Below, piece after piece: positions 1-64,000 of a stretch of 64,000 nucleotides of DNA. The first letter of the stretch is position 1. Each line of letters begins with the position of its first letter. Source of the DNA: Ariolimax columbianus. Its lineage: Eukaryota > Mollusca > Gastropoda > Stylommatophora > Arionidae. Below the pieces are notes generated by a model that ran no database searches, was not told the DNA's origin, and worked only from the letters and a program-made list of their open reading frames with translations. The position numbers and the translations under genes are program-made. The stretch is taken from positions 44,134,278 to 44,198,277 of the forward strand of contig JAVGWX010000005.1 in the NCBI GenBank assembly GCA_036924085.1. The letters run 5' to 3'.

Positions 1-1667
1 CTATGTGGACCTCTGAAAAGAATCTCACCATAGCAAGAAATCGGATGCAAACGGCCCTAACATCGCTGGAAGAGTGGGCGAACTCATGGCTGGTCAAAAT
101 AAACGAGGAGAAAACCACGTGCACAATATTCTCGCTCTCATTAAAACCCCAAAGTACCAAATTAAGCCTAAATGGCAAAATCCTGCAGCCAAACGACAAC
201 CCAACCTATCTGGGAGTCACATTTGATCGGCGCATGACATGGAAAAGTCAGATTGAGAGAAACCGAATGAAAGCCAGAGAAAGAATGGCGATCATGAGGA
301 AACTTGCTGGCACAAGCTGGGGAGCAGACGAAGGCATACTAAAGAAACTGTACACTGGAAGAGTGAGACCAGTTCTCGAGTATGGCATCGCGGCATGGAC
401 AACAGCAGCGAAGGCGAACTTCGATAAAGTTAACAAACTTCAAAACCAAGCTATGAGAATCATAACTGGTGGAATGAAGTCAACGCCAATTGTAGAACTT
501 GAAAAGATTACAAAACTGCAATCCATGACCGACAGAAGAGACTGCAGAGCCCAGCTGCAGTCAGAGAAACTCCGAAGACTGACGGACCATCCAATGTACC
601 AGAGGCTAAACAATTTGGGAACTGGGAAACTAAAGCGGAGAAACTTTGCAGAAATAGCCAAAGCAAAGATGCACGAAGATCCCATAAACGCACTAACAAC
701 ACCAAAACCCATCACTACTGTACGAAAACCTACTTGGAGGCAGGATATATTTCCAGAGGTGGTAGAAAATATACCAGGTATTGCAAACAAAAACTGCCAG
801 ACCGAAAAAGAAAGGAGAGACACTACCTTAAGCTTCATAACGAAAAGCTACCCAAGCATGGACTGGACCCATGCATACACCGACGGTTCTGTAACAAACA
901 CTACACAGAACGGAGGGGCAGGAGCATTCCTGAACCTACCAAATGGCAGAAAAATAACACTGTCATTCGCTACTGGTAAGTACACGAGCAATTTCAGAGC
1001 AGAGGCAGAGGCACTGAGGGCGGCAGTGGAAGAAATGGTAACACACAGTGAAAATGAGAGCCATATAGTCCTGCTGACAGATGCTCTCGAAGTAGTCACA
1101 GCGCTAAAAAGCCAGAAAAACACTGAGCTTAATGACTTAAGAGCAGCACTCTGCAAACTGTGCCAACAGTCCGCACCAAAAAGGGTAGTGGTACAGTGGG
1201 TTCCGTCACACTGCAACATCCAAGGCAACGAGGAGGCAGACAGACTGGCAAAAGAAGGTGCAAGGCTACCACAAATAGATACCAGTATGACGTACGAAGA
1301 GTCAAAACGGCTTATCAAAGCCAGGTACATGTCCAAATGGGAAACCGAACATACTGGTTACACCAAAAACGATGCCTATTACCAGTTGAACCGAAGAGAG
1401 CAGGTCGTTGTCTTCAGACTTCGCACTGGCCACAACAGACTGAGGTACCACCTCTTCAACAAATTGAAGATAGGGTGTACCGACGAATGCCCGTGCGGTA
1501 CTGGTAAAATGACCACTGAACATCTGCTGCAGAACTGCCCGACATACGAGGATCAGAGAGAGCAGATGTGGCCATTGCCAGTGGAACTGCAAGACAAGCT
1601 CTATGGTAGTGGCGAGAGTCTCAGGATGACCGCCGCTTTTTTCGAGAAAATAATGGTTACTGTCTGA
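1..1667 (+). CDS. LINE polyprotein, C-terminal 554 residues (RT thumb, RNase H, Cys/His motif)
   Basis: Partial ORF equal to residues 749-1302 of the intact polyprotein at 15015-18923. The first methionine at position 3 is internal: it lies just after the RT catalytic motif (FADD) of the full protein, so this is not a true start. It contains the end of the RT palm and thumb, then an RNase H domain beginning near residue 290 (YTDGS with the first acidic residue, then AEAEAL, LLTDA and a final [11 protein letters not shown] motif). A C-terminal C-x3-C-x-C-x8-H-x4-C cluster follows near residues 492-512. The reading frame is open to the stop, with no frameshift. In the full family the enzyme copies element RNA into a nicked target site (target-primed reverse transcription); here only the C-terminal half is visible. 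Confidence 0.95.
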   Translation, partial: MWTSEKNLTIARNRMQTALTSLEEWANSWLVKINEEKTTCTIFSLSLKPQSTKLSLNGKILQPNDNPTYLGVTFDRRMTWKSQIERNRMKARERMAIMRKLAGTSWGADEGILKKLYTGRVRPVLEYGIAAWTTAAKANFDKVNKLQNQAMRIITGGMKSTPIVELEKITKLQSMTDRRDCRAQLQSEKLRRLTDHPMYQRLNNLGTGKLKRRNFAEIAKAKMHEDPINALTTPKPITTVRKPTWRQDIFPEVVENIPGIANKNCQTEKERRDTTLSFITKSYPSMDWTHAYTDGSVTNTTQNGGAGAFLNLPNGRKITLSFATGKYTSNFRAEAEALRAAVEEMVTHSENESHIVLLTDALEVVTALKSQKNTELNDLRAALCKLCQQSAPKRVVVQWVPSHCNIQGNEEADRLAKEGARLPQIDTSMTYEESKRLIKARYMSKWETEHTGYTKNDAYYQLNRREQVVVFRLRTGHNRLRYHLFNKLKIGCTDECPCGTGKMTTEHLLQNCPTYEDQREQMWPLPVELQDKLYGSGESLRMTAAFFEKIMVTV

Positions 1668-1687
1668 CTGTGTACGCAGAAGAAGAA
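1..1687 (+). mobile_element. LINE copy A (rRNA-leader LINE family), 3' part
   Basis: Right-hand part of the same non-LTR retrotransposon as 11598-18950, cut by the window edge. The two align through the ORF with only about three base differences in 1.67 kb (near 831, 1320 and 1537), so they are very young sister copies. The copy ends with the family 3' UTR and a short GAA tail at about 1675-1688, directly followed by a 50-bp tandem array. Its 5' end and left target-site duplication lie outside the window. Confidence 0.95.
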
Positions 1688-1690
1688 GGA

Positions 1691-1890
1691 TCTGTTAAAT
1701 TCATCTTCTTCGCCACATTCGCCAACTCGTTTTTATTAGATCTGTTAAATTCATCATCTTCGCCACATTCGCCAACTCGTTTTTATTAGATCTGTTAAAT
1801 TCATCTTCTTCGCCACATTCGCCAACTCGTTTTTATTGGATCTGTTAAATTCATCATCTTCGTCACATTTATCAACTCTTGTTTTTATTA
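1691..1890. repeat. 50-bp tandem repeat, 4 copies
   Basis: The unit begins tctgttaaattcatc and recurs at exact 50-bp spacing (1691, 1741, 1791, 1841) with a few substitutions; the fourth copy decays. It begins directly after the GAA tail of LINE copy A, and each unit itself contains a tcttcttc stretch. Confidence 0.9.
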
Positions 1891-2253
1891 AATAAATAAA
1901 TTTCATCTATTTCCAAATCCTGTATATTTTATTTTATTTATTTAATCTTCTGTGTCACATTCACCAATTCCTGTTTTTATTACATCTATTAATTTCAACT
2001 TTTTCGTCTCGTTCCTAAAGCTGGTGTTTTTGTTTGATCTCTTAATAAATTTATCTCCGTCAAGTGCACTTACAAATGTCTCTGGTTGTACTGATTTACA
2101 TATTTTCTTGATGCTCCTTGATTACATTTTGTGATGACAATTGTATATTAATTAGCTCCTTCATCCCCATTCGTTTTCTAAATTGCATTGTTTTGTTTAT
2201 TAACTCCTTCAATTTATTACCATTTGATAAAACTATTTTAATCCATGTTCTTG
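1891..2253. other. AT-rich sequence, nothing recognised
   Basis: T-rich spacer with only short unsupported reading frames. No protein family, RNA gene or repeat recognised. Confidence 0.5.
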
Positions 2254-2422
2254 TATCTACGAGGCGTGTCAAAATGAAACCGAACCTAACTGCACCAAGT
2301 GAACATACGTACGATGCGCATGATGACGTTACTTCTCACGCAAACATCGCATATCAACTGTCAAGTTTACAAAATGCCATTATCCTCAAACTCATAGTTT
2401 TCACAGCAGACCATTGAAAACA

Positions 2423-2820
2423 TGGCGGGTGTGATACGGAATCCGTACAGGGTTGATCAGCGAGCGGTGTTTTGGGTTCTAACAGCTGAAGTATGTCGAC
2501 CAGTTGACATTCATCGCAGAAAGCTGGCAGTGTATGGTGACAAAAGTGTGGCGAACGTAAGCTTAGGTGACGGTCCACCAGAGTTGCTGCTTCAATTTTG
2601 GCGATGGCAGTTTCTGACGCGACAATATGGGCCGGACCTGGTCTCGGAAGATCTTTGGTTAACTCGGGTCCTTCTTTAAACATTGTTGACCAGTTCTTCA
2701 CTGTTGTCTTCGACGCACTTAGTTCCCATACACTGCCTGCATTCTGCGATGAATGTCAACTGGTCGACATCCTTCAGCTGTTAAAAACCGAATCATGGCT
2801 CCCTGATCAACTATGAACCG
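2423..2820. pseudogene. Mariner-type transposase N-terminal fragments, head to head
   Basis: Both strands read as mariner transposase. The plus strand, from the ATG at 2422, matches the N-terminal DNA-binding helices; the minus strand from about 2820 down to 2560 matches the same helices and the linker that follows. The plus-strand copy loses similarity after about 2560, where the minus-strand copy ends. The gene was therefore broken by an inversion or foldback duplication and cannot make a working transposase. Family assignment is from motif memory (QRAV...AEG, DIHRR, YGD). Confidence 0.7.
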
Positions 2821-2999
2821 ATTCTCATATCGCACTTGCCATTATTTCAACGGTCTGCTGATGAAATTTTTGGTCGGAGGATAATGAAATTTTGCAAACT
2901 CGACAGTTGGTATGTGCTCCTTACACCAGAAGGGACGTCATCATGCACACCGTACGAATGTTCACTTGTTGCAGTTACATCCGGTTTCATTTGAACACG

Positions 3000-3243
3000 T
3001 GGGGACGGCGTGGGCTAGGGGTTAAGTGCCACGGCTCACAATCCAAAGGTGCTGGGTTCGATGCCCATCACAGCACCGGCCGTTACACCGGGGAAGTAAG
3101 CCCTTAGAAAATGCAGGAGGAAGCAGGCCCTTATATAAAATGCATGCTGAAGCCGGATGCACTGGGCCGACAGACGCAAAATAAAAACTACAGGGCAACG
3201 CACACCGCCTTAGGGATTAAATAAATAAGGCGAATGCAAACAA
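3000..3243 (+). mobile_element. tRNA-derived SINE (family S1) inserted in the mariner relic
   Basis: Starts ggggacggcgtgggctaggg, with an A-box-like stretch at 3011-3028 and a B box (gggttcgatgcc) at 3054-3065. A non-tRNA body follows, ending with an A-rich tail near aataaataaggcgaatgc. It interrupts the mariner terminal repeat. The flanks tttgaacacg (about 2990-2999) and ttttgaacgcg (about 3246-3256) look like a roughly 10-bp target-site duplication. Other copies: 51648-51895 (minus) and a 3' piece at 61838-61950. Confidence 0.8.
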
Positions 3244-3262
3244 ATTTTGAACGCGCCTCATA

Positions 3263-3511
3263 TATATCCTTGATTCTATTTTGTTTCTTATGACCATTAG
3301 TCTCCCTGTTTTATGTTTCTTCTCTCTTTTTGATATTGATCTTTGTTTATCCGTCTAGAAGACTGGCGCACGCATCAGTTATAATCTCATTATTTGTTTT
3401 CTCTTCGCTACCATTTCTCTAGAATGCATCTTCCAGTATTTTATTTCTTTATTATTTTTTCCAATGCTGTCTGGCTACCTCTCCAGCCCTCTCTCATTTT
3501 AAATGACTATG

Positions 3512-3512
<1 letters not shown>
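3263..3512. other. T-rich spacer, nothing recognised
   Basis: No coding or repeat signal beyond pyrimidine bias. Confidence 0.4.
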
Positions 3513-3552
<40 letters not shown>

Positions 3553-3567
3553 GTCTGTCTCTGCCTT
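3513..3567. repeat. (CT)n microsatellite, passing into (GTCT)n
   Basis: Uninterrupted ct dinucleotides followed by a few gtct units. Confidence 0.95.
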
Positions 3568-3659
3568 TTTTTCCTTTTCTATATATATACACACATACAC
3601 ATATCATCTTCAGGTGCCCTGCCGGTTGGCGTTGCCAATCATGGACCTCCAATCATTTC

Positions 3660-3772
3660 TTTCCCGTGTCGTTTAACATTCTTTCCCGTGTCGTTTAACA
3701 TTGTTTCCCGTGTCGTTTAACATTGTTTCCCGTGTCGTTTAACATTGTTTCCCTTGTCGTTTAACATTGTGG
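3660..3772. repeat. 22-23 bp tandem repeat, 5 copies
   Basis: The unit tttcccgtgtcgtttaacat recurs five times with one or two substitutions. It lies just beyond the 3' side of the RTE-like relic on the minus strand. Confidence 0.9.
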
Positions 3773-3779
3773 TTCATTG

Positions 3780-4040
3780 TCGCCCATGCCCTTCTCTCAT
3801 GTACCCAGCATCATCTCTCTCAGCATTCCTCTGTCTGTTTCCTGGTATCTTTCCCTTTGTCACAACGTTCTCTAAGTCACATCTTCTTATAATGTGCCCC
3901 AAAAAAGGATGGCTATCTTGTTTTGATTCTTGCAATAAGTTGTCTTTGTGGCTCCTCGAGTACTGCATCACGAGTCCATGGAATCCGCAGCATTCTTTTG
4001 TAAAACCACATCACCGTTGTTTCCAAAGATGTAAGCGCTT
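3780..4040 (-). pseudogene. RTE-like reverse transcriptase, C-terminal tail relic
   Basis: Minus-strand frames give the conserved tail of RTE-like endonuclease/RT proteins: MWFYKRMLRIPWTRD near 3985-4030, then FLGHIIRRCDLENVVTKGK near 3830-3910. The two blocks are in different frames, so at least one frameshift is present. No catalytic RT motif is included. The family is recognised from the typical 'W.YRRMLRI.W...FLGHI.R...LE' pattern. Confidence 0.65.
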
Positions 4041-4047
4041 GTTTTGT

Positions 4048-4050
<3 letters not shown>

Positions 4051-4085
<35 letters not shown>

Positions 4086-4108
4086 CATAAACACACACAC
4101 ACACACAT
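4051..4108. repeat. (TA)n and (CA)n microsatellites
   Basis: A (ta) run at about 4052-4081 is followed by a (ca) run at about 4090-4107. Confidence 0.9.
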
Positions 4109-4710
4109 AAACATATATTTTTTATATACATAAAAATATGGGTAATTATTGCCACATGAACTCGTTTGAAATGTGCAGTTATCCAAAGAAAACAAGATGT
4201 ATGAATCGTCTTGTCATTGATAAAATCATTTCTCCTTCTTCACTAAAATGAGTCTTTATGTCAGCTGCTCAGATGTTTGTTAATGTTTTTCAAATTCAAT
4301 AAAACACAATTTTCATCATTAACTTTAATCTACAATCAATTGAGGAAACAAAGAAGTAGCTCTAAATGTCAATGGAAGCCGATTACACATGCTACTTGAG
4401 TTTAACATGTTTCATTCCGATGGTCACACTTCTACTTGCAATAATGTCTCTTAGTTTACGTTGCACTCTCTATTATTATATTCCTTTGTGAGCTCCAATA
4501 CAGCGCATGTCTGCTTATATTGTTTCACTACTTTATGTTAATGTGTCCGTTGCGTGTGGGAGCGCACCCCACCCTCATTAAATACCATGTACATTTACGT
4601 GGCATATTCAAATAAAATCCTTCCCAGTGGATATATTACTAAGATATAAATGGAACATCAAGGGAGCAGAAAAAAACAATTGTTTTGAAGAAAACATGCA
4701 CCGGTTTTCG
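4109..4710. other. Spacer, nothing recognised
   Basis: AT-rich sequence without coding or repeat support. Confidence 0.4.
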
Positions 4711-4905
4711 TTAGAAAAAGTCGCCATAGGCATTCAGACTCTGCTTGTGTAGGCGACGGAAGCCGTCCAAAACAATTACTAGTTGCTCATTGAACCGTTT
4801 AGTCACCGAGGCCATGACGTCGGCATCGGAGTCGAGTCGTTGTTGGTGTTCAAAAAGGCGTCCCAACTGTGATATGGCCGTTTCACCTCTAGGCAACGCT
4901 GCCAC
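4711..4905 (-). CDS. Unrecognised ORF, possible terminal exon of a host gene
   Basis: A 64-codon minus-strand frame whose translation looks protein-like and does not match any repeat in the window. It is Leu/Arg/Asp/Gln-rich and could form an amphipathic helix (residues about 10-50: LGRLFEHQQRLDSDADV and onward). It ends NAYGDFF followed by a stop. Upstream on the minus strand, ttgtggcag at about 4904-4912 could act as a 3' splice site, which would make this the last exon of a spliced gene with the 3' UTR toward 4650. No domain is recognised, no other exon was found, and chance cannot be excluded. Confidence 0.25.
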   Translation of the reverse strand: MAALPRGETAISQLGRLFEHQQRLDSDADVMASVTKRFNEQLVIVLDGFRRLHKQSLNAYGDFF

Positions 4906-4912
4906 AATATAT

Positions 4913-5398
4913 TTTTACATTTAAAACATTCGTCAGCAATATCACATTTGTCCATGTACAATGCCACGCCTTACATTACATTACAAAATGCAAAAATATG
5001 CTTTGATTCTATTACCTTAGATCAACTTTTCTGTTTCCTAGCTAAACTCGTCTGTTTACTTCAGTCGATGGAGGCTGAAGTGAGGCACAGGGATGGGTGA
5101 TGTACTATCTACTCCACTGCTGCTGGTTGTAGCTGACCCATCTGTTTAGTTGTTACTTAACATATATCATTCCTTCTTAATATTTTTGACCCGTTGTCTG
5201 ATGCTTTAGATCCATTTGAAAGATGAATAGAGATGGGGTCAAATATGGTTTGCTGACCGTTACACATGCAGTCAGCTATGAGTTAGTGTCTAGTCACATT
5301 ATTCATTCATGCATCATCGCCTCCGTCTTTGCTATTGATCCTGAACCCCTTTCGCAGGAATTATATCTCACATGTTGAGATAGTTTTTGTATGTGTAC
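4913..5398. other. Spacer, nothing recognised
   Basis: No gene or repeat supported. Confidence 0.4.
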
Positions 5399-5935
5399 AA
5401 GATTATATGCCCTGAGATGAGATTCCATGAGATGAAATGTCATGATATGAGATACGGGACATGAAATATCATAACATCAGATGCCACAATATGAGACTAG
5501 ACGCCATGAGATGAGACGAGATGCCGTGAGATGAGACGAGACGCAGGAGATGAGACGAGATGCCATGAGATGAGAAGAGGTGCCACGAGATAAGATACTA
5601 TGAGATGTGACGAGATATCATGAGATACCATGAAATGAGACAAGATACAGTTAGATGAGATACCAAGACATGAGACGAGATACAATGCGATGAGATACCA
5701 TGAGATGGGACACCACGAGATAAGATAGGGTGAAATGAGATATCATGACATCAGATGCCATGAAATGATAATATACCATGAGATGAGATATGACCGATGT
5801 CATGGGATTTGATGAGTTACCATGATGCGATGAACTAAATTGAGACGATATGTCATGCGATGAGATGTCTGAAGTGAGATATCATGAAATAAAACCCGAT
5901 GCCATGAAATGTGGTCATGACGTAATGAGATGATA
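5399..5935. repeat. Degenerate GAGATGAGAT-type satellite
   Basis: Over 500 bp built from diverged versions of atgagatgccatgagatgag with irregular spacing. This is an old, decayed short-period array. Confidence 0.85.
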
Positions 5936-6270
5936 TAATACCTATCTGTTTCAAATTACTTTGTTTATATTCAGTATGAGGACATACTAACACACAATAC
6001 TTTCCATCCATTCGTGTTTTAAACAGTTATATTGTCATTTCAGCGTACTTTCTCTTCTGCTACTGTATGCTATGTTACTGGACGTACCACATTTTATCTT
6101 TGCTTTGTTGTTTCCAATTTGTTGAATGCATGCATATTGCTTTTTTAGGATTTCTGTCTAGATTGTGAAGAATATCCATTTATAATTTTAAAACTTGTCT
6201 TAATACGTGTGTCATATCATTGGGGACAAGGTCCGTGGTTCGTCTGTAGAAGGGCTAGTTTTGGGAGTGA

Positions 6271-7423
6271 TTACTAGAGGGAGATCATGCTTAACAAATC
6301 TATTAGAATTCATGGAGGAGGTTACTAAAATTATAGATAAAGGGGAGCCAGTGGATGTTATTTATCTAGACTTTGCAAAGGCCTTTGATAGAGTACCTCA
6401 TCAAAGATTATTTCGAAAGTTAAAATCACATGGAATAGGTGGGGAAGTTGCCAAATGGATTGAAAATTGGTTAACGGGAAGAAGGCAGAGGGTGGGCATA
6501 AATAAGGAGTACTCTGAGTGGAGTGAAGTGAAAAGTGGTGTGTCACAGGGCTCGGTTTTGGGACCAATTTTGTTCTTGATATATATAAATGATTTGGACA
6601 TTGATATGAGATCCATGATTGCAAAATTTGCTGATGACACAAAACTATGCAGTAGTGTCTCATCTAAAGCGGAAGTGGATATATTGATGTCGGATTTAGA
6701 TAAAATTCGAGAATGGTCTGTAAGCTGGCAAATGGAGTTTAATGTAGATAAATGTACAGTCATCCACATGGGTAGATCCAATATGGAACATAATTACAGA
6801 ATGGGAGAAAACAATATTAGAAAGATAGATAAGGAAAGGGACCTAGGGGTTATAATAGATCATACAGGAAAGGTGAGTGAGCAAGTTAAGGTAGCAGTGA
6901 AAAAGGCAAATGCAATGTTAGGTATGATAAAAAGAAATATTAAACATAGAAGCAAGGAAGTGATCGTCAAACTGTATAAAGCTTTAGTTAGACCTAGATT
7001 GGAGTACTGTGTACAGGTGTGGAGTCCTTATCATAGAGGGGACATAAACATGCTAGAAAGAATACAGAAAAGAGCGACAAAGATGATAGTGGGATTCCAG
7101 AATTACAGTTATGAGGAACGACTCAGAAAAACCGGCCTACAGTGTCTCGAAGAGAGAAGAATTCGTGGTGACTTAATACAGGTTTACAAGATGATCAGAG
7201 GAATCGATAAATTAGACAATAACAAGTTTTTTTTAAAATACAGCCACCTACAATAACACGAGGGCATAGCTACAAGCTGACTAAAGAGAGGTCCAGGTTA
7301 GATATTAGGAAATATTTTTTTAGTCAGAGAGTGGTGTCTGCTTGGAATGCATTGCCAGGGGAGGTAGTGGAGGCAGGGACAGTTAATGCATTTAAGAATA
7401 AACTGGATGCACATAGCTTTTAG
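6271..7423 (+). pseudogene. CR1 reverse transcriptase, RT core to C-terminus, one frameshift
   Basis: Open from upstream of 6271 to 7256. It shows RT motifs in order: VIYLDFAKAFDRVPH (first catalytic Asp), SGVSQGSVLGPILF, then KFADDTKLCSS (catalytic Asp pair near 6630-6640). The C-terminal segment LEYCVQVWSPY follows. A T run at about 7228-7235 is two bases longer than in the minus-strand copy (8 against 6). It shifts the frame just before the conserved CR1 ending ([19 protein letters not shown], then [10 protein letters not shown]) at 7290-7423. The first in-frame ATG, at 6207, lies in flanking DNA and is not a native start. Nearest annotation name: jockey/CR1-type RNA-directed DNA polymerase. 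Confidence 0.85.
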
Positions 7424-7512
7424 AGCAAGGTGATGTAAATGTAACTGGTTGTATACAGACTCTGCAGGGTCTTCTAAACCAGTAAAAAGACGTTAAGTTA
7501 AGTTATGTAGGG
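6271..7512 (+). mobile_element. CR1-clade LINE, 5'-truncated copy
   Basis: Similarity to the minus-strand CR1 copy (10687-21290) starts at about 6271 (tactagagggagatcatgc) and runs to the 3' end. There a short UTR closes with a ttaag pentamer repeat at about 7493-7505, and the same tail closes the other CR1 copies at 10687 and about 42985. The 5' part (esterase, endonuclease and N-terminal RT) is missing, as is usual for incomplete target-primed reverse transcription. Confidence 0.9.
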
Positions 7513-7654
7513 GACTGAGAAATAAAGATCGGTTGTTCTTGTTCTCTAAGCGATGTGTGAATGTTACGTTTTTTTCGATCTCAATAGATGGAAAGCTAGG
7601 ATTAAATTATATAAAGTGATCATCATCATCCTGTCCTTTACAGAACGTCGCTCT

Positions 7655-8270
7655 CATCTCAGCTATTCAATAGGAATCTCGATCAGCAGTCAATCTACTG
7701 GCCTGCTCCACATTCATGTTTAGGGTGTCCTTGATGTTTTGTATCCTGTCTTGGTCGACTTCTGTCTCGTTTTCCTGGAACAATGCCTGAACTTTTCTAT
7801 CCAGTTCGTCATGTCGCTTGATGTGGTCGAGAATCATGTTTCCGAGACACACAGTGGTTTATAAGTCACTTCTCTTAAACACTCAAATCTTACAGATGGC
7901 TTTATTTGTTTTTATCGATCTCTCACGGTGTTTTTAGGATTCTCCTGTAGGATTTCATTTTAAAAACCCCAATCCTCTCCCATAATACTTGTGTGATGGT
8001 CCATGTCTCGCATCCGTACACTGCCCCCGGGAATACGCACGCATGTTCTGAGGATCTATAATGTTAATTCTCTGTTATTGTTGTTCAACATATTGTTCAG
8101 TTTTTTCATCGTTATGAACAATCGTCTCTTTATTTCCCTTGCGCAGTCCCTGTCGTGCGTTATTATAGAGCCAAGGTATTCAAAGTAATCCATGTGTTCA
8201 ATTTCTTCATTACTAATAGTGATCTTGGGTTGGGGTCTGTGTGTGTCAATGGGCATTATCTTTCTTTATT
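7655..8270 (-). pseudogene. RTE-like reverse transcriptase, C-terminal relic
   Basis: On the minus strand, about 8256-8060 reads EHMDYFEYLGSIITHDRDC then EIKRRL, the block downstream of the RT catalytic site. About 8030-7925 gives VYGCETWTITQVLWERIG then KMKSYRRILKTP. About 7850-7667 carries a degraded C-terminus. Frame changes and stops separate the blocks. The catalytic motif is absent. Confidence 0.7.
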
Positions 8271-9558
8271 TGAGTTCAGGAAACGATTCTGATGTTAGAT
8301 GTGCTTCTGAACGGACGTATACATTTGTACCAGGCCCTTAAAAGCTGTTTGAGAGGATAAATGTGTCGTCTGTCTATCTTGGTTCTGGAATCTCCTATCT
8401 TTCAATTCTAAATGGATCAAATTCACAAAGTTTTCATCTGCTTTTAACTGAAAGTGATTGAGCAACCAAATTGGTGTGGGTTTCCCAGTTACTGACGATC
8501 AGACACTCCGTCACGGTTGTTAAATTTGATGGTTTGAAAGTCGTAGTTGTTACAGTGCTGCTATTGTTATGATCTTTCTTGCTGTAGTTATTAGATGCTG
8601 CTTTTGAATGTCACATGTTGATGTGTGTTATTATACATGTATACATTAGAAAGGTAAGACACTAGCCTCTCAACGGGATGAACAGAAATAGCGTGTGTTT
8701 GAGAACGACAGGTTTCAAGCCAGCGCTGATCTCAAAGAGGTGAGACCGGAGTGGCTGTGTCATGAATCCCCTCTAGTCGTCTTTAACATGTCTTGCCATT
8801 AGTCAAAGACAGCTCGGGGCCAGAGAGTGAGATTAATGACCAGCGCAGCCTTTTCTTCACTATAATCCAATTGCATCGCAAGTTACATCATCGAGACAAA
8901 ACCATCTGGTGATTTCGCCATCATCGCCAGTTAGTGATGGGCAAATCACATAAATTTGAAATTAAACCACATTTCAACAACCACTTTTCAACAACAATTT
9001 TTCTGCAAAATCATTTCAGCAACCCCATTTTCAACAACCACTTTTCAAAAAGCACATTTCAACGGGATATTACAACGACCCGATTTCAACATACACCAGC
9101 AACTAAATTGCCATATACCAGGACGCACATTGAGGCTGAGAATTCTCCAACAGTGTAGCTTCAATGACCAGTCGCGTGATTTAGGAGCCAACCAATAGTC
9201 TGCTCTGTAACAGAATCGTAAATATGTCTTATTGCAATGGCCAAACCTGTCTACACATACAGAGATCGTAAATTTGTAAGACGCAGTTTCGTCTACTTTT
9301 CAACACATTTATCTTCGGACGCTAGACTCTGTCCTTCTATCTCTCTTTCTGTATTCCACTCTCACTTCTTTGTCGCTCTCTCCTATCTTCTCTCGTGTTC
9401 CTTTTCCATGGGTCTCTCACTACATATCGTTTTCTCAATCTTTATTTACGCACACACGCAGACAGACACATATCCAGTGTCTCTCTTAAACTGTCTATCA
9501 TATTGCATTGAATATCGCTTTCATAACCGTCTATTTTACACAATGTCATAAGTTATAC
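8271..9558. other. Mostly unassigned; short degenerate TTCAACAAC repeat
   Basis: At 8960-9075 the motif ttcaacaaccacttttcaac recurs in degenerate form. At 8660-8830 there is a possible, weak tRNA-derived segment, too diverged to call. Nothing else is supported. Confidence 0.4.
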
Positions 9559-10450
9559 ACTATATGTCTTTCCCTTTTGTTCTCTCTGGCCTACTCATTC
9601 GATTTCAGTTCTGTTTCTCTGCCTTACTAATTCACTCTCTTACTTTATATCTCTCTTTCTCTGTCACTTCAACTGTCTCTGGCCTACACATTCTCTCCCC
9701 CTTCAGCTTTCTCTGCCCTACACATTCTCTCTCACTTCAACTTTCTCTGCCCTACACATAATCTCTCCCTTCAGCTTTATCTGCCCTACGCATTCTCTCT
9801 CACTTCAGCTTTCTCTGCCCTACACATTCGCTCACACTTCAGCTTTCTCTGCCCTACACATTCTCTCTCACTTCAACTTTCTCTGCCCAACACATTCTCT
9901 CTCACTTCAACTTTCTCTGCCCTACACATTCTCTATCATTTCAACTGTCTCGGTCCTTCTCGTTCTCTCACTTTAACTGTCTCTGCCATACACATTCTCT
10001 CTCACTTTAACTGTCTCTGCCCTACACATTCTCTCACGTTAACTGTCTCTGCCCTACACATTCTCTCACTTTAACTGTCTCTGCCATACACATTCTCTCT
10101 CACTTTAACTGTCTCTGCCCTACACATTCTCTCACTTTAACTGTCTCTGCCCTACACATTATCTCACTTTAACTGTCTCTGCCCTACACATTCTCTCACT
10201 TTAACTGTCTCTGCCCTATTCATTATCTCTCGCTTATGTTCTTCTCTGCCCTTCACATTCAAAATCGATTCTGCATTTCTCTGCCCTACGCATTCCTTCT
10301 GCAGTCTACTCTCTCTGCCCTACGCATTCTCTTTCACTTCTGCTTTTCTCTGCTCTATTCAGTCCTTCTCGCTAATTATTTTCTCTGCCTAACTCATTCA
10401 CTCTCGCTTCTACTTTCTCTGCCGTATCCATTCGCTCTCTTCTGTCTCTG
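9559..10450. repeat. Pyrimidine-rich minisatellite, about 30-34 bp unit
   Basis: Around 25 imperfect units built on ctctgccctacacattctct plus cacttcaacttt or cactttaactgt. The central part (9700-10220) is the most regular, and the edges are diverged. Long frames across it reflect the lack of stop triplets in the repeat and are not genes. Confidence 0.92.
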
Positions 10451-10686
10451 TCATTTTCTATCATGTATGTATATGTGTTCATGAACAGACTGTCACATAA
10501 CTCACACCGTTGTGGAACTTCCTACACCACTAGCACTCATGCTGGCGTGAAAGACACTCATCACCGTACTGGACCATCATTCGCCGAAGGAATTTCCACA
10601 GAACACTGCTCCTGTTTGGAACATGTCAATGGTGGTCTTTTGACTGTGATTATGACGGAATGGTGTTCGTATGCACCGTGATATCA

Positions 10687-11597
10687 CTTAACTTAACTTA
10701 ACGTTTTTATACTGGTTTAGAAGACCCTGCAGAGTCTGTATACAACCAGTTACAATTACATCACCTTGCTCTAAAAGCTATGCGCATACAGTTTATTCTT
10801 AAATGCATTAACTGTCCCTGCCTCCACTACCTCCCCTGGCAATGCATTCCAAGCAGAGACCACTCTCTAACTAAAAAAATATTTTCTAATATCTAACCTG
10901 GACCTCTCTTTAGTCAGCTTGTAGCTATGCCCTCGTGTTATTGTAGGTGGCTGTATTTTAAAAAACTTGTTATATTCTAATTTATCGATTCCTCTGATCA
11001 TCTTATAAACCTGTATTAAGTCACCACGAATTCTTCTCTCTTCGAGACACTGTAGGCAGGTTTTTCTGAGTCGTTTCTCATAACTGTAATTCTGGAATCC
11101 CACTATCATCTTTGTCGCTCTTTTTTGTATTCTTTCTAGCATGTTTATGTCCCCTCTATGATAAGGACTCCACACCTGTACACAGTACTCCAATCTAGGT
11201 CTAAGTAAAGCTTTATACAGTTTGACGATCACTTCCTTGCTCCTATGTTTAATATTTCTTTTTATCATACCTAACATTGCATTTGCCTTTTTCACTGCTA
11301 CCTTAACTTGCTCACTCACCTTTCCTATATGATCTATTATAACCCCTAGGTCCCTTTCCTTATCTATCTTTCTAATATTGTTTTCTCCCATTCTGTAATT
11401 ATGTTCCATATTGGATCTACCCATGTGGAGGACTGTACATTTATCTACACTAAACTCCATTTGCCAGCTTACAGACCATTCTCGAATTTTATCTAAATCC
11501 GACATCAATTTATCCACTTCCACTTTAGATGAGACACTACTGCATAGTTTTGTGTCATCAGCAAATTTTGCAATCATGGATCTCATATCAATGTCCA
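10687..11597 (-). pseudogene. CR1 element, 3' part (RT from FADD to C-terminus and tail)
   Basis: Left half of a minus-strand CR1 element interrupted by LINE copy B. It begins with DIDMRSMIAKFADDTKL (catalytic Asp pair near 11555-11565) and continues through the thumb to the C-terminus. The frame is open from 11598 to 10867, where a Gln codon present in the 6271-7512 copy has become a stop. It ends with the ttaag repeat at 10687-10705. The missing N-terminal part resumes at 18951. Confidence 0.93.
11585..11597. repeat. Left target-site duplication of LINE copy B
   Basis: atatcaatgtcca, exactly repeated at 18951-18963. Removing one copy and the insert restores a continuous CR1 reading frame (INDLDI joined to DMRSM). 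Confidence 0.95.
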
Positions 11598-12227
11598 TCT
11601 GGGGTAGTTGTCTCGCTGCGGCGACTCAATTTCAACCAGTGTTCGTAAAGCGATCTCAGTCCCGCCAGGCGGAGCGATAGCGCGGGCTTGCGGAAAACGC
11701 TCGCCTGCCTTTCCCCGTAGTGCGAATTGGGTGCGGTTTGTGGTAGTGGCTCCTCCACCGAGGTGCGCTAGTCTGGTCCGTATCAGGAAACGTGGTCCGT
11801 CCGTGGTGATTTATCTAAGGCTTATAGCAGAGCTCGACAGTACGTCTCGCTGGTGGTCCGACTCTCGCAAAGAGCTTGTGACCGGCAAATGGAAAGCAGG
11901 AATCGTTGCCTCGAGGCCCTGCGTTCTCCCTACGGAGGAGAAGGGCAGGCCAAATTGTGTCTCTAGTCCCAGTGAAATTCATCGCCGAGGTCGTTGGGAT
12001 CCGTTCTGCACAGAGCGCTGCCATCCCTCCTCGAGCGAGCCCGGTCGGTCGGTCGTCTGGTGCGTGTGGGAGGCCCCTGTCAGGCGGTCCTAGGTCGACG
12101 GAGTGAGGGACGGGTGGAACAAACCGTCCGTCCCGTCAGTCGGTCCCTGCGGCCGTCGTCCCAGCGAGGCTTTTTACACACCCTTCCTCCGCCGACCGGT
12201 GTGTGCTGTACGTACGTCTCCGACAGA
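11598..12227 (+). other. Presumed 5' external transcribed spacer of pre-rRNA, captured in LINE B
   Basis: GC-rich, non-coding, and continuous with the 5' end of 18S in the correct orientation, as a pre-rRNA 5' ETS would be. The insertion's first base (tctggggtagttg) may correspond to the Pol I start site, since target-primed copies of a full transcript begin at its 5' end. ETS sequences are not conserved, so identity is inferred from position and composition only. Confidence 0.6.
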
Positions 12228-13388
12228 TATCTGGTTGATCCTGCCAGTAGTCATATGCTTGTCTCAAAGATTAAGCCATGCAAGTTCACACTGTCTCACG
12301 GTGAAACCGCGAATGGCTCATTAAATCAGTCGAGGTTCCTTAGATGACACGATCCTACTTGGATAACTGTGGCAATTCTAGAGCTAATACATGCTTACCA
12401 AGCTCCGACCCTCGCGGAAAGAGCGCTTTTATTAGTTCAAAACCAATCGTCGTTTCCCCTCGCGGGGTTGCGGCGTCCCCACTGGTGACTCTGGATAACT
12501 TTGTGCTGATCGCATGGCCTCATGTGCCGGCGACGCGTCTTTCAAATGTCTGCCCTATCAAATGTCGATGGTACGTGACATGCCTACCATGTTTGTAACG
12601 GGTAACGGGGAATCAGGGTTCGATTCCGGAGAGGGAGCATGAGAAACGGCTACCACATCCAAGGAAGGCAGCAGGCGCGCAACTTACCCACTCCCGGCAC
12701 GGGGAGGTAGTGACGAAAAATAACAATACGGGACTCTTTCGAGGCCCCGTAATTGGAATGAGTACACTTTAAACCCTTTAACGAGGATCTATTGGAGGGC
12801 AAGTCTGGTGCCAGCAGCCGCGGAAATTCCAGCTCCAATAGCGTATATTAAAGTTGTTGCAGTTAAAAAGCTCGTAGTTGGATCTCAGGCGCAGGCGGGC
12901 GGTCCGGCTCGCGCCGGTTCACTGCCCGTTGTCTCCTGCCCTACCGTCTGCCGGCTCTCTCCCACGGGTGCTCTTCGCTGAGCGTCCTGGGTGGCCGGCG
13001 CGTTTACTTTGAAAAAATTAGAGTGTTCAAAGCAGGCCTCGGCTGCCTGAATAATGGTGCATGGAATAATGGAATAGGACCTCGGTTCTATTTTGTTGGT
13101 TTTCGGAACTGGAGGTAATGATTAACAGGGACAAACGGGGGCATTCGTATTGCGGCGTTAGAGGTGAAATTCTTGGATCGCCGCAAGACGAGCTACTGCG
13201 AAAGCATTTGTCAAGAATGTTTTCATTAATCAAGAACGAAAGTCAGAGGCGCGAAGACGATCAGATACCGTCGTAGTTCTGACCATAAACGATGCCGACT
13301 AGCGATCCGCAGGAGTTGCTTCGATGACTCTGCGGGCAGCTTCCGGGAAACCAAAGTGTTTGGGTTCCGGGGGAAGTATGGTTGCAAA

Positions 13389-13437
<49 letters not shown>

Positions 13438-13461
13438 GCGGCTTAATTTGACTCAACACGG
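12228..13461 (+). rRNA. 18S rRNA, 5' part (pseudo-copy inside LINE B)
   Basis: Begins at the universal start (ctggttgatcctgccag at 12231) and is collinear with metazoan 18S through the 530-loop region, V4 and the helix ending gactcaacacg at 13460. It is then replaced by diverged 18S/28S mosaic. It is not a functional gene: the 3' third is missing, and about 7 bases are deleted after gccatgca (near 12280). A base of the universally conserved 530 loop is also changed (12824, a where t is expected in cggtaattcc). Variable regions look gastropod-like, close to pulmonate 18S from memory. Confidence 0.93.
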
Positions 13462-14028
13462 CCAACACTGAAATGATTGACATGCCGAGACCACTCTTCT
13501 GGAGTCTAACATGGAACTGGTGCTGGACTTAGACCCCCAGAATCTGGGGTTATGTCCCCTGTGGCTCGGTTTTGTCTGCATCCAGTGTTTGATAAAGGAA
13601 TTGACGGAAGAGCACTATCAGGAGTGGAGCCTGAGACCTAAGTTAACTTACCACGCCAATACTGCAGAATGACTATCAAAAAGTACACCTTAGTGGGGTC
13701 TAATAGAGAACATGTGCTGGAATTAGACCCTCGAAAATCTTTGGGGCTACCCTTTAAGAAACTTGACTATCTCGCTAAGGGAATTGACGAAAGGGCACCA
13801 CCAGGTGTGGAACCTGCGGCTTAATTTGACTGAACACGCCAATGCTGTAGAACAACTGACAAATTGAGAGCGCTGCCGTTTGGGTCTAATAATGAACGTA
13901 CGCTGGTATTAGACTCACGGACGACAAGTCAGCTCAAATGAAAGAACGCTACGGAAATCGTGTTTAACTCCGCAGATTTCAAATACCTGGTCATTGACAA
14001 ACAAAAGCCCTCAATAAATTCGTCTGAC
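13399..14028 (+). repeat. Tandem 18S-28S chimeric units in the LINE B leader
   Basis: Three units start at 13399, 13594 and 13777 (periods about 195 and 183). Each opens with the 18S segment ggaattgacggaagggcacc...cttaatttgactcaacacg. It continues with diverged, internally deleted 18S (aatgattgaca...gagagc), then jumps to a 28S domain VI segment (gtctaatagagaacatgtgc...attagacc). Unit 3 carries extra 28S-like sequence up to about 13965. LINE C has a matching arrangement at 22429-22740. Confidence 0.85.
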
Positions 14029-14498
14029 CAAATAGTGAACGGGTGCTGGAAATAGATCTGAAGACAGGTCAGTTTTACCCTACAAATGACAGGGCGTTGC
14101 TACGGAAAACCAGCTCAAATCGAGAGGAGCCGCAGACACTTTGGTTCACGTACCAGGCTGATAAGCCAAGGGCGCGAGGCTACCATGTGGGGGATTACGG
14201 CCGAACCCTTGAAAGCCGCAATCCCGCCCAAAATCTCAGCACCACTGCAATGGGAGGCTCCTACATGCTCGGGACCTGGGGCTTGCGCCCCAGCCCTATC
14301 AGGTAGAGCCACAGTAAGAGGTCCTTGCCGCCCGCAAATCAAAGCGGGCGGAAAACTGCTTGATACTCACCCTATACGGCGATGGGGTGCGAAAAACACC
14401 AACCAAAGACTTAGAACCTGGTCGGGGTGTTGAAAACAGTAGAGCAGCCACCACACTGTGAACTGTCAAGACTCAACCACTGACCATGAGAGTTGTCC
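14029..14498 (+). rRNA. 28S rRNA 3'-terminal fragment inside the LINE B leader
   Basis: Collinear with 28S domain VI to the mature 3' end. Recognisable blocks are aatagtgaacgggtgctgg, gacaggtcagttttaccct, gagaggagccgcagac, gattacggccgaaccc, tggtcggggtgttg, agagcagcc and gagagttgtcc at the end. It is diverged from a functional 28S (for example cgaacccttgaaag where cgaacgcctctaag is expected), so it is a pseudo-fragment. The homologous segment in LINE C is 22847-23320 and is closer to normal 28S. Confidence 0.85.
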
Positions 14499-15014
14499 GC
14501 ACACCAGGCGATCAACATCTCTGTGACATTACCAGGCTTGTCCTCTGGCTAAATGCACTCCGGTTACGATATCTACCTCTGTACGTTATCAGCCATAACT
14601 ATCATGCTGGACGCAGAAGAGATGCAGACCAGCGGACATTGCACACCTGCCCCACTGTGTCAACACCCCAGGTGGCGGGGAATGCTAGGCGTACCATCCC
14701 TGCATAGAAGCCAAGAAAATAAAGGGAAAAAGAGATACCCCACTCACATGCAAATGCTACGTTTCTGGCAGGACGTGACGATCCTGGGATACAGACACAC
14801 TGGACTGCCTCTCTTCCGGGTAAACCAGCCCATCTCATATATCACATACCATCATTGCACCCTATAGACACGAGTAGTGAAGACTCGATAGTCTGGAAAG
14901 ACAACTTCCATAGGAGAGAAAACTCTGATCGTAAACAACTGCTGCCTTGCAGATAGGCTGGGGACAGCCAAAGGCTAAGGAGGGCATCCCTACAGAAACG
15001 CCTGTTGAAATCGG
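14499..15014 (+). other. Unassigned leader between 28S fragment and ORF of LINE B
   Basis: About 515 bp conserved with LINE C (23321-23841) but not recognised. It could derive from rDNA spacer downstream of 28S or be native element sequence. Small frames here do not match between the two copies, so no ORF1 is supported. Confidence 0.5.
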
Positions 15015-18000
15015 ATGCACGGGGCCGCAAGCCTAACAAAACAGTGCAACGTAAATCACAGTATGATGGCAGCACAACCTATTCGAAAAACGTATGGCGC
15101 TCATCCTGAGGAGACCCGCCAGGCAGCGATAGCGCCGGGCCTCACGCCTCGAAGGGGCCCACCCTTGACTACTGGTGGTCACCCACCCATGTGTCGTGGA
15201 GTCAAGGCACATGGCTATGGGGTAACGTCTATTGGCCAAAACTTCAAGACCCTCAGAATACTACAGTGGAATGCGGAGGGAGTCATTAACAAAAAACTTT
15301 CCCTAACACACCACCTGCATGAAGGTAAGATTGACGTGGCATGTATCCAGGAAACGCACCTCAACAATAACCATAAATTCTCAATCAGAGGATACCAGAC
15401 CTTCCGTCTAGATAGAGAAGGTCACAAAGGAGGGGTCCTGATACTGACCAGAAACAGCATACCGAGTAGCGCGGTACCTGTCAATCACACCGGACAAGCA
15501 GAAATTGTAGGAGTTGACATAATGGCTCTAGAGACGAAACTCCGCATTTTCAATCTGTACGGACCACCAAACAGAGACCTATCGCTCTCGAGTATGGAGG
15601 TCAGAGACTCCAACTGCATAGTAGTTGGAGATTTCAACAGCCACTCGGAGAGATGGGGATACTCTGACACAGACAGTAGAGGTGACGAAGTGGAAGATTG
15701 GGAGATAGATGCAAATCTCTCCCTAATCAATAGGCCGGAGGATAGCCCTAGCTTCTATTCAAGAACATGGCATACCACCTCGACTCCAGATTTGGCCTTC
15801 TCCACACAGGACATACACTATAAAATAGACCGCCAGGTGCTAAACCAACTGGCAGGTAGCGACCACAGGCCGATCAGGCTAACCATTGACATGGAAGTAG
15901 GCCCACAGGAAACAAAACCGCTCCCACGTTGGAATTACAAACGAGCCGACTGGGACAGATTTGCAATCCTGACAGATGGGCTGTGTGAAACCATCAACAC
16001 ACGAAACACCAAAATGAAGCCCATGGTAGAGAGCCTAAGCAAGGCAATAATGCAAGCCGCCACTGAAACCATCCCAAGAGGAGCTAGGAAAAACTATAAG
16101 CCCTACTGGAATGATGAGTTACAGAAAGTGGAAGATGCAGTAACTAATGCGAGGAACATGGCAGAACGAGAAAAATCCGTGGAGGCAAACATCGCCCTCA
16201 AAGCCGCCGCGGCGAAGTACAAACACACTCTCAAGCAAACAGCAAGAGAAAGTTGGAAAAATAAAACGGAAAGTTTAAACCTGGACAAAGAAGGGAACAA
16301 GCTATGGAAGCTAGTCAGAGCCATGAACGACGAAACCCCGTCAAATAAACAAATTACTATCAAGCAAGGCGAGAACTTGATCACAGGTAAGAAAGCCGCA
16401 AACGCCTTTGTCGATCACTATGCCAGAGCAAACCACATCGAGGTCCCTGCAGATAAGCATACAGACATTAGCGAAGAGCTAAAGGGGCACGAAAACATAA
16501 ATACGGCTCCTGAAGAGCACATGATGGCCAAACTAACAATGCGCGAAATGGAAGAGGCTATGAGAACACTAAAGAGAAGGAAATCTCCCGGAAAAGACGG
16601 GATAACAAACGAAATGCTGATGGGGCTGGGCCAAACAGCGAAGGAAAAACTACTATCAGTCCTGAACCAAAGCTGGAAAAGGGGTATTGTACCCCAGGCA
16701 TGGAAAGATGCAATACTGGTACCAGTACCAAAAACAGGAAAGGACAAAACAGATCCGAATGGATACAGGCCCATAAGCCTACTGAGCTGTGTCGGCAAGC
16801 TGATGGAACGGATGATAAACACCAGACTGATGTGGCATCTGGAAGAAAAACGAATACTAATTCCACAGCAAGCCGGCTTTAGACAGCACAGATCCACTGA
16901 GGACCAGGTCATCCTCATAGCCCAGGAGATAGAAGATGCCTACCAGGCACAGAAACACACAGTAGCTGTTTGGGTGGACCTGGAAAAGGCATTTGACAAA
17001 GTCTGGAAGGATGGACTTAGAGTCAAGCTAAGAAGAAGTGATGTTTGTGGGAAGATGTACAAGTGGATCAACCACTACCTCAAACAAAGAACGGCCAGAG
17101 TCCAAGTACAAGGGCAGATGAGCAAAAAGGTGACACTCGAGCAGGGAGTACCCCAAGGGGGAGTACTGTCACCCACACTCTTCCTGGTATATATAAACGA
17201 TATTACAGAGAATATACCAAGAAGAGTCCATAGCTCAATGTTTGCAGACGATCTGGCTATGTGGACCTCTGAAAAGAATCTCACCATAGCAAGAAATCGG
17301 ATGCAAACGGCCCTAACATCGCTGGAAGAGTGGGCGAACTCATGGCTGGTCAAAATAAACGAGGAGAAAACCACGTGCACAATATTCTCGCTCTCATTAA
17401 AACCCCAAAGTACCAAATTAAGCCTAAATGGCAAAATCCTGCAGCCAAACGACAACCCAACCTATCTGGGAGTCACATTTGATCGGCGCATGACATGGAA
17501 AAGTCAGATTGAGAGAAACCGAATGAAAGCCAGAGAAAGAATGGCGATCATGAGGAAACTTGCTGGCACAAGCTGGGGAGCAGACGAAGGCATACTAAAG
17601 AAACTGTACACTGGAAGAGTGAGACCAGTTCTCGAGTATGGCATCGCGGCATGGACAACAGCAGCGAAGGCGAACTTCGATAAAGTTAACAAACTTCAAA
17701 ACCAAGCTATGAGAATCATAACTGGTGGAATGAAGTCAACGCCAATTGTAGAACTTGAAAAGATTACAAAACTGCAATCCATGACCGACAGAAGAGACTG
17801 CAGAGCCCAGCTGCAGTCAGAGAAACTCCGAAGACTGACGGACCATCCAATGTACCAGAGGCTAAACAATTTGGGAACTGGGAAACTAAAGCGGAGAAAC
17901 TTTGCAGAAATAGCCAAAGCAAAGATGCACGAAGATCCCATAAACGCACTAACAACACCAAAACCCATCACTACTGTACGAAAACCTACTTGGAGGCAGG

Positions 18001-18923
18001 ATATATTTCCAGAGGTGGTAGAAAATATACCAGGTATTGCAAACAAAAACTGCCAGACCGAAAAAGAAAGGAGAGACACTACGTTAAGCTTCATAACGAA
18101 AAGCTACCCAAGCATGGACTGGACCCATGCATACACCGACGGTTCTGTAACAAACACTACACAGAACGGAGGGGCAGGAGCATTCCTGAACCTACCAAAT
18201 GGCAGAAAAATAACACTGTCATTCGCTACTGGTAAGTACACGAGCAATTTCAGAGCAGAGGCAGAGGCACTGAGGGCGGCAGTGGAAGAAATGGTAACAC
18301 ACAGTGAAAATGAGAGCCATATAGTCCTGCTGACAGATGCTCTCGAAGTAGTCACAGCGCTAAAAAGCCAGAAAAACACTGAGCTTAATGACTTAAGAGC
18401 AGCACTCTGCAAACTGTGCCAACAGTCCGCACCAAAAAGGGTAGTGGTACAGTGGGTTCCGTCACACTGCAACATCCAAGGCAACGAGGAGGCAGACAGA
18501 CTGGCAAAAGAAGGTGCAAGGCTACCACAAATAGATACCAGTATGACGTACGAAGAGTCAAAACGGCTTATCAAAGCTAGGTACATGTCCAAATGGGAAA
18601 CCGAACATACTGGTTACACCAAAAACGATGCCTATTACCAGTTGAACCGAAGAGAGCAGGTCGTTGTCTTCAGACTTCGCACTGGCCACAACAGACTGAG
18701 GTACCACCTCTTCAACAAATTGAAGATAGGGTGTACCGACGAATGCCCGTGCGGTACTGGTAAAATGACCACTGAACATCTGCTGCAGAACTGCCTGACA
18801 TACGAGGATCAGAGAGAGCAGATGTGGCCATTGCCAGTGGAACTGCAAGACAAGCTCTATGGTAGTGGCGAGAGTCTCAGGATGACCGCCGCTTTTTTCG
18901 AGAAAATAATGGTTACTGTCTGA
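15015..18923 (+). CDS. LINE polyprotein: AP endonuclease, reverse transcriptase, RNase H, Cys/His motif
   Basis: Intact 1302-codon ORF. Endonuclease at about residues 80-290: QWNAEGVI at 84, QETHL (Glu113), VVGDFNSH (Asp206, Asn208) and GSDHRP (Asp283, His284), the residues expected for metal-dependent nicking. RT at about 490-800: [27 protein letters not shown] (Asp655), [14 protein letters not shown] and FADD (Asp745, Asp746). RNase H at about 1035-1170: YTDGS (Asp1042), AEAEAL, LLTDA and [13 protein letters not shown]-terminal cluster C1240, C1244, C1246, H1255, C1260 may bind zinc and nucleic acid. All catalytic residues seen are present, so the protein could be active. The start is the first ATG after the stop; residues 1-80 are poorly conserved in copy C, so a later start is possible. 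It should perform target-primed reverse transcription of its own RNA. Confidence 0.95.
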
Positions 18924-18950
18924 CTGTGTACGCAGAAGAAGAAGAAGAAG
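18924..18950 (+). other. LINE B 3' UTR and GAA-repeat tail
   Basis: Very short 3' end (ctgtgtacgcagaagaag...) closing in GAA repeats at the target-site duplication. The same tail closes A (about 1675), C (26580-26595), D (28062-28078, minus) and the stub at 60455. A distant form ends the fragment at 43318-43555. The 3' repeat probably primes on target DNA, as microsatellite tails do in related LINEs. Confidence 0.85.
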
Positions 18951-18963
18951 ATATCAATGTCCA
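18951..18963. repeat. Right target-site duplication of LINE copy B
   Basis: Exact 13-bp repeat of 11585-11597. Confidence 0.95.
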
Positions 18964-21290
18964 AATCATTTATATATATCAAGAACAAAATTGGTCCATA
19001 AACCGAGCCCTGTGGCACACCACTTTTCACTTCACACCACTCAGAGTACTCCTTATTTATGCCCACCCTCTGCCTTCTTCCCGTTAACCAATTTTCAATC
19101 TATTTGGCAACTTCCCAACCTATTCCATGTGATTTTAACTTTCGAAATAATCTTTGATGAGGTACTCTATCAAAGGCCTTTCCAAAGTCTAGATAAATAG
19201 CATCCACTGGCTCCCCTTTATCTATGATTTTAGTAACCTCCTCCATGAATTCTAATAGATTTGTTAAGCATGATCTCCCTCTAGTAAACCCATGCTGACT
19301 ATTTCTAATTAGATTAAATTTGTCTAAATGCATTACAATGTTTTCTTTGATTATTGACTCTAACAATTTACAGACTATGCTCGTTAAACTCACCGGTCTA
19401 TAATTTGCTTGATCTGATTTTCTGCCTTTTTTTAATAAGGGGATCACTCCTGCATCTTTCCAATCCCGTGGAACAATCCCTTTTGTCAGTGATTGAGAAC
19501 ATAATATAGCCAATGGTTTTGCTAGTTGGTCTCTAATTTCATACAGCAATTTTGGATAAATACCATCTTGACCTGGACATTTATTCCCTTTCAACCCCTC
19601 CAATTTTTAAAAAACCATTTCCTCTGTAATACAGATTGATCTTAATCCCGCTGTATCCATGTCTCTTTGAAAAATATCTATAGGCTCTGGGATCTTGGAG
19701 CAGTCCTCTTTTGTGAAGACTGTGCCAAAGTACTGATTGAGCCGATTAGCTGCCTCCCTATTCTCACTTATTATTTTCCCTGTATTGTCTATGAGAGGGC
19801 CTACTTTGTCTTTCGTTCTTTGTTTATTTCTAACATAAGAGAAGAAGCTTTTACTGTCAGTCTTGATCCTGAGCAAATTTTTTTTCAGTCTATTTTTGCT
19901 GTTTTATTCGCTTTCTGAGATATGTTCTGCTTTTCCAAATATTTTACATATGTTTCTTTTTATTTTCCTGCCTCTATATATTTTTTCCATGCTTTATTTT
20001 TTGCTCTTCTACATTTCACTACAAATCTAGTTATCCACTTTTTACGCTTTGGGTTTACCTCCCTACATGGAACACATTCCTCTTTTAGCGTTTCTAGAAC
20101 TGTTTTAAAACTTTCCCACTCCTGTTCAACATCTGTTCCTACGACAATATCTTTCCAGATTATGTGGTTCGCTGCCTCTTTCATCCTCTTAACATCTGCC
20201 TTAGAGTAGTCGTATGTTCGCGTGTTTATGTTTACTTCTTTCCCTGCAATAAGATCCCAACGGATGATTTGATGGTCACTTGAGCCAAACAGTTCCCCAA
20301 TGGTAACGTTTTCAATCATATTTTCCTCTGTGGTAAAAACTAGGTCGAGAATGTTTTTGCCCCCATGTGGCTGCTTCTACATGTTGCATTAAAAAATTGT
20401 CAGTTATGCACTTAACAAAAGGTTTTGACTCTACAAGTGCTTCTGCCATATCCCATTTTATTTCTGGATAGTTAAAATCTCCCATTAATAATAATTTCCC
20501 TTCACTTGCCTTTGCTATGCTACTAATCAGCTCCTCATCTTCCTCTTTTTGACTTGGACTTCTATAGCACACTCCAATGACTGTTTTTTCACCCCCCACT
20601 TGCTATTTCTCCCCATACACTTTCATTTTTGTTACCACATGATAAATAATCTTTGATCGTTATATTAACAGAATTTATACAGTATAATAAAACGCCACCT
20701 CCCTTAATCTTGTCTCCAATTATCCTATCTTTCCTTAACATTGTATATCCCTCAATTTCAAGTTCACTATCTGCAATCTCCTCATATGTCCATGATTCTG
20801 TTTACCCTATTATATCTGGTTTTTCTTCTTCTACATGCAGTTCCAATTCTTCTCTTGTATTTACTTTGCTTCTCATATTTGCATAAAAACATTTTAGTTT
20901 GTAATGTTGTTGGTTTACCTCTTTTTGCTTCTGCTTTATCATTGTAGTGTTTGCTTTTACACTATGTATTTCCCACTTCCCTGACACCAACTTACCTCTT
21001 TGACTACTTCCTCTATAGCACCCTATTATAGGCCTATCTTTAGTCTCATATTTCCTAGGCCTTAATAGTTTAAATTTCTAACATAATGATAGAACATATA
21101 ATTTGCTACAACATGCTGTCCTATCTCATTTAGATGTAAACCTCCCCAATCTAACATTTTACTTTTGTCTACTTTAACATCCATAAATTCCATTCCCATA
21201 TCCGCACACGTGCAAGACACTCTTGATATTCTTAACAGCCATAATAGCACGTTACAATACAAAGACATCGTATTTCTAATTCATATTCCA
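18951..21290 (-). pseudogene. CR1 element, 5' part: esterase end, endonuclease and RT N-terminal half
   Basis: Second half of the CR1 element broken by LINE B. Minus strand in order: an SGNH-type esterase C-terminus at about 21268-21062 (CADMGMEFMDV then GLHLNEIGQHV, the His-containing block V); endonuclease start at about 20905-20802 (LKCFYANMRS then KPDIIG). Next come endonuclease GDFNYPEIKWD near 20465-20490 and GSSDHQIIRWDL near 20260-20290; then RT ([41 protein letters not shown]). Several frame breaks separate the blocks, and an in-frame stop lies in the RT near 19100. CR1 elements are known to encode an esterase domain, which supports the clade. The 5' end is truncated near 21290. Confidence 0.88.
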
Positions 21291-21309
21291 CTTTTGAAGG
21301 TCACATTAG

Positions 21310-21640
21310 GGGAATTGAAATGCTAGTCCATTCAGGCACAACACACTGACCAGGACTTCGCGTCAGGATTAGTCATACAATACTGACCAAGACCAGTATC
21401 TCTCATCTATGCAGCATTCCATGGAAACAGCTGTTTTTAAGACAGTATGGCTAACGATATGTGGATAGGCGTGATCCCCGTAGTAGTGAGCGTCACGCAG
21501 ATGAAGATAAGCATAGCACAACTGCTTGGAGGACCACTGCGCACATTCATCAGAACGCTCATGGTGTAAGGACAGCTACTACAACCTGCCACTTAAGGCC
21601 CTTTTCAGGCGCACACAAAAATAAATGAACTCATTGTGGA
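21310..21640 (+). repeat. Dispersed repeat family R3, copy 1
   Basis: About 300 bp sharing blocks with 29830-30180 and 48580-48850: actgaccaagac, the segment gtgatccccgtagtagtgag, agcatagcac and tcatcagaac. It is non-coding and may be the 5' UTR or body of an RTE-like or SINE-like element; identity unknown. Confidence 0.6.
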
Positions 21641-21689
21641 CATTAATCTACAACAACTAGGTTCACATTTGATCCCCCTCGTAAAAATA

Positions 21690-22046
21690 TATATAAGATC
21701 AATAGTAACATTGTGAAGGTAATTTTGGAACCTTTATGAGAAGGCGTCAAGTGCGGTGTCTGTAGACGGAATACTAGGCGAAAGGTTCCGCACGTCTGTT
21801 GGGGTGAGACAGGGGTGTATATACTCTCCAATAATGTATTCTTGAAAGGGTGAGACAGGGGTGTATACTCTCTCCAATACTCAATGTATTCTTGGAAGGG
21901 TGAGACAGGGGTGAATACTCTCTCCAATACTCAATGTATTCTTGGAAAGAATAATGGAAAAGGCTCTGAAGGGACATGTTGGTTCGGTTAGACTAGGTGA
22001 CAAGGCGATTACAACCTACGATTTGCATACGATTTAGATGGTTTGG
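21690..22046 (+). pseudogene. RTE-like reverse transcriptase core, left part, with triplicated motif
   Basis: Plus strand reads SAVSVDGILGERFRTSVGVRQ and continues with GCILSP, the RT motif before the catalytic site. A roughly 55-bp segment covering VRQGC...SPI is present three times (starting about 21802, 21848 and 21897), then EKALKGHVGSVRLGDKAITT follows. It breaks off exactly at the catalytic motif (FAYDLDGL), where LINE copy C is inserted, and resumes at 26596. Non-functional: the first Asp of the FADD-type box is Tyr and frames are shifted. Confidence 0.7.
22036..22046. repeat. Left target-site duplication of LINE copy C
   Basis: agatggtttgg, matching agatggtctgg at 26596-26606 with one change. 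Joining across restores the RT sequence around DLDGL. Confidence 0.8.
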
Positions 22047-22200
22047 GCGCGAAAGTCGGAGGCACGAAGACGATCAGATACCGGATAGTTCTCACCATAA
22101 ACGATGCCGACTAGCGATCCGCAGGAGTTGCTTCGATGACTCTGCGGGCAGCTTCCGGGAAACCAAAGTTTTTGGGTTCAGGGGTAAGTATGGTTGCAAA

Positions 22201-22249
<49 letters not shown>

Positions 22250-22428
22250 GCGGCTTAATTTGACTCAACACGGGAAAACTCACCCGGCCCGGACACTGTA
22301 ATGATTGATAGATTGATAGCTCTTTCTTGATTCGGTGGGTGGGGGTGCATGGCCGTTCTTAGTTGGTGGAGCGATTTGTCTGGTTAATTCCGATAAGGAA
22401 CGAGACTCTAGTCTATTAAATATTTCGA
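22047..22428 (+). rRNA. 18S rRNA fragment at the 5' end of LINE copy C
   Basis: Collinear with 18S from the cgaaagtcagagg region through agactctagtctattaaat. It includes the segment gaaaactcacccggcccgg that the chimeric units lack. A few differences from normal 18S (for example accggatagttctcacc) mark it as a pseudo-copy. It covers a different interval from the 18S part of LINE B. Confidence 0.92.
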
Positions 22429-22846
22429 CAATTTGATTCAACACGGCCAACACTGAAATGATTGACAGACCGAGAGCACTTTCGTAGGGTCTAATATGAA
22501 ACGGGTGCTGGATTTAGACCCTCAAAAATCTGGGGCTAAGCTCTCTGTGGCTCGATTGGCCTGCATTCAGTGTTCGATAAAGGAATTGACGGAAGGGCAC
22601 CACCATGAGTGGAGTCTGCGGCTTAATTTGACTCAACACGTCAATACTGTAGAACGACTGACAAATCGAGAGCACTTTCGTTGGGTCTAATAGTTAACGT
22701 GTGCTGGTATTAGACCCACGGAAGACAGTTTTTTAACCTCTTAATGAAAGATAGTGTGCTACGGTAATATTGTTTTAACCCTGCAGAAATCGCAGGTTCC
22801 AGACTCCTGGTCATTGACAAACTAAAAACCCTCTATTGATTCGTCC
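22429..22846 (+). repeat. 18S-28S chimeric units in the LINE C leader
   Basis: After 18S position 'attaaatatttcg' the sequence jumps back to tttgattcaacacgg. It then continues aacactgaaatgattgacag...gagcactttcg and on to 28S-like gtctaatatgaaacgggtgc...tttagacc. A second unit starts at 22579. The order and junctions match copy B units, so the chimera predates both copies. Confidence 0.85.
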
Positions 22847-23320
22847 GGTCTAATAGTGAACGGGTACTGGTAATAGACTCTCGGAAGACAGGTCAGTTTC
22901 ACCCTATTAATGACAGGGCGTTGCTACGGTAATCCTGCTCAATTCGAGAGGAGCCGCAGACATTTGGTTCACGTACTAGGCTGATAAGCAAATGGCGCGG
23001 GGCTCCAATGTGAGGGATTACGGCCGAACGCCTCTAAGCCGGAATCCCGCGCAAAATCTCAGCTCCACTGCGATGGGAGGCTTCGATATGGTCGGGACCT
23101 CGGGCTCGCGGCTTAGCCCCACCCGGTCGAGCTGCAGAAAGAGGTCTCTGCCGTCCACCGATCAAAGCGGGCGGGTAGCTGCTCGATATTCACCCCATAC
23201 GGCGATGAGGTGCCAAACTACCAACAGAAGACTTAGTTCTTGGTCGGGGTGTCGTAAACAGTAGAGCAGCCACCTCACTGTGAACTGTCGAGACTCAGCT
23301 CCTGACCATGAGATATGTCC
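22847..23320 (+). rRNA. 28S rRNA 3'-terminal fragment inside the LINE C leader
   Basis: Closer to genuine 28S than its homologue in copy B: attacggccgaacgcctctaa, gatcaaagcgggcgg, cttggtcggggtgtcgtaa, gtagagcagccacctc and an end near gagatatgtcc, which aligns with the mature 28S 3' end. Pseudo-fragment. Confidence 0.88.
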
Positions 23321-23841
23321 GCACACCAGGCGAACATCTCCGTGACATTACCAGGCTTGTCCCCTGGTTAAATGCACTCATGCCTCGATCTCTACCTCTG
23401 TGTGCTATCAGCCATACCAATGGACGCAGAAGAGATGCAGGCTAGCGGACATTGCACATCTGCCCTATTGTATCAACTTCCCAGGTGGCGGGAAATGCTA
23501 TGCGTACCATCACTGCAGAGAAGCCGAGAAAATAAAGGGAGCAATGAGATACCCCACTCACATGCATGTGCTACGTTTCTGGCAGGACGTGACGATCCTG
23601 GGATACAGACACACTGGACTGCGTCTCTTCCTGGTTAGTACAATCCAGTACATAGTCCATATCATATCTCATATATCACCACTGCACCCTATAGACACGA
23701 GTAGTGAAGACTCGTTAGTCCTGTAAGACAACTTTCATAAGAGAGACACCTCTGATCAAAAACAACTGCTGCCTTGCAGATAGGCTGGGGACATCCAAAG
23801 GTTAAAGAGGGCATCCCTACAGAAACGCCTGTTGAAATCGT

Positions 23842-26560
23842 ATGCACTGGGCCACAGGCTTAACGAAACAGTGCAACGTATATCGCAGTATGATGACAGT
23901 ACAACCCTTCAGAAAAAAAGAATGGCGCTCATCCTGTGGAGTCCCGCCAGGCAGCGACAGTTTCGGGCCTCACGCCTCGAAGGGGCCCACCCTTGACTAC
24001 TGGTGGTCACCCACCTATTTGTTGTGGAGTCGAGGCACATGGCAATGGGAAAAATCTATTAACCAAAAACACAAGACCCTCAGAATACTACAGTCGAATG
24101 CGGAGGGTGTCATTAACAAAAAACTCCCCCTAACATATCACTTCCATGAAGGTAAGATTGACGTGGCATGTATCTAAGAAACGCACCTCAACAACAACGA
24201 CAAATTCTCAATCAGAGGATACCAGGCCTTCCGTTTGCATAGAGAAAGTCACAAAGGAGGGGTTCTGATACTGACCCGTAACTGCATACCCAGTAGCATC
24301 TGTCAATCACACCGGACAAGCAGAAATTGTAGGAGTTGACATAATGGCTCAAGGGACGAAGATCCTTATCTTCAACCTGTACGGACCACCAAACAAAGAC
24401 CTATCGCTCTCGAGTATGGAAGTCAAAGATTCACCCTGCATAGTAGTTGGAGACTTCAACAGCCACTCGGAGAGAAGGGGATACTCGGACACAGACAGCA
24501 GAGGTGACGAAGTGGAAGATTGGGAGATAGACACAAATCTCTATCTAATCAATAGGCCGGAGCATAGCCCTAGCTTCTATTCTAGAACATGGCATATCAC
24601 CTCTACTCCAGATTTGGCCTTTTCCACGGTGGACATTCATCATAAAATAGACCGTCAGGTGCTAAACCAATTGGCAGGTAGCGACCACAAGCCAATTAAG
24701 CTAGAAGTTGAAATGGAAGTAGGCCCACATGAAACAAAACCGCTCCCACGTTGGAATTACAAACGAGCCGACTGGGACAGATTTGCAAGCCTGACAGATG
24801 GTCTGTGTGAAACCATCAAAACACGGAATAACAAAATGAAGCCCATGGTGGAAAGCTTAAGCAAAGCAATAATGCAAGGTGCCACTGAAACCATCCCAAG
24901 AGGGGCAAGGACAAATTATAAGCCCTATTGGAATGATGATTTGCAGAAAGCGGAAGACGCAGTCACAAATGCTAGGAACATGGCAGAGCGAGAACAATCG
25001 AAAAAAACGAGGAAAAAACAACATGTATAATATTCACGTTATCAAGCAAACCCCAAAATACCAAATTAAGTCTCAACGGTAAATTCCTGCAGCCAAACGA
25101 CAACCCAAACTACCTGGGATTCACATTTGATCGGCGCATGACATGGAAAAGTCAGATCGAGAGAAACCGAATGAGAGCCAGAGAAAGAATGGTAATCATG
25201 AGGAAACTTGCTGGCACAAGCTGGGGAACAGAAGAAAGTATACTAAAGAAACTGTACACTGGAAGAGTGAGACCAGTTTTCGAGTATGGCATTGCGGCAT
25301 GGACAACAGCAGCAAAGGCGAACTTCGATAAAATTAGCAAACTCCAAAACCAAGCCATGAGAGTTATAACAGGAGGCATGAAGTCAACGCCAATTGTAGA
25401 ACTTGAAAAGATTACAAAACTGCAATCCATGACCGATAGAAGAGACTGCAGAACCCAGCAGCAATCAGAGAAACTAAGAAGACTGACTGACCATCCAATG
25501 CACCAGAGACTAAATAATTTCGGAAATGGGAAACTAAAGCGGAGAAACTTTGCAGAAATAGCCAAAGCAAAGATGCACGAAGATCCCATGAACGCACTAA
25601 CAACACCAAAGCCCATCCCTACTGTACGAAATCCTACCTGGAGGCAGCATATATTTCCAGAGGTGGTAGAAAATATACCAGTTATTGGAATCAAAAATTG
25701 CCAGACTGAAAAAGAAAGAGCGATACTACCCTGAGCTACATAACAAAAAACTACCCAAGCATGGACTGGACCCATGCATACACCGACGGTTCTGTAACAA
25801 ACACAACACATAACGGAGGGGCAGGAGCATTTCTGAACCTACCAAATGGCAGAAAAATAACACTGTCATTCGCTAATGGAAAATACACAAGCAATTTCAG
25901 AGCGGAGGCAGAGGCACTGAGGGCGGCAATGGAAGAAATGGTGACAGATAAGAGGAATGAAAGCCATATAGTCCTGCTTACAGATGCCTTTGCCGTAGTC
26001 ACAGCACTAAAAAGCCAGACAAATACTGAACTTAATGATTTAAGAGTAGTACTCTGTCAACTATGCCAGCAGTCCACACCAAAAAAGTGTAGTGGTACAG
26101 TGGGTTCCATCCCACTGCAACATCAAAGGCAACGAGGAGGCAGACAGACTGGCAAAAGAAGGTGCAAGACTACCACAACCAGATACTAGTATGACATACG
26201 AAGAGTCAAAACGGCTTATTAGAGCTAGATACATGACCAAATGGGAAACTGAACATACTGGCTACACAAAAAACTATGCCTAATTACCAGTTGAACAGAA
26301 GAGAGCAGGTCGTGGTCTTCTGACTTCGCACTGGCCACAATAGACTGAGGTACCACCTATTCAACAAATTGAAAATAAGTTGGCACTGACGAATGCCCGT
26401 GTGGTACCGGGAAAATTACCGCTGAGCATTTGCTGCAAAACTGCCCGACATACGAGGATCAAAGAAAGCACTTGTAGCCATCACCAGTAGCAACACTAGA
26501 CAAGCTCTATGGCAGTGCCGACAGCCTAAGGATGACCGCTGCTTTTTTCGAAAAAATATA
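23842..26560 (+). pseudogene. LINE copy C polyprotein, disabled
   Basis: Homologous to the 15015-18923 ORF. There is an in-frame stop at 24175-24177 in place of the Gln of QETHL, and a frameshift near 24300. The endonuclease middle part is open at 24344-25000 (GDFNSH and GSDHKP present). A deletion near 25005 joins residue about 385 to about 783 and removes the whole RT catalytic region, including FADD. Further frameshifts occur near 25730 and 26090, and stops near 26281. RNase H blocks (YTDGS, LLTDAF) and the Cys/His tail remain recognisable. It cannot be active. Confidence 0.9.
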
Positions 26561-26595
26561 GGTTGACGTTTCACAGCGTACGAAGAAGAAGAAGA

Positions 26596-26960
26596 AGATG
26601 GTCTGGCATGCCCGGAAATGGACAGCCAGAGGCTGATAAGTAGATTGGACAAAGTAGCACAGAACTTTGGCATGGAGATAAATGGAGAGAAAAGTTACAT
26701 TTCACCGCCAACTAAGTAGCGGAACTCATATTGTGCCAATATGTATAATCATGCCCCACGTAGAGAAATACAAGAAATTCACGATCCAATACACAACAAA
26801 TCACTCTTGGGAGTGATCATTTCACAGAATGCTGCCCTGAAACCAACTGCATATACATCGTTGATTCTCGAACACGCTATTATAGTTGCACTGATAATTG
26901 ACACATGCATGTTTCGTTATTTAGTTAGCCATCGAATGTTACGTTTCAAATGAATTTCTC
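26596..26960 (+). pseudogene. RTE-like RT, right part after LINE C
   Basis: Resumes the RT interrupted at 22046: DGLACPEMDSQRLISRLDK then FGMEINGEKS to about 26695. It then decays into non-coding sequence. The right copy of the target duplication is 26596-26606. Confidence 0.65.
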
Positions 26961-27360
26961 CATGAGTCAGAAGGCCTGTATCTACAGTAGACTGTGTTAG
27001 AACATATATAAAATGAGGTTTTAAGATAAGTTCTGGTATACACTAAATATATCGCAATTTTGAAGGTGCAATACATGCTGGGACCTCTGTCTTTGACTCC
27101 CATATATAAACTGGCACAGTCTAAAGTGAGTTACAACGTACCGGTGGAACACTGCACGATATCATCAAGAAATCACGAGATCAAGAATCAAGACAGGATG
27201 GCATATTCAGAGAAAATACAAGCACACATGACCACAAGAGAGACGAATGGGTTAACACTGGCAACAGTTATCAAAACCGTTGGCAGGGAATGCAAAGAGT
27301 GGTGCAATTGGGAGAGCAGAGCTTGGGGTTAACAAGATCATCAATTATAACATGTAGTAT
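26961..27360. other. Unassigned sequence
   Basis: One 90-codon plus frame (27060-27332) with no recognised domain and no sign of conservation. Probably more decayed element sequence. Confidence 0.35.
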
Positions 27361-27638
27361 GACGGGGGAGCCGCGTAGCGCAGTGGTTAGCGCGCTGGCT
27401 TCGCATCTGAGTAGTCCTGGGTTCTTTCCCCAGTTGAGGCGGTAATGTTTGTTTTCAGACCGCAATGGCTCCATGGTCGACCCAGCCTTAAATGGGTACC
27501 GGTTCAGTCTGGGAAGTAAAAGCGGCGAGGGAGAGGAGATGGCGTCCGCCCTCATATAGCCGAGCCTTTGAAATGTGAGATCGCTAACACCCCACACCCC
27601 TACGGCAGTAATGCTATGAGATACTTTACTTTACTTTT
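27361..27638 (+). mobile_element. tRNA-derived SINE (family S2), well preserved
   Basis: tRNA-like head: agccgcgtagcgcagtggtt (A box at about 27377-27390) and ctgggttctttcccc (B-box position, 27417-27431). The body contains aaatgggtaccggttcag and gagcctttgaaatgtgag, and the end is actttactttact. A more diverged copy is at 30981-31195. Confidence 0.8.
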
Positions 27639-28049
27639 TTATATAATGATGGCATCACATATACCGTTCGATTTGTACTACGCAGGGGGCTTCTAGTTGG
27701 GGGCGTCTCGTTCAGAGTGAGAGCGATGGTCGTCGCTGAGCAGAGCGATTCATACAGAACAGCAACCTTCAGTATGAAAACGGAGATGAAAGCAGTGACT
27801 GCACCTATGAGATGACTATCAGCGACATCTTCAACAGGGGCAGTCATCGTTTCATACCCTCAATCCTTACTTCGGAAGGTACAGAAGGGATTGCTAAGGC
27901 ATGGGTGAATGGCAGTTGTATAGGCAACACACCTGGAGTGGCTGTGTGGACCTATTGCCCTTGTCATTTTGGGCTTAGCCACCGAAAGAGCTGCCATCCT
28001 GGCTTCACAGACACCCATTATGGTTATAGTATATACGGATATGAGGGAC

Positions 28050-28061
28050 ATGTTGAAGTCC
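28050..28061. repeat. Left target-site duplication of LINE copy D
   Basis: atgttgaagtcc, exactly repeated at 29539-29550. Confidence 0.9.
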
Positions 28062-29538
28062 TTCTTCTTCTTCTTCTGCGTACACTGTCAGACAGTAACC
28101 ATTATTTTTTCGAAAAAAGCGGCGGTCATCCTGAGACTCTCGCCACTACCATAGAGCTTGTCTTGCAGTTCCACTGGCAATGGCCACATCTGCTCTCTCT
28201 GATCCTCGTATGTCGGGCAGTTCTGCAGCAGATGTTCAGTGGTCATTTTACCAGTACCGCACGGGCATTCTTCGGTACACCCTATCTTCAATTTGTTGAA
28301 TAGGTGGTACCTCAGTCTGTTGTGGCCAGTGCGAAGTCTGAAGACAACGACCTGCTCTCTTCGGTTCAACTGGTAATAGGCATCGTTTTTGGTGTAGCCA
28401 GTATGTTCGGTTTCCCATTTGGTAATGTACCTGGCTTTGATAAGCCGTTTTGACTCTTCGTACGTCATACTGGTATCTGTTTGTGGTAGCCTTGCACCTT
28501 CTTTTGCCAGTCTGTCTGCCTCCTCGTTGCCTTGGATGTTGCAGTGTGACGGAACCCACTGTACCACTACCCTTTTTGGTGCGGACAGCTGGCACAGTTT
28601 GCAGAGTGCTGCTCTTAAGTCATTAAGCTCAGTGTTTTTCTGGCTTTTTAGCGCTGTGACTACGGCGAGAGCATCTGTCAGCAGGACTATATGGCTCTCA
28701 TTTTCACTGTGTGTTACCATTTCTTCCACTGCCGCCCTCAGTGCCTCTGCCTCCGCTCTGAAATTGCTTGTATACTTACCAGTAGCGAATGACAGTGTTA
28801 TTTTTCTGCCATTTGGTAGGTTCAGGAATGCTCCTGCCCCTCCGTTCTGTGTAGTGTTTGTTACAGAACCGTCGGTGTATGCATGGGTCCAGTCCATGCT
28901 TGGGTAGCATTTCGTTATGAAGCTTAGGGTAGTGTCTCTCCTTTCTTTTTCAGTCTGGCAGTTTTTGTTTGCAATACCTGGTATATTTTCTACCACCTCT
29001 GGAAATATATCCTGCCTCCAAGTAGGTTTTCGTACAGTAGTGATGGGTTTTGGTGTTGTTAGTGCGTTTATGGGATCTTCGTGCATCTTTGCTTTGGCTA
29101 TTTCTGCAAAGTTTCTCCGCTTTAGTTTCCCAGTTCCCAAATTGTTTAGTCTCTCGTACATTGGGTGGTCCGTCAGTCTTCGGAGTTTCTCTGACTGCAG
29201 CTGGGCTCTGCAGTCTCTTCTGTCGGTCATGGATTGCAGTTTTGTAATCTTTTCAAGTTCTACAATTGGCGTTGACTTCATGCCACCTGTTATAATTCTC
29301 ATGGCTTGGTTTTGAAGTTTGTTAACTTTATCGAAGTTCGCCTTCGCTGCTGTCGTCCATGCCGCAATGCCATACTCGAGAACTGGTCTCACTCTTCCAG
29401 TGTACAGTTTCTTTAGTATGCCTTCGTCTGCTCCCCAGCTTGTGCCAGCAAGTTTCCTCATGATCGCCATTCTTTCTCTGGCTTTCATTCGGTTTCTCTC
29501 AATCTGACTTTTCCATGTCATGCGCCGATCAAATGTGA
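28062..29538 (-). mobile_element. LINE copy D, 5'-truncated, minus strand
   Basis: GAA tail (read as ttcttcttc on the plus strand) at 28062-28078, then the family 3' UTR and the last 477 codons of the ORF. It is cut at the RT thumb region (ends next to catgcgccgatcaaatgtga). The 12-bp perfect duplications at 28050-28061 and 29539-29550 show a single target-primed insertion with incomplete reverse transcription. Confidence 0.95.
28088..29538 (-). pseudogene. LINE copy D polyprotein fragment (thumb, RNase H, Cys/His)
   Basis: Open from 29521 to the stop at 28088. It is nearly identical to the C-terminus of copies A and B, with a handful of replacements (for example LPQTDTS for LPQIDTS, GCTEEC for GCTDEC, ARYITKW for ARYMSKW). 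RNase H motifs YTDGS, AEAEAL, LLTDAL and [11 protein letters not shown] are intact. It has no endonuclease and no RT catalytic site. The first ATG is internal. Confidence 0.93.
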
Positions 29539-29550
29539 ATGTTGAAGTCC
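29539..29550. repeat. Right target-site duplication of LINE copy D
   Basis: Exact repeat of 28050-28061. Confidence 0.9.
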
Positions 29551-29829
29551 ATCAATGATCATCTGCTAAATGACGACACCGCAATAGATGCATTAGCAAT
29601 TCACAGACTGCAGATCTTTGATATCGAACGAGGTTCGTGCGGACTGGGGAGCATGAGAGAATTGAGCATCTATGTGTATGTCCGGAGAGCAGTGAAGACG
29701 ATTCTTAAGAACAGAACAGAACGAATCGCGTTAAATGGAGGTTTAGCTTGACTTTAAAATATCGTATACTGAATAGATTGTCTGCAGTTTAGGATCCTTC
29801 TCTATGTATTGAAGCTGAGGGCCCTCATT
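29551..29829. other. Target flank of LINE D, unassigned
   Basis: Together with 27640-28049 this was one continuous stretch before insertion. A frame can be read across (RDMLK joined to SINDHLLNDDTAIDAL), but no family is recognised. Confidence 0.35.
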
Positions 29830-30180
29830 CTACTCACCCGATACTAACATCTGGTCAGTTAAAACATACTGATCAAACACTGTTAATCAGGGACAGGTGA
29901 TGCATACTGACCAAGACTCCACTCACAACATTGCAGTTCTCCCTGGAAACAGACTGTGTCAAGGCAGCCTGGTCAACGTGGTGGGGATCGAAATAGTCAG
30001 TGTAGAAGTGAACGCCACTCAGATCATGTCAAGCATAGCAGAGCACCCAACACCATCGTTGGGGTTCCTCAGGTCTCGTTCATCGGCAGGCTCGGGATGT
30101 GAGGAATCCTACTGCAACCTGTTACTCCCTCTCCAGAAGGCACGAAATAGTAAACATACTCAAAATGAACGTTAGACAAC
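29830..30180 (+). repeat. Dispersed repeat family R3, copy 2
   Basis: Shares with 21310-21640 the blocks catactgaccaagac, gcagttctccctggaaacag-like sequence, gtcaagcatagca and cgcaactgctac-type endings; diverged. Confidence 0.55.
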
Positions 30181-30980
30181 AATAACATCAACAACAACCA
30201 AAACCAGTTAGAAATATTGCTACTTTATATAAAAACGAAATTATAAAACAGTCTCCCGGTAGGCACTGAATGAAGAAATGCAATGTCTGTACAACATTTA
30301 AATAGTTTGAGATTTGAGATTTTGAATCATCTGGTAAGCAGTCATTTCGCTAGCCCTTTCACTTCTATATCTACATGACGGTTTCATATTTTATAGATGA
30401 GAGAATCGGTACGAAATTTGTCAATTGGCTCTTGTAGCTCACCACTCTAGCCAGACTGCCATTTCAAGTGCTTGAATAAAGGGTCTTTGGAAGACCAGCT
30501 GCCGAGAATCCCTGCTCCCTAGGATGGGAGATTACCCGTGTCAATCTCTGCCACTCAAAGGTAGACAAGTCACGAACATGACTGCACGCAATTCGTCCAC
30601 ATATGAACACAACATATTGATCAAAGCAATCAGTGAACGGTGTTTTTTTTGCTTTTTTAAGAAGTTTATGCTTGGAATGGCGTTGATCTTCTAAGCAGGG
30701 TTTAGAGGGAATCACATTTAGGTACAAAAACAAACACACGGAAACACGCTGCAAACTTAGAGACAAGAATAATGTTGAAAATGGAAACTCACAAATGCAA
30801 ATACCATTACAACGAGTACCACAGCATAACAAAATATCAATCACAACAATCAACAATAATTGGCACAGGCAGGGCAGAGATAAATATTTAACAAATAAAC
30901 TACTGTAGCACCTTCACAAACATACACAACCGACAAATTATCACAAAATCAAGGGAAGTAATATACATAGTCGTATACGT
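30181..30980. other. Spacer, nothing recognised
   Basis: AT-rich. A 130-codon minus frame (30464-30856) shows no domain. Confidence 0.35.
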
Positions 30981-31195
30981 AGGGTGCTGCGTAGCGCAGT
31001 GGTTACCTAGATGTCTTCGCATCTGAGCTGTTGAGGCGGAAATGTCATGTTCAGACGGCAACGGGTTCCGGGTCGAGCCAGCCTCGAGTAAAAGCGAGGA
31101 AGAGGCGATAGCTACCGATGAGCCTTTGAAATGTGAGATTGCTAACATGTCACACACCTCCGACAGTAATGCTATGGGTTACTTTACTTGTATAC
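30981..31195 (+). mobile_element. tRNA-derived SINE (family S2), diverged copy
   Basis: Same head (gctgcgtagcgcagtggtta) and tail (gagcctttgaaatgtgagat, agtaatgctatgggttactt) as 27361-27638, with internal deletions near the B box. Confidence 0.75.
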
Positions 31196-31601
31196 ACCAC
31201 GGCTCTCACAACCACACCATTATCATATCTCTCTATACCAAGAAATCGCAAACGGAATATTATATTGAGCTGACATTTTTTTACTAAGCATTCTATGGTC
31301 GATTTCTCGAAAATAACGACTATTTTAAGTCGCTATGTTGTACCCTTTAAGAGTTGTAAAAATATGGTTATGGAGGATGGAAAGTGCTTAGAGATTATTC
31401 ATATGGTGTTGTGGACGCATGTCCACTGCTGATGATATAATGGAGAGAAAATATGGTATCTATGTAAGACAGAGCTGTTTTACGCTGCCATGCAAATTAC
31501 GTACCATTATTAAAGTGTTGAGTATCAACCCATCTTGTGGTTGCATTAAGTTAAAATAGTGGCTAAAAGACTTACGGAAACAAGATATTGTACCATGAGT
31601 A

Positions 31602-31603
<2 letters not shown>
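31196..31603. other. Spacer, nothing recognised
   Basis: AT-rich without coding or repeat support. Confidence 0.35.

Positions 31604-31667
<64 letters not shown>
31604..31667. repeat. (TA)n microsatellite, about 32 units
   Basis: Uninterrupted at repeat of about 64 bp. Confidence 0.97.
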
Positions 31668-31669
<2 letters not shown>

Positions 31670-32754
31670 CATCAACATCATCATGTAGCATGAACTTGGC
31701 ATGGGACGTAGATACATCACAGTCTATTTTTTTTGTTTGAGGGGAATTAAGACGCACGCGACAAGCACTGTAAAACAACATACTTCATCACTACACCTCA
31801 GATCTCAAAATATGTACAATTCTTACCCCACGTTCTGGTCTTATTAATTGGACACCGGTTGACGTAAGAGTTTCCGCTAGTGAATTGGGATTGACCATGA
31901 TGTGCTGGTCTAGCTAAACCGACAAGCATATTAATGCTGCGAAATCATTAGAGAAGCTTAAACGGTCTGACCTTAAAGGATTAAGGACTGGGCACGTTAA
32001 AGGACTACGAAATAGGTTTGCAACCAAAATAGTAACACTAAATCGTAGTGGATTCGGTGAAAATAATCAGGAGCTGATTGAATGTATTGGTGGGGAAATA
32101 AACTAAGATACGAGACGTAGGGCCAGCAGTTATAACAAGAAAGGAAAAGAACATCAAAGAAACCCATATAAAATGTGTGTTGACGTGGTGTCGAAGTAAA
32201 TCAATCAGACAACCAATATACTTCAGCTCCAGAAGAAACGAAGGTAATCAACAAATGCACACCAAGCCATCAATCAATTCCCATTCTGTCACTAATTTTC
32301 CTGAGCTATTAATGTTGGTATCCATTTGTGTCTCAGTCTGACTCTTCTTCGCTTGCTCTTAGACTTCCAGAGTAGAGACTACCTCGTAAAGCTGTCAGCA
32401 TATTTCCATAACGTGTGACCTATCCAACGCTAGCTCCATCTAGGCACGTTCCAATTCATTGGTGACTGCCTGGTCCAGTTTTACATTTGTCAACATGTCA
32501 TACCGTTACGGAGCGACAATGAGATGGCTAGCTATGACTGGGACTACACTGCGCCATGGATTGAAATCACGAACGGACATAAAACAAATTCGGTTGTTGT
32601 TCGTTCCTTTTACGGCCGCTCCTCCTGTAGACCAAGCTGTAAATGGGTACCTGACGTATAAGTTAGGGAATGTATGCAAAGCAAGGGAGGAAAATTGCCA
32701 CCACACCTGACGTAGGCTGCGGCTTAGTCCATGAAAAGTTATCTTCATCCCTGA
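31668..32754. other. Mostly unassigned; possible SINE piece near 32590-32720
   Basis: The string gtaaatgggtacctgac at 32639-32655 resembles the core of SINE family S2 (aaatgggtaccggttcag). The rest shows nothing recognisable. Confidence 0.3.
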
Positions 32755-33012
32755 CACAATTGTTGTAAACAGTTCGATCTTGAGCAATTGTAAACAGTTC
32801 GATCCTGAGCAATTGTTGTCAACAGTTCGATCCTGAGCAATTGTTGTAAACAGTTCGATCCTGAGCAATTAATGTACACAGTTCGATCCTGAGCAATTGT
32901 TGTAAACAGTTCGATCCTGAGCAATTGTTGTAAACAGTTCGATCCTGAGCAATTGTTGTAAACAGTTCGATCCTGAGCAATTGTTGTAAACAGTTCGATC
33001 CTGAGCAATTGT
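32755..33012. repeat. 28-bp minisatellite, about 9 copies
   Basis: The unit acagttcgatcctgagcaat plus tgttgtaa recurs with very few changes. It abuts the 3' side of an RT relic on the minus strand. Confidence 0.95.
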
Positions 33013-33310
33013 TTCCCAGCTCTCTGATGACTTCATGTCCCTCTCGTATACGTCTTGAATTGATGTGTGGATTGGCCGATTCTTCTAACTGCAATGACCA
33101 GCTGTCCATCTAGGATATCATTTGGCATCCTCTCATTTGCCATGCGGCAAACACGTTCCAACCATCGAAAACGTCACTGGATTAACAGCAAGTGTGAGTG
33201 TTTGCTCACTGTAAGACCACATTATGTCGTACTCTGTCTTGCTACCTAGTCCAATATACGCCGTAGACACCTCATGTGGAGAGTGTTGAGAAAAATGCAC
33301 GTCTATAATA
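33013..33310 (-). pseudogene. Endonuclease/RT C-terminal relic
   Basis: Minus strand reads RWLERVCRMANERMPNDILDG then RRIGQSTHQFK at about 33170-33055, the typical 'RWLGHV.RM...RIPK.IL.G' tail of RTE- or jockey-type elements. There are stops and frameshifts upstream. Confidence 0.6.
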
Positions 33311-34059
33311 CTACCAAGATAATGCACAATGGGAGAGTGTCACCAAATACTACTGGATCGATGACATATGTACTCACTCTGACAGGTTGTGTCTTTATGT
33401 ATGTAGTTGCACACCCAATCTCTATGGATCTTACCTTAAGTATGCCGAATTTATAGTGTATATGACTGTGGATATTTGGGCCAAGTCATTGGTCAAATTC
33501 CGAACTTCAAGTCATTTTTTAATACTCCAATGAATTCTCATCTTTGGCATTGGTATCTTTATGATTCATTCAATATCGAGCGGAGAGAGACATGGTGATA
33601 AGAGACACTTATATCGTAATATTGGTCTTCACCTCAAAGGGCTCAGAAAGCAGGCTTTGAACAAGAACCCTACATTTCCTACAGTCATATTTAAAAATAA
33701 AATGAGAGAGAGCTTCGGTCACACGCAATACTGCTCGAACAACAGCCAGAGTGGCTCTGTCTAAGCTGTAACAAGCTTTTTCATATTCCATGACAATTAT
33801 ATATTTAAATAAATGCATAAATAAAAATCGAACAGACGCAGACACAAACACACACACAATCATACGAAATTAAACACACATACCCACACACACACACTTT
33901 CAAATACACTCACAGGTACTCAAACGCATGCAATAAAATAATGATATATACAAACAATAACACGCTGGCACAAATATGCAGACCGAAAATGGATCACAAA
34001 CATTCACAAACAAATACTAGGGCTGGTCAAACGGTACTGATCACAGGCTGAAAAAAAAA
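33311..34059. other. Spacer with CA-rich stretch
   Basis: A (ca)-rich run at about 33845-33900; otherwise nothing recognised. Confidence 0.4.
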
Positions 34060-34335
34060 CACACTGGTTGACCTATTCAGTTCAAAACCTAACACCTCTT
34101 CTAAATAAGCCGTCCAGGGTTGACACATTTCTCCAAAGCGGTGCTCCCGCTGCTGAAAGCTGAAATATGCATCATTTTGGGGGATTTCCATCAGGCGGTT
34201 TTTCACATGTGTCTGGATTTCTTATATGTCCTAAAGTATCGTCACTTTGAGTAGCACCTTGGGCCTTTGAAAGAGCCACAAGTCGCAGGGAGAAGCCATG
34301 TCTGTGGGGTTTATGGAAGCCGAATCTGTCCGTTT
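34060..34335 (-). pseudogene. Mariner-family transposase C-terminal relic
   Basis: Minus strand from about 34330 reads SPCDLWLFQRPKVLLK, then EIQTHVKNRLMEIPQND and FSFQQREHRFGEMCQP. This matches the 'SPCD.WLFP.LK' block (third acidic position), the 'EIQ.....L..IP' linker and the 'F..W..R..KC' end of mariner transposases. At least two stops lie between blocks. Apparently unrelated by position to the relic at 2254-3262. Confidence 0.7.
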
Positions 34336-34494
34336 ATCAACGTAAAAAAAATAATGACAACCTTCCACAAGGAACACATGATAAGAAACTTAAGGCAGCC
34401 AAATAGGTTGACGGTTGTAATCATTACGTTCTGCAAAGGACGTGCTACTTACATTTACATAGACAGGCACATCAATAAACACATGCAACCAATA

Positions 34495-34865
34495 ATACGT
34501 ATCTACGCACGCAAACACACACAACCAAAAACACACGTATCTACGCACACAAACACACGGAACCAAAAAACACATATCTAAGCACACAAATCCACGCAGC
34601 CAGAAAAAAACACGTATCTACGCACACAAACACACGGAGCCCTAAAAAAACACGTATCTACGCACACAAACACACGCAATAAAAAACACGTATCTACACA
34701 CACACACACAACCAAAAACACGTATCTACGCACACAGACACACGCAACCAAAAAAAATACGTATCTACGCACACAAACACATATAACCTAAAAAGAAACG
34801 TATCTACGCACACAAACACACGCAACCAAAAAAACACGTATCTACGCACACAAACACACACATGG
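34495..34865. repeat. About 36-bp minisatellite, roughly 10 copies
   Basis: The unit acacgtatctacgcacacaa plus acacacgcaaccaaaaa varies in A-run length. Cys/Val-rich minus frames across it are repeat artefacts. Confidence 0.93.
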
Positions 34866-36590
34866 CGACTCGATTCTGAACGTTTTGCTGGAACACGTTG
34901 CCGTTCCACCTCCATGATGACAAACACATGATTCAATCAAATAGCCCTGGGCCCCAGTTGGAAATGTAATACCCATTTGTATGACCAGAGCCCAACAAAC
35001 TTTGCGCTAAAGACGGTGTTGCATTGTCTGAAACCTTGAACTTACTCGATCTAACAACAATTACATATACAAACAAACACGTATTATCACAAACTGACAT
35101 ACACACACACGGACGCATATAAGTATACACACATGCACACACACACACAGACGCACACAGACTCAATACATATTTGAATGTATAACATGACACACAAGTC
35201 ATCCTCTCCTTTTAGCCCAAGATATTTCACATTTCCCAAACCAGAGAGAATCCAGCATTCACTCCACGCTGACAATTCTCGCATTAGTTTTGTAAAGCAA
35301 ACGGACAATTAATGTCAATCACTTTGATCCGATAAAACCCCTGTAACTGTGCCCTTACTCCAGCGTCTGTAGGCCAGCTTGAGTGTGCAGTAATGAAAAG
35401 AATGGTCTGAATGTAAAAATTCTACAAATTATTGATAGAAACTATCAAATCGTTCAACATTAGACCTGCATACATGGCCCCTGAACATCTAGTGCAAGAA
35501 TTCCTATCATGCAAGGAACAGAGAGAACATAGTTACTTACTTTCCATTATGTATTACTAAAGATGTTCTGCCACACAGACCCTCTTGCCATGTCCGTCTA
35601 TGTGTGTGTAGTAAATTAGACCAGGTCATGATGTATTTCTGGTCCTGTTCAGTGCCGTATGCACATATTCGTCGGCCCGGTATCCACACCTCATTAGGAT
35701 GTTGCACATCTGTTGACCCCAGACCGAAGTCTATTTAAGGTTCTCCACATTGGCCGTCTTTATACGTGTGTGGGCCTGCGTCATTTCTCTGTGAAATGCC
35801 CACCAGGGTCTTCGAGAGAGGTTATGATCTTTGTAGGAAACTCCGTCTAGACTTAAGCCTCAGAAAAACAGATGTGACATCATGGATAAACTCTTTAGAA
35901 CTAAAACTTTAGTCTTTAGATACATTAATGCTGAAGCAAGTAAGGACTAGGAAACGAGGCCGAGTGAAGCGTGGACAAAAATTACATAGCAATGAATGTA
36001 TATAAAACAATGGATCGCATCTCAAAGAAAGGAAATGAAGAAAGATGTAGAGTAGAAAAGAATGGTGTAAAGGGAATTGATGAAAGAAACAGGAAGTCGA
36101 TGGTTAATATAAGTTGTGGTGAGAACATCAGGGAATCTGACGTCATCATAAGGACAAGACATGGCGTTGGAGATGCAGCCGGCCTTCGATGGGTAGATGA
36201 CGCCTGAACTAAACTGAATTTAGAAACCTTGCGACTCCCTCGTGACACTTCGATGAACAGTAGGAGTGTGAAATCAGTGGTAGTGGAATTACAATTTGCT
36301 ATGAGAATGTCCGGTACGAATATAGATGGTGGGGCAAACCAAACGATAAATGGCGGTCAGCTGTGAACTCCGCCGATAATTAACCTCTTAATGCACTTTC
36401 TAAAAGGGATATAGCGTGTATTATCAAATCTGGAGGAGTCTTGGGGAGAGCTAAAAGGTCAATAAGTGTACGCTCAATGAGCTTGTGTGTGACGCGCTCG
36501 CTGATAAGAAAGAATTATATCTTATCCGTTATGAAGATTAGCAGTAAGTAAGGTGAGTAAATAATATAGATACACACACTCCCACACTTG
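34866..36590. other. Mostly unassigned spacer
   Basis: A CA-rich stretch lies at 35095-35165. A short plus frame near 35800-35990 (MPTRVFERGYDLCRKLRLD) has no recognised family. No gene is supported. Confidence 0.35.
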
Positions 36591-36679
36591 TATATATATA
36601 TATGTTTGGACTAAAAAAAAGGCGAATGCAGACATAGGACAAGAGTTTGGCATAGAGGATAACTGATTCATAACATCCA

Positions 36680-36935
36680 TAATGAACGTAAAGTTGAAAT
36701 ACACTGGTCACATCAAAAAACAACGGTCTCGAGAGAACGGTAATGGAAGATATTGTGCCGGAGAAGAGAGGCAAAGGCGGACCAAGAAGACGATGACACA
36801 AAGATGTCAGGCAATGCTTGGTCATGACTATGTAGTAGGCTGGAGATTTAGCAAGAGATCGAGTATTTTTCAGACGGACTGTCATGCGAGCGGTATTCTA
36901 AGGCTTGTATATATCGAGGTTTCCTTATCATTGAA
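36680..36935 (+). pseudogene. RTE-like element, 3'-terminal coding tail
   Basis: Plus strand reads KYTGHIKKQRSRENGNGRYCA, then RTKKTMTQRCQAMLGHDYVVGW and FSKRSSIFQTDCHASG. It is the same tail as on the minus strand at 40215-40500, so both are the same RTE-like family. 5'-truncated and without catalytic domains. Confidence 0.65.
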
Positions 36936-37699
36936 AAATTTTGCAAAAAACCAAAATTGCTGCATACCAGTCCAATTGTATGCTAGTCTAGACTTATGGA
37001 TGTTTGTCGTAGGCAAGGACCAAAGTCCAGAGACACCAGCTTCCATTCTAAGAAATGTAGTATTAAGGGACGTGGTTCAAGTGAAGGGAAAATGTTAGCA
37101 ACCAGACAATACGACATTACTTGAAACACATCCCCTGCAAACTCAGGTGTATCAGCCTTAATTCGTCATGTCTGCATATTGCAAAAGAACACGTATGGAA
37201 TGCCAACAGCCAACAATGAAGACATCTATGATAACCTAGGATACGATGGAAGACTACATTCGACAATCTATGAAGGAACAAGGACTGGACTAGGACCAAA
37301 CCAAGAGAAAGAACAGTGTGTCTTTATCTAGGACACGCCTGTACACACCAGGGTAGAAGAGGATTTGACTAAAGGAAGTTATATACATGTATATAACAAT
37401 GGTAGAGCAGCGGATATTTATATATTCTCTTCATAATTATATACCGTGCTCCTAGCACCCTATACGTTTTTTCCAGCTCTGTCTTCTGTATTTTGACACT
37501 GTCTGCTATAGTTGTAAAGACCGATCGACAAGTGACAGTCCCTGCCACCAGATCGTACAATCAAGCTGAGTTGGCTGGCTTGCCTGGTTGGTCTTAGATC
37601 TCTTCAGTCTTCCTTTTTTCTGTGCAGCCAGAAAGCCTCTACGAGCGTCAGCAGTCACTATGCCCCCACCAAATGACTGTCTCTAGATAGCTCGATGCT
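36936..37699. other. Unassigned sequence
   Basis: No gene or repeat supported. Confidence 0.35.
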
Positions 37700-38175
37700 G
37701 TGCAATTTTTTTTCCCAGCCCTGTGATGGGATGTCCCATGACTTCATTTCCCTTTAGCATATTAGAATCAAAGTGTGGGACGGCCGATTCTTTGTACTCC
37801 AATGGCTTCCATGGGATAAACATGTGCCAACCAGCGAAGACATCGCTGGCTCAACATCTAATGCATGCTGTGAGTGCCGCTCTCTGTACGACCTGTTATG
37901 TGGTACTCTCTTGCTCCAATATACGATGTATGTGAAAGGTGTTCAGCCGCCGCTCATCTTAAGTGTAAGTGCTCCAAGTCTCGCTTCCATACACGACAGT
38001 GCCAAGAACGCAGGTCTGATAGACCCAAACCTTGGTGTAATGAGACAGGGTCGGCTCGAGAACACGCCTCTGCTTCACTACACTCATTATGGGAAAAGAG
38101 TTTGAAGATGATCCGTCGTATAGAACTGAGCCATTTACATTAGTATGAAAAGAAATGATCATGCTACGCAGTTTT
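37700..38175 (-). pseudogene. Endonuclease/RT relic with internal deletion
   Basis: Minus strand from about 38220 reads FELLEKNGCPSKLRSMIISF, then NGSVLYDGSSSNSFPI and VKQRRVLEPTL (RT motif before the catalytic box). It then jumps directly to YTKVWVYQTCVLGTVVYGSETW of the thumb region, losing the Asp pair. A RWLAHVYPM segment follows near 37830-37800. Dead copy. Confidence 0.7.
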
Positions 38176-38540
38176 GAAGGGCAGCCGTTCTTCTCGAGGA
38201 GTTCGAATTGATCCTTTCTACTAAGACTTGAAAACTGCTTCTCGTTTGCTCGTCTGTGACGAGTAAACATTTTTGCTTGACGAGTAAAAGAAATCAGTGT
38301 TTAATCGTTAATTACGTTTTTAATCGTTACTACATTACGACTCTCGCGCGATTATTAATGGTTACCGTTAGAATAGATTGTACATAAGCTAGCTTATGAT
38401 GGGCAATCTAACTGGACCTCCGCTATCACAATTTAAACTAGCTAAAGCCATTGGAAATAGTACTTCAGTGCAATAACTACCCAGCATGTTCAAGGACATC
38501 AATACTATGCTTCTGACAGTGGGGCATTTTTTCTTAAGAA

Positions 38541-38800
38541 GAAATAGACTAATACTGTGTAAGTAATGCAATATATTTTATTTTGGCACGCATTGTTAAG
38601 TAGAAATAGACTAATACTGTGTAAGTAATGCAATATATTTTATTTTGGCACGCATTGTTAAGTAGAAATAGACTAATACTGTGTAAGTAATGCAATATAT
38701 TTTATTTTGGCACGCATTGTTAAGTAGAAATAGACTAATACTGTGTAAGTAATGCAATATATTTTATTTTGGCACGCATTGTTAAGTAGAAATAAAAGTG
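38541..38800. repeat. 62-bp tandem repeat, 4 copies
   Basis: gaaatagactaatactgtgt recurs at 38541, 38603, 38665 and 38727 (exact 62-bp spacing), with a partial fifth at 38789. The copies are almost identical, so the expansion is recent. Confidence 0.95.
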
Positions 38801-39340
38801 AATAAGTGTCTAGTTGAAATTAGTTAACATATATTGCCTGACTGTAGTCCAACCATGCTGACTGATGATATATTTGAGTGACTGATGTGCCACCCTACAC
38901 ATTTTCAAGCCCTGTATATATTTATTGCTGTACTGTTTACCTATACAATTCATTTTGCCACCTCTGTTTTTAGTGTTTTTATAAAACCTAGTATGTAGTT
39001 GTTGAGTCATACGCGTCACGCTCAAATCTACCCAGAAGAAAATAAGTATCCAACTATACTAAATACTTGGATCAGGATCCTGATCAGTACATAGGCAGTT
39101 AGCGATCATCAACCCAGAGCTGACCGCTAGCCTCGGGGCCAGCTATTCAGACCTGCCAATACTCTTCTCCGCCTCCATGTGGTGATCTTGGATAAAACGC
39201 TGCAACAGGACAGCTGGCTAAAGAAAAAGCATCCAGGAGGGACGGCTCACACAGTTACCAAAACTAACAAGTTAAAGTCAGATGTAAGAGTAAAGTAAGT
39301 AGAATGTCTGTTTTACAGAACGTAGCTTCTTACAACCGCC
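38801..39340. other. Spacer, nothing recognised
   Basis: No coding or repeat support. Confidence 0.35.
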
Positions 39341-39379
39341 ACATATTTGGCTGTTATATGTTTCTTGACAAGTGAGCAG

Positions 39380-39545
39380 TACGGTAGGTTGCCATTACTT
39401 TCCGTACGTGAAAGAGCATTCGCCAGAGAAAAAAAACCCAGTGTCTGCCAAATTGGGCGCAAGTGGGAATCAAACCCGGAACGTTGGGATTGTGAAAACA
39501 GGGCGAGTTTCACCACTAGGCCACGCAGCTTCTCTGAAGTCAGAT
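39380..39545 (-). mobile_element. tRNA-derived SINE (family S3), minus strand
   Basis: Read on the minus strand: gctgcgtggcctagtggtga (A box) at about 39530-39511 and ccgggtttgattcccacttg (B box) at about 39482-39463. A non-tRNA body runs leftward. Confidence 0.7.
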
Positions 39546-39720
39546 GTATTGGACCTAAAAGGGAAGATATCGCAATCAAGCTGTAATCTACAACATAAAA
39601 TATTATATTCTCCGAACTACACCATGTTACTTACAAAGCCCGTGTCCATGCTTGGTAACGGGGACTTGAGAACAAACGAAGACAAAGAATACTAGAGCTA
39701 TAAAGTATATGCAAATACAT
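39546..39720 (+). repeat. Dispersed repeat family R4, copy 1
   Basis: Blocks gatatcgcaatcaagctgta, cataaaatattatattctcc, gttacttacaaagcccgtg and gagaacaaacgaa. They are shared with 49400-49560 (plus) and 51230-51440 (minus). Often next to tRNA-like heads, so possibly a SINE body. Confidence 0.6.
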
Positions 39721-39954
39721 TGGCGATGTTGTCTGATACTGAAAGACAATATAAGGAGCATAACAACATAAACATGTAGTGCACAGTTAACACTTCGGAA
39801 TAAGGACAAGACAAATACCCTCGTTACAACCAACAATAATTAATCAAGGACAATACAAGACCACAGATAAAAAAACAGCTAACACATCATATAAGTAACA
39901 ATGGGTACGTAGCTACAATCATCTAGTTGCATATTTGACAGGGAAACTGAAACA

Positions 39955-40205
39955 ATCAAGACGGTAATAATTTTTTGGTAAAAAATTGTCCTGATCTCTG
40001 GGTAGTGAGATCGGACTCCCGTATTCAGTATTGAGTACGTTAAAAGTTGATTGGCAGTTAGAAATCGTTAAAAGTGGACCTAGCAGCCACTACTAAAACC
40101 AAGTTAAAACATGATAGCTAAAAATGAACCAAAATTATGTGTACCTTCCCCGAGGCCTAGTAAGCCGCAGGAAGATTAAAATACCTCCTACGTATAGCCT
40201 TAGCT
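39955..40205 (+). mobile_element. SINE body (family S4), headless copy
   Basis: Matches the body of the SINE at 43612-43915: ttgtcctgatctctgg, gtattcagtattgagtacgt, ttggcagttagaaatcg and agcagccactac. The tRNA-like head is missing or unrecognisable. Confidence 0.6.
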
Positions 40206-40214
40206 TCCGGCTAC

Positions 40215-41060
40215 CTGACAACATACATTTGCATGCCTGTTTGAATACCAAGATTCCAAGTGCATATAAATATCATCCTCATGTAGCATGTCCTTTGTAG
40301 AACGTCGCTATCATCACAGTCTGTCTGAAAGAAACTCGTTCCCTTGCCAAAACTCCAGCCTCTGCCACAGTCATACCCATGCATTCCTGGATATCTTGGT
40401 GCCATCGCCTTCTTGGTCTACACCTTCCTCTTTTCCCTGGCACCATACCTTCCGTCACCGTTCTCTCGAAACCGTTGTGTCTCTTGATGTGACCAAAGTA
40501 TTTTCATTTTCTGGTCATAATGGAATTGATAAGCCAGTTCACCTCCATGCTCAACTCTTGCCGAATGTCTACATTTGATTTTTTCTCTGTCCTGGGTATT
40601 CTGAGGATCTTTCTGTAACATTTTGACTCGAAGGATTCGATTCTTTGTCTGAAAATGTTGATAATCGTCCATGATTCGCAGCCATAAGCTGCCACAGGAA
40701 AAACACAGGCTCTCAAGACTTTTACTTTTATCATTTTGTCGGTGCTCTGCCATAATTTCTTCAGGCTGTTCAGTCTCTGTATTGCCATGGCTAGTATTCT
40801 GATCTCTTTTGAGCAGTCGCCATTTTTGTCAATTCTGGAGCCCAGATATTCAAAATGTGTGACCTGATCTATTTCCTCACCACCCACTGTAAATTTATAC
40901 TGACATTGTGTTTTGTCGGTGGTCATAATTTGTGTTTTATTTATGTTTATAAACAGGTTTTGATCTTTACTATGTCCAATTACGGCAGAAATTAGCTGCT
41001 CTAGCCCTCCTGCACTTCTTGATAGTATCACTGTGTCATCTGTGTATTGTAATTCTGTAA
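40215..41060 (-). pseudogene. RTE-like reverse transcriptase, catalytic box to C-terminus
   Basis: Minus strand opens at the RT catalytic region with a degenerate box (LQYTDDTVILSRSAGGLEQL near 41055-41000; Asp pair kept). It continues TQIMTTDKTQ, THFEYLGSRIDKNGD, VFPVAAYGCESWTI and ESKCYRKILRIPR to about 40504. A shifted frame then carries the tail found at 36680-36935. The 5' end is abruptly joined to a C run and microsatellite at 41061. Longest RTE-like relic in the window, frameshifted. Confidence 0.75.
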
Positions 41061-41183
41061 ACTCGTACCCCTCCCCCCCACCCCCACCCCCCCCCCCCCC
41101 CCCGCATCGTAAATGTATGTGTGTATGTGTGTGTGTGTATGTATGTATGTATGTATGTATGTATGTGTATATGTGTGTGTATA

Positions 41184-41214
<31 letters not shown>

Positions 41215-41513
41215 CTGCGTATGTATGGTATGGTATGGTATGGAATGGAATGGAATGGTATGGAATGGTATGCAATGTATACATATATATATATATACAT
41301 TGCATACCATACCATACATACGCAGGCACGCACGCACGCACACACATATACACATACATACATACATACACACATACATACATACAAACATACACACACA
41401 CACACACATGCATACATACATACATACATACATACATACATACATACATACATACATACATACATACATACATACATACATACATACAGACATACATACA
41501 TACATACATATAA
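41061..41513. repeat. Poly-C run and palindromic GTAT/CATA microsatellite
   Basis: C-rich run at 41068-41103. Then (gtat)n and gtgc-type repeats to about 41280, mirrored by (cata)n and gcac-type repeats to 41513 around the centre acatatatatatatatacat at 41281-41300. The arms are complementary over more than 100 bp, including ttgcataccataccatacat against its mirror. Long frames here are artefacts. Confidence 0.9.
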
Positions 41514-42252
41514 AGGACAAGTGGATAGATCACAAGTACAGGTGGATAAATTACAAGGACAGATGGATAGATAAGGACAGGTGGATAAATCACAAGGACA
41601 CGTGGATACATCGCAGGGACAGGTGGATAGATAAGGACAGGTGGATAAATCACAAGGACACGTGGATACATCGCAGGGACAGGTGGATAGATAAGGACAG
41701 GTGGATAAATCACAAGGACATTTGGATACATCGCAAGGACATGTGGATATATAATAAGGATATGTGCATAGATTACAAGGACAGGTTGATAGATCACAAG
41801 GACATGCGGATAGATCATAAGGACAGGTGGATAGATCATAGACAGGTGAATAATACACAAGGTTGGGGGATAGATCAGATGGACACATGGATAAATCAGA
41901 TAGACACATTGATAGATCATAAGATAGGTAAATAGATTATAAGGACACATTGATAGATCGTATGGGCATGTGGATAGGTAGATGGATCAGATGGACACAT
42001 GGATAGACCCAAAAGACCCATGGATAGATCATAAGGACATGTGGATAGATCATAAGGATATGTTGATTGATCAGATGGGTACTTGGATAAATCATAAGGA
42101 CATGTGGGTAGATCAGATGGACACATGGATAGATCATAATAACATGTGGATAGATCTGAACAACAGGTGCATTTATCATAGGACAGGTGGATATATCAGA
42201 TGGGCTTGTGGCTTTATCATAAGGGCAGGTGGACAGATCATAAGGACAGTGA
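41514..42252. repeat. 21-bp minisatellite, about 33 copies
   Basis: The unit gtggatagatcataaggaca, varying to aaatcacaaggacacg, runs for more than 700 bp. A higher-order unit of about 63 bp is visible at 41577-41710. A 300-codon plus frame is repeat-derived. Confidence 0.93.
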
Positions 42253-42597
42253 TGCTGGGAAAATTGTCATCTCAGAGATATAGGAAAGCGGTATAGAGGT
42301 ATAGGGGTGTTTGAAGTTATTTAAAACAGTCGATGAAGGTAAAGCGGTCGGCATAAGAGCTGTCAGTAAAATCGATACTGTCGTCGGTATAATGGTGGCA
42401 CCAACAAAAAAGAAATGGAATTAGACAGTAGGACCAAATAATATACTCAAAGTGTACCCCGTCTATAGACATGCAGGTGCCTCTAGTTACTTCGATGATT
42501 TGGTCAAAAAATGTCGCATGCTATTCCACGGGAAAGGCTTTCATGGGTAAGCCCCGAGGACAAATCTGCATCAATTAGTTTGCTTGAAGAGTTTGCC
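42253..42597. other. Spacer, nothing recognised
   Basis: No support for a gene or repeat. Confidence 0.35.
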
Positions 42598-42990
42598 TGG
42601 AGAGAACAATATTAGAAAGATAGATAAGGAAAGGGACTTAGGGGTTAGAAGAGAGAAGAATACGGTCGTATAAGATAATCATAGGAATGGAAAAATTAGA
42701 CTATAACACGTTTTATTTAAATACAGTCACCCACGAGAACAAGAGGGCACAGCTACAAATTAACTAAAGAGAGATCCAGATTAGATATTAGGAAATATTT
42801 TTTTTTGTCAGAGAGTGGTGAATGTTTGGAATGCATTGCCATGGGAGGTAGTGGAGGCAGGGACAGTTAATGCAATTAAGAATAAGTTGGATGCATATAG
42901 CTTTTACAGCAAGGGGATGTAAATAAAACTAGTTGTATACAGACTCTGCAGAGCCTTCTAAACCAGTATAAAGACGTTAAGTTAAGTTAA
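42598..42990 (+). mobile_element. CR1 3' fragment with internal deletion
   Basis: Matches CR1 at agaacaatattagaaagata, then skips to the C-terminal part (ttagatattaggaaatattt, gtggaggcagggacagttaa) and closes with the 3' UTR and ttaag repeats. More diverged than the copy at 6271-7512. Confidence 0.85.
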
Positions 42991-43317
42991 GAGGTTGCCA
43001 TCCCGATGTACACCTAAATTTAGTGGGCTTACTAGTTCCTTCTAAAACAAAATAGAGATCCCGAGTTCCATACTGAAGACCACAAGTTGAGGGAAAAACA
43101 ATATCTGTTTTAGTCGTCGTCTGCTTATTATCTTCTTCTCAATGCGAATCACGCATGCGCGATCATTGTCAGTTGACTCTTAACAGGAGTTAACCACCAA
43201 ACAGGAAATGTCAGCAAATGGTTTAGTTGCTTCCGTAGCGACCTGTTTGACACGATAAAGTCACAATCCACACTTCAACCCTCATGTAGTAGCTTATAAT
43301 GGAGTGATTTTTATCTG
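42991..43317. other. Spacer, nothing recognised
   Basis: No support for a gene or repeat. Confidence 0.35.
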
Positions 43318-43555
43318 TATAAGTTTAAGATTGGCACTACAGACCTTTGTGCATGCGACACAGCCCCCATGAAGGCAGAACATATTTTGCAGTCCTGTTC
43401 ACTGTATACCGACAAAAGAAGTAGCATTTGGCAACAGCCAGTGTCCTTCCACGAGAAGCTGTACGGAAGAGTACAGAGCCTTGAGTCGACTGCTGCCTTT
43501 GTTAGAGTCATTGAAGTTGATATCTGAAGACGAACGAGAAAGAAGAACAAGAAAT
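43318..43555 (+). pseudogene. Distant relative of the rRNA-leader LINE, 3'-terminal fragment
   Basis: Frame YKFKIGTTDLCACDTAPMK then AEHILQSCSLY and LYGRVQSLESTAAFVRVIEV to a stop at 43525. It aligns with the last ~70 residues of the LINE polyprotein ([39 protein letters not shown]), including the Cys/His cluster except its first Cys. The sequence after the stop (gacgaacgagaaagaagaac) parallels the GAA-type tail. Protein identity is far lower than between A, B, C and D, so this is a separate, older subfamily. Confidence 0.75.
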
Positions 43556-43611
43556 CTATTTTACATCTTGGGTGCCAATTACTTTGATATATATATACAG
43601 TATTTGGGGGG

Positions 43612-43915
43612 GGGGGGGGCACCCAGTGGCCTCGAGGCAAGGCGTTCGCATAGGTGATGGAAGTTGCGGGTTCAAATCACGTTCGTGGGTTCAAATCCCA
43701 GTGAAGACCGGTATTTTTTCCCGTCGATAATCAGCTAAAAATGTTCCCTGATCTCTGAGAATGAAATCAGGCACCCGTGTTCAGTGGAGCACACGTTAAA
43801 AATTCCTTTGCAGTTGGACATTGGAAAGAGTAGGCTTAACGGCTGCTGGTAGCTCAATAACGCGTTAAAATTCAAATTATGCTAGGGATCCTCCCGCTAC
43901 ACATAATATGTCGCC
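43612..43915 (+). mobile_element. tRNA-derived SINE (family S4), complete
   Basis: Head gcacccagtggcctcgaggc with a B box in gtgggttcaaatcccagtg at 43686-43704; a duplicate half-box lies just before (gcgggttcaaatcacg). The body contains cctgatctctgagaatgaaatcagg. A headless copy is at 39955-40205. It starts right after a G run at 43607-43619. Confidence 0.72.
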
Positions 43916-44999
43916 AAAAATGGATTGTGTTCCTATAACTTCAGGTCTTGGTTATGTGATTAGCCGAGCGGCATAGATGGCATCTGACAGGCGGCGGATC
44001 TTCTGTGTTCTAATTTACGCTTCCACCACCAGCAGTCACAAAAATTGGCGACCGTATTACAGGGGCTACCAACCTAACGATTGGTAACAGATACCGGGAT
44101 TGATGTAAGTCACCAGAGAATTTTTTGCCTGGCAAAAAATATGAAACAAAGGAGGTCACACTCCCCAAGACGGCTAACGACACACGTGGACTGCCGATAG
44201 ACAAATAGACAATATTTGAGTCGTATGGTAATATAGTTATAAATAACGTAATTAACAAACAGATTGTTTGCTGCTGCTACACAAGTTGAACAGCTCATTC
44301 TATCCCTAAGTATAACACGATTGAAATGTGACAAGACTTTGTACTATTTTCTTTCTCCTTGTGCAAATTCCCGTTCTCTATGACTATGGTGACATTTTCC
44401 AAAAGTCTTGAAACCATGGAAACGTGCACGGCTTTCACCCTGTCAACGTCGGTTAATCAGAACCGGAACTGACAGCCAAACGAAACATTTAACCCCTAGA
44501 AGTGGGCTGTTTCCGGCTCATGACAGTTTCTATTAGTGCGCCCAATTTGGCGCTGCTACTGGTCGTAACTTGGAAACTTGCAGAAAGGCAATACCAGTGA
44601 TGGTCGTTAGGTTTGGGCTTTTCCAAGAAGTGCTACGCTAGGGTCCTTATAACAAGCTCATCTAGTGATTTATCACTTTCTTATTGTCTGCCCCACTTAG
44701 TCAACCATCACATAAATCAGTGTATCTCAACATTTTGAAATTCGCTTACCATTTCTTATACGGTTAAAAAAACACACTAAAAACATCAAAGGCAGTTATA
44801 AACAAAAATCGATCTCCTCATTTATAATTACAATACAAATGAATCTCTTTGCATATGTTTACAACACTTCATAGGCCGATCAACAAACACTTGCCGTTAA
44901 AACACACGTGGAATTTCACAGAATTTACCAATCAATCAATCAATCAATGTTCTATAAGTACCATACACGGCACATAAGGAAGAAACCTCTCCAGTTTGA
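43916..44999. other. Unassigned sequence
   Basis: No gene or repeat supported; a short (atca)n run lies at 44931-44948. Confidence 0.35.
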
Positions 45000-45400
45000 T
45001 ACGTGTGACGTCATTCTTGTCAGTTCATGAATGTTGCTCAAACCCGTAATGGAACTCTCTCATCATTGTTTTGCCGAGAGTTCCTTTCTGTCTTCCTCTT
45101 TTCCTGCTGCAGGATGGTGACCACATAGATGCTCCCAGAGGCATCTGTTGCTGTCCATTAAAAGAACATGTCCGATGTATGATTACAGCTGTGTCCTGAC
45201 GACTGATGAAACATTTTTGTTGGCTGGTGACTTCTCTAATTGTTTTGTTGGTTATGAATTCCTCCAAGTTATTTTGTTCAACCGTTTTCTAAAACACTTA
45301 TTCTAGAACGCATTCAGCCTTTGTTATTTTCCAACATTCACATCCATAATTCAGTATTGGTAATACGGACCACATACAATTTTACCAGGTGTTTTTAATT
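45000..45400 (-). pseudogene. Possible endonuclease/RT C-terminal relic
   Basis: Minus strand gives VLPILNYGCECWKITK near 45365-45315, then LEEFITNKTIREVTSQQK and RKRGRQKGTLGKTMM toward 45050. It resembles the thumb-to-tail part of RT proteins (LLYGCE.W, RGRQR). Weak and frameshifted. Confidence 0.4.
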
Positions 45401-48400
45401 TGTTTTTTTTTACTTATTTTGTAATTTACTGTGTTAAAATATTGTTAAAAACAGCCTGAAAACGACTCAGGACAAAGACATTGATCAGCGTCCACGTCAA
45501 GCTTAGCATTAAGAAGCAGCCAAATAGTCGTTTAATAAGACAAGATTTCAGAGAACTAACAACAATATTTGAATATTTATAATTGCATTTGGAGCTTTTG
45601 TTGTGTTTTATAAAGATAACAGAACATTTTTCAGTAACAGATGATGTCAAGTTGGTGCCTACGATGCAAACAGAATTCTGCAAGAATATTTCAGAACATC
45701 TCCCTACATGCTGACCCTGAAGTAAAACCACGTTCTTCCTCCCTGCTCGCTCCTGGCTTATCCTGTCTCCTTGAATTTAAAGTACTCAGTATTCCAACCG
45801 GTTCCTCGACACGTAATCGAATACAGCTTGCCAATCAGATCAGTGATTGATAAACCAATTGAATTAAAGGGCAATGGCAAAGAAATGGTGTGTGGAGCTT
45901 TTTACCACAAAAAATAAACAACACGGCTTGGTGAAAATCTTATCTAAAAAGAAAAAGAAAACAAGACGAAAGAAGTGAACAGCAAAAACAAATATAACTT
46001 TATACAAAGACGTCCACGTGTCATGAAAATATGTTTCCACTAAGATCAGGGGGTTTGTATTAAATTCTCGTCGGTAAACATGGTACTCGACTACAATAAA
46101 ATAAGATTGAACTGTCCAATACTCGTGTCAAATCAGTGCAACTACTTGGCTAATGAAAGAGTATACGACAAAACATAGTTTGTTCCGTCTTCAGATCTTC
46201 ATCGACAAATGCCAAGTTACAAATTAAATTGCTAGATGTACAAAAAGGGACATATCTGTTGCAATATAAAGGTAAAGGTAGGTTCCATGGCAACACTTCA
46301 TTGACTAAGTCGGTGTCTATGTGAGGAGGGGAGGCCAGTCCCCTTCCCTGCTGATTATATATTCCCCAACATATACGTCGGGTAGCAGTGTACAATAACA
46401 AGAACAGCTTAGAGAGGGGGAATGGAGGCGGGGGGTCAGAAATGGTAAGTGGATAAAACAACATCCTCTACAACTAATTCTAAAGTAAATGTAAATAGAC
46501 ATGAGATTGATTGGAATATGTGGGGTGGAAGAACAGTGTGAATATTCAAGTAAAAATTTGGAAAATGTATTGAAAGAGGCAGCTAAGACAACTGAAGCCG
46601 CTTCGAAATTTGTCTGTAAGGTCTTTTGTATGTCTTTGATCATGTCATGACTATTTTTAGCAAGTCCTGTACTTTAAGATGTATGTTAATTTTAGTGTTT
46701 GCCCGGGAAATGTGGACTGAGTAGATGACGAACAGCACTGGTGAGATTGTGAAGAACCAACTTCAGGGCTAGACATATTTGTCTCGGCTCTGATGTCTAA
46801 GATCTTAGAATGCAAGTTCTCTCCATAATGGCAACTGATATCCAAATCACCAGTAATAATTTAATTCCACGCTGTTACAAACTATGCATAAGGCTCCGAA
46901 AATCAACTCGGTTATATGCATCCTCGAGGTCTGGAGCAGCTGCAAGCGTCTTCTAGCCTGATTAAATCCAGTCTCACCACACTCCAATTTGTTCAGCTAT
47001 AAACGAGTACATGTCTTACAGTTATGGAAAACAATACGGCGATGTCGATTTCTAATTAACCCACATAACAGCTGCTTAAACTGGTACAATTAAGTTTTGC
47101 ACGCCTCGCTGCGGACGTAGTGGCTTGACATGTTATCGTCTATCCTTGATCAACTTTTTCACTGTCTACGTCTTAACTCGGCGTGACCTTTACACGTGCA
47201 CGTCTGTAAGCAGCCGAGTTGTACAGCAGGTTTTCTAATTCATTTCGTACACTGTCACATCGATTAACTCATGGCATGACCAACAAGTGTAAACCGATCT
47301 AGTACCTCAGAGTGTGTGTCACACATAGAGCCGTGGTAGACATCGTCTTCTGGTTCAGTTCTCGGTGGATGAACACCACATTAGATCAATCTGGACACCC
47401 GATGTGTAGTCTTGTCACTGAAAGGCGTAGGTATCACGCAATCATCACGCAAGATAGATCCGGTTCTGGTATTACTGGGCCTGGCCCAGTCACGAAATGT
47501 TCGTTCGTGTTGTCCAGAGTAAGCCAAGTAGGCTTCAACGCTAGGCATATGTCTGCTCAATTAAGACAATATTTCGCAATATGCTGAACTAGATTCAATG
47601 TCTATTGATAAATATTACGTCACTTGTCCATGTTATTTCGTAGTAGCATCGGCATGGTCCGAGTGGTGCGCCAGGGTGTTTGTGTACGACAAGAACAATA
47701 ATAGCACCACTGTCCCACAGAGAACATATCGTAATAGGGGATACATTAAACCGGTCATGGTTAAGTGGTTTGTTAAGAGGAGCATAGATGACGCCTAACA
47801 GGTTGCCGGCCTACTTTGCTCTAGTGTTTTAATCTATTAAGATGGACGTGTACATAGGTTAACCACCCTCCACGGCCTTGTCCCAATGCAGTGGGGTAAG
47901 TAATAAGCTGCTCGAGCCTAGCCCGGTAAGCAGGAAATCTTTCTCTTAACTAAACCCAGCTTACGTCAGAGCTGGGACATGTACATGGGTATATGCCCTG
48001 TAGAATTACAGGTCGACTACGAATAAGACTAAGATGGGTATGCTACTGTCCACGACATCAACTCATTTGTCAGACTGTCTCTCGAAACCCAGACAATTAA
48101 TTTCCCTTTGTTGTTGTCCGTTGGTCATCATCATGTGTTATTTGTCCTCCCCCTTCTTCGCTTGTCCTGTGGTTTTTAGTTCAGCGGAGATCTAGCAATA
48201 GTGTTTCGTGTCTTTTTGCGGATGTTTTGTATCCTAGTCTATTTGCTAAATCGACAATTGCATCTCGAATTGATTGGAAGTTGTTTGGCTTTATGAATCT
48301 TCCAGCAAAAACCAAGGTCGAATCACAAATCATCAACGATTCTCTGTTTCTGACGACTGTGCCCATATTGCATTCTGGCTGAGAGGATGGCTTGCAAAAT

Positions 48401-48579
48401 GGCGTGGATGGATTCTCCGAATCCTTTATTGAATCCAATAAAGCTATATAGCATACCAAAAAAGGAAGAATTATTCAAACAAAAATAGTGGCACTTTTAA
48501 CTGTGTACAAACACACCATATGGACTGGTAGAAAGGAAGCCGTTTGTATACTTCTAACCTACACCATGGGACGGAAGAC
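45401..48579. other. Longest stretch without a recognisable element
   Basis: About 3.2 kb with only short frames (up to 108 codons) and no recognised protein. 47870-48040 has a low-copy look (cagcttacgtcagagctggg could fold locally). The 92-codon minus frame 48181-48459 is protein-like at its end (AIVDLANRLGYKTSAKRHET) but unidentified. If a host exon exists, this is a likely region. Confidence 0.3.
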
Positions 48580-48850
48580 TATCGACTGGTCAAGCAGAAT
48601 ATACTGATCAAACGTGTTCAGCTTCATACAAAACACGCTGGACAAGAACCTTACCTTGGCTTCCTGGTAGCAATTTCTTGAAACAGGTTGGTTTCGTTGT
48701 AGCCTGTCTTACAAGATGAGAGATCGACGTGATCCCCGTAGTAGTGAGCGACATGCAGATAAAGTCATGCATTGCACAATCGCCTAAAGGACCCAGGTCC
48801 ACCTTCATCAGCACGCTACTAAGCGTCATAATTATGACGCACAAAAGAGT
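48580..48850 (+). repeat. Dispersed repeat family R3, copy 3
   Basis: Shares gtgatccccgtagtagtgag, cagataaagtcatgcattgc-type sequence, tggtcaagcagaatatactg and ttcatcagcacgct with 21310-21640. Confidence 0.6.
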
Positions 48851-48889
48851 ATTCCTTGTCAATGTGGGCATTCAACAACTACACCAACT

Positions 48890-49330
48890 AAAGCCGACTG
48901 ATGAAGTAATTGTTGAGAACCTGAAAGTTGTGAAGAGATCTACGGAATTAGGTAGCACACTATCCCAGAACCTCAAAGTTGTGAAGAGATCTACGGACTC
49001 AGTTAGCACACAACCCCAGAGCCTCGTCGTTGATGCTTAGGAGCACACCATGATCTCCGAAGCAACCAGTTCATTTGGAAGATCTTGCAAAAATGTTTGG
49101 CTCGACGATGCATTCGTCTACAGGCCAAACTGACGGTTTACAGAGTTGTGGCACTGCTGATGTATGATTGTGAAATATGAACTGAATGCAGGCGCCAGGG
49201 AAACAACATGAACTACTTCTACACGGGCTCCTTCAGAGGTGTTATTGAAGATCAATTGGCAGTAGGTGGTTAAAAATCCGCTGTTGTTGAAAGAACTGGT
49301 ATCGGTAGGATTTTAACTATTATTAGTACG
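48890..49330 (+). pseudogene. Endonuclease/RT relic with short internal duplication
   Basis: Plus strand: a 60-bp segment (aaagttgtgaagagatctac) is present twice at 48921 and 48977. Then SEATSSFGRSCKNVWLDD, TVYRVVALLMYDCE and NMNYFYTGSFR appear in shifting frames to about 49260. They resemble the thumb region of jockey/RTE-type RTs (KAS.AFGRL...V, VYRAVVLPTLLYGCE). Confidence 0.5.
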
Positions 49331-49399
49331 TCACATATTCGCTAAGAGGGGTAGGGGTGTCATTTAGTCGTCATCGGCAGCCAAAATATATCTTTTATT

Positions 49400-49565
49400 G
49401 CTGTCGAAGACGGATGTGTCAAACCGAAAGGTGCAAATATTGCAGTCAAACTATAAACTAGCGACACAACGCATTTCGTTTTCCGGACTACATCCTGTTA
49501 CTTTCAAAGCCCTGTTCAGGGCTTAGTAGCCAGAGATTGATAACGAACGCAGAAGATCTTTCATT
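49400..49565 (+). repeat. Dispersed repeat family R4, copy 2
   Basis: Blocks gcagtcaaactataaactag, acaacgcatttcgttttccgg and gttactttcaaagccctgtt, in common with 39546-39720. Confidence 0.6.
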
Positions 49566-50285
49566 TGGGAAATGCAAAAGAGTAAACTCTCTCTTGACGG
49601 TGTAAATAACGCTTCAAAGATATTAACATCGTTTCACTACAATCCTTTGGCATTACACCTGACACTTGGAGGCAACTGCGCATGACCGAACCTCATGACG
49701 CACGCTTCTTCGTAAAGGTGAATCGTCATGCAAGGCATCCATACAAACTGCAGTTGAACAAGGGAGACAGGCTAAAAACGAATGAAAGCAAGCCGTCATA
49801 ACAGGTGTACATTCTCTGCCTACACTTCCCATGGCATTTCAATATTCACATCGGCCACAGCAGTCGCTTCCGAACTCATCGACTGACTGAACATAATACA
49901 AAATGAAGGATAGAAATAGTAATCTTCTTCATCTGTGATTGACTAACATCATCAGACATCATTCGTAGTTACTGAACGATTTCTTCTAGAGAGAATATGC
50001 ATTAGAATTGGTGTGCAGAGCAGATAAACAAAGGTGCAGCAACAGCAGTCAGCGACATATAGTTGACTGCGTGTATCAGGGTCAGTTAATCAGTTGACCC
50101 AGGCCCAATTTCCTCTCCAAACGGGGGCCCTGGAAACAGTCTGCACTGGTGTAGTCTTGCTAAGAGAAAATGGATCGCAATCAGAAGACATACAAAATAT
50201 GAAAGTTGAAATCGGATGTGTCCGACCGACTGGCTTAGATATAGCAGCCTCGTTGTAAACTACGACATATTAGAACGTCCTTTTC
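49566..50285. other. Unassigned sequence
   Basis: Short match to family R4 near 50200-50260 (gaaatcggatgtgtccgacc); otherwise nothing. Confidence 0.35.
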
Positions 50286-50336
50286 CAGGCAAACGAAGAA
50301 GAAGAAGAAGAAGACGAAGAAGAAGAAGAAGAAATA
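50286..50336. repeat. (GAA)n microsatellite
   Basis: gaa repeats broken by one gac. Resembles the tail of the LINE family, but no LINE sequence precedes it. Confidence 0.9.
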
Positions 50337-50514
50337 GTAGTAGTATACGAGTACATGTCAAGTGTAACTGTTACTCGTAGAATTGGACCATAGTCTACAC
50401 TAGAATTGTTGTACGAGGCACGTATTGGGGTTACTGGTGAAATTGTACAAGAGGGAGTCTACATTATAATTGGTGTACGTATCAAGTGTAAGGGTTACTG
50501 GTGAATTTCTGTTA

Positions 50515-50738
50515 TGTATCATCATCAGTGTTGGTATCAACAGCTGTGTTAGTATCATCATCAGTGTTGGTTTCAACAGCTGTGTTAGTATCATCATCAG
50601 TGTTGGTATCAACAGCTGTGTTAGTATCACCATCAGTGTTGGTATCAACAGCTGTGTTAGTATCATCATCAGTGTTGGTATCAACAGATGTGTTAGTATC
50701 AACATCAGTGTTGGTATCAACAGCTGTGTTAGTATTAC
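50515..50738. repeat. 36-bp minisatellite, about 6 copies
   Basis: The unit gtatcatcatcagtgttggt plus atcaacagctgtgtta recurs with single changes. Being a multiple of three, it stays open in several frames (VLVSSSVLVSTA). Confidence 0.95.
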
Positions 50739-51229
50739 ATGAATATTTATCTTTATATTGTTCTATCCCAAATAGATTCCCTTCCCGAGTGGGTCATGTA
50801 ACACAATTTCAATTTTTCCTAATTGATGTTCTATTCCATGTGCTTTTTTATGTTTTGATTGAGAAGCAATTTATTGTGTGTCGTGCTGGTCCACAGATGT
50901 TGCTGTTGTTCCTTCTATAAAACCGTAAACAACATTGATCTATCCCATGATCACCCCCAATGTACGCCAGCATCCGGTGTCACAATGCAAGGGTGTGAAG
51001 GGAACACAAAAACCGATCGCCTGTCAACATGCTCTGTGTTGAACGCTCTCTTGAGATTTCCGTAACACCTCCATAAGACTCAGTGAGCACACACTGAGAT
51101 GTGATGATCTGTGAATATTTATTCTCAATGTAATTTTCATTGAGCTGGTATTATAACTGTCTTACTAGACGGGTTCTGCACGACCGACCAGTGATTTGTT
51201 ATGCTTCAAAAACAAAAAGCACATATGCA
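50739..51229. other. Spacer, nothing recognised
   Basis: No support for a gene or repeat. Confidence 0.35.
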
Positions 51230-51440
51230 ATATATTGAATATGGCTTGGCTTCGTTCGTTCTCAATCTCCCGCGAACAAACCATGAAAACGGCTCAAGTA
51301 GCAGAATGTAGTCCGGAAAACGGAACGCGTTGTGTCGTAATTTACAGCTTGACTGCGATATGTGCACCTTTTGGTCCAACACACCCGACTTCAGCCAACA
51401 TGTTATGAGTACTGGGTTAGCATTCCCTCTTCGATCCCTT
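51230..51440 (-). repeat. Dispersed repeat family R4, copy 3
   Basis: Minus-strand match to 49400-49565: ttccggactacattctgcta, caaactataaattacgac-like sequence and the gagattgagaacgaacgaag end. Confidence 0.6.
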
Positions 51441-51647
51441 CTCATTAGCCAGTCTGTTCTGTTGCAGCCTGTTATCAAGGATCACCGCATGGAGGTGTAG
51501 AAGGGTCTTTGCAGCTCTGGTTCGCTCGCATTGACGCTAGCAGTCTTCTATGGGTCGCTGACCGCTGCAGCTCGTAATTGAATATGAAAGTAAGGATCTG
51601 AACCAAGCTATTTTCCATCATTACAGTTGACTTGTTTTTTTGTTGTT

Positions 51648-51895
51648 GTTTTTTTTCGCCTTATTTCGCTATTCCAAAAGGTGGATGTACGTTGCACTGC
51701 TATTTTTATTTTGAGCCTATCAGTGCATCCGACTTCGGCAAGCATTATATGTAAGGGTCTGCTTCATCCTGCATTTTCTAAGTGTTTGCTTTCCCGTGGT
51801 AACGACCGGTGCTGTGGTGGGGATCGAACCCAGTACTTTGGGGTTGTGAGCCTTGTCACTTAACCACTAGCCCCCGCCGTCCCCTCACAGCTGAC
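51648..51895 (-). mobile_element. tRNA-derived SINE (family S1), minus strand
   Basis: Read on the minus strand: ggggacggcgggggctagtg at 51890-51871, B box gggttcgatcccc at about 51834-51822, then agtcggatgcactgatagg and a tail gaaataaggcgaaaaaaaac. Better preserved than the copy at 3000-3243. Confidence 0.85.
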
Positions 51896-51904
51896 CTGTA
51901 GTAG

Positions 51905-52345
51905 AGGATACATGTTTTGGAGATGATATGTTTCCGACGAATTCTAAACGTCACATACAAAGATCGAATTTCAAATGAGGAAATACGGGAAAGAATTAAA
52001 AAAGCTATAGGGCCTTTTGAAGACTTCTTGGCAACGGTCAAAAGACAGATACTCACTTGTACGGCCACATATCGAGATCAGGTCTTGCAGAATAGGGTCC
52101 TAACAATAGGGTCCTAACAATAGGGTCCTAACAATAGGGTCCTAACAATAGGGTCCTAACAGTCAAGGTGCAAGAGGGACGATGAAGAGGCAGCCCAAAA
52201 AAAAGATGGGAGGACAATGTAAAAGAATGAACCAATACCCGATCAGAGGAGCACAAACGTTCGCTGACAGGGACAGGTGGCGTGGGCTTGTGGTGGTGCC
52301 TTCATGTGTGCCCCAACAATCTCACCGCTGAAGGGATGAATTGAC
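51905..52345 (+). pseudogene. RTE-like RT C-terminus, interrupted by a minisatellite
   Basis: Plus strand reads MEMICFRRILNVTYKDRISN, EIRERIKKAIGPFEDFLATVKR, then a 15-bp repeat array (52085-52160), then KRQPKKRWEDNVKE and GTGGVGLWW. These are the successive blocks of the conserved RT tail ('CFRRIL...YK..ITN', 'IGP.EDLLT.VK', 'GKRRRGRQ.KRWEDN'). The tail is complete apart from the array and a few shifts. Confidence 0.78.
52085..52160. repeat. 15-bp tandem repeat, 5 copies
   Basis: aatagggtcctaac recurs with 14-15 bp spacing inside the RT tail. Confidence 0.92.
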
Positions 52346-52601
52346 TTGACTTGAGATAGCTAAGACGTTATTTGACATGTAACAGTATGTCCTTATACTC
52401 AGCATTTTAAAAATTCTCTCAGAAAACAAAATATCGATAAAGTTTAGTAAGAGATTGTTTCATTTTTGTGATTCTCCTGTGCTGCAGAAAGTTGCAAGCA
52501 TGGTGTACCAGACACAGCAGTGAGGATACTTGTAAATAACAACGTTAAGGTATTCAGTACATCAAATCAGAGTACATCGCTCCTCTCGGTGCAAAGGCGA
52601 T
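52346..52601. other. Spacer, nothing recognised
   Basis: No support for a gene or repeat. Confidence 0.35.
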
Positions 52602-53285
52602 TGACAACACCTCGCCAGCATACACGGTCCTGGGCTGTGACAACACCCCGCCAGCATACACGGTCCTGGGCTGTGACAACACCTCGCCAGCATACACGGT
52701 CCTGGGCTGTGACAACACCCCGCCAGCATACACGGTCCTGGGCTGTGACAACACCTCGCCAGCATACACGGTCCTGGGCTGTGACAACACCCCGCCAGCA
52801 TACACGGTCCTGGGCTGTGACAACACCTCGCCAGCATACACGGTCCTGGGCTGTGACAACACCCCGCCAGCATACACGGTCCTGGGCTGTGACAACACCT
52901 CGCCAGCATACACGGTCCTGGGCTGTGACAACACCTCGCCAGCATACACGGTCCTGGGCTGTGACAACATCCCGCCAGCATACACGGTCCTGGGCTGTGA
53001 CAACACCCCGCCAGCATACACGGTCCTGGGCTGTGACAACACCTCGCCAGCATACAGGGTCCTGGGCTGTGACAACACCCCGCCAGCATACACGGTCCTG
53101 GGCTGTGACAACACCCCGCCAGCATACACGGTCCTGGGCTGTGACAACACCTCGCCAGCATACACGGTCCTGGGCTGTGACAACACCTCGCCAGCATACA
53201 CGGTCCTGGGCTGTGACAACACCCCGCCAGCATACACGGTCCTGGGCTGTGACAACACCTCGCCAGCATACACGGTCCTGGGCTG
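52602..53285. repeat. 36-bp minisatellite, 19 copies, two alternating variants
   Basis: The unit gacaacacctcgccagcata plus cacggtcctgggctgt is almost invariant. One position is c or t (accccgcc or acctcgcc); the first nine units alternate t, c, t, c strictly, implying amplification as a 72-bp dimer. The period is a multiple of three, so three frames stay open over 230 codons (for example TTPRQHTRSWAV on plus, LSQPRTVYAGEV on minus). I do not call a gene: no start context, no domain and no sign of which frame would be used. Confidence 0.93.
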
Positions 53286-53329
53286 CTCGTTCTGCCTATC
53301 TCCAGGTGTAATCATGTAATCTTAGTTCC

Positions 53330-53695
53330 TTATCATATTTTCTTCTCCATGAATTATATACCTTCTATTCTATTTTCCTGAGGGTTTCAGGTAAGACCAT
53401 GTCAGACAATGCCTTCAGTTGCATATAGTCTATCCATTCCCATTTTCTTCTCTTAATGTGTTGTTACGTTTGCTTCTGTTGGCTCCTTTCCCATGGGTCT
53501 TCATTCTTCACCATATCCTGTCACTTTATCGACTCTATCAGTCGAAGGCATCCGTTAAAGGAGGGCTGGAATCTTGATTGTATGATATTGTATGAATGTG
53601 TTTCATATCTCCGCTCCATACAGCAGCACCGATGACTTGACATTGGTGTTCAATACTTTAACTTTGGTGTGAATCTTCATTTCACTGATGTGTTA
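53330..53695 (-). pseudogene. Possible RT thumb relic
   Basis: Minus strand near 53690-53590 reads KIHTKVKVLNTNVKSS then VLLYGAEI, resembling the VLLYGAETW block. Leftward decay is extensive. Confidence 0.35.
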
Positions 53696-54094
53696 AATTA
53701 AATTAAAAAGGTTTCTTCAGTGCATACTAAATTTATGATAAAGAAGCACAATTTAATTGGTGACATGTAGAAGGTGTTACATTTGTTGATTGTAGATCAA
53801 AACAGGCAGAACACTCCTCTCAGACAAGGTCTGATCCAGACAAAAGGACAACATTTATTTATTAAATTAGAAAGCGGAAAACAGGGAGACGTCATTTGGA
53901 GAAATGTATTCCCCTGCCCATATGTAAATATATGTACAACACGCAGATATTACAAAAACGGAACCACTACGCCCTCCCTCCTTTCGCCTGGGATTGGGGG
54001 GGGGGGGGTGATGCTGATGGAAATGGTAAGACCGGCTAGGGGCTCCTCAGAACTGTTTTAAATCGACACTCGACATCATCTACCATTGAAGACA

Positions 54095-54218
54095 TAACGC
54101 CCCCCTCTATGGCACTACGCCCCCCCCTCACGCCTGCCTCCCCCCTTATGTGGTCGGCATTACGCCACCCCTCCCCCTCTTTTGTGGTCTGCATTACTCC
54201 CCCCCCCTCCTCCTGTGG
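54095..54218. repeat. C-rich short array with unit tgtggtcggcattacgcc
   Basis: Four to five irregular units of cccc(n)tgtggtcggcattac. The next unit is split by the LTR element: its second half (cattacgctccc) lies at 59871. Confidence 0.8.
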
Positions 54219-54222
54219 TCGG
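54219..54222. repeat. Left target-site duplication of the LTR element
   Basis: tcgg, repeated at 59867-59870. An uninterrupted neighbouring unit (gtggtcggcatt) confirms the 4-bp duplication. Confidence 0.8.
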
Positions 54223-55163
54223 TGTAACAGTTCCCGCCGGAGCAAGGGGAGTTTAGGATGCCTGAACATGTTAAAGCTTAAAGCTACATGAATGCATGTC
54301 AAGGTCACTCACTGTCTCAGCAAAGGAGAACAGAGTTGGGTTAAGGAATGTGGACAGGTAGAAACTGACCACTGGCCTTCCGATTTTGGTAGGGGGAGAT
54401 TGATTGACAGACGAAATTGGCAACGGGGCTTGCTGCGAGAGAATGAGTGACAGGTGTGCAAAGTGTTTCGTTCCAATTGGAATTGAAGATGACCATACCT
54501 GAGATCGATTGGTCAAGCTCTGGTCTTGCTTGAGGATATATAACTCGAGACAAAGTTTAGCTCGGGAGGCTGGATGAGAGGCTGGAGAGAGAGACAGGCT
54601 GGAGAGAGAGAGTGGCTGTATGGGAGAGAGAGAGACTGAATGTAGATAGTGTGTTTAACTCACCGACTTAGATAGAGGAGCGATTGATAGACTGTTGGAC
54701 GAATGTTTAGTGATAGAACAGGATCGCTCAAATAGGTGTGTGAGTTTTGCATTAATGGATAATCTGAAAGTGTGTTTGTAAGCAAGGACACATTGTGAAC
54801 GAGTTATGTCGAGATCGCCCGCCTGAGGGGATTTCAGTGAGGAAGAGTATTTGATAAGGTGCGTTGAAGACGCAGTTAAGGCGATGTGTGTGTGATGTAA
54901 TTGCAAGGCAATAGAACTGGGTTTTTTGTTAGTTGGGAATTCCATCAATAGCTAATGCTTACAATTCCCGTTTTAGTATAATGTTTAGTTAAGATATGTA
55001 TTATATTGTGTTTGTAATTTCTCTACTCATTCTATGATATGAGTATGATATAATAAATATGCCACCTGCTGTGTGATATGTCATTTACTGAGTATGGTCA
55101 TGATGATGTGGATGAGTGTGAGAATGGTCTAAGTTCGATCACGGCAGCAGAGGGTCTGTTACA
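54223..55163 (+). repeat. 5' LTR
   Basis: 941 bp, TG...CA ends. Candidate TATA box gatatataac at about 54535-54544 and polyadenylation signal aataaa at 55052-55057. Nearly identical to the 3' LTR apart from the last ~50 bp. Confidence 0.9.
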
Positions 55164-55177
55164 CGTTATTATTATTT

Positions 55178-55195
55178 TGGTGCCTGTTGACCACG
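55178..55195 (+). promoter_or_regulatory. Candidate primer-binding site
   Basis: tggtgcctgttgaccac begins 14 bases after the LTR end. Starting TGG fits complementarity to a tRNA 3' CCA, but I cannot name the tRNA and the spacing is longer than usual. Confidence 0.35.
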
Positions 55196-55447
55196 GATAG
55201 TTATAGATTTATAAATATAGTGCGTGTGTAGCTATAGATCTTGATTTGCACGTTTAACACAAGTGTCGCAGTTATATATAACTTGTGTGTGTAGTTAGGA
55301 ATAGAGGAGTAGCTAGTGGTTAGAGTGTTAGTACCATAGACAGCTTTTCCAATCATCTGACTGGTAAGTGTGACATTTTTCTTCCACCCATTGTTGTATT
55401 ATTGACAAGACTTTGTGCGTACTTGACAGTCTTATAATTTTTTTTGG

Positions 55448-57031
55448 GTGGGCCAGACGGGTTTATTCAATATGTCGAGGTTGGACAATGTTAAACAATG
55501 TTATCATTGTCTAGCTTTTGGACATTTGTCTATCGGATGCCCTAATATTCTTCGGAATATTAACAGTTCCTGGAGAAGAGGAGGACTGTTTGTCAAAAAC
55601 AAGCCTTTCATGGCACGAGCTACAGTCAGCGATAAGTGGGAGGACAAAAGTCAACTACAAAACCAGCTAAGAGAACTAACAGGCAGAGTTATTCGGCTGG
55701 AAAGACAGGAAAAAGATCTCCAATGGAAGCTGCGACAGCTGTTGCAACAGTTTGAAAACAGAGCTTTCAAACCAGCTAGGAAGGAGAGAAGAAATCAAGA
55801 AATCACAGAAGTAAACACGGTCCAGTATTGTGGAAGGGGACAGAGTGGTAGGAAAGTGAGTAGGAAGCCCGTACTACTTCCACATTCCGATCCGTGGAGG
55901 GACAGAGGTGGAAATCTCAGGACGGACGTGTGTGGACGACTGGAAAGAGGTTGCGAAAAGGGTTGGAGTTTGACCCAGGTGCAGAGGCCAAGTCAAGTGA
56001 GAGGAGGAGGAATGGTTGGGCAGAAGTTTGAATCGGGCAGATTCTTAGCCCACAAGAGGCCTTTTGCACGGTTACAGATGGAGAGGCAGGACAGGATCTA
56101 TCAAAGAGACTTTGAGCACGAGGCGGATGGACAGAAAGAAAGAGATACAGGTTTTGTGTATCCAGAAAAGTTAGGGACGGAGGGCAGGTTACGCAATGCA
56201 AACGAGACAAACGTTCGCTCAGAGGTCCAGATAAAATGTTACCGCATCGGACAGTGTAGGCCGAGAATTCAGGAAGAGGGTATTACGTCGATTAACATGG
56301 TCGGGCGTGCTGAAAGGAGCCAAGTTTACCAGGAACTTGTGGTCAAGCCTGGTAGAACATTAGTTAAAGTCGACGAAGAATCGAACAAGGAAATAGTCGG
56401 AGATTCGCCAGATAAAGAGGAAAGGAGAGGAGGAGGAATGGTGGCAGGACCAGCTATGGTTTCGTGCCCACCCAAGCCAGGTTCTAGCCATGCGGGAGAA
56501 GTGGTTGAACAGACCGAAAGAAGGGACAACCCTTCGGCCACCGAGGAAGGAAGTGGGAATGACGCACAGTTGGAATGCGAAACGGACGCACCAACAGCAG
56601 CCAACAAAAGAGGAACAGAGTTTCTAAGGAAAACGAAGAAAAGGGAAAGACAGGTTAACCACAGCCAGGACAGCGAACGAGTCATCGAAGCAAAGATGAA
56701 AAGATCTCAGTTCGAGATAAGCCAACAGTCAAACGAACAGTGTGAAAGGTCTTTCCCGCAAATAGTGAATACAGATGGACGGAAGGCTGAAGTAGCGAAC
56801 GATGTAAGTGTACGTAACACTAACAGAGAACCGGTAGGTACGATCCAAACAACCGTGAAACAAACAGACCAGACGATGGGCGTTTTACAGGAGGAAATCG
56901 CGCAGCAATCAGAGACAGCTGATGGGGCAACGCATAGTCTGGTTAAAATAAGCAGTAGTGATAAGGAACGGTTGATGCAATGTTTACTGACGCTAGCCAA
57001 AAACATGGAAATCAGAAATGGAATTAGGTAA
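55448..57031 (+). CDS. Gag-like zinc-knuckle protein with coiled coil (527 aa)
   Basis: Single ORF of the LTR element. A CCHC zinc knuckle of the retroviral form C-x2-C-x4-H-x4-C lies at residues about 18-31 (CYHCLAFGHLSIGC). A predicted coiled coil follows at about 65-105 (LQNQLRELTGRVIRLERQ...). The remaining 400 residues are hydrophilic, Lys/Arg/Glu/Gln-rich and low in hydrophobic content, probably disordered. Normal Gag proteins carry the knuckle near the C-terminus after matrix and capsid domains; here it is at the N-terminus and no capsid fold is recognised. It could be the nucleocapsid end of a truncated Gag, or a different RNA-binding protein. An alternative start is the second Met (residue 9, MSRLDNVKQ). 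It presumably binds element RNA in cytoplasmic particles (inferred). Confidence 0.7.
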   Translation: MGQTGLFNMSRLDNVKQCYHCLAFGHLSIGCPNILRNINSSWRRGGLFVKNKPFMARATVSDKWEDKSQLQNQLRELTGRVIRLERQEKDLQWKLRQLLQQFENRAFKPARKERRNQEITEVNTVQYCGRGQSGRKVSRKPVLLPHSDPWRDRGGNLRTDVCGRLERGCEKGWSLTQVQRPSQVRGGGMVGQKFESGRFLAHKRPFARLQMERQDRIYQRDFEHEADGQKERDTGFVYPEKLGTEGRLRNANETNVRSEVQIKCYRIGQCRPRIQEEGITSINMVGRAERSQVYQELVVKPGRTLVKVDEESNKEIVGDSPDKEERRGGGMVAGPAMVSCPPKPGSSHAGEVVEQTERRDNPSATEEGSGNDAQLECETDAPTAANKRGTEFLRKTKKRERQVNHSQDSERVIEAKMKRSQFEISQQSNEQCERSFPQIVNTDGRKAEVANDVSVRNTNREPVGTIQTTVKQTDQTMGVLQEEIAQQSETADGATHSLVKISSSDKERLMQCLLTLAKNMEIRNGIR

Positions 57032-57540
57032 AGTCGTGTGGAGTACTTACACACATGGGCTATCATGTGGAACTCCAGTTGATGTATGCATTTGCATAAA
57101 ATTTGTTTCATCTACCGTTATCCTTGGGAAACGGAGATTTGGATAATTAGGGGGTAGGGTATAGAGATGGAGGAATGACCAGATGTTAAAAATTCCTTTG
57201 AATTCGTTGTCTGAAGTGCACGCCAGACAATGAGCGGACGGTCAGTCTGAAGCGAAGACTGACCGAGATCAAAGGGACATTTCCGACCAGAGAAACGGAC
57301 AGAACGAACAAGAGACGCAGGATAGCTGGATGCGCCAGGTAATGATTACGCGACGCAGGGTAACACGTGGACGTGATGTTTCGGTCAAAATCTGACCAGG
57401 TAGCTTTGATTCGGGGAATTTGTGGAAACAGCGGTAAATTAGTTAGATCAGAACACTCGGTTTTGATTCCTCGTGACAAAGACTGCACCTGGACTAGTAG
57501 GGTTACAGCATGACGTAATTCGACAGGTGGACGATTCGGT
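57032..57540 (+). other. Internal non-coding region of the LTR element
   Basis: No pol-like frame on either strand. Confidence 0.6.
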
Positions 57541-57755
57541 TTTTGACTTTTGACTCAGACATAGTTTAGTACCTGATTAAGTTAGAACTTAGTCATGATT
57601 TAGTGACATAGTTTAGTATCTGATTAAATTAGAACTTAGTCATAGTTTAGTGACATAGTTTAGTATCTGATTAAGTTACAACTTAGTCATAGTTTAGGGA
57701 CATAGTTTAGTACCTGATTAAGTTACAACTTAGTCATAGTTTAGTATCTTTTGAA
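57541..57755. repeat. About 50-bp tandem repeat in the LTR element, 4 copies
   Basis: gacatagtttagtatctgat plus taagttagaacttagtcata recurs four times with small changes. Confidence 0.9.
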
Positions 57756-57824
57756 GGGGGCATTAACAGGTGCTCATCTGTGGGGCACGAGCAGGAGTGA
57801 AGGTTGATGGCATTTGATCATGTT

Positions 57825-58075
57825 TTTGTGTGCAAATATTTTGACATTTGTATTTGGTGTTTGGGTTTTGACTAATGGTATTACTTGCATTTTAAGTGGG
57901 TTGTATGGTCGATATAGTATGCATTGAATTTTTCTTTATTTTGTTGTTGTTTTGTTGTTTAAACATGATTACATATCCTGACAGTATCAACGTGTTATAC
58001 TTGCTGACTGAAATATTGATATCATAAGTATGCGTGCAAATATTTTGACATTTGTATTTATTGTTTGGGTTTCGA
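57825..58075. repeat. Direct duplication of about 45 bp in the LTR element
   Basis: gcaaatattttgacatttgt followed by attgtttgggtttcgac occurs at about 57832 and 58035. Confidence 0.8.
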
Positions 58076-58905
58076 CATTGTATGCAATGCATTTGTCTTG
58101 TGTTTTGTTGTTGTTTTTTTGTTGTTGTTGAATCATCATGTTTACAGGTATTTGATACAGGTTATTTAGGTGATCTACAGAGCAGTATATCTCATCCAGA
58201 CTGTAGGCCTCCGCAAGCACAAGTCACCACGAGTTCCAGAATCACATGTATGTGGAGTCATTGCAGAGAAGACTACATTGATCAGAAGTTTTAATATTGA
58301 CTATGACATATGTTGTCAAATATCGTTTTTGTGGGAAACATAAAGAATTTTGCTGTTTTCTTTGAGAGGGGATAGCTGTCAAGAGAGACAATGATAACTA
58401 GCCTGAGGATAACCCACGTAAATTCGTGGCCTCACAGGAGTTAGTATGAAGTGAATCGTCGGCCAGGCGTGTAATGAGACCGCCTGAGAAAATTGACCTG
58501 AACTGGTCGAGTGTAACAATGAAGGTTCGTGTCCTTAGAGGAAGGCACGGGAAACAGGGCGAGGTATGTTGACCTCAAATGAGTAAGGAGAATTCCTTAA
58601 GGTGTTTCTGTTTTGATGAGTTCAAGGTCCCGCAGGGACAGACTTTGGTGTATTTGACTGCAAAACGATGTAAAAGTGGTGGTTTGTGTTGTAAAAACGC
58701 CCAGCCACAGTGTTTTTCTTCTGCTTGTATTGATTGTGTATGTATTACAAAAAGTTTATATGTATCAAATGACATGTCTTTTTATGCATGTACGATGTGA
58801 GTGAAGTTGTAAACAGGAGTAGTGTTTACATTTTGGATAGTAGAGACGAAAATGGTGGTCATTTGCCAGATGAAAAAAATGACCATCCATGTTTCGGTCT
58901 GTAGT

Positions 58906-58917
58906 TTAGGGAGGTAA
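58906..58917 (+). promoter_or_regulatory. Candidate polypurine tract
   Basis: ttagggaggtaa directly precedes the 3' LTR; purine-rich but short. Confidence 0.45.
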
Positions 58918-59866
58918 TGTAACAGTTCCCGCCGGAGCAAGGGGAGTTTAGGATGCCTGAACATGTTAAAGCTTAAAGCTACATGAATGCATGTCAAGGT
59001 CACTCACTGTCTCAGCAAAGGAGAACAGAGTTGGGTTAAGGAATGTGGACAGGTAGAAACTGACCACTGGCCTTCCGATTTTGGTAGGGGGAGATTGATT
59101 GACAGACGAAATTGGCAACGGGGCTTGCTGCGAGAGAATGAGTGACAGGTGTGCAAAGTGTTTCGTTCCAATTGGAATTGAAGATGACCATACCTGAGAT
59201 CGATTGGTCAAGCTCTGGTCTTGCTTGAGGATATATAACTCGAGACAAAGTTTAGCTCGGGAGGCTGGATGAGAGGCTGGAGAGAGAGAGAGGCTGGAGA
59301 GAGAGAGTGGCTGTATGGGAGAGAGAGAGACTGAATGTAGATAGTGTGTTTAACTCACCGACTTAGATAGAGGAGCGATTGATAGACTGTTGGACGAATG
59401 TTTAGTGATAGAACAGGATCGCTCAAATAGGTGTGTGAGTTTTGCATTAATGGATAATCTGAAAGTGTGTTTGTAAGCAAGGACACATTGTGAACGAGTT
59501 ATGTCGAGATCGCCCGCCTGAGGGGATTTCAGTGAGGAAGAGTATTTGATAAGGTGTGTTGAAGACGCAGTTAAGGCGATGTGTGTGTGATGTAATTGCA
59601 AGGCAATAGAACTGGGTTTTTTGTTAGTTGGGAATTCCATCAATAGCTAATGCTTACAATTCCCGTTTTAGTATAATGTTTAGTTAAGATATGTATTATA
59701 TTGTGTTTGTAATTTCTCTACTCATTCTATGATATGAGTATGATATAATAAATATGCCACCTGCTGTGTGATATGTCATTTACTGAGTATGGTCATGATG
59801 ATGTGGATGAGTGTGAGAATGTTTTAAGATAGATCACGGCCAAGGCAAACAGTGGGATCTGTTACA
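58918..59866 (+). repeat. 3' LTR
   Basis: 949 bp. TATA candidate at about 59229-59238 and aataaa at 59747-59752. Differs from the 5' LTR by very few bases up to about 59818, then by a different final segment (gttttaagatagatcacggc, aaggcaaacagtggg before atctgttaca). Confidence 0.9.
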
Positions 59867-59870
59867 TCGG
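59867..59870. repeat. Right target-site duplication of the LTR element
   Basis: tcgg, see 54219-54222. Confidence 0.8.
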
Positions 59871-60224
59871 CATTACGCTCCCATTTTCTTTTTATTGTTA
59901 TTTTTTTCTGTTTAATTTAGAAGTTGCATGCATTTACAAATGTTATGTAATTAGATATTTACCATTTTCTTGTTCTGTCTACATGCACGTATACACGAAA
60001 AAAACACTAAGTTTCGATGATCGTCTTTAAACCTTCGCGCCCTGTTGATCCCTAGCGAACTATACTTGAATAACTCAAGAACAATACAGCCTATGTCTAA
60101 TCTATGTAAAGATGACTGTCTTATCTGGTATGAACATGTGGAACTACAGTAGGAAGCATAGGCTTTCAGCTAAAGATTCTACGTTACATTTTTTTTCATT
60201 ATCCAATACCCAGTTTAGAAATGT
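59871..60224. other. Spacer, nothing recognised
   Basis: AT-rich without recognisable content beyond the first bases of the split array unit. Confidence 0.35.
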
Positions 60225-60436
60225 ATTTACATTCATAGCTTAGTTTTAGTTTCATAGATTAGTTTTACATTCAGTATGTAGTTTAACTTTCACAGATTAG
60301 TTTTACATTCAAAGATTAGTTTTACATACACATATTAGTTTTACATTCACATATTAGTTTTACATTCATAGATACGTTTGACATTCATAGCTTAGTTTAC
60401 ATTCATATAATAGATTTACATTCATACATTCGTAGT
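60225..60436. repeat. About 21-bp degenerate tandem repeat
   Basis: attagttttacattcatag, with variants cacagatt and acatatt, repeated about nine times. Confidence 0.85.
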
Positions 60437-60454
60437 ATTGGTAATATGGGTTTC

Positions 60455-60469
60455 TTCTTCTTCGTACGC
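60455..60469 (-). mobile_element. 15-bp LINE stub: extreme 5'-truncated insertion
   Basis: Plus-strand ttcttcttcgtacgc is the reverse complement of the last 15 bases of the LINE family in the copy C form (gcgtacgaagaagaa). It is flanked by tggtaatatgggtttc (60439-60454) and tggtaatatgagtttc (60470-60485), a 16-bp duplication with one difference. Everything except the 3' tail was lost during reverse transcription. Confidence 0.75.
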
Positions 60470-60485
60470 TGGTAATATGAGTTTC

Positions 60486-61269
60486 ATTAGGTTAAGAAAA
60501 ATATATTTTCTATATCAAAATGTCATTAATAAATCACATTACACTTCCTCTGAGGGATGGTAGAATAGGTTTACATTTACAGTTTAGTAATTCAACGCAT
60601 CCCGACATTCGGGGACGAAGGAGGGCCCTCTGCTGTTAGATGCAAGAACTCTAAATGCTCTGTAACATGGAAGCTTAAACAGGCAACCAGAGCACACAGA
60701 AAGGCAACATATTTGAATGTCCGCAATTATTGCCAATTAAGAAAGCAGATAGCTATTGTGGGCATATGGTTTAAGAATCGCTGATCGGATTACCCGGGGC
60801 TCAGAAAAGTGGACCGACATGGCGTCGCTCTGGCCCACATCGATCTTCTACCTGTTTTACGGGGCGTCAAAAACTGTCAAAAAACACACAGACAAAGGAG
60901 GTTAAGCAAATATATACATATCTGATCAGGCTGCAAAGCTATGAGATGGTTTAAAAACGGGTGTATCGATACACGAAATGATGTTTAACATTACCAGACA
61001 GCTTGTCGGTCGACCCAGATGAAGTGAGCAATAAAAACACACACATTCAGATTAACGGCAAAAGACCCATCAATATATACAATTCTATTTTTCAAAGAAT
61101 TAATAATACAAGGTCGTATTCTTTGTAGAGATTTGAATGAACCAACACAAATATACTATTCAAAATAAGTTAAGGGCAATTTACAAAATCTGACGGTACA
61201 AAGAAATCTAAAAATTAGAAGTCAATTAAATTTCATAAATCTCATTTTTGTGAATATCAGATCGTGACA
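60486..61269. other. Spacer, nothing recognised
   Basis: No gene or repeat supported. Confidence 0.35.
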
Positions 61270-61289
61270 GTTTCATGAAGAAACTGTTG

Positions 61290-61540
61290 GTTAATGGTCA
61301 GTAATGTGTGTGACCTCCACAGGCATTAATATAAGCTAGACAGCGACGCCTGGTGGAAGAAATCAACCTTCCGGTAGTGTGCTGTGAGATCACTTGCCAC
61401 TCCTACAGAAGGTTTAGAAACAATTGGTTCAGGTTACTCATTGGGGGATTGTTGGCTCTTACTGATCATCTCAAGATGTTCTAGAGATGATCACATACGG
61501 CTAAGATCTGGTGAGAAAAGTATGACTAACTTGGTGAAAA
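61290..61540 (-). pseudogene. Tc1-like transposase C-terminal relic
   Basis: Minus strand ends LISSTRRRCLAYINACGGHTHY followed by a stop at about 61296. This is the typical C-terminus of Tc1-family transposases ('RSMRRRC.A.I.A.GGHTRY'). Upstream, SPDLSR then SLEHLEM near 61515-61480 resembles the 'SPDLNPIEH' block with a frameshift. Catalytic residues cannot be confirmed. Confidence 0.6.
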
Positions 61541-61649
61541 TGTTGTTGCTGGAGGAAGTCAGACGATCATGTTATCGACAGATTATAGAGATAAATCGTC
61601 ACTGCACACCGGCATAACTTGAATTATGTGTGAATGCTTTTGAATTTTA

Positions 61650-61855
61650 ATCATATTACTGTTGGCGGAAAGTGAGTTCCTGCATTTTAAAAAAATGATA
61701 TTGATATTGGCAGAATGTATGAGTTCCTGCACTTGTTTAATGATATATGTATCGGTAACAAATGTGAGTTCATGCACTTGTTTAATTAAATTGGTATTGG
61801 CAGAATTTATATGTTCTTGCACTTGTTTAATCATATTGGTATCGGTAGAAAGTCG
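61650..61855. repeat. About 56-bp degenerate tandem repeat, 4 copies
   Basis: gttcctgcacttgtttaatg plus atattggtattggcagaa-type units, each 55-58 bp. Confidence 0.85.
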
Positions 61856-61950
61856 GAGGCGCTGGGTCGATTGGCACACAATAAAAACCATAGTGTAACG
61901 CACACCGCATTGTGGAATAGATAAATAAGACGAACGCAACAAACAAAAAT
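61838..61950 (+). mobile_element. SINE family S1, 3' end only
   Basis: gcacacaataaaaaccatag, gtaacgcacaccgcattgtg and aataagacgaacgcaac match the tail of the SINE at 3000-3243. The tRNA head is absent. Confidence 0.7.
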
Positions 61951-62514
61951 GGTCATGTAATATTTTCCCAGAAGTTTAAAACTGACAACATTGTGTCTAT
62001 CTTTTGTTGATTTGTGTTCCATTTTTTTTCTTCCTGAAGATGTGTATTAGGTTTCACACCCATTCCTTTGTTCAACTGTCATCACCTCCAAATTTCCATG
62101 ACAAGTTCGGAGAGCTGAGCGCACTTTGTTTTAATTCGCCAACAGTTTTCATACAAATAAATAGACGTCTGAACAACAAAGCAACAAGCCATGGTTCTGT
62201 CACGCCAGAAAGTTCAATGTAGCTCTGGTTGTCATGGCAACCGGTTCAATCTTTCTGAGTTGGCCATCCATTCAAAGTTTTAGTTACATAGTTAATTATT
62301 GTTATTAAGGCTTCAAACACATATCGCTAAGTACAACAAAAGGGGGTTCAAGAGGCACCAATAAGCCCATTGACATTGACCGACAGAGGGCATGTCCCTC
62401 AGACAAGCTCAGATGAGTTGCTTTACTGGATGGTTTGCTATAAAATAAGATTTGCTCTGTTTATTTAGTCATTATATTGTCATCCGGGTGGGAGTTTCTG
62501 TAGACTTTCTTTGT
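61951..62514. other. Spacer, nothing recognised
   Basis: No gene or repeat supported. Confidence 0.35.
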
Positions 62515-62636
62515 ACTAGTTTTAGATGTACATTTATGACATCTTAGATGTACATTTATGACATCTAAGATGTACATTTATGACATCTTAGATGTACATT
62601 TATGACATCTTAGATGTACATTTATGACATCTTCAC
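62515..62636. repeat. 24-bp tandem repeat, 5 copies, self-complementary
   Basis: agatgtacatttatgacatc followed by ttag or taag. The junction acatcttagatgt is close to palindromic. Confidence 0.92.
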
Positions 62637-62959
62637 ATCAAAGATCGACTGCAGTGAATCTTTAATATCCTTTGCCTTGTTGAAGAAATCCGCTATGTTT
62701 TGTCCTGGTCATCAATTGATATCATCCTCCCACGTATTGTGTTGTTTACTCCTGGCAGGTTTGTCCTATGCCCTTCCCTGCAGCCTTTGTTTCGGCATGG
62801 TTGAAAGAAAACTTAAGTAACAGTAATGACGACATGATTACTCTTATTTTCAATGTGTGAGTCACTTGTTTGAATATATGTTTCCTGCTTGTGAAAACAG
62901 ATTTGGCTATCTATATTTCTTCTGGATATCGATTTTGCATCTTTTTTCAATGTAAATAA
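62637..62959. other. Spacer, nothing recognised
   Basis: No gene or repeat supported. Confidence 0.35.
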
Positions 62960-63480
62960 TATGATAAGCTCTTGAAATGTGCTAGTACCAGACCGTCTAT
63001 TTCTTGACGGTGGATTTCATGTCTACTTTGCTGTCATAGTTTTCGCCTCAGTGTTATTGTCAAATCCATATACACCTGACTTTTGCTCTTTATTCAAATC
63101 ACACTTTCTAGTAGCTCTTGTTCGCTTTCAGCCTGCAGAAATGTGTCGTCCGTATATCTGCGATCATTTATTAATGATCCCTTTCAGTTCTTATATATGT
63201 GTAATACTGTGTTCTGTGTAGATGTTAAACAATCGAGGGAACAGCATGCATCCTTGTCGCACTCTTCTTGTAATATGTGTACGTGGTGAGTAAACCTTGC
63301 CGAGTTTGTCTACGTTATTCCTAATTCCTTCCTGTATAATTTTGGATCAGAGATTAATGGTGTGCCTCATCAGGATGATTGTTATAACATCGGAACAATC
63401 GGTTGAAATCTTCTTGAGTGTTGTTATAAAGACAGATGTTATGGGATCTCGAAATGTATATCTTATATCTTAGATGTCAT
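62960..63480 (-). pseudogene. Endonuclease/RT catalytic-region relic
   Basis: Minus strand from about 63275 reads VRQGCMLFPRLFNIYTEH. After stops, a second frame near 63155-63060 gives RYTDDTFLQAESEQELLES (Asp pair of the catalytic box). These are the two adjacent RT core motifs in the right order and spacing, broken by stops and frameshifts. Confidence 0.6.
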
Positions 63481-63734
63481 TACATAAATCAATGACACTG
63501 AATTCTGCTAGAGCCTCTATCATTTATTTATGTATTATATCCATGCCTGTTAAAATTGCCTTTCTCATATCTTGTATTGATATTCTTACTTCTGATCGGA
63601 GAATGTCGGGAACGTCATTAATGTTGAACGTGTGTTGTCTATGTCTGTCGTTAAACTGTTCACTTATATGTTTCATTCATCTGTTTTATGTCTTTCTCAT
63701 CAAGTAAGACGTCTTTATTGTAGTTCTTACTGCA

Positions 63735-63862
63735 TCTTCTTCTATGAGTCAGCCTGCCTTATTGCATCCTCTTCTATGAGTCAGACACCTTTTTGCATCC
63801 TCTTCTATGCGTTAGCCGCCTTATTGCATCCTCGTCTATGAGCCAGCCTGCCTTATTGTGTT
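63735..63862. repeat. About 33-bp tandem repeat, 4 copies
   Basis: ttctatgagtcagcctgcct plus tattgcatcctc repeated with changes. Confidence 0.88.
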
Positions 63863-64000
63863 TGAAAGATGTTTTATTTCTGCATGTATAGCACTCGTGA
63901 TGTGATTTGTTTTTCCTATGACTTAAATCACCTTGCATTTTGATTATATCCACTGCATGTTGACACATTGTCCTTACCTCATTGTTCAGTTCCCTATAAT

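What the first reader, a model, noticed from the sequence alone, without database searches (positions are those of the whole stretch)
11585..18963. A LINE whose single insertion event carries a 5' ETS-18S-28S ribosomal leader
A perfect 13-bp target duplication brackets 7353 bp that begin with presumed pre-rRNA spacer, run through 18S, a mosaic, and a 28S end, and finish with an intact EN-RT-RNase H ORF and GAA tail. The two halves of the disrupted CR1 gene join in frame when the insert is removed. The rRNA part and the ORF therefore arrived as one RNA-derived unit. That suggests transcription from an rDNA (Pol I) promoter, or capture of rRNA by template switching, followed by mobilisation outside rDNA.
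Basis: partly seen in the sequence, partly recalled or inferred. Interest (0 to 1): 0.93.

Follow-up and report, generated by a model that had tools for sequence, protein, structure and literature searches.

The report
LINE launched from host ribosomal transcripts
A jumping gene present in thousands of copies begins its full copies with the start of the host's own ribosomal RNA transcript, and that start appears to be taken afresh from the ribosomal genes instead of being inherited with the rest of the element.

Summary
In detail: a perfect 13-bp duplication brackets a 7.35-kb insertion in a CR1-type LINE, whose frame is open across the rejoined site. It is not a one-off: the genome holds 4,074 exact copies of its 18S/LINE junction. 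Of 20 unique insertions read, 13 begin at or within 7 nt of one nucleotide, the one where similarity to a host rDNA unit starts, just after a TATATT motif: the presumed +1 of pre-rRNA. The leader is host 5'ETS plus 18S nt 1-1240. It does not descend with the body: 18S has 0 shared variants in 1,233 columns, UTR+ORF 43 in 4,423, and ETS variants conflict freely with body variants. Two of 17 ETSs equal an rDNA unit; the rest differ from the nearest of 14 units by 4-27 columns. L055 preserves an element end running into 18S nt 1385; copy 2 starts after 18S nt 1394: an implied 18S insertion site with a 10-bp duplication. Best reading: an R-element-like LINE copied from Pol I co-transcripts and pasted genome-wide, with jumps onto pre-rRNA. 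No element-bearing rDNA unit was found, so RNA-only template switching remains a serious rival.

The parts
11585..11597 (+). left 13-bp target-site duplication (its last A may be the first base of the element, presumed pre-rRNA +1)
11598..12227 (+). host 5' external transcribed spacer, from presumed pre-rRNA +1
   Evidence: 11597-13461 = L038 1270-3144, 98.7%
12228..13461 (+). host 18S nt 1-1240 (this copy: 2 substitutions and a 6-nt deletion against the host unit)
13462..14030 (+). mosaic: monomers with degenerate 18S and, less surely, 28S pieces; varies with the body
14031..14494 (+). degenerate 3' end of 28S, to LSU model position 3399 of 3401
14495..15014 (+). remaining 5' UTR of the element body
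15015..18923 (+). single intact ORF, 1302 aa: EN - RT - RNase H
18924..18950 (+). 3' end with (GAA)n tail
18951..18963 (+). right 13-bp target-site duplication
10867..11584 (-). interrupted CR1-type LINE, one half
18964..19603 (-). interrupted CR1-type LINE, other half (RT region)
22050..22427 (+). 18S leader of the older copy 2, ending at host 18S nt 1394
22428..26598 (+). body of copy 2 (about 80-89% to copy 1 by stretch, internally deleted)
1..1688 (+). 3' part of another copy, 99.8%, cut by the window start
28061..29538 (-). 5'-truncated copy, 98.0%, 12-bp TSD

Best explanation
It is a LINE that uses the host's rRNA genes as its launch pad. SHOWN: copies at unrelated sites start at one nucleotide, where rDNA similarity begins; their 18S equals the host's while their bodies differ; leader and body are unlinked. 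INFERRED: that nucleotide is the Pol I start; elements inserted in 18S (nick before nt 1385, 10-bp duplication to nt 1394) are transcribed from it by Pol I; the co-transcript, with its rRNA leader, is translated and reverse-transcribed at dispersed sites. Dispersed copies lack the upstream promoter and would mostly be dead ends, so each new copy shows the ETS of whichever rDNA unit held its source. During reverse transcription the enzyme often jumps to other pre-rRNAs. The mosaic and 28S tail would be older captures of this sort, fixed in the 5' UTR. The main junction (18S nt 1240) would come from re-pairing at AATTTGA(C/T)TCAACACGG, present in 18S and at the body's 5' end.
For: Common 5' end: 10 of 20 unique insertions start at the same base and 3 more 2-7 nt later. 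rDNA similarity begins there; the unit upstream reads GGAATGTATATT. Against one host unit, 18S has 0 substitutions in L014, L020, L028, L032 and 1 each in L021, L026, L029, L030. Shared variants: 18S 0/1,233; ETS 11/624; UTR+ORF 43/4,423 (Fisher 5.8e-6 and 4.5e-5). Four-gamete conflicts: ETS-mosaic 41/84, ETS-5' body 105/324, but mosaic-5' body 3/189. L018 and L022 have the ETS of 6 of 14 rDNA units; copy 1, L014, L019 and L020 share variants with unit L041. L055: element end ...GAAGAAG then 18S nt 1385 onward, inside one 15-bp TSD; copy 2's 18S ends at nt 1394. Nick-site table of 15 insertions: T at -2 in 14, purine at +1 in 15, A at +3 in 11; the 18S site fits.
Against: No element-bearing rDNA unit was seen; the exact 3'-junction pattern has one match in the genome, L055 itself, on a large contig. 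The 18S site rests on two loci, and L055 could also arise by a jump from 18S onto an element RNA's 3' end. Jumps onto ETS-bearing pre-rRNA do occur (L052, L053, L054, L057), so co-transcription is not needed to explain +1 starts. Only 2 of 17 ETSs equal any of the 14 units read; the others differ from the nearest by 4-27 columns; 9 of 17 carry a base seen in none of the 14; and the 26-nt-shorter ETS of 7 of 14 units is in 0 of 17 copies. The body is not free of conflicts either (126/903 body-body pairs, 32/301 mosaic-body). The nick table's -1 and +1 columns are partly forced by taking the longest match beside a purine tail. No transcript data.
Confidence: 0.55

Rival explanations
1. RNA-only capture: the element is transcribed elsewhere from its own promoter, and its reverse transcriptase switches template onto nucleolar pre-rRNA, usually at the shared stretch AATTTGA(C/T)TCAACACGG, then runs to the pre-rRNA 5' end. 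No rDNA residence is needed.
For: Of seven loci chosen for holding 18S 3' sequence, five show a pre-rRNA segment joined to the body or back to another 18S piece: at 18S nt about 1739 (L053) and 1796-1799 (L052), in the spacer after 18S (L054, L056) or in 5.8S (L057, recognised by eye). The main junction lies in a stretch shared by 18S and body. Human L1 forms 28S chimeras, 18 cases (PMC13174262, passages).
Against: The same junction is present exactly 4,074 times. Copy 2 and L055 bracket one 18S site by 10 bp, and it fits the nick table. The short ETS of 7 of 14 units is never sampled (0 of 17). Of 26 insertions with a determined start (19 of the first set, 7 of the second) none starts at the mature 18S 5' end, though mature 18S should be the commonest acceptor; but the real jumps seen also went to ETS-bearing pre-rRNA, which weakens this point.
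Confidence: 0.37
2. The leader was captured once and is now inherited as an ordinary 5' UTR, transcribed from a promoter inside it.
For: Exact junction in 4,074 copies; L018 and L022 share one deletion; most ETSs are not identical to any of 14 rDNA units read.
Against: 18S has no shared variants among 13 copies, ETS and body are unlinked, and 18S equals the host's.
Confidence: 0.06
3. Assembly chimera or chance adjacency of an rRNA pseudogene and a LINE.
For: None found.
Against: One TSD around the whole, CR1 frame open across it; 13 of 20 unique insertions start at or within 7 nt of the same base at unrelated sites; 4,074 junctions.
Confidence: 0.01

Closest known systems
R1 of the Drosophila melanogaster group (PMC2718515, passages)
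   Same: rDNA-resident LINE; insertions outside 28S carry upstream 28S sequence (7-28 bp) taken as a sign of rRNA in the transcript
   Different: Here the leader is about 1.87 kb and reaches the presumed pre-rRNA +1; the implied site is in 18S; thousands of dispersed copies; RNase H domain
R8 of Hydra, R2 clade (PMC5035012, passages)
   Same: a LINE lineage inserted in 18S genes
   Different: R8 is placed in R2 there; this ORF has an endonuclease/exonuclease/phosphatase-type EN ahead of RT
L1-28S rRNA chimeric insertions (PMC13174262, passages)
   Same: rRNA joined 5' of a LINE, mostly in sense, inside one insertion
   Different: 18 sporadic 28S fragments of 50-482 nt there; here one fixed junction, 4,074 exact copies, leader from presumed +1
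EN-RT-RNase H LINEs (I, R1, LOA, Tad1 and similar; clade names recalled)
   Same: domain order; C-terminal CCHC-like motif seen by eye
   Different: clade not determined; no ORF1 noticed

Membership tests
rDNA-specific R elements | insertion at one fixed rDNA site | tested here: inconclusive
   L055 3' junction at 18S nt 1385 and copy 2 5' junction at nt 1394 imply one 18S site; the exact 3' junction occurs once in the genome, on C17, away from the rDNA array contigs; thousands of other copies
rDNA-specific R elements | expression as rRNA co-transcript | tested here: inconclusive
   copies start at presumed pre-rRNA +1 with host ETS+18S; no RNA data
R2 clade | restriction-like endonuclease after RT (feature recalled) | tested here: not met
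   EN of the Exo_endo_phos type lies before RT
R2 clade | 5' HDV-like ribozyme | tested here: not met
   no ribozyme family at Rfam gathering score in the window; PMC5035012 ascribes it to some R2 families only (passage)
R1 clade | RT phylogeny within R1 | not tested
   no reference LINE proteins could be retrieved; PDB hits only show LINE-type RT
LINE with EN-RT-RNase H | domain set and order in one ORF | tested here: met
   PF14529/PF03372, PF00078, PF00075 in order
LINE (TPRT) | TSDs, 5' truncation, fixed 3' end | tested here: met
   TSDs of 11-15 bp in 15 insertions; 6 of 20 unique insertions 5'-truncated; common GAA end
sporadic LINE-rRNA chimera | one-off event with variable junction | tested here: not met
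   4,074 identical junctions, though other junctions also occur

The most novel reading that the evidence does not exclude
A high-copy LINE whose only effective promoter is the host's Pol I promoter: it persists in a few 18S genes, sends out ETS-18S-element RNAs that insert genome-wide as promoterless copies, renews its 5' leader from rDNA in every round, and builds its 5' UTR from successive rRNA captures.
Probability: 0.45. Interest if true: 0.92.

Novelty: new variant of a known kind. Interest (0 to 1): 0.84.

Why it matters
R elements are thought to stay in rDNA, and dispersed LINEs to carry their own promoter (general knowledge). Here thousands of copies carry the same 18S junction, and those read in full carry a sample of the host's pre-rRNA start. 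That points to the Pol I start site from DNA alone, records ETS haplotypes of rDNA, and makes two questions directly testable: how Pol I RNA becomes a translated LINE message, and how a LINE leaves rDNA.

Tried and rejected
Rejected: assembly chimera; one-time capture inherited as a fixed 5' UTR. At first the 18S leader looked decayed, because this copy differs from positions shared by unrelated 18S genes, but most of those states proved to be the host's own. Low mosaic/28S divergence among copies was not used, because the query that found the copies lay there.

Led nowhere: ORF relatives and a 60-base 18S motif in viral contigs; 18S in phage records. I found no paper describing a LINE family with a pre-rRNA leader (searches; 107 was swamped by the word 18S and 126 returned nothing; listings and abstract starts only, apart from passages of three papers). 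The LINE clade was not placed. Genome-wide counts of +1 starts and of the copy-2-type 5' junction did not complete.

Full report
What is there. At 11598-18950 sits an insertion with a perfect 13-bp TSD inside a CR1-type LINE whose frame is open for 288 codons once the flanks are joined in a script. In order it holds host 5'ETS, 18S nt 1-1240, a mosaic, the 3' end of 28S, a 5' UTR, one EN-RT-RNase H ORF of 1302 aa and a GAA tail.

A family, not an event. A query from the mosaic/28S part gave 40 scored hits of 1,157 candidates. I read 20 of the 39 other hits, taken in list order. L015 is the same insertion as L014 with its flanks, which leaves 20 unique insertions with the window copy. Thirteen start at or within 7 nt of window 11598, six are 5'-truncated (L016, L023, L024, L025, L027, L031), and one (L017) is interrupted and cut. 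Nine of the thirteen have the main 18S/body junction; L018, L019, L022 and L033 have deletions reaching or crossing it. The exact 33-nt junction occurs 4,074 times, 2,035 forward and 2,039 reverse, against 0 for the reversed control. A frame of 1,304 codons or more is open in 16 of 19 copies checked, L015 included. So this is a large and recent family.

The 5' end is the presumed start of pre-rRNA. All ten copies that start at 11598 have A before it. In L020, L021, L026, L029 and L032 the TSD stops one base short, so that A belongs to the element; in copy 1, L014 and L028 it is ambiguous, and L018 and L019 have no clear TSD. Host rDNA was found with an 18S probe; contig C222 has hits 12.28 kb apart. 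Window 11597-13461 equals L038 1270-3144 at 98.7%, starting at that A; just upstream the unit reads CCCCCGGAATGTATATT. That this base is the Pol I start is inferred from the coincidence, not measured. Two odd copies start 3-5 nt further up (L057, L054).

The leader is renewed. Among 13 copies, 18S has 0 shared variant columns in 1,233, 6 singletons and mean pairwise difference 0.09%; ETS has 11 shared in 624 and 0.77%; ORF 38 in 3,909 and 0.68%. Against one host unit the 18S stretch is identical in L014, L020, L028 and L032 and has one substitution in L021, L026, L029 and L030; copy 1 has two plus a 6-nt deletion. L019 has none in the part it keeps. L018 and L022 score 2 and L033 scores 8 in that pairwise alignment; the multiple alignment shows none in the part they keep, so I take these as alignment effects of their deletions. 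L018 and L022 (one body group) share an ETS free of substitutions with L026, L028 and L032 (another group), though their bodies differ by 0.75-0.92%. Four-gamete conflicts are rare between mosaic and 5' body (3 of 189) and within the 5' body (15 of 351), and common across the leader boundary (ETS-mosaic 41 of 84; ETS-5' body 105 of 324). Over the whole body they rise (body-body 126 of 903, mosaic-body 32 of 301), so bodies exchange too, but less; ETS sites conflict among themselves (27 of 66). The Mantel test for association of ETS and body gives r 0.25, p 0.07: some association is possible. The 14 rDNA units read fall into three ETS types (6, 7 and 1 units). L018 and L022 are identical to the first; copy 1, L014, L019 and L020 share variants with the third. 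Against a simple reading, the other 15 of 17 copies differ from their nearest unit by 4-27 alignment columns, 9 of 17 carry a base seen in none of the 14 units, and the second type, 26 nt shorter, is in 0 of 17. Sources in unread rDNA units, or older haplotypes, must be assumed.

Where the element may sit when it is transcribed. Copy 2 in this window, an older relative, has 18S running to host nt 1394 and then the body. L055 holds, inside one 15-bp TSD, a body 3' part ending GAAGAAG, directly followed by 18S from nt 1385 onward into the spacer, then a second body 3' part. The simplest template is a read-through RNA from an rDNA unit with the element in 18S; the two junctions overlap by AAATAGTTCG, as a 10-bp TSD would. 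Fifteen insertions with clear TSDs, L055 among them, show T at -2 in 14, pyrimidine at -1 and purine at +1 in 15, A at +3 in 11, and the 18S site meets all four. The -1 and +1 columns are partly forced, since I took the longest match beside a purine tail; the T at -2 is not. But the exact 3' junction is found only at L055, and no array copy was seen.

Template jumping. Seven dispersed loci chosen because they hold 18S 3' sequence: L052 (+1 to nt about 1796-1799, then 911-1240, then body), L053 (+1 to 1739, then body 48), L054 (from just above +1 into the spacer, then body 24), L056 (18S and spacer, then 763-1240, then body), L058 (18S and spacer, then after a further stretch body 54), L055, and L057 (from just above +1 into 5.8S by eye, then back to 18S; no body in the stretch read). 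They are a biased sample. In the first set L018, L019 and L022 share one landing point (12782) with two departure points. So the enzyme moves readily between pre-rRNAs.

Age layers. The mosaic varies with the 5' body, and mosaic and 28S tail are degenerate and occur in copy 2 too. They look like earlier rRNA captures, the 28S one ending within 2 nt of the model's 3' end, as an end-to-end jump would leave.

Judgement. That the leader is host pre-rRNA and does not descend with the body is well supported; that the normal route is Pol I co-transcription from 18S-resident elements is the better of two live mechanisms (0.55 against 0.37).

Noticed in passing
L014 and L015 (G000 C3): The same insertion with the same TSD and flanks occurs twice about 0.5 Mb apart: segmental duplication or haplotype duplication in the assembly.
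   Followed up: partly
L039-L051, ETS: Host rDNA units fall into three ETS types; 7 of 14 units (L038 included in the 14) share a 26-nt-shorter ETS that none of 17 element copies carries.
   Followed up: partly
window 12782, loci L018, L019, L022: Recurrent landing point of internal jumps in the 18S leader, as if an rRNA fragment with a fixed 3' end were the acceptor.
   Followed up: partly
window 43309-43524: Fragment 47% identical to the C-terminus of the ORF: a second, more distant LINE family.
   Followed up: no
L017 623-3118: A copy interrupted by another insertion of about 2.5 kb.
   Followed up: no
L001 (Blastococcus), L002 (Coleofasciculus MAG), L003 (Planomonospora), L004 (Dehalococcoidia MAG), plasmid record NZ_CP050525.1: Eukaryotic rRNA sequence sits in these prokaryote records, so they look contaminated.
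   Followed up: partly
window 27371-27430: tRNA-like head of a possible SINE (seen by eye); ARAGORN called no tRNA in the window.
   Followed up: no
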